A stretch of DNA of 64,000 nucleotides from Helicobacter pylori PMSS1 (GTDB lineage: Bacteria > Campylobacterota > Campylobacteria > Campylobacterales > Arcobacteraceae), in contig CAMCYD010000002.1 of NCBI GenBank assembly GCA_945883785.1, forward strand, positions 45,329 to 109,328, read 5' to 3'. A program made the translations under genes and the position numbers. The number at the start of each line of letters is the position of its first letter. Within the stretch, counting starts at the first letter, position 1. The notes below the pieces were generated by a model. The model ran no database searches. It was not told the DNA's origin and saw only the letters and a list, made by a program, of their open reading frames with translations. Shown piece by piece: positions 1 to 64,000 of this stretch.

Positions 1-2
1 TA

Positions 3-1598
3 GGTATCGGTCATACAAGATGGGCAACACACGGAAAACCAACAGAACTCAATGCTCATCCACACCTTGGAGTTTACTCTTATGTCGTCCACAATGGTAT
101 CATCGAAAACTACAAAGAGCTTAAAGAGGAGCTCACGCTTGCTGGTCATATTTTTGTATCTCAAACAGATACAGAGGTGATAGTGCATCTGTTTGAATAC
201 TATTTCAATCGATACAATGATGCGAATAGATCGTTTAAAGAAACGGTTGAAAGACTGCATGGTGCATACTCAATTTTACTTATCACAAAATCGCAAGCCG
301 ATAAAATCTTTTTTATGAAACACGGCTCACCTCTTGCCATAGCAAAAGGGAATGATGATGGGGAGATATATTTTGCTTCCTCTGATGCTCCACTTATAGG
401 TTTGGCTTCAGATGTTGTGTACCTAGAAGATGGGGTAAGTGGTGTTGCTAGTATCGATAAAATCGAATTTTCACACTCTGTAAAATGGTCAACACTTCCA
501 ACAAATAAACTTTTTGCTCAAAAAAATGGATTTAGATTTTTTATGGAAAAAGAGATTTATGAGCAAAAAGATGTTGTCGTAGATAGTATGATGGGGAGAT
601 TAAAAGAGGATGGGATACTTTTTGATGAGCTAACTTCTGATATCCTTGATGGGGTAAATGAGATCAAAATCTGTGCTTGTGGAACAAGTTACCATGCAGG
701 ACTCACCGCTTCCTATCTCTTTGAAAGATTATCAAAAATAAGATGTAGCGTGGAGATAGCGAGTGAATTTAGATACAAAGAGCCACTTCTTAGCCCTAAT
801 ACTCTCTTTATCGTTATCTCACAAAGTGGTGAAACTGCTGATACCCTAGAAGCTCTTAAAATGGCTAAAAATGGTGGTTTAAAAAGTATAGCGGTATGTA
901 ATGTCGATAATAGTTCTATGACAAGAGTAGCAGATGCTACAATACTTTTAAGAGCTGGAATTGAAAAAGGAGTAGCAAGTACAAAAGCATTTTCAACGCA
1001 AACAGTAGTGCTTTGGATGATGTCACTCTATTTTGCATCGCTAAGAGGGGTGATAACAGATGAGAAGCTTCAACTTGAGCTTCAAACATTAAGAGAGGTT
1101 CCAAATAGCCTTAAAGTGGAAGATAAACTCCATGAAAAATGTAGAAGACTCAGCAAAAGATATCTCCATGGGCATGGATTTTTCTTTATCGGTCGAGATG
1201 TGTTTTTCCCACTTGCACTTGAAGGTGCATTGAAACTCAAAGAGATAAGTTATCTACATGCTGAAGGTTATCCTGCTGGGGAGATGAAACATGGACCAAT
1301 CGCTTTAGCTGATCCTGAACTTTTTACCATAGCCCTTATGCCACAACATCTCCACTATGATAAAATCAAATCAAATGTAGAGGAACTGAGTGCTAGAGAT
1401 AGTACGATTTGTGCAATTAGCCCACTTCCATTTGAGTTGGCTGATGATTTTATCATGACATGTGAGACAAACCACTATATGCTTGAATTTTTTGAGATGC
1501 TTGTAGTATTGCAACTCTTTTCAATGGAGATAAGTGTGAGACTTGGAAATGATGTCGATATGCCTAGAAATTTGGCAAAATCAGTGACTGTAGAATAA
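3..1598 (+). CDS. glmS: Glutamine--fructose-6-phosphate aminotransferase (isomerizing), 5' truncated by window edge
   Basis: Frame is open from base 3 (GIGHTRWATHGKPTELNAHPHLGVYSYVVHNGIIENY...), continuing into the 473-aa ORF with SIS motifs (CGTSYHAGL, SQSGETADTLEA) and C-term DVDMPRNLAKSVTVE. Confidence 0.97.
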   Translation, partial: GIGHTRWATHGKPTELNAHPHLGVYSYVVHNGIIENYKELKEELTLAGHIFVSQTDTEVIVHLFEYYFNRYNDANRSFKETVERLHGAYSILLITKSQADKIFFMKHGSPLAIAKGNDDGEIYFASSDAPLIGLASDVVYLEDGVSGVASIDKIEFSHSVKWSTLPTNKLFAQKNGFRFFMEKEIYEQKDVVVDSMMGRLKEDGILFDELTSDILDGVNEIKICACGTSYHAGLTASYLFERLSKIRCSVEIASEFRYKEPLLSPNTLFIVISQSGETADTLEALKMAKNGGLKSIAVCNVDNSSMTRVADATILLRAGIEKGVASTKAFSTQTVVLWMMSLYFASLRGVITDEKLQLELQTLREVPNSLKVEDKLHEKCRRLSKRYLHGHGFFFIGRDVFFPLALEGALKLKEISYLHAEGYPAGEMKHGPIALADPELFTIALMPQHLHYDKIKSNVEELSARDSTICAISPLPFELADDFIMTCETNHYMLEFFEMLVVLQLFSMEISVRLGNDVDMPRNLAKSVTVE

Positions 1599-1621
1599 TT
1601 AAACCATTTAAAAAAGATAGT

Positions 1622-1723
1622 ATTGTCATCATAAAGCAAACTAAAGCTTATATTGTATGTCATTGCGAGGAACGAAGCAATCCAAGAAGCCGACTTATGG
1701 ATTGCTTCGTGCCTCGCAATGAC
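1622..1723. repeat. REP-like palindromic repeat, copy 1
   Basis: GTCATTGCGAGGAACGAAGCAATCC (1659-1683) and GGATTGCTTCGTGCCTCGCAATGAC (1699-1723) form a 25-bp inverted repeat with one mismatch; about 37 bp of upstream sequence (ATTGTCATCA.AAAGCAAACTAAAGCTTATATTGTAT) is shared with the copy at 29.5 kb. Confidence 0.92.
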
Positions 1724-1792
1724 TAAATTGAAAGTGTTTAGAAAACAAGACAATGTATTTTATCAATCACTTAACTATAAAAATGAGAAATC

Positions 1793-3289
1793 TTAATACC
1801 CGCTTGTTTCAACTGCTATTTTAATAATATGCATCAACGAATCTATCCAAAATACTGCTGTCACTGATAAAGCAACGGCAATTCCAATTGTTACTTTTAA
1901 TATAATTGTATTTGACATATCTTGATACTCTATAATCACTTTATCTTCTCTTGTTTTCAAGAACATATACACTATCAATTTCAAATAATAAAATGCAGCG
2001 ATTGCTGAATTTAGTACCATAATAATGGCAAGTAAAACTTCTCCTCTGTTGATTGTGGCACTCAAAAGATACATTTTCCCCCAAAAGAGTGAAAACGGAG
2101 GGAGACCTGCAAGTGCGAACATCAAAATACCTAAAATAAATGCTGAAACAGGTGCTGTTTTGACAAGTCCTGTAAATTTATCAAATTGATAATCTGTTTT
2201 AAATCCATAAAAAGATGGTGCTTCTTTTGTTCTGTGTACCCAAAGCATAGCAAATGCTCCAAGGATAACAAATGCAAACAATATCCAATACAAAAATAAA
2301 CTTTGAATTGCTTGGGTAGTTCCTAACATAATAGCAACAAGAACAAATCCAGCGTGAGAAATAGATGAAAATGCCAACATCCTTTTCACATCTGTTTGAA
2401 CAAGTGCTATAAGATTTGGTAAGGTCATCGTAACTATCGCCATCATATAAAGTACACTTTCAACCCAAACCTCTTCTGCTTGAATAAAAACACTAAAAAA
2501 TCGTAAAGCGACTACTAAAATAGCAACTTTAGGAACAATCGCTATATATCCAGCCATTGATGCACTTGAACCTTCATACACATCAGGTGCCCAAGTATGA
2601 AAGGGTACAAGAGATAATTTAAATCCAATAGCACCAATCATAAACACAACACCCAATAAAATTATCGGGTAATTTTCAAAATTTGTACTTACAAAGTGAG
2701 CAGATATGGCCCCTAATTCGACACTTCCTGTCACATAATACAGTATCATCGAACCAAAAGCATAAAATCCTGCCGCTAATGCACCCATTGTAAAATATTT
2801 GATAGCAGCTTCTGTTGCCTTGTCCCTATTGTGCATAGCTATCATTGTGTATAAACTCATTGATGCTGTTTCTAATGCAACAAAAATCAAAATAAGGTTG
2901 TCCGTTGATGCCATAAACTGAAACCCAGCGGTCATAAATAAAAACAGTGCAAAATATTCAGGATATCTGTACTCATGAAACCTTTGTTTTGTCAAACTCA
3001 AAAAGATAAACAAACCAGAAGCTACTACAATAATAGCTTGCGCTAAAAGTGAAATACCATCTATGTACATCACACCAAAGAAACCTCTGCTTGGACCATT
3101 GTAGCCAAGAATAGAAACTAAATCTATCAATAAAATCAAAGCAGTAAGAACTACATAAAAGTGTTTGTCATTGTGTTTTCTAAATAAATCTATACATAAG
3201 ATCATTAATGCACCAAATATTGCAATACTCATGGGTACGATTGATGGTAGATTTAAACTCATTACATCTATTGAAATTGGAGTTATCAT
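1793..3289 (-). CDS. nuoN: NADH-quinone oxidoreductase subunit N
   Basis: 498 aa, multi-TM antiporter-like subunit; position at end of nuo operon. Confidence 0.95.
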   Translation of the reverse strand: MITPISIDVMSLNLPSIVPMSIAIFGALMILCIDLFRKHNDKHFYVVLTALILLIDLVSILGYNGPSRGFFGVMYIDGISLLAQAIIVVASGLFIFLSLTKQRFHEYRYPEYFALFLFMTAGFQFMASTDNLILIFVALETASMSLYTMIAMHNRDKATEAAIKYFTMGALAAGFYAFGSMILYYVTGSVELGAISAHFVSTNFENYPIILLGVVFMIGAIGFKLSLVPFHTWAPDVYEGSSASMAGYIAIVPKVAILVVALRFFSVFIQAEEVWVESVLYMMAIVTMTLPNLIALVQTDVKRMLAFSSISHAGFVLVAIMLGTTQAIQSLFLYWILFAFVILGAFAMLWVHRTKEAPSFYGFKTDYQFDKFTGLVKTAPVSAFILGILMFALAGLPPFSLFWGKMYLLSATINRGEVLLAIIMVLNSAIAAFYYLKLIVYMFLKTREDKVIIEYQDMSNTIILKVTIGIAVALSVTAVFWIDSLMHIIKIAVETSGY

Positions 3290-3290
3290 A

Positions 3291-4814
3291 TTATTTCTCC
3301 CCTATTGTGTTAACTTTAGCTATTTTCTCTTTAGCTTCAGGTGTGATTGCTTTTATATACATAATTTGAACAACTTGTTTTACGCTTTTATCGACTGGAT
3401 CCAAAATAGGTTTTGGATAAATTCCAAGATAAACTACCAACATAACAAGAGGTATCAAAGCTGCATATTCTCTTCCATTTAAATCTTTTAATTTTAGATT
3501 TTCTGGTTTTGTGATTGGTCCAAAAAATGTTCTTTTGTAAAGAACGAGCATATAAACAGCACCCAAAATAATTGTCAAACCAGCGATAGCTGTCATAATT
3601 GGAGACACAGCGAAAAATCCAAGTAAACTTAAAAATTCTCCAACAAACCCAACAGTAAGCGGAAGCCCAACAGATGCCATAAGCATTATTCCAAAAATAG
3701 TTGCATACATAGGCATCACTTTTGCTAATCCACCGAATTCAGACATATTTTTAGTGTGTTTCCTATCATAAATTACCCCAACAAGCATAAATAATGCTCC
3801 TGAAACTATTCCATGAGAAATCATAAGAAAAATACTTCCACCAATTCCTTCAACATTTAAAGCAAAAATTCCCAAGATAATGACACCCATATGTGAAACC
3901 GAACTATAAGCAACGACTTGCTTGATATCCTCTTGTGCATAAGCCACCATCGCTGCATACACTATTGCAATAAGAGCTAAAATAGCCATAGGAGTTACCA
4001 TCCATACTGTTGCATCTGGAAATAATGGCAACGAAAATCTAATAAATCCGTAAGTTCCCATTTTTAAAAGTACAGCAGCTAGGATAACTGACCCAATAGT
4101 TGGTGCTTGTCCGTGAGCATATGGAAGCCAAGTATGAAATGGAACCATAGGAACTTTGATAGCAAATCCTAAGAAAAATGCTACAAATAACCACATTTGC
4201 ATATCAAAAGGAAGTTGCAACATATACCAGTCAAGGAGATTAAAACTCCAAACACCAGTTGCTTGTTGATAAATATGACCAAGATACAACATCCCAACAA
4301 GCATTATAAGTGAACCCGTGAAGGTATAGAGGAAAAATTTAATCGATGCATAAATTCTTTGAGGTCCTCCCCAAGCACCAATGATATACAACATAGGTAC
4401 CAAAGAAAATTCCCAGAAAAGATAAAATAAAATAGCATCAAGAGCAAGAAATACACCTATCATAGCCATCTCTAAGACAAGAACTGTTAAAACTAAATGT
4501 TTTAGGTTTCTTGTTTCAGTAAGACCTATAAGTGAAATCATTGTAATAAATGCCGTCATAATGATTAAAAATAACGAAATCCCATCTAGTCCTAGGTTAT
4601 AAGATATTCCAAACTCTTGAATAAGTGGCATAAACTCAGTAAACTGAATACTTCCAGATGTTGGGTCGTAATTAGCCCACATAAATAGTGATAACAATAA
4701 CTCTACAAAAGTTATCACTATACCATAAGCTCTAATTGATTCTTTGTCTACAAGCAATCCTACAATCGCTGCAAACAATGGAAAAAATATTAAAATTGAT
4801 AAAATGTACTCCAT
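3291..4814 (-). CDS. nuoM: NADH-quinone oxidoreductase subunit M
   Basis: 507 aa; MVPFHTWLPYAHGQAPT, KQVVAYSSVSHMG motifs. Confidence 0.96.
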   Translation of the reverse strand: MEYILSILIFFPLFAAIVGLLVDKESIRAYGIVITFVELLLSLFMWANYDPTSGSIQFTEFMPLIQEFGISYNLGLDGISLFLIIMTAFITMISLIGLTETRNLKHLVLTVLVLEMAMIGVFLALDAILFYLFWEFSLVPMLYIIGAWGGPQRIYASIKFFLYTFTGSLIMLVGMLYLGHIYQQATGVWSFNLLDWYMLQLPFDMQMWLFVAFFLGFAIKVPMVPFHTWLPYAHGQAPTIGSVILAAVLLKMGTYGFIRFSLPLFPDATVWMVTPMAILALIAIVYAAMVAYAQEDIKQVVAYSSVSHMGVIILGIFALNVEGIGGSIFLMISHGIVSGALFMLVGVIYDRKHTKNMSEFGGLAKVMPMYATIFGIMLMASVGLPLTVGFVGEFLSLLGFFAVSPIMTAIAGLTIILGAVYMLVLYKRTFFGPITKPENLKLKDLNGREYAALIPLVMLVVYLGIYPKPILDPVDKSVKQVVQIMYIKAITPEAKEKIAKVNTIGEK

Positions 4815-4823
4815 TTGCTCCCC

Positions 4824-6755
4824 TTACTTCGTTAAACCAAAAAACAATACGAGAGTAAGCAAAACAAATATACCCCCAACCATTAATTTTAATGCTTTCG
4901 ATAGATTTCCTGTTTGGATTATTCTACCTTCAACACCACCTTGATAAATCATTTTTGCAATACCATCTACTGTAGCATCTATAATTTTCATATCAATCTC
5001 TTTCCAACTAAATAGTGCCAATTTATGATAAGGCTTCACTACGGCTTTATCCCAAAAATGAGGAAGATAGTATTGATTTGCTAATAGTTTAAAACAAAAT
5101 CTTTTGTGAAGAGCTTTACTAAAATAGGTACCACTTTTGAGATATTTAATCACAGCAAACGCAACTCCAGCTACTGCGATAGCGCTTGTAATTCCTATCA
5201 ACATATAATGGGTATTGTGTTCTAAATGTCCTTCCCAAACTGGTAAAAGATTTGTAATGAATTCAAAAAAGTTTTCCTCAAACCATCCAGCAACAATAGC
5301 TAAAATTGCTAAAGGTGTCATCGCAGCGATAACATATCCGTAACTTTCATGCGGATGATATCCTAAATGATGATAATTTTCTTTTCCATAAAATACATAC
5401 ATTACAAGTCTAAATGAATAAAATGCAGTTAACCCAGCTGTTATCCACAAAACTGTCCATAAAATATAAGCTTCATTTGCAAAAGCTGACTCTAAAATCA
5501 TATCTTTTGAGAAGAATCCAGCAAGTGGAAAAATACCTGCAAGTGCTAAAGAAGCAATTGTCATAATGAGTGAAGTATATGGCATATGCTTTCGTAAACC
5601 ACCCATATTTTTGATATTTATCTCATCATTCATAGCATGCATTACATTTCCAGCACCTAAGAATAATACTGATTTGAAAAATGCGTGAGTAGCTAGATGG
5701 AATAATGCAACCCAATACGCTCCAAGACCAGCAGCTACAAACATATATCCAAGTTGAGATAATGTTGAATAAGCAATAATTTTTTTCATATTAGTTGCAA
5801 CCAAAGCCATAGAAGCAGCACCAATAGCGACAAATGCTCCAAGTCCAGCTATGAAATAACCAACTTCAGGAACAATTGCAAATATTTCATTTGATCGTAT
5901 AAGTAAATATACCCCTGCTGTTACCATTGTAGCCGCATGAATAAGAGCCGAAACTGGAGTTGGACCTTCCATCGCATTTGCAAGCCAAGTATTAAAAGGG
6001 AACTGAGCTGATTTTCCCATAGCTCCTATAAATAAGAAAATAGCGATTGCTACAACCAATTCATGACTCAACATCCCAATATTTGCAAATACTTCATCAT
6101 ATTGAAGTGTTCCTAAATTCCAAAAAATCAAAAACAGACCAATAAGCATACCAAGATCTGCAACTCTATTTATTATAAAAGCTTCGTTTGCTGCCCATGA
6201 TGGTGAAACTGCCGAATATGGTGAAAGTGTAGAAAATGGTGATTTTGTAATATCTTTACTATGAGGAACATCTGCTTTGTGATACCAAAATCCAATTAAT
6301 CCCCAAGAACAAAGTCCAACACCTTCCCAGCCTATAAATAATCCAGCAAAATTATCACTCATTACAAGTATCATCATTGAAAAAACAAATGCCGAAAGCC
6401 ATGCGAAAAATCTATTAAATGACTTGTCGTGATCCATATAACCATTTGAGTGAATATGCACCATTGTTGAAACAATAGTTACGACAACCATCATAGTCAC
6501 ACTTACTTGATCTACAACAAATCCAAATGGAATATAAACATGGCCGATTGATATCCAGTCCATCATATTCACATGGACAACTTCTCCAGTTTGAAGCATA
6601 TTCGCTAAAAGTATGATTGAAGCAACCATAGAAATAGCGAGTAGTAGCGATGTTACAATCCCAACAATTTGTACTTTTTTAGTGTTTCCAAAAAGTGCTG
6701 CAAACAATGACCCAACAAGTGGAGCAAAAAGTGCAATATATAAATAACTTTCCAT
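4824..6755 (-). CDS. nuoL: NADH-quinone oxidoreductase subunit L
   Basis: 643 aa; WEGVGLCSW, NTWLANAMEGPTPVSALIHAATMVTAGVYL. Confidence 0.96.
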   Translation of the reverse strand: MESYLYIALFAPLVGSLFAALFGNTKKVQIVGIVTSLLLAISMVASIILLANMLQTGEVVHVNMMDWISIGHVYIPFGFVVDQVSVTMMVVVTIVSTMVHIHSNGYMDHDKSFNRFFAWLSAFVFSMMILVMSDNFAGLFIGWEGVGLCSWGLIGFWYHKADVPHSKDITKSPFSTLSPYSAVSPSWAANEAFIINRVADLGMLIGLFLIFWNLGTLQYDEVFANIGMLSHELVVAIAIFLFIGAMGKSAQFPFNTWLANAMEGPTPVSALIHAATMVTAGVYLLIRSNEIFAIVPEVGYFIAGLGAFVAIGAASMALVATNMKKIIAYSTLSQLGYMFVAAGLGAYWVALFHLATHAFFKSVLFLGAGNVMHAMNDEINIKNMGGLRKHMPYTSLIMTIASLALAGIFPLAGFFSKDMILESAFANEAYILWTVLWITAGLTAFYSFRLVMYVFYGKENYHHLGYHPHESYGYVIAAMTPLAILAIVAGWFEENFFEFITNLLPVWEGHLEHNTHYMLIGITSAIAVAGVAFAVIKYLKSGTYFSKALHKRFCFKLLANQYYLPHFWDKAVVKPYHKLALFSWKEIDMKIIDATVDGIAKMIYQGGVEGRIIQTGNLSKALKLMVGGIFVLLTLVLFFGLTK

Positions 6756-6757
6756 TT

Positions 6758-7063
6758 TTATCCCCTCATCTTTTGTAACGAATCTAAATTAATTGTATTT
6801 TTTCGCTTGAACCATAAAATTAATAATCCCAGTCCAACAGCTACTTCGCTAGCTGCTATAGCGATTATAAAAAATGCGAACATTTGCCCTGTCAAATCTT
6901 GATGAAATTTTCCAATTGCAACAAAACCAATATTTACGGCATTGAGCATAATTTCAGTAGAAAAGAATAACATTAATAGATTTTTTCTTCTCGTCGCACC
7001 ATACAATCCAATTGCAAAGAGTATGACACTAAGTATCAAGTAATCATTTATCGTTACTATCAT
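6758..7063 (-). CDS. nuoK: NADH-quinone oxidoreductase subunit K
   Basis: 101 aa; GLYGATRRKNLLMLFFSTEIMLNAVN. Confidence 0.96.
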   Translation of the reverse strand: MIVTINDYLILSVILFAIGLYGATRRKNLLMLFFSTEIMLNAVNIGFVAIGKFHQDLTGQMFAFFIIAIAASEVAVGLGLLILWFKRKNTINLDSLQKMRG

Positions 7064-7635
7064 TTCTTATCCTTTTTATTAAAATCGCTATGATGGTGGT
7101 CCATATCACATTCCATATCGTGAGCTATTACTGTGTCCATTTTTTTGCCAGCCAAGATGATTCCACCAATCATTGCAACTAACAACATAACTGCTGCCAC
7201 TTCAAAAGGTACTAAAAATTTTGTAAACAAAATAAGTCCAACATCTTGTGTATTTGTGTATTCAGGATGGATAGGATACGCAGATATGATATTTGAACTT
7301 ATTATTGGAGCTACCAAAATCAATACAACTAAAAATGCAACGACACCAACAAGTAAAAATGTGAGTCTTGGATTTGATACTTTCTCTTCAACTTCACTAA
7401 TCGAATCAAAAAACATCATCCCAAAAGCATACAATGCCATAACAGCCCCTGTATACACTACGATTTGAACAACCCCTAAAAAATCTGCATTTAATAAGAA
7501 GAAAAATGCCGATATGAAAATCATACCAGCAGCCAATGAACTAAGTGCATACAATGCATTATTAGTTACAACCGTGACTGTAAACATTGCGATAGTTAAA
7601 ATCGCAAAAGTATAAAAAGCTACTACTTCAAACAT
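7060..7635 (-). CDS. nuoJ: NADH-quinone oxidoreductase subunit J
   Basis: 191 aa; VQIVVYTGAVMALYAFGMMF. Confidence 0.95.
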   Translation of the reverse strand: MFEVVAFYTFAILTIAMFTVTVVTNNALYALSSLAAGMIFISAFFFLLNADFLGVVQIVVYTGAVMALYAFGMMFFDSISEVEEKVSNPRLTFLLVGVVAFLVVLILVAPIISSNIISAYPIHPEYTNTQDVGLILFTKFLVPFEVAAVMLLVAMIGGIILAGKKMDTVIAHDMECDMDHHHSDFNKKDKK

Positions 7636-7644
7636 AATTTTTCC

Positions 7645-8268
7645 TTAATAAGCTAATGGTGTTTTTTTGATTTTTACATCAGCATCTGGACTAACTGCAC
7701 CAAATCCATCGAATTCAATTTGTTGAGCAATACTATCAAATGGCGTCAAAAGGTCGTCTTTGAGTGCGAAATGAGCTCTTTGTTCACTTGCATTTTCATA
7801 TCTTCCACCATGAACAATAGCAAGTTCTGGACAAACTTCCGCACAATATCCACAAAAAATACAACGACCAAGATTAATTGAATATTCAACAACCTCTTTT
7901 CTTGATTTTGCATCTATTTTTGTCTCCATTCTAATACAATTTGAGATACAAATTTTCTCACAAAGCCCACATCCGATACATCTGTTATTTCCACTTTCAA
8001 GAAGTCCTAAAAGTTTATGCATGGCACGATATCGTGGACTTATTGGAAGAAGTTCCATTGGATATTTCACTGTATGCATTTGATTTTTAAATAATGCTTC
8101 GTTCATTATTTTAAATGTAATTCCAAGACCTTTGAACAACTCTGTACTAAAAGTTCTCCCCATAGCTTGTTTAAAAGCATCCCAACCAGTTTTTGGATAC
8201 TCCTCAATCTCTACTTGAACATAACCAGATGTCCCTATATTTTTTTCTTTTAAATCATGAAAACTCAT
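7645..8268 (-). CDS. nuoI: NADH-quinone oxidoreductase subunit I (2x 4Fe-4S)
   Basis: CIGCGLCEKICISNC and CIFCGYCAEVCPELAIV. Confidence 0.96.
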   Translation of the reverse strand: MSFHDLKEKNIGTSGYVQVEIEEYPKTGWDAFKQAMGRTFSTELFKGLGITFKIMNEALFKNQMHTVKYPMELLPISPRYRAMHKLLGLLESGNNRCIGCGLCEKICISNCIRMETKIDAKSRKEVVEYSINLGRCIFCGYCAEVCPELAIVHGGRYENASEQRAHFALKDDLLTPFDSIAQQIEFDGFGAVSPDADVKIKKTPLAY

Positions 8269-8277
8269 ATTTTTTCC

Positions 8278-9240
8278 TTATACCATCATCACTATACCAG
8301 TGATAACTATGTTTACTAAAGCTATCGGCATCAATACTTTCCAACATAACCACATCAATTGGTCGGGTCTCACATGTGGCCAAGATGCTCTTGTCCATAA
8401 AAATACAAATATCAATAATGCAACTTTTAACAAAATAGCAATCGCACCAGGGATAAATCCTAAATCATTAAATCCACCCAAAAACATAAGTGATATTAAA
8501 AATGAAATTGTAAAAAGGTTTGCATATTCACCTATAAAAAACATCCCCCATCTCATCCCTGAATATTCTGTTGCATATCCACTTACTATCTCTGCTTCAT
8601 GCTCAAGAAGGTCAAATGGTGTTCGATTTGTTTCTGCAAATCCTGCTATCAAAAATAAGAAAAATGCTACAGGTTGAGACCAAATAAGCCAATATTGAAT
8701 TCCTCCAGATTGGAAATTGTTAATATCAATCAAACTCAAACTTCCAACCATCATAATAGGTGCAAGTATAGATAAACCTGTAACTACTTCGTAAGATAAA
8801 AGTTGAATAGCAGTTCTAGCTCCACCTAAAAGTCCCCATTTATTTGATTGTGACATACCTGCAAGTAGCGGTCCATAGAGTCCTGTTGCCATAACACCAA
8901 GTACAAAAAGAATTCCAACATTTACATCTGAAATAATAACTCCCGGCACAAAAGGAACTGCACTCATAGCAATAAATGCAGTGGCAGCTGTGATAACAGG
9001 TGCTATCATAAATATCAATTTATTTGCATTTTGAGGGACAAAATCCTCTTTTGTAAACAATTTAATACCATCTGCTGCTATTTGCAATAACCCAAAAGGA
9101 CCAACATGAATAGGTCCTAATCTTCTTTGCATAAATGCTAAAACTTTTCTCTCAATATAAGTTGTAAACCCTGCCAAAGCTGAAAATACTAGAAGAACTA
9201 CAACAACTTTAACGATAGTCATTAATATATCATTATCCAT
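8278..9240 (-). CDS. nuoH: NADH-quinone oxidoreductase subunit H
   Basis: ERKVLAFMQRRLGP, ETNRTPFDLLEHEAEIVSGYATEYSGMRWG. Confidence 0.97.
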   Translation of the reverse strand: MDNDILMTIVKVVVVLLVFSALAGFTTYIERKVLAFMQRRLGPIHVGPFGLLQIAADGIKLFTKEDFVPQNANKLIFMIAPVITAATAFIAMSAVPFVPGVIISDVNVGILFVLGVMATGLYGPLLAGMSQSNKWGLLGGARTAIQLLSYEVVTGLSILAPIMMVGSLSLIDINNFQSGGIQYWLIWSQPVAFFLFLIAGFAETNRTPFDLLEHEAEIVSGYATEYSGMRWGMFFIGEYANLFTISFLISLMFLGGFNDLGFIPGAIAILLKVALLIFVFLWTRASWPHVRPDQLMWLCWKVLMPIALVNIVITGIVMMV

Positions 9241-9261
9241 TTTTTATCCCTTAATTTTGTT

Positions 9262-11724
9262 TCACAAAGCACAATCTGCAGATTGTATTTTGGTTAAATT
9301 TGCACTTATAAATCTATAGCCTGAAAATATGTTTTTAGTTTCACTACTTTTTGAAAAAGTTGGCACATAGGAAACATCGCCAACAAGCTGATTGTCAACC
9401 ATTATTTCCAAGGTTACAGTTCCATTTTTTGTCTCTATTTGTACCAAATCGCCCTCACTAAATCCTATTTTTACTATAAATTCATTTGAAACATACAATG
9501 CTGTTTTAAATTTTTCCAACTGTCTTGCAACTGCTGTAAATTCATTAAATTGATTTATTGGATTTGCATTATAAATAATTAGCCCCTCAAGTTTTGCTTC
9601 ACTTACTTTCGTTACAACTTCATTCCAAGCTACATTTTGAGAAGGCAATAGATAACCTCTTTTTTCTTCTCTTGCATTTGTAAAATAATTTTCTAGTTTT
9701 TCAAATGGGATTTTTTCAAATATTTCACTTGTATAATCAATCGTATATTTTACTTTTTTCGCTAAAAGTTCATTTGCAATATCATTTAAAGTATAGCCTT
9801 TATAAGAGATTGCAGCATTTGTTGGAACTACTCTTTTATCAATATTTACAAAAGTTCCCTCTTGTTGATTTAATGTTGGCATATCAAGAGTTCCGTCTCC
9901 TAAAGCACTGATTTCAACATCAGCTTTCATATTGTATCCGATGGTTTTTCCACTTGCTTTTTCATCCAAGTCACAAAGCAAACTAACTCCTAAAGTATTT
10001 GTAGAAGTTGGTACAATAACAACATCAAAAGAAGTATATTTTTCTATTAAGCCACAAAGTTTTGCTAAATTTTCAGCTCTTTCGTGGCTGTACAAATCCG
10101 CTCCAACAACTAAAGTAAAAGTATCTTTTTTCTCCAACATTGCAGTAATTGTTTCAAGTAAAATATCATCACTCCCAATCATCTCTAAAAGTTTCGTAGT
10201 TATATAACTTTCCTCTTTTGAAACTTTTTTAGAAATCTCTTTTGTAACTTCCTTGTCTTCGCCAGTTGCTTCATCTTTCACTATTTCAGTAACTTTCTCT
10301 TTTATAACTTCAGTAACTGTTTTTGTTTTTGTGATTTTTAAACTTTCAAGGTATGAAGCAATTTCATTTGGCAAGTTTGTTCCAAAAATATCAAGTAAAA
10401 GATATAAAATAGCCTCTTCACAAAGTGGGGCATGAAAAACTGTTTCAATTGTTTTTCCTTTTTTCCCAAATCCTTCTACCGTACTGTCTCCGAGCGGATG
10501 AAAATATAAACCTGCACCTTTGTTTAATGAAATTGAATTATTAAAAGCGTATCTAACTGATGGTGCATCTGATTTAAAATAACTTCCAACAGAAACTACA
10601 AAGTTGCTATCATGTAGTTTTTTTAAATCTCCACTGTAAAGTGATTTTCCAGTGATTGAACTAAAATGATTTAGAAAGGTTTTGTAAGCAAAAGCATCAT
10701 CATTTACAAGTTTCAATCCGAGTTCTGATTTTAATTTTTGCAAAATGAAAGCTTCTTCGTTTGTGATAAAACTATTAAAAATTATAGTTTCACTATTTTT
10801 AAATGCTTCAACTACTTTTTTAAATGCCACCTCATCTTTTGTTTCTACAGTATTTGAATAATCAAACCCAAATCTAGCAGCTCCACTCAAACTTGTGTAG
10901 TGTGCATCATTTGTAACTCTATAAATCATATTTGTTTCATCTTTGATACTTTTGTGCTTCACTTCATAATAAAGCAATGAACAATCTGAACTATACGGAT
11001 TTGAAGCTGGTATTTTTGTAAGTTCCCAAGCATTTGAAGTATATTTAAAATCACTACTTACCAATGCCCCAACAGGACAAACAGAGATACATTCACCACA
11101 ATGAATACACTTATCTTCTTCAAAACTTATAAGATTTTTGTTAAGTTTATTCCACATTGAATAAGCATCTTTTGGCATATTGTCTTTATAACTTTTGTCT
11201 AAAGCTTCGCTTCCTCTAACTGTTGTACCGAGTGCATTTGAACCAATCATATCTTTACAAATAGTCACACACTTTTCACAAACGATACAAAGTCCAGGGT
11301 CATAACTCATCACACCCCAATGTTTTGTGTCCCTAAGTACATCTTTTACAGCATAATTTTGTTTATCTACACCCATATAAAGTGTGTAATTTTGAAGTTC
11401 GCACTCTCCGCTTTGGTCGCACACTCCACATTGTAAAGGATGATTTACATCATAAACTTCCATTATTGCTCGTCTTTCAACTTCAATATTTTCTGTTTTT
11501 GTAGTGATTTCCATCCCATCTTTTACTTTTGCATTGCAGGCGTAAATTTGTTTTCCGCCTGATTCAACCAAACACAATCTACAAGCTAAAGTTGGTGAAC
11601 ATCTTGTCAAATAACACATTGCAGGGATAAATATATCATTTGCTCTTGCGACATTTAGTATGTATTCTCCATCTTTTGTAAGACATTCTTTACCATCAAT
11701 TTTTACAGTAATCAAATCACTCAT
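9262..11724 (-). CDS. nuoG: NADH-quinone oxidoreductase subunit G, paralogue 2
   Basis: Likely start MSDLITVKIDG (track ORF begins upstream); 2Fe-2S motif MCYLTRCSPTLACRLC, HPLQCGVCDQSGEC, CIVCEKCVTIC, CIHCGECISVCPVGAL. Confidence 0.9.
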   Translation of the reverse strand: MSDLITVKIDGKECLTKDGEYILNVARANDIFIPAMCYLTRCSPTLACRLCLVESGGKQIYACNAKVKDGMEITTKTENIEVERRAIMEVYDVNHPLQCGVCDQSGECELQNYTLYMGVDKQNYAVKDVLRDTKHWGVMSYDPGLCIVCEKCVTICKDMIGSNALGTTVRGSEALDKSYKDNMPKDAYSMWNKLNKNLISFEEDKCIHCGECISVCPVGALVSSDFKYTSNAWELTKIPASNPYSSDCSLLYYEVKHKSIKDETNMIYRVTNDAHYTSLSGAARFGFDYSNTVETKDEVAFKKVVEAFKNSETIIFNSFITNEEAFILQKLKSELGLKLVNDDAFAYKTFLNHFSSITGKSLYSGDLKKLHDSNFVVSVGSYFKSDAPSVRYAFNNSISLNKGAGLYFHPLGDSTVEGFGKKGKTIETVFHAPLCEEAILYLLLDIFGTNLPNEIASYLESLKITKTKTVTEVIKEKVTEIVKDEATGEDKEVTKEISKKVSKEESYITTKLLEMIGSDDILLETITAMLEKKDTFTLVVGADLYSHERAENLAKLCGLIEKYTSFDVVIVPTSTNTLGVSLLCDLDEKASGKTIGYNMKADVEISALGDGTLDMPTLNQQEGTFVNIDKRVVPTNAAISYKGYTLNDIANELLAKKVKYTIDYTSEIFEKIPFEKLENYFTNAREEKRGYLLPSQNVAWNEVVTKVSEAKLEGLIIYNANPINQFNEFTAVARQLEKFKTALYVSNEFIVKIGFSEGDLVQIETKNGTVTLEIMVDNQLVGDVSYVPTFSKSSETKNIFSGYRFISANLTKIQSADCAL

Positions 11725-13978
11725 CACCCACAACCTTTTCAATTTTAACTCTTTTAAATCTATACCCTGACGGTATCAAATCATCACTTAATCCATCATC
11801 AAAAGTAGGATAAAGTGCGATTGTCCCTTTTATCGTTGTATCAATTTTAAACATTTTGGTTTTTACTTGATTTCCGTAAATAATATTTACTTTATCTCCA
11901 GCCTTGATTTTAGCAGCTATTGCAAAAGATGCACTTCCTCTTAAATGAGTATCCGATTGCAAAAGAAGCGATTTTCCAGTTGCTTTATTAAACTGATGCA
12001 ATGGCTCACATCTATAAATGACACTTCCATTGTATGTTTCAAGCTCTTCCACTTCAGCAGGAACTTCATCAGCTGTAACTACTTCAAACCGATGCAAAGA
12101 GTATCCTCTTAAATCAGTTCCGTATTTGTCATATCCATTTTTCATAGCATCAAATTTTATAGTTTTAAATTCTTTTTGAAGTCCAAGAAGTTCAGTATAA
12201 TCTATTGTATTTATTTTTTTATTGTCTAATATCTCATTTGCCAAATCATTGAGACAATACCCATCAAATGGAAGTGCTGCATTTGTATTGATAATTTTTA
12301 AATCGAGTCCAACAAAAGTCCCCTCTTGCTGATTTAAAGCTGGCACGTTAAAGTCTCCATTGCCATCATTTGAAATAATATAATCCCCAATTTCATTGTA
12401 TCCCACAACTGTACCTTCGGTTTTTGCTTCCACATCACACAAAAGTGCAACACCTAAGGTATTTGTAAAAGGCGGTATTAAAAGAACTTTAAATTTGCCA
12501 TATTTTTCAAGTAGCGCTACAAATTTGGCTATATTTTCTCCTCTTTTATGTCCATAAATATCGGTTCCAATGATAATAACTTTATCTTTTTTTCGAGTAA
12601 ATTTATCTTTTATACGATCAATCTCTTCCTCTCCAACACTTGATTCTCCACTTAAATAACCAACATCTAAATCTTCTAAATATTCTTGTATACTTTTTGG
12701 TGCATTTGTGATGAAAGTTTTGCAAAGCATTGCTAAAATAGCTTCTTCGCTTCCAACTTCATACTTTACAAATTGAGTATATTTATTTGATAAAGCGATA
12801 TCATCAAGTGGATGCATATAGATAAACTCTGCTCTTTTTTTCTTTGTGGCGATATTTACACTATATTTTACCCCAGGATTATCTCGGCTTATTCTAGTCC
12901 CTATCATTATAATACCATCGCTTGAAGCTACCGTTTGATTTGTTGCACTATAAAGATTTTCACCGATAGTAGTATTATATGCTTGTAAGAACTTTTTATA
13001 ATTATAAGCATCTTCATTTACAAGTTTTATCCCAAGTTTTTCTTTGAGTTTTTGCAAAATCATTGCCTCTTCATTTGTGATATATGAGTTAAACTTGATG
13101 CTATCACAAGCTTTAAGAGCCTCAATTGCACTATCAAATTCCTCTTTGCTTTTACTTACATTTTTATTTTCAAACTCAAATCCAAATCTCCCAGCCCCGC
13201 AGAGTGTAGAAAATTCAAAATCATTTTTTACCCTTGCAATTTTCGTACCATATTTCACATCATAAATCAAAGCACATCCGCTACTACAATGTGCACAAGT
13301 TGCTGGTATTTTGGCACTTTCCCAAGCATTTGAACTATATTTGTATGGATTTGAAACCAAAGCCCCAACAGGACAAACAGAGATACAATCTCCACACTGC
13401 TCACATCGTGACATTTTGATATCAATCGTTGATTTATAACCACCCGGTTTGATATAAAGTGCTGCTGTTCCAATAATTTCGTTGCAAGTATGGACACATT
13501 TTTCACACATAATACAAAGGCTTGGGTCATATCCCAAAACACCCCATTTTTTTTGTTTGCGATTCAAATCAATAGCTGCGAATTGTTGTGAATCTACTTT
13601 AAATTCTAAAGTTTTATTTTGTAAATCACACTCACCACTTTTATCGCAAACACCACACTGCAGGGGATGATTTACATCATAAAGCTTCATAATATTCGTT
13701 CTGTGACGAACAAGTTCCTCATTATTTGTAGTAACGACAGCTCCATTTACTGCTTTTTCTTGGCAACTTAAGATATTTCCCTCTACACCAGCCACTTTGA
13801 CGGCACACATTCTGCAACTTGCTATCGGAGAAACTTTAGATAAATAGCACATAGTTGGGATATAAATATCATTTTTTCTAGCTATTTGTAAAATTGTTTC
13901 ACCATAAGTTCCTTGACATTCTTTGCCATTAATAACGATAGTGATTAATTTTCCTCTGTGTTCTATTTTTTCACTCAT
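11717..13978 (-). CDS. nuoG: NADH-quinone oxidoreductase subunit G, paralogue 1
   Basis: Likely start MSEKIEHRG; full set of Fe-S motifs including CAHCSSGC...LCGAGRFGFEF. Confidence 0.92.
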   Translation of the reverse strand: MSEKIEHRGKLITIVINGKECQGTYGETILQIARKNDIYIPTMCYLSKVSPIASCRMCAVKVAGVEGNILSCQEKAVNGAVVTTNNEELVRHRTNIMKLYDVNHPLQCGVCDKSGECDLQNKTLEFKVDSQQFAAIDLNRKQKKWGVLGYDPSLCIMCEKCVHTCNEIIGTAALYIKPGGYKSTIDIKMSRCEQCGDCISVCPVGALVSNPYKYSSNAWESAKIPATCAHCSSGCALIYDVKYGTKIARVKNDFEFSTLCGAGRFGFEFENKNVSKSKEEFDSAIEALKACDSIKFNSYITNEEAMILQKLKEKLGIKLVNEDAYNYKKFLQAYNTTIGENLYSATNQTVASSDGIIMIGTRISRDNPGVKYSVNIATKKKRAEFIYMHPLDDIALSNKYTQFVKYEVGSEEAILAMLCKTFITNAPKSIQEYLEDLDVGYLSGESSVGEEEIDRIKDKFTRKKDKVIIIGTDIYGHKRGENIAKFVALLEKYGKFKVLLIPPFTNTLGVALLCDVEAKTEGTVVGYNEIGDYIISNDGNGDFNVPALNQQEGTFVGLDLKIINTNAALPFDGYCLNDLANEILDNKKINTIDYTELLGLQKEFKTIKFDAMKNGYDKYGTDLRGYSLHRFEVVTADEVPAEVEELETYNGSVIYRCEPLHQFNKATGKSLLLQSDTHLRGSASFAIAAKIKAGDKVNIIYGNQVKTKMFKIDTTIKGTIALYPTFDDGLSDDLIPSGYRFKRVKIEKVVGDE

Positions 13979-15990
13979 ATGGCCACCATCCCAAGGTAAT
14001 AACATCTCATACATCTCTCCGCTTCAGCTTGAGCTTCTTCAGCTGTAAAACCAAAATTAACTTCCATATTATTGTGTTTTCTGATTTCAGTTTCTGCTTT
14101 TTCACTCACTTCTCGAGGAAGTCCTGGCATCCAACCTTTGATTTTTTCTTTTTTATTATAAACTTTAAGTTTATTCATATGGTCTTCCATAATCTCTTCA
14201 TCTGTAAGTGTTACTTTTCCATCATAAATATATCTACTTATTACAGATGCTGCTCGTCTAGCTTGTCCAACTGCATTTACAATAGTCATTGGTCCATATT
14301 CACAGTCCCCTGCAGCAAAAAGTCCAAGTCTATTTGTCATGAAATCTTTTCCATTTGTTTGCAAAGTTCCCCACGAAGTCATTGTAAGTTCCCAATCTTT
14401 TGGCAAAATTTGTAAATCAGAACTTTGAGAAACTGCTGGAATCAGATAATCACATTCTATTTCAAAATCTCCGTCATCTCGTTTGACAAGCTCAGCTCTT
14501 CCACCGTTTGGATCAGGAACTAGCTCGTATTGATTTATAAGAAGTGACTTTATGACACCATTTTCATCTCTAATCGTATCAATAGCACTATGAAAAATAA
14601 ATTCAACACCCTCTTCAACTGCCTCTGTATATTCTTCAAAAGTTGTATTTCTTATGATTGTTTTTTCATCTCTTCTATAAAGCATCACAACTCTTTTTGC
14701 ACCCTCTCTAATACTGCATCTCACGACATCCATAGAGGTAAATCCGCCACCAACACACACAACAATTTTATCTTTGAGTTCATTTGAAACTGGGCTTCCT
14801 ATTTTAAATTTATGCCAAAGATTTACCTTATCTAGCATCGCAATAGCACCCCAATATCCAAAATGATTTGGATTTTCGTTTTCACATCTCACTGCTTTTG
14901 AAAGTCTTGCTCCAAACCCAAGAAGTGTCGCATCAAACTCTGTTTCTATCTCTTTCAACCTATCAGCCGTTACTTTATAATTTGGAACTACCGTAACCGT
15001 TTCGAGTTCTGTGACAAGCTTAATATCTTCATTGTATTTATCAAACGGCATCCTATACTCTGGAACTCCAACAGTAACTTCTCCTCCCAAAACAGGTAAT
15101 TCTTCAAAAATAGTAACGCTAATCCCTTGCACTCCAAGATAATAAGCAGCCGTAAGTCCAGCAGGTCCAGCCCCAATAATAGCTACTTTTTTCCCATCAT
15201 TTCGTGGTTTTTGAGGTTTTTGTGGATGTATCCACTCTAACTTATGATCGGTTTCATAATCAGCTCCAATTCTTTTAAGCTCCATAATTGAGATAGGCTC
15301 GTCAAGATTTGCTCTTCTACAAGCTGTTTCGCAAGGATGCGGGCAAACTCTTCCACAAGTATGAGCCAAAGGCATATGTTCTCTTGTCGCACTTAAAGTA
15401 GCACTAAAATCCAAGTCACGAACTCCCTCTATATAAGCAGGAATATCAATATGTGCAGGACACATATCAGTACAGGGTGCAGTGATATTTGCAATATATC
15501 TTGAATCATCCACCAAATACCAAGGTGATTTAGATTTTGTTTCGATAAGCTTTTTAAAATCGTCATTAAAAAACCGAATCATTTGTAAAATAGGAACAGG
15601 AACAGTTTTTCCTATCTCGCATTTACTTGTAGCCATCATCGTGTCACTAATTTCATTAAGGTGTTCTAAATCGCTTTGTTCACCCTCGCCTCTTGCGATT
15701 TTATCAAGCATATCATATAAAATTCGTCCGCCCCATCTTCCAGGAGCACATCTTCCACACATCTCACTATATTCTTGGTATTGCTTTGCATAATTCAATG
15801 CCAATTTTACCACATCTACATCTGAAGTAAAAAGTGCAAATCCATCCCAACCAACAAAAGCTTTTGTGTGGTTTTCTTTATCATACTCAACTGGCAACTT
15901 AGCAGAAGATTCTTTCCATTCTTCAATAGACTCAATATTTCTATTGTCTATGTGTTCTCCTTGCCAAGTTGAAAAATATACTTTACTCAC
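13975..15990 (-). CDS. Complex I electron-input flavoprotein: NuoF C-terminal 4Fe-4S-like domain fused to GltD-like FAD/NAD(P) oxidoreductase
   Basis: SEMCGRCAPGRWGGRILYDMLDKI...SKCEIGKTVPVPILQMIRFFNDDF (NuoF N3-like), then CTDMCPAHIDIPAYIEGV...CGRVCPHPCETACRR...KKVAIIGAGPAGLTAAYYL (GltD-like). Confidence 0.88.
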   Translation of the reverse strand: MSKVYFSTWQGEHIDNRNIESIEEWKESSAKLPVEYDKENHTKAFVGWDGFALFTSDVDVVKLALNYAKQYQEYSEMCGRCAPGRWGGRILYDMLDKIARGEGEQSDLEHLNEISDTMMATSKCEIGKTVPVPILQMIRFFNDDFKKLIETKSKSPWYLVDDSRYIANITAPCTDMCPAHIDIPAYIEGVRDLDFSATLSATREHMPLAHTCGRVCPHPCETACRRANLDEPISIMELKRIGADYETDHKLEWIHPQKPQKPRNDGKKVAIIGAGPAGLTAAYYLGVQGISVTIFEELPVLGGEVTVGVPEYRMPFDKYNEDIKLVTELETVTVVPNYKVTADRLKEIETEFDATLLGFGARLSKAVRCENENPNHFGYWGAIAMLDKVNLWHKFKIGSPVSNELKDKIVVCVGGGFTSMDVVRCSIREGAKRVVMLYRRDEKTIIRNTTFEEYTEAVEEGVEFIFHSAIDTIRDENGVIKSLLINQYELVPDPNGGRAELVKRDDGDFEIECDYLIPAVSQSSDLQILPKDWELTMTSWGTLQTNGKDFMTNRLGLFAAGDCEYGPMTIVNAVGQARRAASVISRYIYDGKVTLTDEEIMEDHMNKLKVYNKKEKIKGWMPGLPREVSEKAETEIRKHNNMEVNFGFTAEEAQAEAERCMRCYYLGMVAI

Positions 15991-15998
15991 AAGTTTTC

Positions 15999-16262
15999 CT
16001 ACTCTTCTTCGACATTTGCAACAAGTGTATTATCTAATGTATTTTTAATCACAACAGTCCAATCTACTTCGTTGAATTTTAAAGAATTCATCAAAGTCCA
16101 ATTATTTTCTTTCACTATATCAGCTACTTTTTGTATAGCTGTAAAATCACCAATTTCAAATAAAAATATCCCATTTTCATCTTGTGATATTTCACTGTTC
16201 ATAAGCTCTACCAATCTTGGTATAAAATTTTCACCATGGTTTCTTAAATCATATCTTTTCAT
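15999..16262 (-). CDS. Small NuoE-position protein (Campylobacterota-type complex I accessory subunit)
   Basis: Internal start MKRYDLRNHGENFIPRLVELMNSE; located between nuoD and the flavoprotein; no thioredoxin-like NuoE Cys motif. Confidence 0.75.
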   Translation of the reverse strand: MKRYDLRNHGENFIPRLVELMNSEISQDENGIFLFEIGDFTAIQKVADIVKENNWTLMNSLKFNEVDWTVVIKNTLDNTLVANVEEE

Positions 16263-16275
16263 TTTATACCCCTTA

Positions 16276-17502
16276 CTACCTGTCAATTTCGCCAAAAACG
16301 ATATTAAGGTTACCAATAATAGTAACAACATCGGCAAGTTGATGCCCTGGAAGTAAATCTTGTAATAATCCTGTATGCCAAAAACTTGGTGCTCTTAATT
16401 TCATTCTGTATGGATAAGGGCTTCCGTCACTCACGATATAAAATCCAAGTTCCCCTTTTGGAGATTCAGTAGCCACATACACTTCACCAACAGGTGGTCT
16501 CATCCCTTGTGTCACAAGTACAAAATGTTGCATCAAAGAATAATTTTGAGTCATCATCTCCTCTTTTGAAGCAGAAATATATTGAGGCGCATGAGCCATA
16601 AGTTTTCTATCGCTCTCATGATACATTGGAATAAGTTGTTTTAAAATTCTCATAGATTGGTGCATTTCAGCCATATGGAGCTTGTACCTTCCATAACTAT
16701 CGCAAGTTTCAGAATATGGCACATCAAATTCTAGTTTGGAATACAATCCGTATGGCATCTCTTTTCTCAAATCCCATTTTACTCCACTTCCTCGCAGAAT
16801 AAGTCCCGTACATCCCCATGATTTAGCCATCTCTTTTGAAACAACTCCTACATTTTCTAGTCTCATTCTCCAAATTCTATTAGTTGTCAAAAGACCTTCA
16901 TAAACTTTAATTTGTTCAGTCAAAATGCCCATAAATTTTTCTAACTTTTCAATCCAATTCTTTGGTAAATCAAGAGGAACTCCACCAATTCTTACGCTAC
17001 TATGAGTAAGTCTAGCTCCACAATAATCTTCCATTAAGTCCATTGCAAATTCTCTTTCTCTAAATGCATATAAGAAAACAGACATCGCTCCAACATCAAG
17101 GGCATGTGTTGCAAGCCAAAATAAGTGTGAAATAATTCTATTAATTTCAACCAACATCGTTCTAATCACTTCAGCTCTCATCGGTGCTTCAATCCCAAGA
17201 AGTTTTTCAACCGCAAGTGCATAACCATAGTTATTTGATGTTGCAGCGATGTAATCCATCCTGTCTGTTGTAGGTAAAAATTCGTTATAAATCATATTTT
17301 CACCCATCTTTTCCATCCCTCTATGAAGATAACCAACATCAGGATGAGCTTTTATAACCTCTTCTCCTTGTAGTTCAAGAATAAGTCTAAGTTGACCATG
17401 AGCTGATGGATGTTGTGGTCCAAAATTAACAACCATAGTGTTATCATCTCTTTCAAATGCGATATTTTCAAAAAAAGGTTTTAGTCTGTTTGTTTGTTGC
17501 AT
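16276..17502 (-). CDS. nuoD: NADH-quinone oxidoreductase subunit D
   Basis: [25 protein letters not shown]-term [12 protein letters not shown]. Confidence 0.97.
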
Positions 17503-17504
17503 AT

Positions 17505-18326
17505 CTATCTTCTTTCTTTTAATTGTGTAGGTTTAATTTCATCAAATGGAGTTACGAGTGGGATTCCAAAAATTTTAATTCCACCCTCTTCTTGGTATCT
17601 TATAGGAGTTTCAGGTTCATCTCCATCTCGAATATCAGTTCCAAACGGTACTTCATGACCTAGTCTTGCAAATCTTGTAGTATCATATCTATCAATTTTA
17701 GCAGCATCTCTTTGTTCTTCTCCAATAGTTTCTCTAGCCTCTTTTCCAAAAATTTTATCAACTTCATACCATCTAGCAGCTTCATCGCCATGAAGTGGGT
17801 ATGTTTTGAGAAGTGGATGCCCTTGCCAATCATCTGGCATCAAAATTCTTTTCATATAGGGATGATTATTTGCGACAATTCCAAACATATCATACATCTC
17901 TCTTTCACTCCAATCGGCCATTCTAAAAAGTGGGTTTACCGACTCAATAGCTTCTCCAACTTTTACAAAAGTTTTGATTCGTAATCTTTTTCTTTTTGAT
18001 GTTGATAACATTTCGTAAAATATCTCAAAGCCCCCTTTTGTGGCTACATAATCAATAGCACTCAGCTCAACAAGTAAATCATAAGCTAATATCTCTTTTG
18101 CATGTTTGATAGCTACAATATTATCTTTTGGTGCTATCCACATAACCAAATGGTCTAACTCTAAATAAACATCATTCACAGTAACTTTTTTTGTCAAGCT
18201 AAGATAATCGTTACTAAAAACTGAATCGTTATAAACAGACTTTCTAGGTATCGTAGGGGTTACATAAAATCTATCATTATAATACGATTTTTTTTGTACA
18301 TTTTCTTTTGATTGATAGGCTCTCAT
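17505..18326 (-). CDS. nuoC: NADH-quinone oxidoreductase subunit C
   Basis: [39 protein letters not shown]. Confidence 0.95.
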
Positions 18327-18856
18327 TATATTAACCTTTTTACTTTTTGAGCCAAACTACAAGGTTGACTTCTTATTTTTTTTTGCAACATCATTAGTGC
18401 ATACTGAAGTGTTTCTGGTCTTGGCGCACACCCAGGAAGATAAATATCTACAGGAATAACTCTGTCAGCTCCTTGAACAGTAGCATAAGTATTAAACATA
18501 CCGCCAGTATTTGCACAACTTCCCATACTTATAACCCATTTAGGATCAGGCATTTGGTCGTACAATCTTCTTAAAAACTCTGCATGTTTTTTTGTCAATG
18601 TTCCAGCAATAACAAGAACATCTGATTGTCTTGGACTTGCTCTAAAAATAGTACCAAATCTATCAAAGTCAAATCTTGAAGCACCTGTTGCCATCATCTC
18701 GATAGCACAACAAGCCAAACCATAAGTCATCGGCCATAAAGAGTTACTTCGTCCAAAATTTACTAATTTATCTACAGTAGTCAGTGCGATAGGTGCACCC
18801 CCGTTTGATAAATATTTTACTTCATGCTGTGCCATTCTAAAGCTCCTTTTTTCCAT
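18326..18856 (-). CDS. nuoB: NADH-quinone oxidoreductase subunit B
   Basis: [29 protein letters not shown]; start probably internal (MAQHEVKYL). Confidence 0.96.
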
Positions 18857-19206
18857 GCATACACAAATCCAATGGTAAGCAATACTATAAATAAAATCAT
18901 CTCAACAAAACCAAACATACCAAGGACTTTAAAGTTAACAGCCCAAGGAAACATAAATATTATCTCTACATCAAAAAGTATAAATAATAATGCCATCAAA
19001 TAAAACTGCACTGAAATTGTATTAGGTTGTTTTGTGACCTCTGGTCCGCACTCATAAATAGTGCATTTTAACTTTTCTGTATCAAGTCTCGCAAGTTTTC
19101 TACTGATAAATCTTGATGCCATAGTGGTAGCGGTAAATGCACCAAATGTCAACAAAAACATCACAAATGCCCCAAAATAAGGATGAGCAAAATCCATATG
19201 TTCCAT
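18817..19206 (-). CDS. nuoA: NADH-quinone oxidoreductase subunit A
   Basis: [39 protein letters not shown]. Confidence 0.95.
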
Positions 19207-19326
19207 ATTTCCCCCTAAAATTAACTATTTCTTTTCAAAATGTTATACAAATAAGCTTTATATTAGCAAAATCTCATTAAATATTTTCTTACTATTCTTT
19301 TTAAAAATGCTATTCAAAGATCTATT

Positions 19327-19343
19327 TGTAACGGAAAGTTACA
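19327..19343. promoter_or_regulatory. Dyad TGTAAC-GGAAA-GTTACA in the nuoA/pabB divergent intergenic region
   Basis: Perfect 6-5-6 inverted repeat read directly from sequence; function inferred. Confidence 0.35.
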
Positions 19344-19418
19344 TTGTAGTTGTAATTCTGTTATTAATATTTCTCACAAGCTTTTCAATATATAATTTCC
19401 AAAAAATGAGGTAATTCT

Positions 19419-20366
19419 TTGGATTTAAAATCAACTCTCAACTATTTTGGTACTAACAAAGAGCCATTTTTCTTTTGCATTAGTTATGATTTAAAATCTT
19501 GGGATGTAATTTCTTTAAAAAAATTACCACCAAATATCAAATATTCTATAGAGTCTACCGCTGAGAATAAATCTAAACAAAAGATGTCAATAAAAAAGAA
19601 ATATATGCATTTTTCTACTTATAAAAAGAAATTTAATAAAGTTATTGCTCACATCAAAAATGGAAATACCTATTTATTAAATTTAACATCAAAAACAAAA
19701 ATTGAAACAACTCATTCTCTATTCGATATTTATACTAATGCATCTGCGAAATACAAAATTTACTATAAAGATAAATTTGTTTCCTATTCACCAGAAACTT
19801 TTGTAAAAATATCAAATAATACCATATCAACATTTCCAATGAAAGGAACTATAAATGCGGATACTTGTAATGCCAAAGAAAAAATTCTAGCAAATTGCAA
19901 AGAGTTAGCCGAACACACAATGATTGTAGATCTTCTAAGAAATGATTTAAATATCGTTTCTAAAAATGTTGCCGTTGATCATTTTAGATATGTTGAAAAA
20001 ATTAATGCGGGTCATCATGAACTTCTTCAAGTGAGTTCTATGATTTCAGGAATTTTAGATGATAATTGGCATACTAAGATTGGAGATATTTTACTTAATA
20101 TATTACCAGCAGGTAGTATAACAGGTGCTCCAAAAAGAAAAACGATTGAGATAATCAAAGAAATTGAAAAATACAATAGAGGCTTTTTCACTGGCATTTG
20201 GGGTATTTATGATGGTGAAAAATTAGACAGTGCTGTTTTGATACGATTTATTGAAAAATCTAAAAAAGATACTACATTTATTTATAAAAGTGGAGGTGGA
20301 ATTACTCTTGATAGTGATGTGACAGATGAATATTTAGAGATGATTGATAAGGTGTATATACCATGA
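19419..20366 (+). CDS. pabB: Aminodeoxychorismate synthase component I-like (chorismate-binding)
   Basis: FPMKGTINAD, LRNDLNIV, GSITGAPKRKTIEII; probably non-ATG start. Confidence 0.88.
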   Translation: MDLKSTLNYFGTNKEPFFFCISYDLKSWDVISLKKLPPNIKYSIESTAENKSKQKMSIKKKYMHFSTYKKKFNKVIAHIKNGNTYLLNLTSKTKIETTHSLFDIYTNASAKYKIYYKDKFVSYSPETFVKISNNTISTFPMKGTINADTCNAKEKILANCKELAEHTMIVDLLRNDLNIVSKNVAVDHFRYVEKINAGHHELLQVSSMISGILDDNWHTKIGDILLNILPAGSITGAPKRKTIEIIKEIEKYNRGFFTGIWGIYDGEKLDSAVLIRFIEKSKKDTTFIYKSGGGITLDSDVTDEYLEMIDKVYIP

Positions 20367-20938
20367 ATGAAATTTTTTTTGAAACTATAAAATGCTGTGA
20401 TTATGAGGTTTACAATCTATCGTATCATAAAAAAAGAGTTGCTAAAACTATTGGGTTTAATATAAATCTTGAAGAATATATCTATCCGATAAAGGAGGAA
20501 CTTCTAAAATGTAAAGTCATTTATGATAAAAATGGAATTATAAATATTGAATATTTACCTTATAAAAAAAGGATTATAAATACTTTTCAGTTGGTTTTTG
20601 ATGATTTAATAACTTATAGTGCGAAGGCAATTCATAGAGAAAATATTGATGATCTTTACCTACAAAAAGGGGCAGAAGATGATATTATAATAGTCAAAAA
20701 TGGTCTTATTACCGACACTTCTATTGCAAACATAGCTATTTTTTATCAAGAAAAATGGCTCACTCCAAAAAAACCACTTCTTTATGGAACAACAAGAGAA
20801 AGATATCTGTCAGATGGACTTATTTATGAAGAAAATATCAACATTCATATGCTAAAACAATGCACAAAAGTAGGATTATTAAATGCTATGATTGATTTTG
20901 ATATAATCACGGACTTTAAAATAGAAGGAACTTTATGA
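20363..20938 (+). CDS. pabC: Class IV aminotransferase, aminodeoxychorismate lyase-like
   Basis: ATGA-overlap with pabB; ITDTSIANIAIFYQEKWLTPKKPLLYGTTRERYL. Confidence 0.85.
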   Translation: MNEIFFETIKCCDYEVYNLSYHKKRVAKTIGFNINLEEYIYPIKEELLKCKVIYDKNGIINIEYLPYKKRIINTFQLVFDDLITYSAKAIHRENIDDLYLQKGAEDDIIIVKNGLITDTSIANIAIFYQEKWLTPKKPLLYGTTRERYLSDGLIYEENINIHMLKQCTKVGLLNAMIDFDIITDFKIEGTL

Positions 20939-21154
20939 TACATAATTTGATACGGAGATATTGCGACCAAGCAAGTAAGAGAATTAATCTTCATATATTT
21001 TTTATTTGTTTTTGTGTTATAAAATAATAAATGGTATTACTTTTCAAATAATCAAAATAGAAAAATAGAAATATATTGCCATCTCATAACAAACTGAAGA
21101 TTTTGTGTAGTTTGCTTTCACAAATCCAATGAGAAAAGTGTAAAATTTTTGTAG

Positions 21155-21477
21155 AGAGCCACTTGCAAATTCAAAGATTTTGAGTATGAATAGTAGCAAT
21201 TAAGCGCCTCCAACTAATTAAACTCTACAAAAAAGAGTTTAAGATGAAGTGCCAGTGCAAGGCGGAAGTTCGCAGACTTACGGTAGTAAGTCAAGAAATT
21301 CCAACGATGCAATGGTGCTTTAGCTTAAATTGTTTTTAGAGGATAATTAGTTGGAGGCACTTATTAGATTTTCACTTTAAAAATCACTTTTTGCTCCATG
21401 CAAATGGTTATTTTTAAAGGGGAAAGATGATGATTGAAACTGTTTATAATCATTTGTTTGAATTTGCAAGTGGCTCT
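21155..21477 (+). repeat. Foldback element A, copy 1, interrupted by element B (21203-21361)
   Basis: Ends AGAGCCACTTGCAAATTCAAA ... TTTGAATTTGCAAGTGGCTCT; removing B gives a sequence closely matching copy 58327-58488. Confidence 0.92.
21203..21361 (+). repeat. Foldback element B, copy 1, nested in element A, flanked by TA duplication
   Basis: AGCGCCTCCAACTAATTA...TAATTAGTTGGAGGCACT with TA at 21201-21202 and 21362-21363; interior GACTTAC-GGTA-GTAAGTC hairpin. Confidence 0.9.
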
Positions 21478-21501
21478 AGAGATTAATTAGTTGGAGACAC
21501 T
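21478..21501 (+). repeat. Solitary right end of an element B abutting the end of element A copy 1
   Basis: AGAGATTAATTAGTTGGAGACACT followed by TA; reverse complement AGTGTCTCCAACTAATTAATCTCT matches the B left end. Confidence 0.8.
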
Positions 21502-21551
21502 TAAAAAATCAAGGTATCATTTTTATACTTTTATGATAAAATCCAAATGTA

Positions 21552-21627
21552 CTCCTTATCGCTTAACGGGATAAAGCAGGACCCTCCTAAGGTCTAGCTA
21601 GAGGTTCGAGTCCTCTTGGGGAGACCA
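21552..21627 (+). tRNA. tRNA-Arg (anticodon CCT)
   Basis: Manual cloverleaf: CTCCTTA acceptor / D stem GCTT-AAGC / anticodon arm GGACC-CTCCTAA-GGTCT / T arm AGAGG-TTCGAGT-CCTCT / TGGGGAG-A-CCA. Confidence 0.92.
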
Positions 21628-21679
21628 ATTAAATTCAAACACCCATTCAAAAATAACTCCCGAAATACAAGCTTATCTA

Positions 21680-22504
21680 CTATTTAACCAATATGAGTTT
21701 ATCGATTTCTTTTTTAAGTGCTTCTTGTCTACTTGTTGAAATAAGAAATTGTTTTGATTCTTCAAAAGTTGCCATTTTTTCTGGTTGATATTCTTCGACT
21801 AGAAGAATTTGGTAACCAATCTGTGGGATAGCTACTTTCACAATATCACCAGCTTTTTTATCTTTGAGCAGGGCTAACATGGTTTCGTCTAATTTGGTAG
21901 TTTCAATGAAACCAATTTCCCCTCCATTACTTTTGGCTGTTGGATCAATTGAATCAGATTTTACAAATTCTTTAAATTTTGTAAGCACTTTGGAAAATTC
22001 TTTTATGCTATTTAGTTGCTTAATAATCCTGTCAGCACTTGCTTCGTCTTTTGCTAAAATATTTCGTAAATTGTATTTTGCAGAACTGTGTGGTTTTTGT
22101 GCTTCATACATTTTTTTTAATTCTTCATCGGTTGGGTTTATGGTAGTCATAAATTTTTTAGCCCAAATATCAACAGTAAATAATTTCATAACCACTTTTA
22201 AATCTACATCATTTTGCATATTTTTGAGAAGTGCATCAGCGATTTTCAATGTTTGATAATATTCATTGACAAGTTGCATTTGTTTCTGTTCCGTTTGGGC
22301 ATCCAAACTGACTCGATATTTTTGTGCAGCATATGAAGCAACTTCGTCCATGCTGACTTTGGTTTCTTCTGTTGAAAAAGCGAATGATGATAGAAGAGAT
22401 ATACTCAATAGTATTTTATTGAATTTCATTTTGGTTTCCTTTTTTTGTTTGAATTGTATCCGTATTCCACTAAGCCAAATGTTAATTATCCCTATAAATA
22501 TCAA
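21680..22504 (-). CDS. Peptidylprolyl isomerase, PpiC/parvulin-type periplasmic foldase
   Basis: YNLRNILAKDEASADRIIKQL...NGGEIGFIETTKLDE...VKVAIPQIGYQILLVEE; likely start MKFNKILLSISLLSSFAFS signal peptide. Confidence 0.85.
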   Translation of the reverse strand: MIFIGIINIWLSGIRIQFKQKKETKMKFNKILLSISLLSSFAFSTEETKVSMDEVASYAAQKYRVSLDAQTEQKQMQLVNEYYQTLKIADALLKNMQNDVDLKVVMKLFTVDIWAKKFMTTINPTDEELKKMYEAQKPHSSAKYNLRNILAKDEASADRIIKQLNSIKEFSKVLTKFKEFVKSDSIDPTAKSNGGEIGFIETTKLDETMLALLKDKKAGDIVKVAIPQIGYQILLVEEYQPEKMATFEESKQFLISTSRQEALKKEIDKLILVK

Positions 22505-22620
22505 ATATAATTTTATGTAAAGAAACGAATAAAAATCTTTAAAGTATTATTGAAATAGAGGTTATTAAGTCTAAATAGCCTACAATTCACGATTATAACA
22601 AAAAAATTTAGGGGAAAAAT

Positions 22621-25077
22621 ATGAGCAATAATGAGGCGAGATACAATCCAAAAATATTTGATACAACGACTATGGAAGATGCCAAAAAAATTATTTTAAC
22701 TCCAGAATGTGGAATGAAAACTGAAGAGAGATGGGAGAAGGAAACACCTTTTTTGAGAGAAGATATCAGTAAATTTTTTAAAGATTTTGATGCAAACAGT
22801 GTTGTTGTTGATTATGGTTGTGGTATCGGAAGAATAAGCAAAGAGATTGTTGAAAAAATTGGTTGTAAGGTTATCGGCGTAGATATTAGTGAGTCTATGA
22901 GAGATATGGCAAAAGAATATGTAAAAAGTCCAAATTTTGAAGTCCTATCGCCTGCACAATTTAGAGAAAAAATTCTTGACGGTCTTAGGGTTGATGGGAT
23001 AATCTCCATTTGGGTGCTTCAGCATTCAGTTGACCCAATAAGCGATGTAGCACTTTTAAAATCAGCTCTCAAAAAAGATGGGTTTTTTTATGTTTTAAAT
23101 AATCGTATTTCTGCTGTTCCTACAACAAAAGGATGGATAAATAATGGTACAAATATTTTGGCACTTTTAGAACTTAACTTTTCCAATATTGAAACTTCAA
23201 AACTTCCACAAGAAGTAGCAAAAGATAAACTCCATAGTGAAACATTTATTGCAAAACTTAAAAACGATAAAGCAAAAGCTATTCCGTCAGAATATATGGC
23301 TATGTTACGAGAGGCTTCAAGTGCATATAATCAAAAAGAATTTGAAAGCGCAAAAGAGCTTTACACGAAAGCCTATAAAAAATATCCACTTTTTAGTGAT
23401 GCTTTAAATGGTCTTGGTGTGGTGTATCGAAGCTTGGGAGATACAAAAACTGCCATCAATATTTATATCAAAGCGATTAAACTTGACCCACTTAATGGAT
23501 TTGTCTACAACAATCTTTCAAATGCTTTTAAAAGTATTGGAAAATATAACGAAGCGATAAAAGCTTGTTATGACGCAATCAGAAGTGATAGACAAAATGG
23601 GGAGTTTTACAACAATATTGGACTTCTTTTTGAAAAGGCAAAAGATACAAATCAGGCTATTGAAGCTTATAAATCAGCTGTGAGAGTTGATCCAAAAAAT
23701 ACAAAAGCTATCAATAATCTTGGAGTTTTACTCTACAATCTGAAACGATACGATGAGAGTGCAAAGGTGTTTCAAATAGCCCTTGATGTAGATCCAGACT
23801 ATAATGAAGTGTACTCCAATATGGGAGCAGCACTCAACAAAGCAAAAAAATATGATGAATCTATTCAAGCTTTGGAAACAGCGATTAAAAAGAATCCAAA
23901 ACATAGCGGAGCATACACAAATCTTGGAAATGTGTATAACAAACTCCATAACTATAAAGAGGCTGCAAAACAACACGAAATTTCTATTAAACTTGATCCA
24001 ATGGGTTATAACGCTTATAGTAATGTTGGAACAAGTTATAAAAATTTAGGACTTGCACCAAAAGCGATAGAAAGTTATAAAAAAGCGATTGAACTCAAAC
24101 CAGACTTTGAAAATGCCCATTTTGACCTCGCAACAGTGTATCTTTCTAAAAAAGATTTTTTAAATGGTTGGAGTAAATATGAGTGGAGATTTCAAAAAGA
24201 GGAGATGAAATCTCATATGTTCAAACATAAAGAGATTTTTTCTAAAAAAAGATTTGATGGAATTGAAAATATTGAAGGAAAAACCCTTTTACTCCATACA
24301 GAACAAGGGTTCGGCGATAGTATTATGTTTGGTAAATTTGTCGATTTGGTCAAAGATAGATATAAATGCCATGTGATTTTACAATGCAGAGATGAGTTAA
24401 AATCATTATTTGAAAATAGTTTTAAAAATATTGATCATTTTTATGGAAGAGATAAAGAATCTTTACATGCTTTTGATTTACAGTATCCGATGCTCTCACT
24501 CCCTTATCTTTTTGGTATGAAAGATGTGAAAGATATTCCAACAATCAATCCATATCTTATCCCTTTTAGCGAAAAAGATTTGGATATCAAAAAAGAGAGA
24601 AACAAGATTGATATTGGGATTTGTTGGAGTGCAAGTGTGACTGGAGAGAGTTATGATGGGAAAGTTTTTGATGTGGAATATTTTAGACCAATTATCGAAA
24701 ATCCAAAATTCAATGTCTACACACTTCAAGTAGGTCCAGAAAACAAAGAGTTGGAAAAAACAGGCTTAAATGATAAAGTGATTGATTGGACAGAGAAACT
24801 CACAGACTTTAACAAAACAGCATATCTTATCAAACAACTTGATTTTGTAATCAGTAGCGATACAAGTGTCGCTCATCTTTGCGGTGCTATGAATAAAGAG
24901 GTGTGGATTCCTTTACAAAAAATACCAGATTGGAGATGGGAAACTGCAGGTGATAAATCATATTGGTATCCATCTGCAAAATTATTTAGACAAAAAACAG
25001 CGAGAGTTTGGGACTCAGTTTTCCAAGCAATGTATGACAAAATCAATAAACAATACAAAGTAAGAATTAAAAAGTAA
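22621..25077 (+). CDS. Fusion: SAM methyltransferase + TPR array + GT9-like glycosyltransferase domain
   Basis: VVDYGCGIGRISKEI (motif I); about 8-9 TPRs; DFVISSDTSVAHLCGAMNKEVWIPLQKIPDWRWE. Confidence 0.85.
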   Translation: MSNNEARYNPKIFDTTTMEDAKKIILTPECGMKTEERWEKETPFLREDISKFFKDFDANSVVVDYGCGIGRISKEIVEKIGCKVIGVDISESMRDMAKEYVKSPNFEVLSPAQFREKILDGLRVDGIISIWVLQHSVDPISDVALLKSALKKDGFFYVLNNRISAVPTTKGWINNGTNILALLELNFSNIETSKLPQEVAKDKLHSETFIAKLKNDKAKAIPSEYMAMLREASSAYNQKEFESAKELYTKAYKKYPLFSDALNGLGVVYRSLGDTKTAINIYIKAIKLDPLNGFVYNNLSNAFKSIGKYNEAIKACYDAIRSDRQNGEFYNNIGLLFEKAKDTNQAIEAYKSAVRVDPKNTKAINNLGVLLYNLKRYDESAKVFQIALDVDPDYNEVYSNMGAALNKAKKYDESIQALETAIKKNPKHSGAYTNLGNVYNKLHNYKEAAKQHEISIKLDPMGYNAYSNVGTSYKNLGLAPKAIESYKKAIELKPDFENAHFDLATVYLSKKDFLNGWSKYEWRFQKEEMKSHMFKHKEIFSKKRFDGIENIEGKTLLLHTEQGFGDSIMFGKFVDLVKDRYKCHVILQCRDELKSLFENSFKNIDHFYGRDKESLHAFDLQYPMLSLPYLFGMKDVKDIPTINPYLIPFSEKDLDIKKERNKIDIGICWSASVTGESYDGKVFDVEYFRPIIENPKFNVYTLQVGPENKELEKTGLNDKVIDWTEKLTDFNKTAYLIKQLDFVISSDTSVAHLCGAMNKEVWIPLQKIPDWRWETAGDKSYWYPSAKLFRQKTARVWDSVFQAMYDKINKQYKVRIKK

Positions 25078-25089
25078 ACCGAGGAAAAT

Positions 25090-27273
25090 TTGGAACTGGC
25101 AAACATAAAAGACCTTAGCGAAGAGGAGCTTCTTAAATATTCTAGCAAGCTTCTTGATGATGAAGATGTAACGGTAGAAGACCCATATAAAGTTGAAAAA
25201 TTTAAAAACGACACCCTTTTGCTTTCTTTGAAGAAAGTACTTGATTTTTATTATGGTGATATTTCGATTGAAACTATTTTAAATTTTACCCATCAAAATG
25301 AAGACACTTTTACTTCAAGTATGGCGGTTGAGATATGTTTTTCAATGGGACTTAATGCTGTTGACAAAGTGATGAAAGCAAGTGATATAGCACAATATTT
25401 TCTCCCTTGTATCATTGTAGATAAAAATGGAAAAGCTTTTGTGTACCAAAATCGTTCAATGCGAGAAGCAAAAATTTATGATCCTGTCACAAAAGAAACT
25501 ACTTCTCATCCAATAAGTTTTCTCAAAAAATTTAATAAAGTTATTTTAATATTTAGAGACCAAAAAAAAAGTGAATATATTGATATTGATAAGAGTAAAG
25601 ATTGGTTTTGGAAGCCAGTAAAATCATTTTGGAGAAAATATATTGAGATAGGAATACTGACTTTTTTTATCAATTTTTTTGGAATTGCTATGGCACTTTT
25701 TACTATGAATGTTTACAATCGTGTGATTCCAAATAATGCAACTGAAACTCTTTTTGTTTTAGCTGGCGGAGTTGTTATGATATTAATCTTTGACCTCTTT
25801 TTTAAGAGTGTACGAAATCACATCATTGAAAAAATAAACAAAAATCTTGGTATCTATTTTGAAGATGAGATGATGAAAAGAATGTTGCATATAAGATCAA
25901 GCTACGATACCATGCTTACTGGAATGAAAGCTGATTTGTTTCGAGAACTAGGTCAGGTAAAATCATTTTTTTCCACTCAATCCATTGTAAATATTATTGA
26001 TTTACCTTTTTTCTTTGTAGCATTAGGGGTTATTTACATTGTCAATCCTTACCTTGCAGCGATACCACTTTTGGTAGCGATAATCATAATAATGTTTAAT
26101 ATTTTTATGCAGATTCCAATAGAAAAACTGAGCAAAGACAGGCTCAAAAATCAACAAACAAAACAAAATTATTTAGTAGAATTGATACGAGGTGGCGAGA
26201 TAGTGAAACTTTCCAATGCAAGTCCAACCAAACTTTTCAATTGGAGAAATATCATTGCTTTTCAAGATTCTATTTCAAATAAGATTCAATCTATAAATGT
26301 TTTTTCACTCAATCTTTCACAAACTTTTATGCAAATTATTACTGTTTTGGTAATAATAGTAGGTGTCTATGAAATAGCAGCAAATAGACTAACGGTTGGT
26401 GGGCTTATAGCGGTTAATATACTTGTGGCTCGTGCGATGGTTCCCATTATTCATCTCTCCTTGATGTCTATCAAATTTAAAGAAATCAAAGAATCTCTTA
26501 ATAATATTAATGATTTTTGGCATCTTCCTTTAGAAACTGATAAACAAATCGAAGTAGGAATAGGAAAACTCAAAGGGGAGATAGAATTCAAAAATGTTGA
26601 GTTTTACTACAAAGATAGTAAATATGCTTCTGTTGATAAGATAAATTTTAAAATACAAGCTGGTGAAAAAGTGGGGATTATTGGGCAAACTGGAGCTGGA
26701 AAAAGTACAATATTAAGAATGATTACAGGGCTTGACATCCCTAGTAAAGGGAGTATTTTTATAGATGGACATGATATTTCTACTGTTCATCCAATAGAAC
26801 TAAGACAAAATATCGGGGTAATGCCACAAGAGCCATTTTTATTTTCTGGTACATTAAAAGAAAATATTGAGCTTTCACATCCTGTCAGCAAAGCAAGAAT
26901 GATGGAAATTATCAAAATGACAGGACTCGAAGATTTGGTGAAAAAAACAGGACAAGGAGATGGACTTCAAGTTGGAGAAAATGGAAACAATCTTTCAGTT
27001 GGACAAAGACATCTCGTCGCTATGGGGAGAGCTATTGTAAATGACCCTTCAATTTTGATACTTGATGAGCCAACAACTGGGCTTGATATTGGACTTGAGA
27101 AAGCACTTGTGAACAAAATGAAAGAGATCATTGAAGATAAAACACTTATTGTTATCACGCATAGATTTACAGCACTTGATTTGGTTGATAGAGTTATTAT
27201 TTTAGCTGAAGGGAAAATAGTAGCAGATGGTCCAAAAGATAAAATATTAGCAGCATTGCAAGGTAAAAAATAG
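25090..27273 (+). CDS. Type I secretion ABC transporter, LapB-like, with C39-like domain lacking catalytic Cys
   Basis: Degenerate C39-like N-term, ABC TM domain, GQTGAGKST, LSVGQRHLVAMGRAI, LILDEPTTGLD. Confidence 0.92.
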   Translation: MELANIKDLSEEELLKYSSKLLDDEDVTVEDPYKVEKFKNDTLLLSLKKVLDFYYGDISIETILNFTHQNEDTFTSSMAVEICFSMGLNAVDKVMKASDIAQYFLPCIIVDKNGKAFVYQNRSMREAKIYDPVTKETTSHPISFLKKFNKVILIFRDQKKSEYIDIDKSKDWFWKPVKSFWRKYIEIGILTFFINFFGIAMALFTMNVYNRVIPNNATETLFVLAGGVVMILIFDLFFKSVRNHIIEKINKNLGIYFEDEMMKRMLHIRSSYDTMLTGMKADLFRELGQVKSFFSTQSIVNIIDLPFFFVALGVIYIVNPYLAAIPLLVAIIIIMFNIFMQIPIEKLSKDRLKNQQTKQNYLVELIRGGEIVKLSNASPTKLFNWRNIIAFQDSISNKIQSINVFSLNLSQTFMQIITVLVIIVGVYEIAANRLTVGGLIAVNILVARAMVPIIHLSLMSIKFKEIKESLNNINDFWHLPLETDKQIEVGIGKLKGEIEFKNVEFYYKDSKYASVDKINFKIQAGEKVGIIGQTGAGKSTILRMITGLDIPSKGSIFIDGHDISTVHPIELRQNIGVMPQEPFLFSGTLKENIELSHPVSKARMMEIIKMTGLEDLVKKTGQGDGLQVGENGNNLSVGQRHLVAMGRAIVNDPSILILDEPTTGLDIGLEKALVNKMKEIIEDKTLIVITHRFTALDLVDRVIILAEGKIVADGPKDKILAALQGKK

Positions 27274-28545
27274 ATGAATAGATTATTTGAAGATGAGGAG
27301 TGGAATTATTATTATGCGGTAGTTCCTATAATGTTAATGTTTGCGATATTTATACTCTGGGCATCATTTAGTGAACTTGACGAGGTTGTAAGAGGTGATG
27401 GGAAAGTCGTTCCCTCTGGACAAACAAAAGTTTTACAACATCTTGAAGGTGGAATTGTTTCTAATATTTTAGTAAAAGAGGGTGACCATGTCAAAGCGGG
27501 AGATGTGATTTATGAACTTTCCCAAGCTTTTTTCGATGCTGATTTGAAGTCAAAAGATATTGAACTTAAATCATTAAATGCAAAATCAATACGACTTTTA
27601 CACGAGATAGATTTCAAAGATACACTGAGTTTTCCAAAGAGCATAGAGGAAACAATACCTGAAGTAGTTGCAAATGAGAGACTTATTTTTGATGAGGACA
27701 AGAGGTCTAAATCCCAAAAATTATCGATAGCAAACGATCAATTACAGCAAAAAATCTTGAAGAAAAAAGACCTTGAGGCAAAAAAAGAGAGTTTGGAACT
27801 TGAACTGAAACTTTCAAATGAAAATATGAAAATACTTGACCAAATGTACAAAAAGCAAGTTATATCAAAACAAGAATATTTAAAAGAGTTGCAACTGAAA
27901 CAAACACTTGTGACTAAAATCACAGATATAGATACAAATGTTCCGATTGTTGTTGAAGAGATAAATGAAGCTACTGGAAAAATTAAAGCGGTAAAATCTG
28001 AAATAAAATCAAAACTTTTAAATGAGTATTCGGATGTAAAAGTGAAAATGAATACACTAGAACAGATGAGCCAAGCAAATCAAGATAGAAATACAAGACA
28101 AGCTATTGTCTCACCCGTAGATGGAATTGTCCAAAAATTATATTTTTATACTGTTGGGGGAATTATCAAAGCTGGAGATAAAGTCGCTGAAATCACACCT
28201 GGAAATGAGTCACTTATCATAGAAGCAAAAATACGAACATCCGACCGTGCCTTGATTTGGGCAGGTCAACCTGTAAAAATAGCAATCACCGCTTATGATA
28301 CCTCAAAATATGGACTTTTAAAAGGAACAGTTCTTTTCATATCTTCAGATACACAAACAGATGAAACTACAAAGACAAGCTATTATTTGGTGCGAATACA
28401 TGCAGATGAACAATTTGCTCCCGACTCACCAATATTACCTGGAATGGTCGCAAATGTTAATATTTTAACTGGTAAAAAAACCATAATGCAATATATTTTA
28501 AAGCCTTTAAAAGATATATCGATGCATTCGTTAACAGAAAAATAA
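27274..28545 (+). CDS. HlyD-family membrane fusion protein of type I secretion
   Basis: VPSGQTKVLQHLEGGIVSNILVKEGDHVKAGDVI; coiled coil; C-term PGMVANVNILTGKKTIMQYILKPL. Confidence 0.93.
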   Translation: MNRLFEDEEWNYYYAVVPIMLMFAIFILWASFSELDEVVRGDGKVVPSGQTKVLQHLEGGIVSNILVKEGDHVKAGDVIYELSQAFFDADLKSKDIELKSLNAKSIRLLHEIDFKDTLSFPKSIEETIPEVVANERLIFDEDKRSKSQKLSIANDQLQQKILKKKDLEAKKESLELELKLSNENMKILDQMYKKQVISKQEYLKELQLKQTLVTKITDIDTNVPIVVEEINEATGKIKAVKSEIKSKLLNEYSDVKVKMNTLEQMSQANQDRNTRQAIVSPVDGIVQKLYFYTVGGIIKAGDKVAEITPGNESLIIEAKIRTSDRALIWAGQPVKIAITAYDTSKYGLLKGTVLFISSDTQTDETTKTSYYLVRIHADEQFAPDSPILPGMVANVNILTGKKTIMQYILKPLKDISMHSLTEK

Positions 28546-28702
28546 GTACCTCCAACTAATTAATCTCTATACAAAAGAGTTCAAGACGAAGTGCTAGTAC
28601 AAGGCAGAAGTTCGCAGACTTACGGCAGTAAATCAAGAAATTCCAACGAAGGAATGGTGCTTTAGCTTAAACTTTTTTTAGAGATTAATTAGCAAGTGGC
28701 TC
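28545..28702 (+). repeat. Foldback element B, copy 2, with element-A-type right end
   Basis: AGTACCTCCAACTAATTAATCTCTA at left; interior GACTTACGGCAGTAAATC; right end TTTAGAGATTAATTAG joined to CAAGTGGCTC. Confidence 0.85.
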
Positions 28703-28745
28703 AAAACAATAAATGAATACTAAAACAAAAAGATAAAATAGTAGA

Positions 28746-28802
28746 TTTGTAAAAATTCTCTTGAAACAAAAGCCCACTAAAGTGAAAGAGAATTTTTACA
28801 AA
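28746..28802. repeat. 17-bp perfect inverted repeat with 23-nt loop
   Basis: TTTGTAAAAATTCTCTT (28746-28762) / AAGAGAATTTTTACAAA (28786-28802). Confidence 0.85.
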
Positions 28803-28918
28803 GATACATTTTAAGCTTTTTGCCTAAAGGGTAGAGCTATTGTCTATCAAATCAATTTTAGTCGTAATCCATCCTCTTGATGATTATGCTATAAATGACA
28901 TATCTATTTATATGCCAC

Positions 28919-29479
28919 TTATGGCATATCTTTTCGTCTATTTTTCTTAATTATATACAATAATATCCGTCTAAAAAAGGTGATTTTCGTTCTTTTTTTA
29001 CGATTGAAAAGAGTTGCGATTGATTCGATACGAGTTTTTAGCCCCTCTATAAAGAGTTTACTTTGTACAAAGAGGGCATTTGTTCTAATGATATGGAGTA
29101 TTTTCATTGTAAAGTTATAGAGAGAGGCGAACCATATTATAGTTAGAAGTCTCTCTTTTGAGTTTTCTAAAATCGTAAATGCTGCCGCAACAGGGATAAA
29201 TTTTATAATATACATTGCGACAAATAAACCCACAAATCCTTTCGACAAAAGAGCCAAAGCCCATATCCCTAAAATTTCAGAGATTCCAAAAAATAAAATG
29301 AAAATAGTCAAAATCAAATATTTATTTTGAGCTTGTATCCACTCTAAAGTAGCTTGATAGAGGTGTAATTTTTTAAATTGGAGATAGATTGGTTTTAAAA
29401 TCGTATCCCAAAAAAGATACTCTAAAAGGAGATAAAAAAAAGCGAGGAAAGAGATAAAAAAGTTTCTAATAATTTTCAT
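28919..29479 (-). CDS. Hypothetical membrane protein
   Basis: 186-aa ORF, several hydrophobic segments, no family recognised. Confidence 0.65.
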   Translation of the reverse strand: MKIIRNFFISFLAFFYLLLEYLFWDTILKPIYLQFKKLHLYQATLEWIQAQNKYLILTIFILFFGISEILGIWALALLSKGFVGLFVAMYIIKFIPVAAAFTILENSKERLLTIIWFASLYNFTMKILHIIRTNALFVQSKLFIEGLKTRIESIATLFNRKKRTKITFFRRILLYIIKKNRRKDMP

Positions 29480-29525
29480 AAAAAGATTTTAACAAATAAA
29501 ACCTCAATCCACTCACTATCCGAGA

Positions 29526-29656
29526 TATTGTCATCAAAAAGCAAACTAAAGCTTATATTGTATGTCATTGCGAGGAACGAAGCAATCCATAGTCGGCTTC
29601 GTGGATTGCTTCGTGCCTCGCAATGACAGTTTCTATGTTTTAGTTTGCTTTGTGAT
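29526..29656. repeat. REP-like palindromic repeat, copy 2, with additional outer inverted arms
   Basis: GTCATTGCGAGGAACGAAGCAATCC...GGATTGCTTCGTGCCTCGCAATGAC (29564-29627); outer arms AAAGCAAACTAAA (29538-29550) / TTTAGTTTGCTTT (29639-29651). Confidence 0.92.
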
Positions 29657-29689
29657 AGCTATATGTGTCAGTCAAAAAGGCAAAAGAGC

Positions 29690-31669
29690 TTATGCTCCTT
29701 TTATTATTGCCTCAATTTTCCCAACAATTGATGGATCTTCAAGTGTAGAAGTATCCCCCGTGATAGCTTCCCCTTTTACGATACTTCGTAAAATTCTTCT
29801 CATAATTTTCCCACTTCTTGTTTTTGGAAGATCAGGAACAAATGCCATCTCATCGCAAAGAGCAATCGCTCCGATTTCATTTTTGATGATTTTGTTTATC
29901 TCTTTAGAGAGTTCAAGTTCATCTGCAGTTTGGTCGGCTTCTTGCGATGCTACTGCTTTTAAAACGATATAAGCAAAAATCCCCTCACCTTTTATCTCAT
30001 GAGGTTTCCCAACAACTGCGACCGCTGCTACATTTGGATGTTTTTTGATAGCTGATTCAACTTCTGCTGTTCCCATTCTATGCCCTGAAACATTGATAAC
30101 ATCATCAGTTCGTCCTGTGATTGTGATATATTTATCTTCACTCATCATAGCACCATCTCCTGTAAAATAAACAGGCTGTCCATCTTTTTTACAATCACCA
30201 AAATAAGATTTTACAAATCTCTCGCTGTCTCCCCAAATATTTCTAATCATAGATGGCCAAGGTTTTGTGATACACATAAACCCTTTTTCGCCTATTTCGG
30301 TTGGTGTCCCATCTGTATCTATGATTTCAGCCATAATCCCAGGAAGTGCGAATGTTGCACAACCTGGTTTAATTGGAGTAGCTGCAGGAAGTGGAGATAT
30401 CATATGCCCACCAGTCTCAGTTTGCCAATAAGTATCCACGATAGAACATTGGCTTCCACCAACCTCTTCATAGTACCATTTCCATGCTGGTGGATCGATA
30501 GGTTCCCCTACTGTTCCTAAGATTCTTAGACTACTTAAATCATATTTTCTTGGCTCATCAGCACCCATTTTATGAAGCATTCTAATGGCTGTTGGTGCTG
30601 TATAGAATTGATTGATTTTATACTCTTCAACCATTTTCCAACATCTTCCAGCATCTGGGAAAGTTGGCACTCCTTCAAACATCACTGTTGTTGCTCCAGC
30701 GGCAAGTGGTCCATACACGATATAAGTGTGTCCTGTAATCCAACCAACATCGGCAGTACACCAGTAAGTATCGTTGTCTTTGATGTCAAATACCCATTCC
30801 ATAGTCATTTGAGCCCAAAGGATATATCCAGCACTACTATGTTGAACCCCTTTTGGTTTTCCTGTACTTCCTGAAGTATAGAGTAAGAAAAGTGGGTCTT
30901 CACTATCCATCATCTCAGGCTCACATTTACTTGATTCAAATTTGATAAGTTCATTGTAACTATAATCTCTTCCAGCTACCCAAGTGATATCTTCCCCATT
31001 TCTCTCAACCACACACACTTTTTTCACACATTCACAACCACTTTTTAATGCTTCATCAACTACAGGTTTGAGCATATATGGGCTCCCTTTTCTAAAAGCA
31101 CCATCACTTGTAACAACCAGTTTAGCTTCTGCATCGATAATTCTATCTTTGAGTGCTTCTGCACTAAATCCACCAAATACGATAGAGTGGATAGCTCCAA
31201 TTTTTGCACAAGCAAGCATAGTGATAGCAGCTTCAGGAATCATCGGCATATAAACAACTACCCTATCCCCTTTTTTGATATCAAATTGGTTTTTAAACAT
31301 ATTTGCAGTTTTATTGACTTCATACGCTAACTCTCGATAAGTGATAATTCTTTGGTCTCCATTATCCCCTTCAAATATGATAGCTGCTTTATTTTTTTTA
31401 GTATCTAGGTGTCTATCAACACATTGATGAGCTACATTCATTTTTCCACCAACAAACCATTTATAAAAAGGTGCATTTGAGTCATCTAAAATAGTATCAT
31501 ATGGTTTAAACCATTCTATTTTTTCACTTGCAAATCTTCCCCAAGTACCTTCATAATCCTCTTTGAATTCATTCATTAAGTCATTGTACTCACACATATT
31601 TTTAAATGCTGGATTGTTAAATCTTGATTTCTTTGGCTCGAAAATATCGCTCATTGTTGTTTTCTCCAT
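29690..31669 (-). CDS. acs: Acetyl-CoA synthetase
   Basis: [64 protein letters not shown]. Confidence 0.97.
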
Positions 31670-31764
31670 AAATTTTTATTTGATTTTATTATAAATAGGT
31701 TAAATAGCATTTTAATAGCATTGTAATTTAATCATTCAAGTTTCAATATAGGATAAAGATTATA

Positions 31765-31779
31765 GTTACTTTTTGTAAC
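31765..31779. promoter_or_regulatory. Dyad GTTAC-N5-GTAAC upstream of acs
   Basis: GTTACTTTTTGTAAC; same half-sites and spacing as the site upstream of the malic enzyme gene. Confidence 0.4.
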
Positions 31780-31845
31780 ATTGTATTTGGGAGGCTTGTA
31801 AAGTTTTATTAGGAGAGAGACGGTTTATACCAAATCAAACATTAA

Positions 31846-32008
31846 AGAGCCACTTGCAAATTCAAACAAATGATTATAAACAGTTTCAATCATCATCTTT
31901 TTACTTTAAAAATAACCATTTGCGAAGGAGTAAAAAGTGATTTTTAAAGTGCAAATCTAATAATTGCTACTGTTCATACTCAAAATCTTTGAATTTGCAA
32001 GTGGCTCT
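31846..32008 (-). repeat. Foldback element A, copy 3 (opposite orientation)
   Basis: AGAGCCACTTGCAAATTCAAAC...CTTTGAATTTGCAAGTGGCTCT; reverse complement aligns with copies 1 and 4. Confidence 0.93.
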
Positions 32009-32086
32009 AAAATTTATCTTTTAGGTACTTATGTAAGAAAACGAATTTAAAAAATGCTATTATTCAACTCCAACAAGGGGAAATAA

Positions 32087-32764
32087 ATGAGTAAAAAAAG
32101 AATAGATGCGCATCTTTCAAAATTAGGGTATTGTACGCGAGGCGAGGTTCGAAGATTTATGAGAATGCATGAAGTTGAAGTAAATGGTATACGAATTTTC
32201 AATCCAGCACAAAAAGAAAATCATAGTGAAATAACCATAGACAAAGAGCCGCTTGATGGTGAAACACTCACTATTTTGATGAACAAACCAGAGGGTGTAG
32301 TCTGCTCACACGATGATAGTGGAAAACTTATTTATTCATTGCTTCCACAAAGATGGCAAAATAGAAATCCAAAACTTTCAACCGTTGGAAGACTTGATAG
32401 AGATACAACTGGAGCTATTTTACTTACAGATGATGGGGAACTCAATCATAGGCTTACCAGTCCAAAAAGTGATATTCCAAAAATTTATAAAGTCTCGTTA
32501 GCTCATCCTTTAAATGGTGATGAGGGTGAAATTTTTGCAAGCGGTACACTTATTTTGCATGGGGAAGAGAAAGCTTTGCTTCCAGCCAAACTCAGTGTTT
32601 TAAATGAAAATACAGTTCTTTTAGAAATAGTTGAGGGGAAATACCATCAAGTAAAAAGGATGTTTGGAGCCGTTCACAATAGAGTTTCAGCACTCCATAG
32701 AGTAAGTTTTAATGGGTTTGATACGGAAGATTTAAAAGAAGGGGAGTACAAAATACTCCACTAA
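32087..32764 (+). CDS. rsuA: RsuA-family ribosomal small subunit pseudouridine synthase
   Basis: N-term S4-like; VGRLDRDTTGAILLTDDGELNHRLTSPKSDIPKIY. Confidence 0.9.
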   Translation: MSKKRIDAHLSKLGYCTRGEVRRFMRMHEVEVNGIRIFNPAQKENHSEITIDKEPLDGETLTILMNKPEGVVCSHDDSGKLIYSLLPQRWQNRNPKLSTVGRLDRDTTGAILLTDDGELNHRLTSPKSDIPKIYKVSLAHPLNGDEGEIFASGTLILHGEEKALLPAKLSVLNENTVLLEIVEGKYHQVKRMFGAVHNRVSALHRVSFNGFDTEDLKEGEYKILH

Positions 32765-32780
32765 ATCTTCCTTTAATTAT

Positions 32781-34073
32781 TTATTTTTGCTCAATAAGTG
32801 CCATTAAATGGCTTGTGTACTTGTCAAAATCAAAATCTTTGATTTGAGCTACTCCATCTTCTAGTGCAGCTTTTGCAACTGCAGTTGCTACATACACTAA
32901 AACTCTTCTATCAAAAGGTGATGGGATAATATATTCAGGTCCAAATTCCATATTTTCTCTATTATGAGCTTTTTTTACATACTCAGGAACTTCTTCTAAA
33001 GCCAAAGATGCCAAAGCATTTGCAGCAGCAAGCTTCATATTTTCAGTTATTTGTGATGCTCGTATATCTAAAGCACCTCTAAAAATTGCTGGAAATCCTA
33101 ATACATTATTCACTTGATTTGGATAGTCACTTCTTCCTGTCCCCATAATCACATCAGCTCTTGCTTCTTTTGCAAGTGATGGAACTATTTCAGGATTTGG
33201 ATTTGCACATGCGAAAATAATAGGTTGGTCATTCATAGATTGTACCATCTCTTTTGAGATAACATTTGCCGTACTTAGTCCTAAAACCATATCAGCACCT
33301 TTCAACGCATCTTCTAAAGTTCTATCTTCTGTATCTATTGCAAACTCTAATTTAAAACTATTTAAGTCATCTCTTTTAGTGTGGATTACCCCTTTAGTAT
33401 CAAGCATAATGATATTTTTTATCCCTAAAGCTTTATACATTTTTGCACAAGCAATCCCAGAAGCACCAGCACCAACAACAACAACTTTTAAATCTTCAGC
33501 TTTTTTCCCACTTGTTTTAAGAACATTGATAAGTCCAGCTGTTGTGATAACTGCAGTTCCGTGTTGGTCATCATGAAATACAGGAATTTTACATCTTTTT
33601 TTAAGTTCCTCTTCTATTTCAAAACATTTAGGAGCAGCGATATCTTCAAGATTAATCCCACCAAAACTGTCAGCAATAGCTGCCACAACATTTATAATTT
33701 CTTGTGTATCTTTTGTATTGAGTTCGATATCAACAGCATCAATATTTGCAAACTTTTTGAAAAGAACACATTTCCCTTCCATTACAGGTTTACCAGCTAA
33801 ATGACCAATATCACCTAGACCCAAAACTGCCGTTCCATCACTGATAACAGCAACAAGATTTCCTTTATTTGTGTAATCGTACGCTTTTTGAATATCTTGT
33901 TCAATATCCAAACATGGATAAGCAACACCTGGAGAATATGCTAATGATAATTCATAGGCAGTATTACACTCTTTTGTTATTAATGTTCCTGTTTTACCGT
34001 TTGTATCAAATGGACTTTTAGCTTTGTGGTATTCTAAAGATTCCTCTTTAAATTGTTCTTCTTTTGAAATCAT
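32781..34073 (-). CDS. NAD(P)-dependent malic enzyme
   Basis: YSPGVAYPCLDI, FHDDQHGTAVITTAGL, VVVGAGASGIACAKM. Confidence 0.93.
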   Translation of the reverse strand: MISKEEQFKEESLEYHKAKSPFDTNGKTGTLITKECNTAYELSLAYSPGVAYPCLDIEQDIQKAYDYTNKGNLVAVISDGTAVLGLGDIGHLAGKPVMEGKCVLFKKFANIDAVDIELNTKDTQEIINVVAAIADSFGGINLEDIAAPKCFEIEEELKKRCKIPVFHDDQHGTAVITTAGLINVLKTSGKKAEDLKVVVVGAGASGIACAKMYKALGIKNIIMLDTKGVIHTKRDDLNSFKLEFAIDTEDRTLEDALKGADMVLGLSTANVISKEMVQSMNDQPIIFACANPNPEIVPSLAKEARADVIMGTGRSDYPNQVNNVLGFPAIFRGALDIRASQITENMKLAAANALASLALEEVPEYVKKAHNRENMEFGPEYIIPSPFDRRVLVYVATAVAKAALEDGVAQIKDFDFDKYTSHLMALIEQK

Positions 34074-34225
34074 TTTTATTTCCTTTTTAATATTAATCTT
34101 GAAGTTTAATCAGTTTACTCTTATCAAACCTTGCTATAAGAGTAAATTAATACTGTAATAATACATTAGTATATTTAGAAATAAAAAGTATTGGGTAGTT
34201 TTCTTATATCAACTAAGTATTATCT

Positions 34226-34240
34226 GTTACCATAGGTAAC
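34226..34240. promoter_or_regulatory. Dyad GTTAC-N5-GTAAC upstream of malic enzyme gene
   Basis: GTTACCATAGGTAAC. Confidence 0.4.
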
Positions 34241-34278
34241 TAAAAATGCTACATTAATGCTATTAATTAAATTGTGGG

Positions 34279-35445
34279 TCAAAAATATTTTCGAAATTTT
34301 TGTAAGTTATTTTTTAACTCTTTTTTGGGTAGGGCAATATTGAGTCTAAAAAAATATTTCCCATTTTTCCCAAAAGTTATCCCATCATTTAAAGCCACTT
34401 TTGCACCATGTAAAAGTGTATCTTTTATCTTTTTATGTTTTAAACTTGTCCCTTTAAAATCAAGCCATAAAAGATACGTTGCTTCACTTTTGATAACTTT
34501 TATATTTGGGAGGTATTGAGTAAAAAACTCCTCTGTTACATCTATATTCTTTTTCAGATAACCCAAAAGTTCCCGAAGCCAAATCGACCCCTCTTTGCTA
34601 TAACAACTCTCGATAATCGTATTTGAAAAGGAATTCAAAGAGGTGATATGGTGTTTTTTGGCACTTATTTTGAATTGTTCCATAATCTTACTATCAAGTG
34701 AAAAAGCATACGAGGTATTCAATCCTGCCACATTAAAAGTTTTACTTGGGGCATTTAAAATAAGTGAGGTTGGATTTATAGAAGCAAATGAAGTGAACTT
34801 AGCAAAAACCAAATCACTATGAATCTCATCAGAAACTACTAAAATATTGTGTGTTTTACAAATCTCATTTAACTTTGTAAGCTCCTCTTTACTCCAAACT
34901 CTCCCAACTGGATTGTGTGGGGAACAAAGGAGTAAGATTTTTGTTTTGGGTGTAATTTTGGAGTTAAAATCTTCAAAATCTATCTCATATTTCCCCTCTT
35001 TTAAAACAAGATTACTTTCAATTAACTCTCGATTGCTCTCTTTAATCACACTAAAAAATGGAAAATAGACAGGTGGAAAAACTACCACCTCATCACCAAT
35101 CTCACTAAATGACTCAACCGCCACTCTAAGCGAGGGGACAACCCCAGAGCAGATAAGAATATCCTCTTTTTGAAGACTTAACTCATGTCTTTTTTGCCAG
35201 TTCATAATAGCTTCAAAAGAGTTTTCACTTGGTATTTCATAACCAAAGATTTGTTGTTTGAGTTTCTTTTTAAGTGCTTTTTGTAAATATTTTGGGGTAG
35301 CAAAATCCATATCTGCAACCCATAAAGGTTTTACATCCGTGACTCCAAAGTAACTTTGAAGCCCATCGTATTTCACACAATTTGTTCCAATTCGCTCTAT
35401 TTTTTTATCAAAATTGATAGATTTTTGTTTCATTATTTTTCCCAA
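34279..35445 (-). CDS. ovoB: PLP-dependent MalY/PatB-type C-S lyase, candidate OvoB
   Basis: NPVGRVWSKEEL, NAPSKTFNVAGLNTSY; translationally overlaps ovoA; more likely start MKQKSINF near 35433. Confidence 0.75.
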   Translation of the reverse strand: MGKIMKQKSINFDKKIERIGTNCVKYDGLQSYFGVTDVKPLWVADMDFATPKYLQKALKKKLKQQIFGYEIPSENSFEAIMNWQKRHELSLQKEDILICSGVVPSLRVAVESFSEIGDEVVVFPPVYFPFFSVIKESNRELIESNLVLKEGKYEIDFEDFNSKITPKTKILLLCSPHNPVGRVWSKEELTKLNEICKTHNILVVSDEIHSDLVFAKFTSFASINPTSLILNAPSKTFNVAGLNTSYAFSLDSKIMEQFKISAKKHHITSLNSFSNTIIESCYSKEGSIWLRELLGYLKKNIDVTEEFFTQYLPNIKVIKSEATYLLWLDFKGTSLKHKKIKDTLLHGAKVALNDGITFGKNGKYFFRLNIALPKKELKNNLQKFRKYF

Positions 35446-37310
35446 ACAGTAAAAAATTCTGTTTCATCGATAAGTTGCAATTTCTCTTTGAGTATATTTT
35501 TAAGTTGCTCTTTTTGAGTACAGTTCTTAAATGCAATTATGATTCTTCCACCCTCATTCAATCTTGTTTGAATATCTAAAAGCAAATGGGTAGGGTTATA
35601 AATCTCCTCAAAATTATTTGTAAGCAAAATAAAATCAAACCCTTTAAAATGAGGCTTAAGATTGCAACTATCCCCTTGCCAAAATGCGATATTTTCGGAA
35701 TCTTGTAACTCCAAATTTTTTTGTGCTATCAAAATATTTCTTGCCGTAAAATCTATCCCAATGATACTTTCAAAATAACTTGCGAGTTCAAATACACTTT
35801 TCCCATAGTCACAGCCAAGGTTGAGTGCACTTTTGAAATCATCTAAGATAAAGTTTTTAGCGATATGTGCGACTGTATCAAAAAACTCCACTTCCCTAAA
35901 AATTATCTCATCTTTGACAACTTCAATATCCTCTTTGTGGTCACTTGAAACTTCCACATATCGAAACCCAGCATGTTGAAAAAAGTGTCTTCTAAAAGCA
36001 TATCGTGAGCTTAAAAGTGCTTCATTTCCTGTACTTATAAAGGAACCACCCTTGATAATGTTATGCCTTCTATCAAAAGTTGGAACTGAAAAATCATCAT
36101 ACATAGGATGGATTTCAAATCCAGTAAATCCATCAATTGTTGTGGTTGTCCATTGCCAAACATTCCCAATCACATCATAAAAATCCCCATGGCTAAATTC
36201 ATCAACTGCACAAGGGGAACAGTAATGCTCAAGATTAATATTAGCTGGAGCAGTTTTCCCCCAGTTTGGCTCATCACTTAATCCACTTACTTCGTGAAGT
36301 CTATACCACATCGCTTCACTTGGCAGGGTTATGTTTTTTCCTATTTTGGATGATTTCCATTTGCAAAATGCCAAAGCTTCAAGATAATTTACCTCAACTG
36401 CCCAATTTAATGGAAGTGGGATAATATTTTGAATCGTTCTGAGATAGTAACTATCTTCTTTTAAAATCCAAAAAGTGGGATGAACTACCTTTGTATAATT
36501 TCTCCATCTAAGCCCTTCATCATCCCAAAAACTATCATTTTGGTATCCACCATCCTCTATAAATTCTAAAAATTCCCCATTGGATGTGAGATATTTTGAA
36601 GCTTTAAAATCATCGACTATAAAAGTAACTTCTCCATATTCATTATCCCAGCCATAAAAATCATCATCTTTATTTTTTCCAAGTGTTATTTTTCCGCCAC
36701 TTACCGCTAAAAGTTCATTTTTGGGAGTATCTTCATAATTTTGTGATTCATTAAAAAATAGGTTTTGTTTGATAAAATTTATCTCAAGTTGTCTATGGAG
36801 TACCGAAGATGTTTCAAGATGGATTCTTTCGTGTTCTATCCCCATCATCACTATCCACATAGGACTTTCCCAAGTTATCGGAAGCGAAAATGGAACTTTC
36901 TCTATAAAATCTAAAACAACCTCTTTAACTTTAAAGCGATAATTTCTCACATCTTCAACTTTTGGCCAAGAGTAATTTGATTGATTTAAGTCATCCCAAC
37001 TCATCTCATCAACTCCAATAGCAAAAATCGACTCATACGATGGGTTAATTCTCTCTTTTAAAAATCCACCAAGGATAAGTTTATTGATATAAAAAGTAGC
37101 CGTATGTCCAAAATAAAAGATAAGTGGATGTCGTAATTTTTCAGGTTGTTCGTAAAATATAGCATCACTTTGAAAGATTGTAAAAAGCTCTTCAAAAAGG
37201 GTGTAAGTTTTTAAAAAATACTCTTTGATTTCAGCTCTTTTAGCTTCAATATCATCGCCTTTTAAAGATAAATTTCGAGTGATAAAATCTTTCTTTTCTA
37301 ACTTTTTCAT
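35433..37310 (-). CDS. ovoA: 5-histidylcysteine sulfoxide synthase / methyltransferase (ovothiol biosynthesis)
   Basis: DinB-like HERIHLE (HX3HXE iron motif), FGE-sulfatase-like GNVWQWTTTTIDGFTGFEIHPMYDDFSVPTFD...GGSFISTGNEA, C-terminal SAM methyltransferase ALNLGCDYGKSVFELA. Confidence 0.9.
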   Translation of the reverse strand: MKKLEKKDFITRNLSLKGDDIEAKRAEIKEYFLKTYTLFEELFTIFQSDAIFYEQPEKLRHPLIFYFGHTATFYINKLILGGFLKERINPSYESIFAIGVDEMSWDDLNQSNYSWPKVEDVRNYRFKVKEVVLDFIEKVPFSLPITWESPMWIVMMGIEHERIHLETSSVLHRQLEINFIKQNLFFNESQNYEDTPKNELLAVSGGKITLGKNKDDDFYGWDNEYGEVTFIVDDFKASKYLTSNGEFLEFIEDGGYQNDSFWDDEGLRWRNYTKVVHPTFWILKEDSYYLRTIQNIIPLPLNWAVEVNYLEALAFCKWKSSKIGKNITLPSEAMWYRLHEVSGLSDEPNWGKTAPANINLEHYCSPCAVDEFSHGDFYDVIGNVWQWTTTTIDGFTGFEIHPMYDDFSVPTFDRRHNIIKGGSFISTGNEALLSSRYAFRRHFFQHAGFRYVEVSSDHKEDIEVVKDEIIFREVEFFDTVAHIAKNFILDDFKSALNLGCDYGKSVFELASYFESIIGIDFTARNILIAQKNLELQDSENIAFWQGDSCNLKPHFKGFDFILLTNNFEEIYNPTHLLLDIQTRLNEGGRIIIAFKNCTQKEQLKNILKEKLQLIDETEFFTVWEK

Positions 37311-37313
37311 ATT

Positions 37314-39326
37314 TTACTCAATCGGATAAATAATCTCATCACCAGCTATATTTCGCACTTTAATCCTTTTTGGTTTTGAAGTTGCACTTATTTTTCCATT
37401 CCAAAATTCTTTTGTTTTATTTCCATCGACTATTACAAATCCATTTTTATCAATCTTAAGTTCGGTGTCACTTTGCCACACACCACTTTCATTTGTACAG
37501 TCCAAGCTTATATACTCAATAAGTTCCAACCCCTCTTTACTTATTTCTATTAAAGTGGCTTTCCCTAGCAATCCTTTTTTTGCATTAAAATCACTTATTT
37601 TTTGTTTGAGTCTATCGCTATAAAATAAATCTATTTTTACCTCATAAAAAAGTCCATCGCAGTTTAAAGTGAACTCAACAATATCATCAACCACCACAAA
37701 ATCCAAAATTTGTTTTAAATCTCTTAGTTCTACATCTATAAGAGTTTCATTATTCTCTTTGATAAACTTCTCTATCTCTTTCATATCTTCAACATCAATA
37801 TAGTACACAACAACTTTTCTAATCATCCCATCATAATCATCGAAATTATAAAGTTCTCTATTAACAATCTCATTGATGGCGACAATATCTAAAACTTTTT
37901 TTGTACTATCTTTGATATCAGGGACATGCACAGGAACCGTCCCATATTTACTATCAATAAAATATCCATACCAAAAAGAGCTTATCCCTATTGGTTTATT
38001 GGGAGTTATCCCTTGAAGAAGTGTTTTTAATTTTTCCATTGTTTGGATGGGATTTCTAAAAAGATTGATACCGTCTTGCACTTCAAGGATTTTAAAATCA
38101 GCTTTTTTTTCAACAAGTCTATCTCTTACGGTTTGGATAGAGTTGATACCAATATCACAGTGGATAAACTTCCGACCCAAATCATTTGCCACTTTCGCAG
38201 TAACTCCACTTCCTCCAAAAAAATCAGCCACAACCATATTTTTATTTGATGAAGCTTCTATGATTCGTGTCAATAATGCTTCTGGTTTTTGAGTAGCATA
38301 ATCCACCCTTTCATTTTCGCCAGCCATAGCAATACCTCTAATGTCATCCCAAATGTTATCAACACTACTCATTTTAAAATAATGTCCATTCTCTTTTTCC
38401 AAATAATATTTAAGTCGAATCGTCCCATTTGTTGTTCTTAAAATACCATTTTCTATTTTTATTTCACCACCTTTTGTAGTGTGTAATCTCCCTTCCTCAT
38501 AAAATTTAATTAAACTTGCATTTGTATATGTTCCAATATGGGAAGTTGAATAAAATCCAAGTTCATCTTCATAAAAATTTTCTTTTGCTTCCTCTTTTGA
38601 ATATATTTTTTTTGTCTGCGAACCGTTCCAAATAGCTTCTTCGTTTTTAGTATATACAAATATATAATCAGCATTTTTACTATAATATTCACTATGTGTT
38701 TTCATACCACGGCTTACTTCTCTTCTCCAAATGATTTCATTTCTAAAATTCTCTTCTCCAAAAACCTCATCCATTAAAATCTTTACATAATGCCCAATAT
38801 GCCAATCAAGATGGACATAGATGCTCGCCGTATCACTCATCACAGACTTGATAGCCATCAGATTTTCAAACATCCAAGAGAGATAATCCTCTTTGTTCCA
38901 AATATCCCCATACATTTTTTCTTCAAAAGCTACAAGCTCACTAAATTCTAGCTGTTCTTCTGCTTTTTTGATTTTTTCGACAAGTTGGGGATTTCTTCGT
39001 ATATAAACTTTTTTAGCATAATCTGCTCCACTAGCAAATGGCGGGTCGATATAGACCAAATCAACTTTCATATCATTTTCTTTCAGATATGCACAAGCAG
39101 AGAGACATTCCCCACGGATAACAAGATTAGGAACCTCATCATTTTTCGGCTTTTCCCCCACAGTTTCAAGTTCGGTGAGTTCATAGTACGGAATCCCTCG
39201 TAAAATTCGCTCAAATGATTTATGATTGTCTTTATAGCTAAGAACTCTTTGTGTTCTTGTGATATTGTTCAATATCGCTTGACCTCGCACAGGTGATTTG
39301 TCATAAGGCATATATCGTATTGGCAT
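37314..39326 (-). CDS. Type III restriction-modification system DNA methyltransferase (Mod)
   Basis: DLVYIDPPFASGADY (motif IV) preceding VADFFGGSGVTAKVANDLGRKFI (motif I): beta-class order. Confidence 0.88.
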   Translation of the reverse strand: MPIRYMPYDKSPVRGQAILNNITRTQRVLSYKDNHKSFERILRGIPYYELTELETVGEKPKNDEVPNLVIRGECLSACAYLKENDMKVDLVYIDPPFASGADYAKKVYIRRNPQLVEKIKKAEEQLEFSELVAFEEKMYGDIWNKEDYLSWMFENLMAIKSVMSDTASIYVHLDWHIGHYVKILMDEVFGEENFRNEIIWRREVSRGMKTHSEYYSKNADYIFVYTKNEEAIWNGSQTKKIYSKEEAKENFYEDELGFYSTSHIGTYTNASLIKFYEEGRLHTTKGGEIKIENGILRTTNGTIRLKYYLEKENGHYFKMSSVDNIWDDIRGIAMAGENERVDYATQKPEALLTRIIEASSNKNMVVADFFGGSGVTAKVANDLGRKFIHCDIGINSIQTVRDRLVEKKADFKILEVQDGINLFRNPIQTMEKLKTLLQGITPNKPIGISSFWYGYFIDSKYGTVPVHVPDIKDSTKKVLDIVAINEIVNRELYNFDDYDGMIRKVVVYYIDVEDMKEIEKFIKENNETLIDVELRDLKQILDFVVVDDIVEFTLNCDGLFYEVKIDLFYSDRLKQKISDFNAKKGLLGKATLIEISKEGLELIEYISLDCTNESGVWQSDTELKIDKNGFVIVDGNKTKEFWNGKISATSKPKRIKVRNIAGDEIIYPIE

Positions 39327-39327
39327 T

Positions 39328-42072
39328 TTAGTTTTCCTTGAAAAATTGTGTTATTTTTTTATCTAAGTTGCTTAGATTTTCATCGATACTTTTACTATCT
39401 TCAAGATACAAAAAGTCAAATTTGTTGTATCCAAAAGCTGTATTGTTTGTTGCGATAAATTCCCCATCAACAAACTCTTTTTTAGCTTTGAATTTTTCAT
39501 CATTTGCGAAACCTTCCCCTTTTGTTTCCAAAATCAAAACTTTTTGTATCCTGTTTTGCTCATCTCGTTTGATGATGAGAAAGTCTGTAGTATAGCGACC
39601 GATATATTTGTAGCTATTTGGAAGTTTTTTGAAGCACTCTATTACAAATTCACTCAAGCCTCGTTCTCCGTTGTAATAAATCTCCAAGCCATGAAAATTA
39701 AATGTAAAAAATCGCTCTAAAATAGTTTTTTCAAGATTACTTTGTTTGAAGTTGTATGGCAAATAATGAAAAGATTTTTCTTTGTTTTTTGTTGCCATTT
39801 CGAGGTTTTCACTTAAGAGATTGATAGCTTCATCTGTTTTCCCTTGTGAAATCAAATCTATACTTTGTGTTTTCTTATTATTTGTAAATTCAGCTATAAA
39901 ATTTGGATTAGCATCAGCTTCCAATATCTGATTCACACCTTTTTGCGACGGATAGAGTTTAGAGTTGTTTTCGATTGTCTTTAAATTTTCTACTATAAGG
40001 ATACTTGATTCCTCTTTTAATTTTTCCATTTTAGAATGTACTTCTCTTTTGATACTAAAACAAAGAGCTATATCGTTATAAACCAATTCCAAAGTGTCAA
40101 TTGTATTGTAAATCTCTTGGAGCTCTTTTTGATATGGTTTTGTGTCAATTTGCATAAAGCTATTTTTTTCTATCTGAAATAAAAATGCTTCAAAACTTAC
40201 CTTACTAGAACTGTGTTCAAAAAATGCAGATTTGAAAGCCGTATCTTTGAAATCGCCACTTTTTATAAGCACTCTCTTTGCTTTATAGTTGTCACTATGC
40301 AGTAAGATAGCTTCCAATTTTCGTTTTGTATTTGAGTCTTTTTCAATATTTGCCATTGTGTAGTGGATACGAAGTTGGTAAAAATCTATTTTTGGTAATT
40401 TTAGATGTTCACTTCTTGAAATCCTTTGAATCCTATTTACCCCAGAAAATCTTTGCAATCTATTTATCTCTTCAATAGAGCTATTTTGTTCTTTTTTTAG
40501 CTGTTCATTTAAAATTTTAGCATTTGATTCATTCAACCAAATAAGAGCCGTATTACTATTTTTATCCACTTCTCGTAAACATCTACACGATGTTTGGAGT
40601 ACCATATTTTTTGGACTATCACCACTTCCACTTAAAATTACAGAAGTCAAACTTCTACAATCCCAGCCCTCTTTTCCTACTTGCACTAAGAGAATATATC
40701 TTTTTTGACTACTTGGAAAATCCAGCATTCTAAATTCAAACTCCCAACTTCCATCAACTTTGTATTCTTTATTTCCTTTGTGAAATTTTAAAATCTCCTC
40801 TTTTGGAATGTGAAGTGAAAGTAAATGAGGATAAACAACAGTTTCCAAATCCTCAATACTACTACAATAAATAGCACATTTTGCTATCGTTCCATCTTCA
40901 TAAACTTTTGTTTTATAAAGCTTATCAAAGTCGTTTATCGCTTGTGTAAGAATCTCTTTTTTCTCTAAATTTGCACTTTTGACCATAGGAAGTTTGAGAA
41001 ATTTTTCTATCGCTGTGGTAAGGGGATAGTAATATACGGTATTTGTGATAGTTGAAAATCTAAAAGAATCCACTTCATTGATAAATATCTTTTCTGGGGA
41101 ATTTAAATAAGGTGTTCCACTAAAACCTAAAACAGTTGTGATATTTCCTTTTTCATTCCACCAAGAAACTACTTGTCGAAGTTTTATCTCATCGGAAGCT
41201 GCATGATGGACTTCATCTATCAGAATGGAAAGGTTTGGAATAAGGGCTATTTTTTGTTTGAGTTCATTTTCTACAATCTCATCTTTCGAAAAAAGTTCAT
41301 TCAGTTTACCATCTAAAATAACTTTTTCAGCATTGACTACAAAAACTTGCCCGAAAGGATTTGGCAATATAGTGAGGACTTTCGCTGCATTTGGATTGTT
41401 TGCAAGATTTGATTTTTTAGCTGTTTTTGGTACATCTAACACATCAAATTGCAAAATCTTTTTAACCGCATCTGCTTCATTCTTTGGTAACACCCAGCTA
41501 CCATCAAAAGAAGCTATTGATTTCAGTGATGGGGCTATTGAGTTTTTGAGTCCAGAAGGGATAAGTATCAAAAAGTTGTGTGCAAAATTTTTGTTCTCTG
41601 GTTCTTTTGCAGCAAAATGTAAATCAAGATAAATAAAAGATGCCATAAGATAAGTCTTACCAGCTCCCATTGGCAAGGATAAAAGATAATCACTGTAGTT
41701 TACCCCATAAAAAATTTGCTTCATAATCGCTTCATAGTCTATTGGCTGATGGGTTTGAATAGCTTTTGCTAGAGATGGTAAATCTTTTTTTGCAAAATTA
41801 TAAAGAGAGAGTTTTTTTATCTCTCCTCTCTCAAACAAAGCTAGTTCAAAACCATCCAAACTATCATTATTGATAAAAAATCCAGCTGCAAAAAGCTCCC
41901 ACAACGGCTTATTTTCCCCTTTAATTTTGAGAAATAAGTAAATCTCAATCGCTTCAATTTGGGCAACTCTCAGTGCTTTTCTCTCTTTTATATAGTGTAA
42001 CAATTCTTTGATAGTGCATTCTGAAGATTCCAACCATCTATTTTTGAATTTTTGAATTGTATTGAAAAGCAT
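39328..42072 (-). CDS. Type III restriction endonuclease subunit (Res), SF2 helicase + PD-(D/E)xK
   Basis: LSLPMGAGKTYLMASF, SILIDEVHHAA, GFSGTPYL, TTDFLIIKRDEQNRIQKVLILETKGEG. Confidence 0.88.
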   Translation of the reverse strand: MLFNTIQKFKNRWLESSECTIKELLHYIKERKALRVAQIEAIEIYLFLKIKGENKPLWELFAAGFFINNDSLDGFELALFERGEIKKLSLYNFAKKDLPSLAKAIQTHQPIDYEAIMKQIFYGVNYSDYLLSLPMGAGKTYLMASFIYLDLHFAAKEPENKNFAHNFLILIPSGLKNSIAPSLKSIASFDGSWVLPKNEADAVKKILQFDVLDVPKTAKKSNLANNPNAAKVLTILPNPFGQVFVVNAEKVILDGKLNELFSKDEIVENELKQKIALIPNLSILIDEVHHAASDEIKLRQVVSWWNEKGNITTVLGFSGTPYLNSPEKIFINEVDSFRFSTITNTVYYYPLTTAIEKFLKLPMVKSANLEKKEILTQAINDFDKLYKTKVYEDGTIAKCAIYCSSIEDLETVVYPHLLSLHIPKEEILKFHKGNKEYKVDGSWEFEFRMLDFPSSQKRYILLVQVGKEGWDCRSLTSVILSGSGDSPKNMVLQTSCRCLREVDKNSNTALIWLNESNAKILNEQLKKEQNSSIEEINRLQRFSGVNRIQRISRSEHLKLPKIDFYQLRIHYTMANIEKDSNTKRKLEAILLHSDNYKAKRVLIKSGDFKDTAFKSAFFEHSSSKVSFEAFLFQIEKNSFMQIDTKPYQKELQEIYNTIDTLELVYNDIALCFSIKREVHSKMEKLKEESSILIVENLKTIENNSKLYPSQKGVNQILEADANPNFIAEFTNNKKTQSIDLISQGKTDEAINLLSENLEMATKNKEKSFHYLPYNFKQSNLEKTILERFFTFNFHGLEIYYNGERGLSEFVIECFKKLPNSYKYIGRYTTDFLIIKRDEQNRIQKVLILETKGEGFANDEKFKAKKEFVDGEFIATNNTAFGYNKFDFLYLEDSKSIDENLSNLDKKITQFFKEN

Positions 42073-42076
42073 TTTT

Positions 42077-43777
42077 TCATTTTCCTTGTAAAACTTCTAC
42101 GATATCTTCTACTCGGATATCCTCTTTTTCTCCACTTTTTCTATCCACCAATTCAACAAGCCCCTCACTCAATTTTTTCCCAATAACAACTGCATAAGGG
42201 AAACCAATAAGTTCAAAATCACTCATCTTAAATCCAAATCGCTCTTTTACCCTATCATCCATAATCACTTCAATCCCAGCTGATTTCAACCCTTCATAGA
42301 TTTGAGTTCCAGCTGTCATCTCCTCTTCATTTTTTCCATTTGAGATGATGATATCCACAAAAAATGGTGCTGTTTCTTTTGTCCAGATACACCCTTTTTC
42401 GTCGTGACTTTGCTCAATTACAGCCGCTATGAGTCTACTTACCCCAATCCCATAAGTTCCCATCTCAAATGGTTTACTTTTTCCATTGTTGTCTAAAAAG
42501 TTTGCTCCAAGTGCTTTTGAATATTTATCTCCAAGTTGAAAAATATGCCCAACTTCTATCCCTTTTGTATAGCTTAGTTTTCCGCCACAACACTCACAAA
42601 TATCGCCCTCTTTAACAGCCACCAAATCAAAATAAACATCTTCGCTCAAAAAACAAACTTCAACACCACCAAGATGATAATCCGCTTCATTTGCTCCGCA
42701 AACCATATCGTTTTCATCTCTCAGTTCACTGTCTATTCTAAACATCACATTTGATGGAAGCACTTTGATGCCTACATATCCAGCCACAAGCCCTGCATTG
42801 CGTATCTCTTCTTCACTAATATCTGCTAATTCCAAAGCATTAACGCTATTGCAAGCTTTTGTCTCTTCAAGTTCATCATCCCCTCTTACAAAAAATACAG
42901 CTACTTTTTCACCGTCTTCATAGATTGCTTTTTTGATAACTGCTTTGATTGTTTGAGATGGCTCAATCTCTAAAAATCTACTCAAATCCTCGATAGTTTT
43001 TGTGTTTGGAGTGCTTATTTTTCCGTTTAATAAACTTTTTTTAGCCCCAAATTGTCGTGGTTTTCGCTTTGCTGCCTCGATATTTGCACCATAATTACAA
43101 CTATCACAAACAACAATCGTATCCTCTCCACTATTTGCAAGCACATGAAACTCTTTACTTCCAGTTCCACCAATTGCTCCACTATCAGCATCAACGATTC
43201 TAAAATCAAGCCCAAGTCTTGTAAAGATTTTTTTATAAGTTTCCTCCATAAGTGAAAATTCTCGTTTCATATCTTCAGTATCGGCATGAAAAGAATAGCC
43301 ATCTTTCATCAAAAATTCTCTTCCTCTCATCAGCCCAAATCGTGGTCGTGCTTCATCTCTAAATTTTGTATTTATTTGATAAAGATTGAGTGGTAAGTCT
43401 TTATAGCTTGTTACTCTATTTTTGACTAACTCAACCATAGCTTCTTCATTTGTTGGGCTTAAGACAAAACCATTGTTTTTTCTATCTTTGATTCGAAGCA
43501 TTTCAAGTCCCATTTTAGAAGCTCTTCCGCTATTTTCCCAAAATTCGATTGGAGTTACAAATGAAAGTTGCACCTCCATCGCTCCACTATTATCAAGTTC
43601 CTCTTTTACTACATTTCTTATCTTATCAAGTACGATTTTCCCTAGTGGCAAGTAGTTATAAAGTCCACTTCCGCTTGTATTGATAAATCCAGCTCGAAGT
43701 AAAAATTGATGGCTTGGCAAAGTCGCATCGTTTGGTGTTTCTTTTGTTGTTGGTATAAAAAGTTTTGAGAATTTCAT
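42077..43777 (-). CDS. proS: Prolyl-tRNA synthetase
   Basis: [39 protein letters not shown]. Confidence 0.97.
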
Positions 43778-43778
43778 T

Positions 43779-45134
43779 TTAATCTATTTCCTTATAATTA
43801 TGTATTGTTTCATTATCGAGTTGTATTCCAAAAAGATTTTGGGTTGTATTAAGCATTTCATCACCTTTTAAAGATATTGAAACCTCTTTGAGTTTAGTAG
43901 TTGGAGTATGCAAAAACTCTGCCATTATCGACTTACAAAGCTTCTCAATATTTACAATATCATCACTATTTATAAATCTTTTTTTGATAGCATTTTGTAT
44001 TTTCTTTTCAATAATAGCATCACTTTTTGCCCTAATACTTTTAATAACTGGTTCAACAGAAAGCGTTTTAAGCCAAATATAAAACTCTTCTGTCATCGTC
44101 CCAACTATCCCAAAAGCTTCTTTTGCTTGACCTGCTCGAAGTTCTAAAGTTTCATTCACTATACATTGCAAATCATCGACACTATAGATATTTACCCCAT
44201 CAATTTGCATCTCTTCAATATCTCTAGGAAGTGCGATATCAAACCAATTTCGTTCTTCTTTCAATGGCCGTATCATCTCTTTTTTGACAATAGGATAAGG
44301 GGCTGATGTAGCAGTGACCAGTAGTTGCATAGAATTCAAAAGCTGTTCTAGCAATTCATATGGTTGCACATCTATCTGTGATGCCTTGTAATTTGCGCCA
44401 TTTCCGTCCATAATGATAGAATGGGCTAACACCCTTGCTTTTTTGATATTTCGACTGCAAATAACCACATCAAATCCACTTTTTAAAAGGTGGCGACAAG
44501 CAAGTTCGCTCATCTCCCCTGCACCAATCACAAGGGCTTTCACACCCGATGAGTCTTTATAAAGTTGTTTTGCTTTTGCCACCGCCGTTGAAGCAACTGA
44601 AACAGAACCAGTCCCAAGTTGGGTGATATTTCGCACACGAGCTGCACATTTGAAAGCAAAATTCATAACTCGTGAGAGTTTTTGTCCTGCGAAATCTTTT
44701 TCTAATGCAAATTTAAAAGCATCTTTGAGTTGCCCTGCTATTTGTGTTTCACCAACAACAAGGCTATCAAGTGAAGATGCAACTGTGAAAAGATGATAAA
44801 TCGCTGCTTTATTTTCATAGACATCGGCTCGCTCTTTTAAATCTCCGTACTCCAATTCACTCCGCTTTGAAAAAAGTTTTAAAACCTCATTTGATGAATT
44901 GACACAGCACTGGACACTAGCGATGAGTTCCACTCTGTTGCAAGTTGAGACAAGCATTGCCTCATTGATATGTTCATTTTGAAGCACTTGTTTCAAAAAT
45001 GTTTCTTTTTCTAATTCATTTCCAAATGATAGTTTTTCTCTTGTTTTGATGTCGGTATTTTTGTGAGTAAAACTAACTATTAAATATTCCATAAGTCTCA
45101 ATTCCATTGTTTTAATAAAGGATAGATTATACAA
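43779..45134 (-). CDS. hemA: Glutamyl-tRNA reductase
   Basis: [34 protein letters not shown]; likely start MEYLIVSF. Confidence 0.96.
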
Positions 45135-45220
45135 CTTTCTTACTTTTGATATTATTTTGAGGGATTTCTTTTTGATTTCACATTATTTATATGATATATT
45201 ACCGCCAAAAATGAAAGGCT

Positions 45221-46825
45221 TTGATGGATCAGGTTATTTTAATTATATTGGCAACAGGGACAGTCGCTGTTATTTTAGGGATTATTCTCAAAAGATTTGA
45301 TGTTCCGCCAATTGTCGGATATATATTTTCAGGGATGATTTTAGTAAATATCATCGGTGGGAATGCTCAAAATTCTCATATTTTAGAACAAATTGCAGAA
45401 TTTGGAATTGTATTTTTGATGTTCACAATTGGACTAGAGATGAAGCTAGAAAATCTTATGCAACTTAAAAAACAAGTTTTTCTCTATGGTGGACTTCAAG
45501 TTGGATTAACACTTGTTTTATTTACAACTTTAGCCTACTTTGCAGTTGGCTTAGATATCAAAACTTCTATAGTCATAGGTGGTGCATTATCTCTTTCATC
45601 AACGGCGATTGTCCTTAAAATTCTCAACGACACAAACAATATCACAAAATATTACGGTCAAAACTCTTTAGGGATCCTTATTTTTCAAGACTTAGCCGTT
45701 ATCCCACTTTTATTAGTTATCACTATGTTGTCAAGTAGCAATAGTAATGTTAGCACTTTACTTGGAGATATTATCTTGTCCAGTATTGTATTATTTATTG
45801 TCATGTTGGTTTTTGGAAAATATTTTTTAAATCATATTTTAAAACTTGTAAACAAAGCAGATACTCATGAACTTTTTATTTTGATAGTTTTAATTATCGC
45901 TATTGGGTCAAGTTATTTTGCTCATTATCTTGGATTTACTTACTCTATGGGTGCATTTATTGGTGGTATGCTTATCGCAGAAACTCACTATAAACACCAA
46001 ATAGAAGCTGATCTTATCCCTTTTAGAGATCTTTTTTTAGCCCTCTTTTTTGTAACAGTTGGGATGCAAATTAATATTCACTTTTTTCTTTCACATATTA
46101 TTCAAGTTTTCGGCTTAAGTTTTATGATTATGTTTTTAAAAGCGATTGTTATTTTTGGGATAATCTACTTTTTTGTTGGGAAAAGAGTGGCATTTCAAAC
46201 CTCTCTCATCATTGCCCAAGTAGGTGAATTTGCATTTGTTGTCTTTACTCAAGCTATCCATAATACACTTTTAAGTCAAGAAACAGGGCAACTCTTGACA
46301 CTTGCTGTTATTATTTCAATGATTGCCACACCTTTTATTTTAAAAAATGTTGAACGAATTACCAATAAAGTTTTAAAGAAAACAGATATCAAAAGTCAAA
46401 TATTGAATGTTGAAAAAAAATCTCTTCAAAATCATATTATCGTTTGCGGTTATGGTAGTTTTGGAAAACAAATCCTTTTAAATCTCAAGAAAAACAATAT
46501 AGATCATATTGCAATTATTGATAATTATGAATTTTTTGAAGATGCTTTTGCCAAGGGAGAAAAAGTAATATTTGGAAATCCAGCACAACGACATATACTA
46601 AGTGAAGCTGGACTTCAAAAAGCAAAAGCTGTAATTATTGCCTTTCATGATTTGGAGGATATTGAACTTTTATCGCACACTATTAAAGATTTAAACAAAA
46701 AAGTAAAGATTTTAGCAAAAGTAACAAAAAAAAGCGTCCTATCTGATACTATTGATAGTGAAAATTTTATCGATATCTATGATTATACAGCTGAATTATT
46801 GGTAGAAAAAGCGACCGCACGATGA
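45221..46825 (+). CDS. CPA2-family cation:proton antiporter with TrkA-N domain (Kef-type)
   Basis: PPIVGYIFSGMIL, SSTAIVLKIL, FQDLAVIPLLLV, IVCGYGSFGKQI. Confidence 0.9.
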   Translation: MMDQVILIILATGTVAVILGIILKRFDVPPIVGYIFSGMILVNIIGGNAQNSHILEQIAEFGIVFLMFTIGLEMKLENLMQLKKQVFLYGGLQVGLTLVLFTTLAYFAVGLDIKTSIVIGGALSLSSTAIVLKILNDTNNITKYYGQNSLGILIFQDLAVIPLLLVITMLSSSNSNVSTLLGDIILSSIVLFIVMLVFGKYFLNHILKLVNKADTHELFILIVLIIAIGSSYFAHYLGFTYSMGAFIGGMLIAETHYKHQIEADLIPFRDLFLALFFVTVGMQINIHFFLSHIIQVFGLSFMIMFLKAIVIFGIIYFFVGKRVAFQTSLIIAQVGEFAFVVFTQAIHNTLLSQETGQLLTLAVIISMIATPFILKNVERITNKVLKKTDIKSQILNVEKKSLQNHIIVCGYGSFGKQILLNLKKNNIDHIAIIDNYEFFEDAFAKGEKVIFGNPAQRHILSEAGLQKAKAVIIAFHDLEDIELLSHTIKDLNKKVKILAKVTKKSVLSDTIDSENFIDIYDYTAELLVEKATAR

Positions 46826-46935
46826 TGCTTTTGCTCAATTTCTTCGTTGAAATTTAGTAAAATTCATTTACTTTCAAGTAAGCTCCTCAATTTGACTGTG
46901 TTTAGCCTTGAACTTGAACAAAATCCTCTATTGTG
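46826..46935. repeat. Possible diverged relative of element B
   Basis: TCGTTGAAATTT...TTTACTTTCAAGTAAGCTCCTCAATTTGACTG resembles, on the opposite strand, the B core TCGTTGGAATTT...CTTACTACCGTAAG...CTTGCACTGG. Confidence 0.35.
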
Positions 46936-46946
46936 CAATAGTTTCA

Positions 46947-47951
46947 TTATTTCCTAAACACAGCAACTTTAAATCTATCCCCCATCCCAACTGGTTCAAG
47001 TAAAGTTTTTACTTTATTTGCTTCCCTTAGGTAAGTTTTTTCATCTGCATTTTTATGGAGTATCTCAAGAAGCTCTATGATTCCAAATCGCACAAGCCCT
47101 TTTAGTTGTGTTTCATAGATGATATTTTCTACCCCAGCATCTTGAAAACAGTCAATCAAAAATGAAAAATTGACATCAAAAGTGATATCCGATTTTTTAT
47201 AAAGCTCTTTTAAATCAAGATTCTCTTCAAAAAGTGGAAATACTTGATGTTTACTATAAACTCTACAAGAGAAATCATTTCGTGGGAAATGGTCACCATA
47301 ATCAAAAGTGATAAATTCAAACTTTTCTATTTTACTCACTAAAGTTTTGACAAATGGTGCAAAAGAAAGGGGGAGCTCCCCTTTGGTTATGAAATATTTT
47401 TGACATAATTTTTGTATCACTTCATCTTCACATTTTTGAAATGTTATCGTATGATTTTCAACAAAACCTTGCTCCAAAATACCATCTTTTGTAAAAATCA
47501 GCTCACAAGGGAAAGCATCAAAAATTTCATTTGCTACAACAATAGCACTTTGTAAGTTAACCTCATCAAGAGATTTGTAATGTTGAAATTTGATATGGTT
47601 TCCAAAAGATTGTAGAAGGTACTCTTTTTGTTTCTCTCTCAGATTTTCATATCTTTCAACTATCGCAAACGAAAGAGTTTGAAGTAACTCTGGTTTGAGA
47701 GTATAGATAAACTGAATAATATCTGCCATCAAATAGCCATGATGTGCCCCAATCTCTACAATAGTAGTGTTTGTTGGGACAAAACCACTTTCAATCGTTT
47801 CAATTATCCTTTTTGCGATACTCCCACCAAAAAGCTGACTGGCACTCACTGCGGTAAAAAAGTCACCCTCTTTCCCTATCGTTTTGTAGTTAGAATAATA
47901 CCCATCCTCTCCATACAACCACTCATCAAAATACTCACTAAATGGTTGCAT
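46947..47951 (-). CDS. MidA/NDUFAF7-family SAM-dependent methyltransferase (DUF185)
   Basis: EGDFFTAVSASQLFGGSIAKRI, EIGAHHGYLMADIIQFI, VVANEIFDAFPCELI. Confidence 0.85.
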   Translation of the reverse strand: MQPFSEYFDEWLYGEDGYYSNYKTIGKEGDFFTAVSASQLFGGSIAKRIIETIESGFVPTNTTIVEIGAHHGYLMADIIQFIYTLKPELLQTLSFAIVERYENLREKQKEYLLQSFGNHIKFQHYKSLDEVNLQSAIVVANEIFDAFPCELIFTKDGILEQGFVENHTITFQKCEDEVIQKLCQKYFITKGELPLSFAPFVKTLVSKIEKFEFITFDYGDHFPRNDFSCRVYSKHQVFPLFEENLDLKELYKKSDITFDVNFSFLIDCFQDAGVENIIYETQLKGLVRFGIIELLEILHKNADEKTYLREANKVKTLLEPVGMGDRFKVAVFRK

Positions 47952-49122
47952 TCTCTATTTTTCCATAAATCTCTAGAAGTTCCAATTGTTTATCTATCTC
48001 AAAAATTTTCATATTCAGAAGTTCGCTATCTCGCGAGTTTTGAAGAATTTTGACATCATCCTCTGTTTTTATCCCAACACTTGCCAACTCTTTATTTTGA
48101 GCTAAAAGTTCATTGTACACACCAATATTTTCTTTTGTAAGGGTAAGTTTAGAGTCAAGCATAGCGATTTTTAACTCTTGTGTTTGAAAGAAATTAGCTT
48201 CTTTCGTTTTTAGAATTTCTAAATCTTGTTTTGATTTGAGATAATCAGCTTTAGCTGAACCTGTTTTCGCATAATAATTATAATCAAGTGGGACAACAAC
48301 ACTTACACCATACACTGAACCACCAATATCTTTTGGATGTGAAGTCGATATACTTGTATGGTCATAAGTATAAGAACCATTTGCAGTGATAGATGGCTTA
48401 TAATTTGATACTATTGTCTCTTCAAGATTTTTTTTGCTTTCGATATCGATTTGTGTTTTTAAAATCTCTAAATGTTTTTCATCAAAATCTTTACCCTCAA
48501 CTTTTGATAGAATTGGTAACTCCACTTTATATGGGTCAAGTGTTGAGATATTTTTAAAACTATTAATAAGATTTATCTTAGTGAATTCAAGCTCAAGGAG
48601 AGTAGCGTCTATACTATTTTTTGTCAAAATAGCATTATTTAAAAAAGAGATATCAAGCAAACCATTTGTCACGCTCTCTTTTTTTATTCGTAAATCTATC
48701 TTCGCATTTGCCAATGAAAGCTTTTGTTTTACTATTTGAAGATCTGTTTTTTTGATAGTGTAGGCAAGATTATATGCCGTTTTTATAAGTGCTTTTTTTT
48801 GCATCTGGATAGATATACTACTTGAAGATTTGATATTATCAGCATATCTCATTGTACTTTCTATCCCGCCACTTTTAAAAATTGGCTGAGAGATAGAGAT
48901 TTTTGAAGTCAAACTATCCCCAGGTTCTGAACCATTTTGATAAGAACCTGTATATGTTACAGGATTTAACCATTGGTATTTTGTGGCTTCACTATCTTGC
49001 ACTGCTTTCTCTTTTTGAAGTTCTAAAGAGCTTTTTTGAGCATCTGATAAAATCTCAGCCCCAAATAATGTTGCCCCTAATAGTAAAAATGTTCCCGCAT
49101 ATTTAGATATTTTTAATTGCAT
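47938..49122 (-). CDS. TolC-family outer membrane efflux protein
   Basis: Signal peptide; ISQPIFKSGGIESTMRYADN; coiled-coil architecture. Confidence 0.82.
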   Translation of the reverse strand: MQLKISKYAGTFLLLGATLFGAEILSDAQKSSLELQKEKAVQDSEATKYQWLNPVTYTGSYQNGSEPGDSLTSKISISQPIFKSGGIESTMRYADNIKSSSSISIQMQKKALIKTAYNLAYTIKKTDLQIVKQKLSLANAKIDLRIKKESVTNGLLDISFLNNAILTKNSIDATLLELEFTKINLINSFKNISTLDPYKVELPILSKVEGKDFDEKHLEILKTQIDIESKKNLEETIVSNYKPSITANGSYTYDHTSISTSHPKDIGGSVYGVSVVVPLDYNYYAKTGSAKADYLKSKQDLEILKTKEANFFQTQELKIAMLDSKLTLTKENIGVYNELLAQNKELASVGIKTEDDVKILQNSRDSELLNMKIFEIDKQLELLEIYGKIENATI

Positions 49123-50287
49123 TTTCTAACCTTTCAAATCCTAGATTTATCTCTTTTTTTGTAATAGTAAGTGGTGGTAAAAATCGTAAAGTGCTTCTTC
49201 CACTTTTAAGGACTAAAACACCCTCTTTGAATCCATTAGCGACGATTTTTCCTAAAGTCTCATCATCAATTATTTTAATCCCTCTCATTAGCCCAATCCC
49301 TGTTACAAATTCCATTTTATCTTTGTATTTTTTAGCTAATGATTTTAGTTTTTTATCAAAATAAACTATCGTTTTATCTAAATTTCCACTTTGTTTCGTT
49401 TCTTCTAAAATCTCTAAAACAGTCAACGCAGCACGAGTTACAAGATAATTTCCACCAAAAGTACTTCCATGATCTCCAGCTGTTAAAAGTTCTTTGTGTT
49501 TTGTAAGGATTGCCCCTATTGGAACCCCACCACCTAAACCTTTTGCTAAAGTAACGATATCTGGCTCGATGTTATAAAGTTTTGAAGTTAAAAACTCCCC
49601 ACTTCTAAATACACCTGTTTGCACCTCATCAACGATAAGTAAAATATCTTTTTCTTGAAGATATTTAGCTAATTCTTGTATCTCCTCTTTTCCAAAAGGA
49701 CTCACACCACCCTCACCTTGGATAAGTTCAAGCATAACAGCAACTGTTGCATCATCGATAGTTTCATAGATATCTTTGATAGTTGGGACAAAAATAAATC
49801 CATCAGGATACGGTGCAAAAAAATCACTATGAAATTTTGCTTGTCCTGTTGCTTTTACTGTTGTTATGGTTCTTCCATGAAAAGAGTGTTCAAGTGTGAT
49901 GATTTTGTATCTTTTTGTCTCACCCTTTGTTCTTCCATATTTTCTAGCTATCTTGATAGCACCCTCATTGGCTTCAGCTCCACTATTTGAGAAAAACACC
50001 CCAACATCATACCCAGCAAGTTGGTTGATTTTTTGAGCCAAAAGTGCTTGAGGTTCTATCGCAAAAAGGTTTGAAATATGGGTAATATTTTTTACTTGCT
50101 TATAGATTGCATCGGCTACTTTTTTATTTCCATGACCCACAGAAACGACACCAATTCCACTTGTAAAATCTATATAATCTTTTTTATTATCGTCATTAAG
50201 AGTTGCATTTTTCCCTTTTGTAAAGTTTACATAATTTCTAGCATAAGTCTGTAAAACATAAGTTTTATCGATAGTTTCTAAATTCAT
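49103..50287 (-). CDS. argD: Acetylornithine aminotransferase
   Basis: DFTSGIGVVSVGHGN, SFHGRT, LLIVDEVQTGVFRSGEF, TLAKGLGGGVPIGA. Confidence 0.93.
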   Translation of the reverse strand: MNLETIDKTYVLQTYARNYVNFTKGKNATLNDDNKKDYIDFTSGIGVVSVGHGNKKVADAIYKQVKNITHISNLFAIEPQALLAQKINQLAGYDVGVFFSNSGAEANEGAIKIARKYGRTKGETKRYKIITLEHSFHGRTITTVKATGQAKFHSDFFAPYPDGFIFVPTIKDIYETIDDATVAVMLELIQGEGGVSPFGKEEIQELAKYLQEKDILLIVDEVQTGVFRSGEFLTSKLYNIEPDIVTLAKGLGGGVPIGAILTKHKELLTAGDHGSTFGGNYLVTRAALTVLEILEETKQSGNLDKTIVYFDKKLKSLAKKYKDKMEFVTGIGLMRGIKIIDDETLGKIVANGFKEGVLVLKSGRSTLRFLPPLTITKKEINLGFERLENAIKNI

Positions 50288-50368
50288 AGGAGTTTTGTCC
50301 TTTACGGTAGTTTTTTAAAATAGGTTGGATTATATCCATTTTTTTATAAGAATTGAGTATAATTTTTT

Positions 50369-51943
50369 ATGAAAAAAGTTACATTACATGATATAAAAGA
50401 GTTATTAGAAAGCCGTATTTCACAAGAGGATATCACCTCTTTAAAAGAGATGCCAACCCCAATTCACTTCAAAGATATAGAAAAAGCGACAAAAAGAATT
50501 TGTCAAGCTATAAAAGAAGATGAAACAATCAATATAGTTGGTGACTATGATGCTGATGGTGTGGTTTCGACTGCTATTATGGTTGAGTTTTTTACCAAAG
50601 CTGTTGGTGTAGAGGTAAACTACATCATCCCAAATAGATTTACCCATGGATATGGGATAAGTGCTAAAATCCTTGATGATATCTATGAGGGGATAATTAT
50701 CACAGTTGATAATGGGATAAGTGCCGTTGAAGCTGCCGAAATTTGTAAACAACGGGGACTTGACCTTATCATCACAGATCACCATACAGTTGGTGAAAAT
50801 ATCCCAGATGCTTATGCAATAGTCAATCCAAAGCAAGTTGATTGTGAGTTTCCATTTAGTGATATTTGTGGAGCAAATGTCGCTTGGTATTTGTGTGCAA
50901 GTATCAAAAAAGAGTTAAACCTCCAATTCAATCTTATGGAGTTTTTTGATTTGCTTACGATTGCTATCGTTGCAGATGTGATGCCTATGAGATCACTCAA
51001 TAAAACGATAGTTAAAAGGGGTTTGCTAGAGCTTTCAAACTCTTCAAGACCAGCGATTGTTGCTATCAAAGAAAAATTTGGACTTAAAAATATTAATGAA
51101 GAGGATATTGGATTTAAAATAGCTCCGCTTATAAATTGTGCTGGACGAATGGAAGATGCAACTATCGCATTAGAATTTCTCCTCTCTTTTGATGAATATG
51201 AGGCAAATGAGCAGTTAGAGTATCTTATAGGACTCAATGAAAATAGAAAAAAAGAGCAACTCACTATTTTTGAAGATGCTAAAACCAAAGTGGATGCTAG
51301 TGCCAATGTAGTTGTTGTATATGGAGATGATTGGAATGAAGGAATAGTAGGTATTGTTGCAGCTAAATTGTGTGAAAAATACAAAAAACCTAGTTTTGTT
51401 TTTAGACAAAATGGACTCTCTATAAAAGGAAGTGGACGAGGGAATGGGCAAATAAATCTCCATACACTCCTCTCTAAAGTTTCCCATTTGCTTACAGGGT
51501 TTGGTGGGCATAAGGGTGCAGCTGGACTTTCACTCAAAATGGCAAACTTTGAAAAATTTAAAGAAGAAGTAAATAAAGCTTATCTCGGCGTTCCTAAAGA
51601 AGATGATTTTATAAGTAGCGATTTTTTGTGTGAAATAGATTTTGGATTGATAGGAAAAGAACTTTTTGACCTTATCAATAACTTTAGACCTTTTGGGCTT
51701 GAAAATAGTTTGCCAATTTTTAAATTTAGTACCGTGAAAGTTGTCGAAATTAAAGAGATTGGAAAAAGCAAAGAGTACAAAAAAATAAAACTTGAGAACA
51801 ATTCTTATATGATAGAAGCATTGGTTTTTGTTGATGTAAATGAAGTTAATGTAGGTGACACTATAGATATTTTAGCGACTATCGACAAAAATGAGTTCAG
51901 AAATGAAGTAACTTATAATTTACTTTTGAAAGAGATATTGTAA
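50369..51943 (+). CDS. recJ: Single-stranded-DNA-specific exonuclease RecJ
   Basis: DYDADGVVSTAIM, ITDHHTV, NCAGRM, GFGGHKGAAGLSL. Confidence 0.95.
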   Translation: MKKVTLHDIKELLESRISQEDITSLKEMPTPIHFKDIEKATKRICQAIKEDETINIVGDYDADGVVSTAIMVEFFTKAVGVEVNYIIPNRFTHGYGISAKILDDIYEGIIITVDNGISAVEAAEICKQRGLDLIITDHHTVGENIPDAYAIVNPKQVDCEFPFSDICGANVAWYLCASIKKELNLQFNLMEFFDLLTIAIVADVMPMRSLNKTIVKRGLLELSNSSRPAIVAIKEKFGLKNINEEDIGFKIAPLINCAGRMEDATIALEFLLSFDEYEANEQLEYLIGLNENRKKEQLTIFEDAKTKVDASANVVVVYGDDWNEGIVGIVAAKLCEKYKKPSFVFRQNGLSIKGSGRGNGQINLHTLLSKVSHLLTGFGGHKGAAGLSLKMANFEKFKEEVNKAYLGVPKEDDFISSDFLCEIDFGLIGKELFDLINNFRPFGLENSLPIFKFSTVKVVEIKEIGKSKEYKKIKLENNSYMIEALVFVDVNEVNVGDTIDILATIDKNEFRNEVTYNLLLKEIL

Positions 51944-51971
51944 GAGAGGCAAAAGAGAGGCAAAAAAAGTT

Positions 51972-52178
51972 TCATCCACCTCCACAAAGTCCTTTGTAGT
52001 TTGTTTTTTTGATTTTTTCAAGATAAACTAAAGTATGCTCTAAAACTTTTTTCTCTTCAACAAGTGGTTGCATAGCTGTATTTTTTTCTGTTAAAGAGAT
52101 TGATTGATTATCAACTAAAGCTAATACTTCACCTCTAATCTCTTCTATCCTATTGTTTAAAATCTCAATCATTTTCAT
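51972..52178 (-). CDS. Small conserved-looking hypothetical protein (68 aa)
   Basis: Start abuts the cysK stop; coiled-coil sequence ending KGLCGGG. Confidence 0.6.
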   Translation of the reverse strand: MKMIEILNNRIEEIRGEVLALVDNQSISLTEKNTAMQPLVEEKKVLEHTLVYLEKIKKTNYKGLCGGG

Positions 52179-53116
52179 TATTTCGTCTCATCTTTTGTAT
52201 CGAACATACCAGTGCTTAGGTATCTTTCCCCACTATCACAGAGTATCGTTACGATTTTTTTCCCTTTATTTTCTGGTTTTGAAGCTAATTTTATGGCAGC
52301 GGCAACATTTGCTCCACTTGAAATTCCAACTAAAATTCCCTCTTTTTTCGCTATCTCTTTTGCCATATCGATTGCTTCATCATTATCAATCATCATAATC
52401 TCATCATAAATAGTAGTATCGAGAATTTTAGGGATAAATCCAGCCCCAATCCCTTGTATTTTATGTGGAGCGGGGGTTCCACCACTGAGTACATTTGAGC
52501 TAAGCGGTTCAACGGCTACTATTTTGATACCAGCAATCTCTTGTTTTAAAACTTTCCCAACACCACTTATGGTTCCACCAGTTCCCACTCCAGCTACAAA
52601 AATATCAATCATCTTATCCATATCATTGAGCATCTCTAATGCTGTTGTTTTTTCATGTGTAAGTGGATTATCTGGATTTGAAAATTGGTCCAAAACAATA
52701 CTATTTTTATCAAGTTCTGATAACTCTTTTGCTTTATTCACGGCACCACTCATACCTAGATTTGCAGGAGTCAAAACAATATTGGCTCCATAAGCCTTGA
52801 TAAGTTGTCGTCTCTCAACAGACATAGATTCAGGCATGGTAAGGGTAAGTTTCAGTCCCATACTCGCACAAATTGAAGCAAGTCCAATCCCAGTATTTCC
52901 ACTTGTTGGCTCTATGATGTGAGTATCTTTATTGATTTTTCCATCAAGCAAAGCACCTGTTATCATATGTAAAGCTATTCTATCCTTGATGGAACTTGAG
53001 GGATTCATAAATTCACATTTTCCATAAATTTCTCCATACAATTCTTTATCAATATTATGAAGTCTTACGATAGGTGTATTTCCTATCAACGATGCTACAT
53101 TTTGTCCTATTTTCAT
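52178..53116 (-). CDS. cysK: Cysteine synthase A
   Basis: SSIKDRIALHM, EPTSGNTGIGLASICASMG, GTGGTISGVGKVL. Confidence 0.96.
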   Translation of the reverse strand: MKIGQNVASLIGNTPIVRLHNIDKELYGEIYGKCEFMNPSSSIKDRIALHMITGALLDGKINKDTHIIEPTSGNTGIGLASICASMGLKLTLTMPESMSVERRQLIKAYGANIVLTPANLGMSGAVNKAKELSELDKNSIVLDQFSNPDNPLTHEKTTALEMLNDMDKMIDIFVAGVGTGGTISGVGKVLKQEIAGIKIVAVEPLSSNVLSGGTPAPHKIQGIGAGFIPKILDTTIYDEIMMIDNDEAIDMAKEIAKKEGILVGISSGANVAAAIKLASKPENKGKKIVTILCDSGERYLSTGMFDTKDETK

Positions 53117-53265
53117 CCATTCTCCCCTGTCTTTGTATAGTGTAGTTCCAAACCAGCAGGTACATCAATCGCACCATACCCAACTAAATAGTTCTCTTTT
53201 GCTTTTCCAATTTTATCTTTTTCATTATTGACCCCATGAGTTTCAAAAAAAGTTCCAACTCTCAT
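53113..53265 (-). CDS. Small hypothetical protein (50 aa) not in the supplied ORF track
   Basis: MRVGTFFETHGVNNEKDKIGKAKENYLVGYGAIDVPAGLELHYTKTGENG*; TGATG start/stop overlap with the upstream haem protein, ATGA overlap with cysK. Confidence 0.65.
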   Translation of the reverse strand: MRVGTFFETHGVNNEKDKIGKAKENYLVGYGAIDVPAGLELHYTKTGENG

Positions 53266-53699
53266 CAAAACGGTGCTTTCCCTGTCCACTCTCTAATCAT
53301 TTTTCGCTCCTCTTGTGTGAGTTCAGCTTCAGGATGAAAAGATATATAGCTTCTTAAAGGCATTGCCATAAAAACTGTGCTATAAATTTCTCCCATTTTT
53401 GTATCTTTCTCTTCATGTGTGTAAGTTTCCCAAATAGAAAAATTAAGCCATTTTTTTCCTAAATCAACATGCCTGCTCATAGACCAAGATAATGGTGCGA
53501 TGTGGCTATACCAAGGGAGAACCGTCTCGTTTGAATGACAATCATAACAACTTCTTTTAAAAATTGCCATAATTTGTAGAGGTGCTTTTATCTCTTGTGT
53601 TGGATTTGTTTTTTTTGGTTCATCATAATTTACTGGGAGAAGTTGGATTATCAAAAAAAATCCAATCAAATATTTTAAAATAGTTTTAATAACTACCAT
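53265..53699 (-). CDS. Haem-binding (CxxCH) domain protein
   Basis: RSCYDCHSNETVLPWYSHIAPLSW. Confidence 0.85.
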   Translation of the reverse strand: MVVIKTILKYLIGFFLIIQLLPVNYDEPKKTNPTQEIKAPLQIMAIFKRSCYDCHSNETVLPWYSHIAPLSWSMSRHVDLGKKWLNFSIWETYTHEEKDTKMGEIYSTVFMAMPLRSYISFHPEAELTQEERKMIREWTGKAPF

Positions 53700-54289
53700 T
53701 GTGTGTGTCTTTCGTTTTCTAATTCTAAAGCATCTTCAAATTGAAGGATATTTAATTCTATAAAAAAGAAACAGATTATCCAAAGTGCTGCATCGTAAAA
53801 ATCGAGCCATTCACCATCTATTTGCCATAAAATAGCAATAATAAAAAGGGAAACATAGAGTACTATTTTGACAAATCCTAAAAATTTAACAGCAATTTGA
53901 TGAAAATGTTTTTTATAAAAAATTTCATATTCAATCAAAAGTGCAACTGCAATCCAGACAACAGCATTGTAAATATCCAAAATACCATTTTCCTCAATAT
54001 AAGCACTCGTCCCATATTCATAAGCAGAATACACTATGAGAATATAAGCAAGGACTCTCCCTATTTGTAAAAAAAGTTTTTCAGCCAAAGAGGAATATTC
54101 TTTGTCTAGTTGTGATGTTTCCCATTCAAGAAACAGAAGCAATGCAAGCCAAGCCAACGATTCCATACCTTCAGTAATTGTTTGTTCCATAAAAAATAAA
54201 ATCATATTTATAAATAATAATCCATAAATAGCCCATTTAAAATAAGGAAACACTCTTCCCATAAATGAATTTTTAGCAAAAATCAACAT
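53693..54289 (-). CDS. Hypothetical multi-TM membrane protein
   Basis: 198 aa with several hydrophobic helices; overlaps the downstream haem-binding gene. Confidence 0.7.
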   Translation of the reverse strand: MLIFAKNSFMGRVFPYFKWAIYGLLFINMILFFMEQTITEGMESLAWLALLLFLEWETSQLDKEYSSLAEKLFLQIGRVLAYILIVYSAYEYGTSAYIEENGILDIYNAVVWIAVALLIEYEIFYKKHFHQIAVKFLGFVKIVLYVSLFIIAILWQIDGEWLDFYDAALWIICFFFIELNILQFEDALELENERHTQW

Positions 54290-54339
54290 TCTGTGCCTTT
54301 ATTAAAAAATGAATTAGGATGATACCAAATGGGTGTAAA

Positions 54340-54368
54340 AAAAGAGTTAAAACTTATAAAACTCTTTT
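54340..54368 (-). terminator. Putative intrinsic terminator overlapping the thioredoxin-like stop codon
   Basis: Minus strand: AAAAGAGTT-11 nt-AACTCTTTT followed by a T run. Confidence 0.55.
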
Positions 54369-54687
54369 AACCTTCCATAAAAATTTCATACGGTCTTTGT
54401 ACTTCATCGATAAAAAAATCTACCGAGATATTTCTACTTTTTCTAAAAAATTCTTTCCCCTCAAAATAGATTATAATCGTAGGAATCACAAAAACTTGAA
54501 GTTGCGATACAAACTCTTTTTCATTTTCAATATCTATTCTCAACTGTTCTATTTTTGGAAAATGTTCTGTGAATTTTTGTGTAACTTTAGGATAAAGCGC
54601 TTTACAAACTCCACAATATTCCCCACCAATATAAAGCATACAGGCTTTTGATGTTTTTATTTTTTCTTCTAGTGTTATTGTATCCAT
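54367..54687 (-). CDS. Thioredoxin-family protein
   Basis: YIGGEYCGVCKALYPKVTQKF (CxxC). Confidence 0.88.
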   Translation of the reverse strand: MDTITLEEKIKTSKACMLYIGGEYCGVCKALYPKVTQKFTEHFPKIEQLRIDIENEKEFVSQLQVFVIPTIIIYFEGKEFFRKSRNISVDFFIDEVQRPYEIFMEG

Positions 54688-54711
54688 AAAAAACTCCTTT
54701 TTTTAATACAC

Positions 54712-57054
54712 TTATTCTTTGTTACATATTATTTTGTAAGGACAAAATGCACAAGTTTGCTCAATATCACACATATCAAAATTGACAAATTGTGTTTGAA
54801 AACTTTTCAATATTTCAAATAATTTTTGTAACTTTGGTTCTATCGTTATCTCTTCTTTTATCTCACCAGTATTTAAATCATAATATCCAATTTGTGATAC
54901 TCCTAAGTCTTTGGTAGCTAAAAAGTAAAATTCGAGTTGAAAATCGGTTGTATTTTCATAAGTTTTGAAAGTATCGATTTTAAGATTTGAAGATGTTTTA
55001 TAGTCAAGTATAGAAAAAGAGCCATCTTTTAGTTTGTCTATTCTATCAATCTTTCCTTTGAGAAGTATCCCATTTATATGTATTCTAAAAGATTTCTCAA
55101 GTTCAAATATTGAGATACCGCTTTGAAATCTTTTTGCTTCATTCTCAAAAAACTTTTGCAACTTTTTCTTCCAAAGTTCAAGTTCGATTGTAAGGTATGG
55201 GTTGATATTTTGATATTTTGATAGCTCTTCTTTAGTTTCTTGATAGCTAAATCTCTCATTTTTATAGTTTTGCTCCAAAATAGTATGAATGATATTTCCT
55301 AATTCATAACTTTTTGGTTTGAGAGAGATTGAATGTTCTGCTATTTTAAGAATATTTTGTAAATAATATTTTCTTTTGCAATCTAAAAAAGTTTTAAGTG
55401 AAGTAGCTGACCACTCAAGTTTGGCAAGATTTATCTCTTTGATAATATTTTTATCACTATAAAGTATCTCTTTATACAATGTGAGAATATTTACAAAGTC
55501 CAATTCTTGGATATTTTGTTTAGAAAAAAGTTCATTTAAAAATCTACTAGCTGTATGCTCTTTATCCAGAACATAAGTAATATGAACCTCTTTGGCCGTC
55601 CTAAAAAGCTTTTGATAGTAATATTTTTGGAGATTTTCCCTATCTGTTGGTATTGGAAGATTTGAATGCTTTTTCACACTTGAAGAGAGGAACTTGTCTT
55701 TGATACTTCTTTTTGGGACATTATTGTCATTAAAATCCACAACAATTACACCATCATACCGAATAGCTCTTGTTTCCAATATCCCCATTACGGTGATTTT
55801 CCCAGCCTTGATATCATCTGTTGTAATATTGTTTATTTTTGTTAGAAAAATTTTAAAACCATCTTTCAATGTCACATCTTCTATTGTCAAACTCTCAAAA
55901 AACAAATTTTCCAAACCAAGTCGAATTTCAAATAATTTCTCTTTCACATCTTCATTATTTTCATCTTTTGATACAAAATTTATTAGTTCGAAAAAAGTAT
56001 CTTTTTGAATTTGTTTATTCCAGTAAGGTTTTATTTTTTGTTCCAAGTATTCTGTATTTATAGCAAAATATTCTATTTTCTTTGTATATTTAGGCTCATC
56101 AATATTTAAATAATCATTCATTGTGTAGCTCATTTTATAAGTCATAGAATCAAAAATATTATGTCCCATTGCGAAATTAAAGTATTTCTCGTCATCAAAA
56201 CTTTTTATATATTCGCTAAATTTTTCATCAGGCAGAATAAGGACTATTTTTGAAGGGTCGATACCATTTTGTACCATTTGTGCTATGGAATATTTTATCG
56301 TTGCCACTTGAAGTACTCTTTGTGGCACAGGGTAAACAGTGTGAGTTATCGGTTTGTTTGACAATTTTATTTTAGAAATAATCTCTTTTTTTGAAATATG
56401 AAGTAGATAATCGTAATTGAGTTCAAGTGATATTCCAATTGTTTTGAAAAGCTCAACATTCTTTTGGTTAAATTTATTTATTGTGCAATGAAGTAAAAGA
56501 TTTGAAAATTCACCTATTTTATTTACAATGAAAAATTCAAATCCTGAAAAATATCCTTCATAAAACAAAGTTATATTTTGATATTCCTCTATAAAATTGA
56601 TATTTAAAGTAAAATTATTTGGGAGTGAGATAGTGTCGACAAGATTTTTTTCATCTAAAATCGATATATAGTTTTCATAAATCTCTTTTAAAAGTGCTAG
56701 ATGTTCTTCATAAAATCCATAAGTATCGATTTTGTAGAGGTCGTCTATAGTTTTAAATTCACTATTGAGTTCACTGAAGAATTTGAAAATAAAATCACTT
56801 TGAGTATAAAGTTTACTGAAGTTTTTGCTCATACCAAGCTTTATAATATTGAGTTTTTTGACTGCTAATTTAAGATATATAACTCTTAAATCCGTATCAA
56901 TTACGGCTTTATTGCGAGGAGGAATAACAACTCTATTAAACAGTTCTCCTATGGTTATGAGTTTTGGTAAAAGTTGATTTTCGGATTTTTGGTTGTAGAT
57001 ATATTCCCTAATAGCTCTATTAGTAGGGAATACAAGTAAATCTTTAGATAGCAT
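54712..57054 (-). CDS. addB: PD-(D/E)xK nuclease family protein, AddB-like
   Basis: LEWSATSLKTFLDCKRKYYLQNIL, GKIDRIDKLKDGSFSILDYKTSS, CDIEQTCAFCPYKIIC. Confidence 0.8.
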   Translation of the reverse strand: MLSKDLLVFPTNRAIREYIYNQKSENQLLPKLITIGELFNRVVIPPRNKAVIDTDLRVIYLKLAVKKLNIIKLGMSKNFSKLYTQSDFIFKFFSELNSEFKTIDDLYKIDTYGFYEEHLALLKEIYENYISILDEKNLVDTISLPNNFTLNINFIEEYQNITLFYEGYFSGFEFFIVNKIGEFSNLLLHCTINKFNQKNVELFKTIGISLELNYDYLLHISKKEIISKIKLSNKPITHTVYPVPQRVLQVATIKYSIAQMVQNGIDPSKIVLILPDEKFSEYIKSFDDEKYFNFAMGHNIFDSMTYKMSYTMNDYLNIDEPKYTKKIEYFAINTEYLEQKIKPYWNKQIQKDTFFELINFVSKDENNEDVKEKLFEIRLGLENLFFESLTIEDVTLKDGFKIFLTKINNITTDDIKAGKITVMGILETRAIRYDGVIVVDFNDNNVPKRSIKDKFLSSSVKKHSNLPIPTDRENLQKYYYQKLFRTAKEVHITYVLDKEHTASRFLNELFSKQNIQELDFVNILTLYKEILYSDKNIIKEINLAKLEWSATSLKTFLDCKRKYYLQNILKIAEHSISLKPKSYELGNIIHTILEQNYKNERFSYQETKEELSKYQNINPYLTIELELWKKKLQKFFENEAKRFQSGISIFELEKSFRIHINGILLKGKIDRIDKLKDGSFSILDYKTSSNLKIDTFKTYENTTDFQLEFYFLATKDLGVSQIGYYDLNTGEIKEEITIEPKLQKLFEILKSFQTQFVNFDMCDIEQTCAFCPYKIICNKE

Positions 57055-57619
57055 TTGTTTTTATACAAAAATGACCTGTGTTTTCTCCAACTTTAATAGT
57101 CCCCATAACATTCCAATACGATTTTTTAGAGAGTGATACTATTTTTTCTTCCTCGCTTTTATGAAGTGCTATCTCTTGATTAAACTTATGAGTTGAAGGC
57201 ATTGAAAAAAGAACTTTTGCATCAATATTTTTCACTTCTTCTTTTGTCACTTTATCTACAACCATAATTGAAACTTTATTTTCGCCAATATGAAGAATAT
57301 TTTTTCTAGTTTTTCGGTCTTTAATCACTCTTTGGGAAAAATAAATATCTTCATAAGATAAACTATTGACCGTCAAATCATTAATCTTAATTTTTAAATT
57401 ATATTTTTTTTCAAACAATGCATTGCTAGTGACAATATCATTATAATTTGTATCGATATCATGATAATAACCCATAAAAGTATTATCATCATCTTTTCCA
57501 ACACCAGCGCCTAAAGTCATTGTAATAGTCCAAGCAATTAGAGCTATACTAAATAAAAATTTAGCTATAAAAATAAGATACAGTGTTCTTCTACTCATGA
57601 TTTCTTTCTTCGCTTTCAA
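57044..57619 (-). CDS. FixH-like cbb3 oxidase accessory protein
   Basis: N-terminal TM; YYHDIDTNYNDIVTSNALFEKKYNLK; near cco operon. Confidence 0.65.
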   Translation of the reverse strand: MKAKKEIMSRRTLYLIFIAKFLFSIALIAWTITMTLGAGVGKDDDNTFMGYYHDIDTNYNDIVTSNALFEKKYNLKIKINDLTVNSLSYEDIYFSQRVIKDRKTRKNILHIGENKVSIMVVDKVTKEEVKNIDAKVLFSMPSTHKFNQEIALHKSEEEKIVSLSKKSYWNVMGTIKVGENTGHFCIKTNAI

Positions 57620-58298
57620 TAATCTCTTTATTTTTTACTTCTGATTTGCTTTGTTGTTTTATTTTTCTCTCTCTTAATATCACTACAAAATACAAAATAA
57701 TCCCACTAAGCACCAAAGTGTACATAAAAACTCTCCATATAGAGCTTGCTACTTTCCCTTCACTTCCTATGCTAGAAACTAGCTTTATATCCTTATTTTC
57801 AGCCAAAGTATCAGTAATTTCTGCATATCCATTTAAGCAAGCAGCACTTACTTTTGAGTTGAGTGTATTTTTATCTTGAGCAGCCAATAGAGGTATGACA
57901 TATTCATCTAGTATAGAGTTTTTGTCTATTATATTTCTTAGATTTTCACTCATCAAAATATTTGAATATTTTTGGTCCAAAGCCAATGTCAATATTACAT
58001 ATGATTGTGTTTCATTCAAATCCTCTTGAATACTAGCTATTAAATCAGCTTCTTTTTGCTTCATCAAAGGTATTCGCTCTTTTAGTGGCAAATCAGGATT
58101 AATACCATTGCTTCCCTTAATATCAAGGTAAACCCTTACTCGTAGTTTCGACTTTACTTCATTTCCCATCGTATTTATCTCTTCGCCAGCTCTTTGATCA
58201 AGTAGCCCTGCAGTATTTAAAATAAAATTCTCTGTATTTGCATACAAAAAAGATGAAAAAATAAAAATAATTATTGAAATTTTAATTCTCAATCGCAT
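57591..58298 (-). CDS. TPM-domain-like membrane-anchored protein
   Basis: Signal peptide, NTAGLLDQRAGEEINTM, C-terminal TM segment; overlaps the FixH-like gene. Confidence 0.6.
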   Translation of the reverse strand: MRLRIKISIIIFIFSSFLYANTENFILNTAGLLDQRAGEEINTMGNEVKSKLRVRVYLDIKGSNGINPDLPLKERIPLMKQKEADLIASIQEDLNETQSYVILTLALDQKYSNILMSENLRNIIDKNSILDEYVIPLLAAQDKNTLNSKVSAACLNGYAEITDTLAENKDIKLVSSIGSEGKVASSIWRVFMYTLVLSGIILYFVVILRERKIKQQSKSEVKNKEIIESEERNHE

Positions 58299-58326
58299 TC
58301 CTTTGTTTGTTTTTGTCTTATACTAA

Positions 58327-58488
58327 AGAGCCACTTGCAAATTCAAAGATTTTGAGTATGAATAGTAACAATTATTAGATTTTCACTTTAAAAATCACTA
58401 TTTACTCCCCGTAAATGGTTATTTTTAAAGTGAAAAGATGATGATTGAAACTGTTTATAATCATTTGTTTGAATTTGCAAGTGGCTCT
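58327..58488 (+). repeat. Foldback element A, copy 4 (intact)
   Basis: AGAGCCACTTGCAAATTCAAAG...TTTGAATTTGCAAGTGGCTCT, 162 bp; interior TTTTCACTTTAAAAAT / ATTTTTAAAGTGAAAA hairpin. Confidence 0.94.
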
Positions 58489-58531
58489 AAATCAAACAAT
58501 AAGCTAATAGTGTTAGCTTATTGTTTGATTT
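58489..58531. repeat. Perfect 19-bp palindrome with 5-nt loop
   Basis: AAATCAAACAATAAGCTAA-TAGTG-TTAGCTTATTGTTTGATTT immediately abutting element A copy 4. Confidence 0.9.
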
Positions 58532-58624
58532 GGTGTTATATCTTACACATTCTTTTCTAAATAATCCCTTTATTTTTTAGGACTTTCAGGAGGATTCAAA
58601 AATACAGCATACCTTCTAATTAAA

Positions 58625-58650
58625 AAGGGTAGGCATTTCTGCCTACCCTT
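58625..58650 (-). terminator. Intrinsic terminator of the cco operon
   Basis: Minus strand AAGGGTAGGCA-GAAA-TGCCTACCCTT followed by TTTAATTAG. Confidence 0.8.
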
Positions 58651-58673
58651 AAATTTCAAGATATTACAATCAT

Positions 58674-58766
58674 TTATCCAACAAAAACTCTTGTCGGATC
58701 AAGAAACGATAAATATACTGTAGCAACAGCTGAAACTACTAATAACCATGCAATAATTTTTTCCAT
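58674..58766 (-). CDS. Small membrane protein (30 aa) at the 3' end of the cco operon
   Basis: MEKIIAWLLVVSAVATVYLSFLDPTRVFVG*; 9 bp after the DUF4006-like gene and upstream of the intrinsic terminator; absent from ORF track. Confidence 0.65.
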   Translation of the reverse strand: MEKIIAWLLVVSAVATVYLSFLDPTRVFVG

Positions 58767-58775
58767 AATATATCC

Positions 58776-59006
58776 TTATTTCTCTTGTCTCATAGTATGA
58801 TTTTCAGGACTATTCATTTTTAGTCCATTCAAATCTTGGTTGATAGTGTAGTATTTTTCAGCATTAGCTTTTTGAGCACCAATACCAAAAAATGTTAAAC
58901 CACCTAAAATACTTAAAAGAAGAACCACAGCAACTAAAAATCCTGTGAGTCCGTTAAGAGCAAACAATCCTCTTTCCGATTCGTGCATTTCTTTACTTAA
59001 TCCCAT
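58776..59006 (-). CDS. DUF4006-like small membrane protein of the cco operon
   Basis: ERGLFALNGLTGFLVAVVLLLSILGGLTFFGIGAQ; 2 bp downstream of ccoP. Confidence 0.75.
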   Translation of the reverse strand: MGLSKEMHESERGLFALNGLTGFLVAVVLLLSILGGLTFFGIGAQKANAEKYYTINQDLNGLKMNSPENHTMRQEK

Positions 59007-59008
59007 AA

Positions 59009-59902
59009 TTATTTTTCTCCTATACTTCTAATATATTCTGCAACAGCTTTAACTTGAGTCTCAGAAAGTGTAGTATCAAATTTAGGCATAGTACCAATTT
59101 GACCTTTTTTACCGTCTTTTAAAACAGCTATTACTAAGTCGTCATTGTAAGATTTGAGACTAGGTCCAACCATTGCTATACCTTCTCCGTTTTCTCCATG
59201 ACAACTAACACAAGCAGCAAATGCAGCAGGTTTTTCACCTTTTAATCCACCAGCAACATAAGTTGCAAGTGTTTCTACATCAGCTCCGCTAGCCATTCCA
59301 GCTGGCATTCCAGCAGTAAAAGAAGTTTTTAAGCTATTCGCACCATTCTTAATAACACTAGCAACTTGCTCTTTAGAAATTCTTTTCGTTAAATTATGAG
59401 CTTTCCCATTACTACCATCAGCTTCTACACCGTGACAAGGAGCACATTGTACTAAGAATACAGATTCGCCCATAGCTCTTAATCCAGCAGCATCAATATT
59501 TTTATTTTTTTCTTCGAATTTAGCTTGATATTCTAATGTTTCTTCGTTCCATTGACCAATTTGAGAAAATTGATTTGTAGGATAACCAACAAAGAAATAC
59601 CAGAGCATCCATACGATAGTTCCAATAAACATAAGTCCCCAACCAGTTGGAATTGGATTTAAATATTCACCAATTCCGTCCCAATTTTCTTCAGCTAATT
59701 CACCTTTAGCTTTATCATTTTTGATTTGATTAACATATTTTAATGCTGTAGCAACTGTAATACCAACAATCGCTAATCCACCAAGCATAGTTAAATCGTT
59801 TATATAATCCTCACCAAGACTAAAAGAGTCACCTGCTACGAAGTAAGTTCCTGCCATTAGTGCTACGATAAGGATAATTCCACCTATTACCATAGATTTC
59901 AT
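59009..59902 (-). CDS. ccoP: cbb3-type cytochrome c oxidase subunit III (dihaem)
   Basis: VQCAPCHGVEADG and AACVSCHGENGEG; TGWGLMFIGTIVWMLWYFFVGYPTNQFSQIGQW. Confidence 0.95.
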   Translation of the reverse strand: MKSMVIGGIILIVALMAGTYFVAGDSFSLGEDYINDLTMLGGLAIVGITVATALKYVNQIKNDKAKGELAEENWDGIGEYLNPIPTGWGLMFIGTIVWMLWYFFVGYPTNQFSQIGQWNEETLEYQAKFEEKNKNIDAAGLRAMGESVFLVQCAPCHGVEADGSNGKAHNLTKRISKEQVASVIKNGANSLKTSFTAGMPAGMASGADVETLATYVAGGLKGEKPAAFAACVSCHGENGEGIAMVGPSLKSYNDDLVIAVLKDGKKGQIGTMPKFDTTLSETQVKAVAEYIRSIGEK

Positions 59903-59930
59903 ATTAATTTCTCCTTTTTATTCTTTTGTA

Positions 59931-60134
59931 TCACTCTCTATTTGATTCCAATGGTTTAGATTCAATACTATCATTATGTACCAAATCTGAATATTTTTCA
60001 AAATCTCTCTCGCCTGTTTTTTGTCTTTTGTATATAGAATATGCATAACTATAAAAAATAATAAAAACAAACAAAGTTATAAAAAATTTTGCATAACCCC
60101 CGATTGTCATCCATGTTTCTTGATCTAAATCCAT
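59931..60134 (-). CDS. ccoQ: cbb3-type cytochrome c oxidase subunit IV
   Basis: 67 aa single TM, FIIFYSYAYSIYKRQKTGERDFEKYSDLV. Confidence 0.88.
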   Translation of the reverse strand: MDLDQETWMTIGGYAKFFITLFVFIIFYSYAYSIYKRQKTGERDFEKYSDLVHNDSIESKPLESNRE

Positions 60135-60144
60135 TAAAAACCTT

Positions 60145-60810
60145 TTATTTTAAAGAGTTCATATAAGCAATAATTGCAACAATTTCAGGAATCTTACCAG
60201 AAGCAACTGTATCTTTTACATCTTGATCTTTCATATCTGCTACTATTAATTTAGCTTCAGTTAGCGCACTATTTCTAGCATCTTCAATTGATCCAAGTGC
60301 AGGCATACCTTCTTTATCGTAAGGAACACCAAATACATCTCTTACAGTCACTGCTTCTGCATAAGCTGTATCCACATCAGCTACATTTGTAAACTGAAAT
60401 GCATACGAAGGCATAAGAGAACCAGGAACAACTTCAGAAGGCGCTTTCATATGATTTTCATGCCAATCTGTAGTTCTATAATTACCAACTCTCATAAGGT
60501 CTGGTCCAATTCTTCTTGATCCCCATAAAAATGGTCTATCATAAGCATACTCTCCACTTAATGAATACATACCATATCTATCAGTTTCTGACTTAAATGG
60601 TCTAATTAATTGTGAATGACATGCATTACAACTATTTTTAATATATACATGTCTTCCAGTAAGTTCTAGTACACTGTATGGTTTAGTCCCAACAGTTGGC
60701 TGAGATTGTTTACCAAAATCAGGAATAGCTTCAACTATCCCTGCAAATGCAACTGTTAAAAACAATGCAACTGCGAAGAAAAACGGTCTTTGTTCTAACC
60801 AATGAAACAT
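60145..60810 (-). CDS. ccoO: cbb3-type cytochrome c oxidase subunit II
   Basis: ELTGRHVYIKNSCNACHSQLIRPFKSETDRYG. Confidence 0.96.
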   Translation of the reverse strand: MFHWLEQRPFFFAVALFLTVAFAGIVEAIPDFGKQSQPTVGTKPYSVLELTGRHVYIKNSCNACHSQLIRPFKSETDRYGMYSLSGEYAYDRPFLWGSRRIGPDLMRVGNYRTTDWHENHMKAPSEVVPGSLMPSYAFQFTNVADVDTAYAEAVTVRDVFGVPYDKEGMPALGSIEDARNSALTEAKLIVADMKDQDVKDTVASGKIPEIVAIIAYMNSLK

Positions 60811-60828
60811 AATTTTCTCCTCCCTTTC

Positions 60829-62328
60829 TTAAGCGCCCATAGGCGAAGCATTAGCTGGTTCTTTTGTAAGAACTCTACCAGCAGTAGCAGTTTTATACAT
60901 ATTATAAGCCCAAATGAATGTACCAACTAAATATAGCAATCCACCAACTGCTCTAATAGTATAGTAAGGATGCATAACTTCAACTGTATCAATAAATGAA
61001 TACACTAATGAACCGTATTCATCATAAGCTCTCCACATCATACCTTGTGTAATACCTGCAATCCACATAGATGTAAAGTAAAGTACGATAGCAACCGTTT
61101 GAATCCAGAATTGTGTTTCAAGTAAAGATTTAGAATAAATCTCTCTTTTGTACATTCTTGGAGCCATATGCATCAATGAAGCCATTACCATAAATGCAAC
61201 CCATCCCAGAACACCATCATGTACATGTCCTGGAATCCAGTCAGTAAAGTGTGCAATAGCATTAACAGATTTGATAGCTTGGATTGGACCCTCTATAGTT
61301 GATAACATATAGAATGTAGAAGCCATAACCATAAATTTGATTAATGGATTTGTTTGTAATTGTCCCCACTCACCTTTCATAGTTAAAAGCATATTAATAG
61401 CAGATCCCCATGATGGCAAAATTAAAACAACTGACATAACAGAACCCATAGTTTGCATCCAATCCGGAACAGTACTATAAATAAGGTGATGTCCGCCAGC
61501 CCATAAATAAACAAACATTAATCCCCAGAAAGCCAACATAGACAATTTATAACTAAATACATTTTGTCCTGATTCTTTTGGCAAGAAGTAGTAAATAATA
61601 GCAATAATTGGAGTAGTAAATACAAATGCAACTGCATTATGACCATACCACCATTGAACCAAAGCATCATTTGTACCTGCATATGCAGAAACAGAATGCA
61701 TTATTGAACCATATCCACCCGAAAGGAAATATGTAGGAACTTCCATATTGTTAAATAAGTACAGCATAGCAACCGCTAAGAATGAAGACATATAGTACCA
61801 AACAGAAACATATAGTGTTCTCTCTCTTCTAATACCAATCATTCCAAACATAGCAACACCCCATAGAACCCACCATACAACAACTAACAAGTCTAATGGC
61901 CATTCTAACTCAGCATACTCTTTAGAAGTTGTAAACCCAGTCAATAGTGTTACAACTGCTAGTAAAATAGTAATAAAGTAAAGAGCAAAATGTAATTTTG
62001 CAACTCCCATTAAAAATGGAGATTCTTTAAGTGAAACTTTAAGAACCCTTTGTCCTACATAATACCAAGTAGCAAATATTCCACTTAGCGTAAAACCAAA
62101 AGCAACACCATTCGTGTGTAAAGGTCTTAATCTACCAAATGTACCATACTCTCCAGCTAAATCGTTTAAAGCTGGAAATGCAAGTTGAAACGCAAGTATA
62201 ACACCAACTGTCATACCTATAATTCCAAACAGAATTGTGGCAAAAGTAAAAGCTTTTGCAATCGAGTAATCGTACTCAATTTGTGCACCGTTTTGCATCA
62301 ATGTCCTCCTAAAATAAAATAAAGCCAC
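60829..62328 (-). CDS. ccoN: cbb3-type cytochrome c oxidase subunit I
   Basis: QWWYGHNAVAFVFTTPIIAIIYYFLPK, HFTDWIPGHVHDGVLGWVAFM. Confidence 0.96.
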   Translation of the reverse strand: MALFYFRRTLMQNGAQIEYDYSIAKAFTFATILFGIIGMTVGVILAFQLAFPALNDLAGEYGTFGRLRPLHTNGVAFGFTLSGIFATWYYVGQRVLKVSLKESPFLMGVAKLHFALYFITILLAVVTLLTGFTTSKEYAELEWPLDLLVVVWWVLWGVAMFGMIGIRRERTLYVSVWYYMSSFLAVAMLYLFNNMEVPTYFLSGGYGSIMHSVSAYAGTNDALVQWWYGHNAVAFVFTTPIIAIIYYFLPKESGQNVFSYKLSMLAFWGLMFVYLWAGGHHLIYSTVPDWMQTMGSVMSVVLILPSWGSAINMLLTMKGEWGQLQTNPLIKFMVMASTFYMLSTIEGPIQAIKSVNAIAHFTDWIPGHVHDGVLGWVAFMVMASLMHMAPRMYKREIYSKSLLETQFWIQTVAIVLYFTSMWIAGITQGMMWRAYDEYGSLVYSFIDTVEVMHPYYTIRAVGGLLYLVGTFIWAYNMYKTATAGRVLTKEPANASPMGA

Positions 62329-62532
62329 AATAATATAAATACAACCGTAACTTATCGCGAGAATTCTAACAAGTCTTGAATTAAATGAAACTTAATATTT
62401 AATCATTAGTAAAAAGCGATATTTAAGATTTAGTTATTTAATATTAATTGCAGTAAAAACCTGTGTTTATCTAATATTAAGAAATGTTGTATTATTATTT
62501 CAAATATAAAAATTAGTAAAAAAAGGTTCCGT

Positions 62533-63201
62533 ATGCTTAATTTAATAAAAACAGTAAAAACTTCTTTCATTATTTTGGTAGCTGTTCTTTCTTTTCAAGG
62601 TTGCAACCAAAATACAATCGTGATTCCAAAAGAAAAAGCAAGTACTAATGAGGTTTACTTTACTATAAATGATGCTATTTTATCACTTTCAAACCAATTG
62701 TCAAAAAATAATAGTTTATCTCCAAAAGATACTGGAACTATTACTGTTACATCTTTTGTTGACTTGCAACAACTCAATAAAACTAGCCAATTTGGTAGAG
62801 TTATTGGTGAGTCTTTATTTAGTGAACTATTTGTAAGAGGATTTAATGTTTCTGATTTTAGGGGTCAAAATGCAATCACTATCAATGCAAATGGTGAATT
62901 TTACATTACAAGAAATGTAACAATGCTTCAGACTGAAGTTTCAAATACATATATTTTAGTAGGAACTTATTCAAAAATAGACCAAAATGTGATTATAAAT
63001 GCAAGAATTTTAGATAATAAAACTGGAAAAATAGTGAGCTCTGGAAGAGTTATGTATGCAAATGATGATTGTAGTATTTTCAACATTTGCAATAATGCGC
63101 AAAGAAAAATAAAACTAGTTTCGGATGAACTCGCAACACCTTCTAGTGCCGACAGCTTGTCTGCTAATGGGACTGTCACAATGCGAAAAATCCAATTCTA
63201 A
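62533..63201 (+). CDS. FlgO-like lipoprotein, paralogue 1
   Basis: Lipobox-like LSFQGC; TVTSFVDLQQLNKTSQFGRVIGESLFSELFVRGFNVSDFR. Confidence 0.8.
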   Translation: MLNLIKTVKTSFIILVAVLSFQGCNQNTIVIPKEKASTNEVYFTINDAILSLSNQLSKNNSLSPKDTGTITVTSFVDLQQLNKTSQFGRVIGESLFSELFVRGFNVSDFRGQNAITINANGEFYITRNVTMLQTEVSNTYILVGTYSKIDQNVIINARILDNKTGKIVSSGRVMYANDDCSIFNICNNAQRKIKLVSDELATPSSADSLSANGTVTMRKIQF

Positions 63202-63244
63202 TTTATAATCTGATAAAATTCTTCAATTTATAAAGGTTTTTATC

Positions 63245-63877
63245 ATGGTGAATTTTAATTTTAAGATACTTTTTGTATCAATATTTTTGTTGTTAACAAC
63301 TGGTTGTAAGCAGAATAGTGAATATATTAACGATAACTATAAGCATTCAAATCTTTCTTTTTTTGCAGACAAAAAATTTACTGACTTAGATAGTGCTGTT
63401 GCTGAAATTGCTACTCAGCTCCTTCTTAATATCCCTTCAAATACACAGAAACAAAACAAACTCATAATAACAACATTTGTGGATTTAAATACATTATCAA
63501 AAACTTCCCGTTTCGGAAGAGTTATATCAGAATCTTTAATAGATGAATTGCATTCTAAGAATTTCAAAATCATTGATTTTAGAATGCAGGAGATGTTAAC
63601 AATAAACAAAAATGGTGAATTTTCATTGACAAGGGATGTTTCAAAACTAAAAGATGAAGTGCCAGAAGCACTCATTGTTGTAGGTACATATTCTGTAATT
63701 GATGATAATGTTATGGTTTTGAACGGACGAATTATGAATGCATTTACCTCCGATGTGATATCCACAGCTAAAGTAATTTATCACTTTAAAAATTGTGAGG
63801 AGTTCAATATTTGCGAAGAGATTGAGAAGCCAAAAGATATTAAAGCAAGCAAGATGAAAATATTGGAAGACAAATGA
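63245..63877 (+). CDS. FlgO-like lipoprotein, paralogue 2
   Basis: Lipobox-like LLTTGC; ITTFVDLNTLSKTSRFGRVISESLIDELHSKNFKIIDFR. Confidence 0.8.
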   Translation: MVNFNFKILFVSIFLLLTTGCKQNSEYINDNYKHSNLSFFADKKFTDLDSAVAEIATQLLLNIPSNTQKQNKLIITTFVDLNTLSKTSRFGRVISESLIDELHSKNFKIIDFRMQEMLTINKNGEFSLTRDVSKLKDEVPEALIVVGTYSVIDDNVMVLNGRIMNAFTSDVISTAKVIYHFKNCEEFNICEEIEKPKDIKASKMKILEDK

Positions 63878-64000
63878 GATATGTAATATATTTTTGTTTG
63901 GCATTTCTTTTCAATGGATGTAGTGCAATAACTGTTCCCGCAAATGATTATCATGAGGATGTGACCGATTTCAAATTTATAACTTCAAAATTAATCTCAA
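63874..64000 (+). CDS. Third lipoprotein in the cluster, truncated by window edge
   Basis: ATGA overlap with preceding gene; MRYVIYFCLAFLFNGCSAITVPANDYHEDVTDFKFITSKLIS... Confidence 0.7.
   Translation, partial: MRYVIYFCLAFLFNGCSAITVPANDYHEDVTDFKFITSKLIS

Follow-up and report, generated by a model that had tools for sequence, protein, structure and literature searches.

Nested elements upstream of tRNA-Arg

In the window (the whole 64,000-nucleotide stretch analysed here), foldback sequences of two kinds, A and B, interrupt one another beside a tRNA-Arg (CCT) gene, and the question is how this arrangement arose. Our analyses indicate, with a probability of about 0.88, that the locus consists of three stacked insertions from two non-autonomous MITE families. 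The left part of element A (21156-21202, forward strand) stops at a TA, where a 159-bp element B is located (21203-21361, forward strand). This B belongs to a young subfamily with AGYGCCTCC ends, has TA on both sides and shows a single-strand fold z of -11 to -12. The right part of A, as read at the locus, follows at 21364-21476 on the same strand. Without B, A is 160 bp long; with B it spans 21156-21476, about 50 bp upstream of the tRNA-Arg gene. It is flanked by a 4-bp target-site duplication, TAGA, at 21152-21155 and 21477-21480. Next comes the terminus of an earlier B of the AGTGTCTCC subfamily together with its TA (21481-21503, reverse strand), reading GATTAATTAGTTGGAGACACT-TA, with B sequence up to 21501 and then TA. 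This older copy holds the inserted A; on the left of A, its inner side extends from 21151 over just a few bases. The tRNA-Arg gene itself (21552-21627, forward strand) is uninterrupted.

Both junctions can be closed on paper. An uninterrupted A at 58328-58487 serves as a paralogous empty site for B: it has CAATTATTAG where the nest has CAAT-TA-[B]-TA-TTAG, and the comparison places the TA duplication at 21201-21202 and 21362-21363. Excision in silico of A and one TAGA restores TTTTTGTAGAGATTAATTAGTTGGAGACACTTA, which is B terminal sequence. Since TTTTTG-TAGA-[A]-TAGA-GATTAATTAG closes to TTTTTGTAGAGATTAATTAG, again the terminal sequence of B, A is inserted inside the older B end. An earlier, sequence-only reading had A ending exactly where a B right end begins; that detail must be corrected, as A sits within the B end with TAGA on both sides. 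Its broader proposal of nested mobile foldback elements at 21155-21505 agrees with the sequence, the duplications and the many genome copies. Both elements are short and non-coding, have terminal inverted repeats, fold back over their full length and occur as multiple dispersed copies with target-site duplications, as is expected of MITEs.

Abundance and target sites of A and B

Further copies of the two elements, on which the sequence-only reading had staked its interpretation, are plentiful in the genome. With one mismatch allowed, the A end GAGYCACTTGCAAATT gave 288 matches in the 2.65-Mb genome and its reversed control none, while B ends gave 41 matches against 1 in the control; the elements of the nest are thus not chance resemblances. 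The 288 ends correspond to approximately 144 copy-equivalents of A. A search with A as query recovered at least 40 near-full copies at 96-100% identity. The window also contains the reference copy without B (58328-58487, forward strand) and a further copy at 31847-32007 (reverse strand), each with the duplication TAAA. Copies are mostly 159-162 bp long, with shorter derivatives of 71, 91, 120 and 137 bp, and their termini are 20 bp (GAGCCACTTGCAAATTCAAA). As a single strand, A forms a fold spanning its whole length (z -9 as DNA, -15.5 as RNA).

An exact 4-bp duplication was present in 34 of the 53 A copies in which both ends could be read, and a 5-bp duplication in none of them; shuffled pairings gave a mean of 3.0 and a maximum of 10 (2000 shuffles). 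Median divergence from the consensus was 3.1% (1.9% for copies with the duplication, 3.8% for those without it). We also considered TA as the duplication made by A and rejected it, as 4 bp fits exactly.

Element B is a foldback of about 159 bp with termini AGTGYCTCCAACTAATTA. Ten places in the genome matched it at 96-100%, many of them at contig ends, and older copies matched at 84-89%; copies of 158-159 bp are up to 99% identical. The TA duplication that had been proposed for B is confirmed by the A[B] junction set against the empty-site A and by the finding that TA precedes 44 of 46 distinct B ends (TA background 8.6%). Two subfamilies can be distinguished. The AGTGCC subfamily is young and comprises near-identical full copies, while the more diverse AGTGTC subfamily also includes double-end palindromes of 30-55 bp and solo ends. 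Minimal TA-flanked palindromes of 30-52 bp, with little beyond two ends, were seen at L112:1497-1526, L118:1497-1530, L255:157-208 and L047:1094-1145. In addition, one TA of a repeated sequence, TTTTAAATGGTA, holds different B subfamilies at L103, L108 and L111, with a similar situation at L095, L117 and L118. This reuse suggests that B has a target preference beyond TA.

Neither A nor B was matched as DNA in plasmids, and no A or B ends were found in viral contigs.

A third repeat family, C, was noticed along the way. It contains the hairpin GTCATTGCGAGGAACGAAGCAATCC, has ends like TATTGTCATCAAAAAGCAAACTAAAGC and TA flanks, and occurs in the window at 1621-1723 and 29525-29664, at L069:1580-1720 and in L228. 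Two A copies have been entered by C, at TA positions that differ by 4 bp, a case of independent nesting.

Order of insertion

The TAGA duplication within B sequence shows that the old B was in place before A arrived, and this is the only order fixed at the locus. The older remnant belongs to the AGTGTC subfamily, and the B inside A is an AGTGCC copy with AGCGCC at one end; this is consistent with a succession in which old B was followed by A and A by young B. Based on these observations, we envisage that an older B left its end here, that A would then have inserted into that end with duplication of TAGA, and that B would have entered at a TA inside A. The order "B, then A, then B" given by the sequence-only reading is only partly supported: it holds for the old B and A, and the entry of B into A is a real event. 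Because same-site A[B] composites exist elsewhere, the B-into-A step may predate or follow the arrival of A. In the congeners examined for the orthologous site, the neighbouring gene was present with no tRNA-Arg beside it.

Three A copies (in the window, at C106:7944 and at C173:4014) contain B at one and the same TA, identically oriented relative to A. This raises the possibility that B entered A elsewhere and that the resulting 321-bp A[B] transposed as a unit through A's ends into the old B. With approximately 13 TA sites and two orientations, we estimate the chance of such a coincidence under independent, uniform insertion at about 0.0015, and the composite in the window is bounded by a perfect 4-bp duplication. 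However, B reuses one TA in TTTTAAATGGTA with different subfamilies, and since B shows such a site preference, independent insertions at the same TA are possible. The B in the window also carries private changes, and the other two composites have lost their outer ends at contig breaks or by deletion. On balance, we regard transposition of A[B] as a unit as tentative and somewhat less probable than its absence. Equally tentative is the view that A[B], a MITE carrying the MITE of an unrelated transposase, is itself a mobile unit and has reached three or more sites.

Recombination between repeats, whether homologous or illegitimate, could in principle have assembled the nest in place of transposition. 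B/A hybrid ends occur, as do solo B ends (28545-28702, L072), and an exact duplication is missing in 19 of the 53 A copies, so recombination or decay acts on A and B repeats. One hybrid is a B copy at 28545-28702 of the window (forward strand) that has the outer 10 bp of A in place of its own right terminus (hybrid end ATTAG-CAAGTGGCTC), probably the product of a deletion that fused neighbouring elements. When the inserts are taken out with one copy of each duplication (2 bp and 4 bp), however, both junctions of the nest return to exact uninterrupted sequence, which largely refutes recombination as their origin and leaves it very improbable. The hairpins might instead serve the host in regulation, as terminators or promoters of tRNA-Arg or of the upstream aminotransferase gene, and not be mobile DNA. 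Their intergenic position and strong folding favour this idea, but it too is very improbable: the flanks vary and bear duplications at dozens of sites, promoter-like sites in the nest are no commoner than in shuffles, and the nest has no terminator-like site.

Partner transposases

Other members of the order also have the 20-bp A end, which in one instance adjoins a transposase of the IS1182-like group. When GTDB genomes were scanned with a pattern excluding A itself, 80 stretches were returned, nearly all from Campylobacterota (Sulfurimonas, Sulfurovum, Arcobacteraceae, Nautiliales). Most resemble the right-hand termini of a single IS group, and many lie at contig breaks. In many Campylobacterota the 20-bp sequence thus terminates a complete or partial IS. 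L199, for example, is a complete IS of 1489 bp encoding a 386-aa transposase with DUF772 (PF05598) and DDE_Tnp_1 (PF01609) domains. The 20-bp end is common to L126, L187, L199 and others; A and the IS share these ends of approximately 20 bp only, and their interiors are unlike. Homologues on plasmids (NZ_AP026405, NC_021077), annotated as IS1182/ISUnCu17, are 33-36% identical to the L199 transposase. These two relatives have ends GAGGCTCTTGC or GAGCCTCTTGC and exact 4-bp duplications (TGGT and ATGA), the same length as those of A. Among the IS, exact duplications were seen only in these more distant plasmid relatives, and the sole Campylobacterota copy with both flanks has an imperfect one (TTAA/TCAA). 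In both its ends and its 4-bp duplications, A therefore matches the IS1182-like group. The best NCBIfam match of the A-end IS transposases is IS1182, at about 51 bits against a cut-off of 270; because they score below that cut-off, "IS1182-like" is the safe wording. Judged from these sequence features, A is very probably an IS1182-like MITE that duplicates 4 bp and has a different motor from B. It would have been moved in trans by an IS1182-type (DUF772 plus DDE_Tnp_1) transposase that duplicates 4 bp. No IS1182-like transposase was found in phages.

For B, mobilization in trans by an IS630-type transposase had been proposed from its TA duplications. With one mismatch allowed, the B end was found in its own genome and in none of the other 399 of 400 genomes of the order; with two mismatches, 100 relatives yielded matches in several congeners and in G431, a member of the same family. 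In G431, an IS630 transposase with a DDE_3 domain (PF13358, E 3e-31) is followed by the end TAAGTACCTACAACTAATTAAACTC, which is identical to TAAGTGYCTCCAACTAATTA at 18 of 20 positions. This IS630 is a single remnant with one end only and a transposase truncated at its start. B thus has the TA duplication of an IS630-family MITE and shares its end with one such remnant, and the proposal now has direct, single support. We predict that an IS630-type (DDE_3) transposase, inserting at TA and duplicating it, moved B in trans.

Another IS lies within the G431 remnant (L314:218-2339) and interrupts it; this IS has CAGCAATTC ends and an apparent 9-bp duplication, TATGAAATA, and its 455-aa ORF matches DDE_Tnp_1_assoc only weakly. 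Large ORFs beside B-like ends in G001, G002, G003 and G005 contained no transposase recognisable by eye. In the congener G003, an element of about 270 bp (L302:1057-1327) is flanked by TA and bounded by the B-like ends AGTGCCTCCAAATAATTA; it is apparently another B-related MITE.

In the host assembly, neither PF05598 (DUF772), PF13358 (DDE_3) nor the L126 transposase was detected. The assembly is a 193-contig draft of 2.65 Mb in which A and B occur at contig ends, so this falls short of proof that a transposase is absent. Given this negative result, A and B would now be immobile here.

Significance and comparison with known systems

This bacterial genome, probably from the Arcobacteraceae, has a minimum of two and probably three MITE families that are heavily amplified and stacked in each other while their transposases go undetected, and the stack of insertions yields relative dates for waves of transposition. 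Ends and duplication length tie the abundant repeat A to an IS1182-like element found across Campylobacterota. There is also a practical warning for similar assemblies, as A and B cause several contig breaks in the draft. We found nothing relevant in the literature on MITEs of Arcobacter or Sulfurimonas.

RUP of Streptococcus, the Correia elements of Neisseria and Nezha of cyanobacteria are IS630-linked MITEs of about 100-160 bp that fold back, duplicate TA and are moved in trans. Compared with these, B has an end sequence of its own, and its partner is seen only as a remnant in a relative. For A, the ISUnCu17/IS1182-like plasmid elements (NZ_AP026405, NC_021077) are comparable in their ends (GAGCCTCTTGC / GAGGCTCTTGC) and 4-bp duplications and have a transposase homologous to that of L199; unlike A, they are autonomous, approximately 1.4-1.5 kb long and from another phylum. 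The nearest published counterpart is the IS1182-family MITE of Methanosarcina acetivorans (partner ISMac2), with 160 bp, 26-bp inverted repeats, 4-bp direct repeats and 14 copies (PMC3852290, Table 4). The same study notes that MITEs resemble their partner IS at the ends only, and it separates elements nested "as Russian dolls". A is likewise 160 bp long with 4-bp repeats, but the M. acetivorans element belongs to an archaeon and has 14 copies, whereas A reaches about 144 copy-equivalents and is interrupted by other MITEs. ERIC sequences occur in 150-711 copies (PMC10969869). A and B are of the ordinary non-coding MITE type, with a close published precedent, and are unusual in their abundance.
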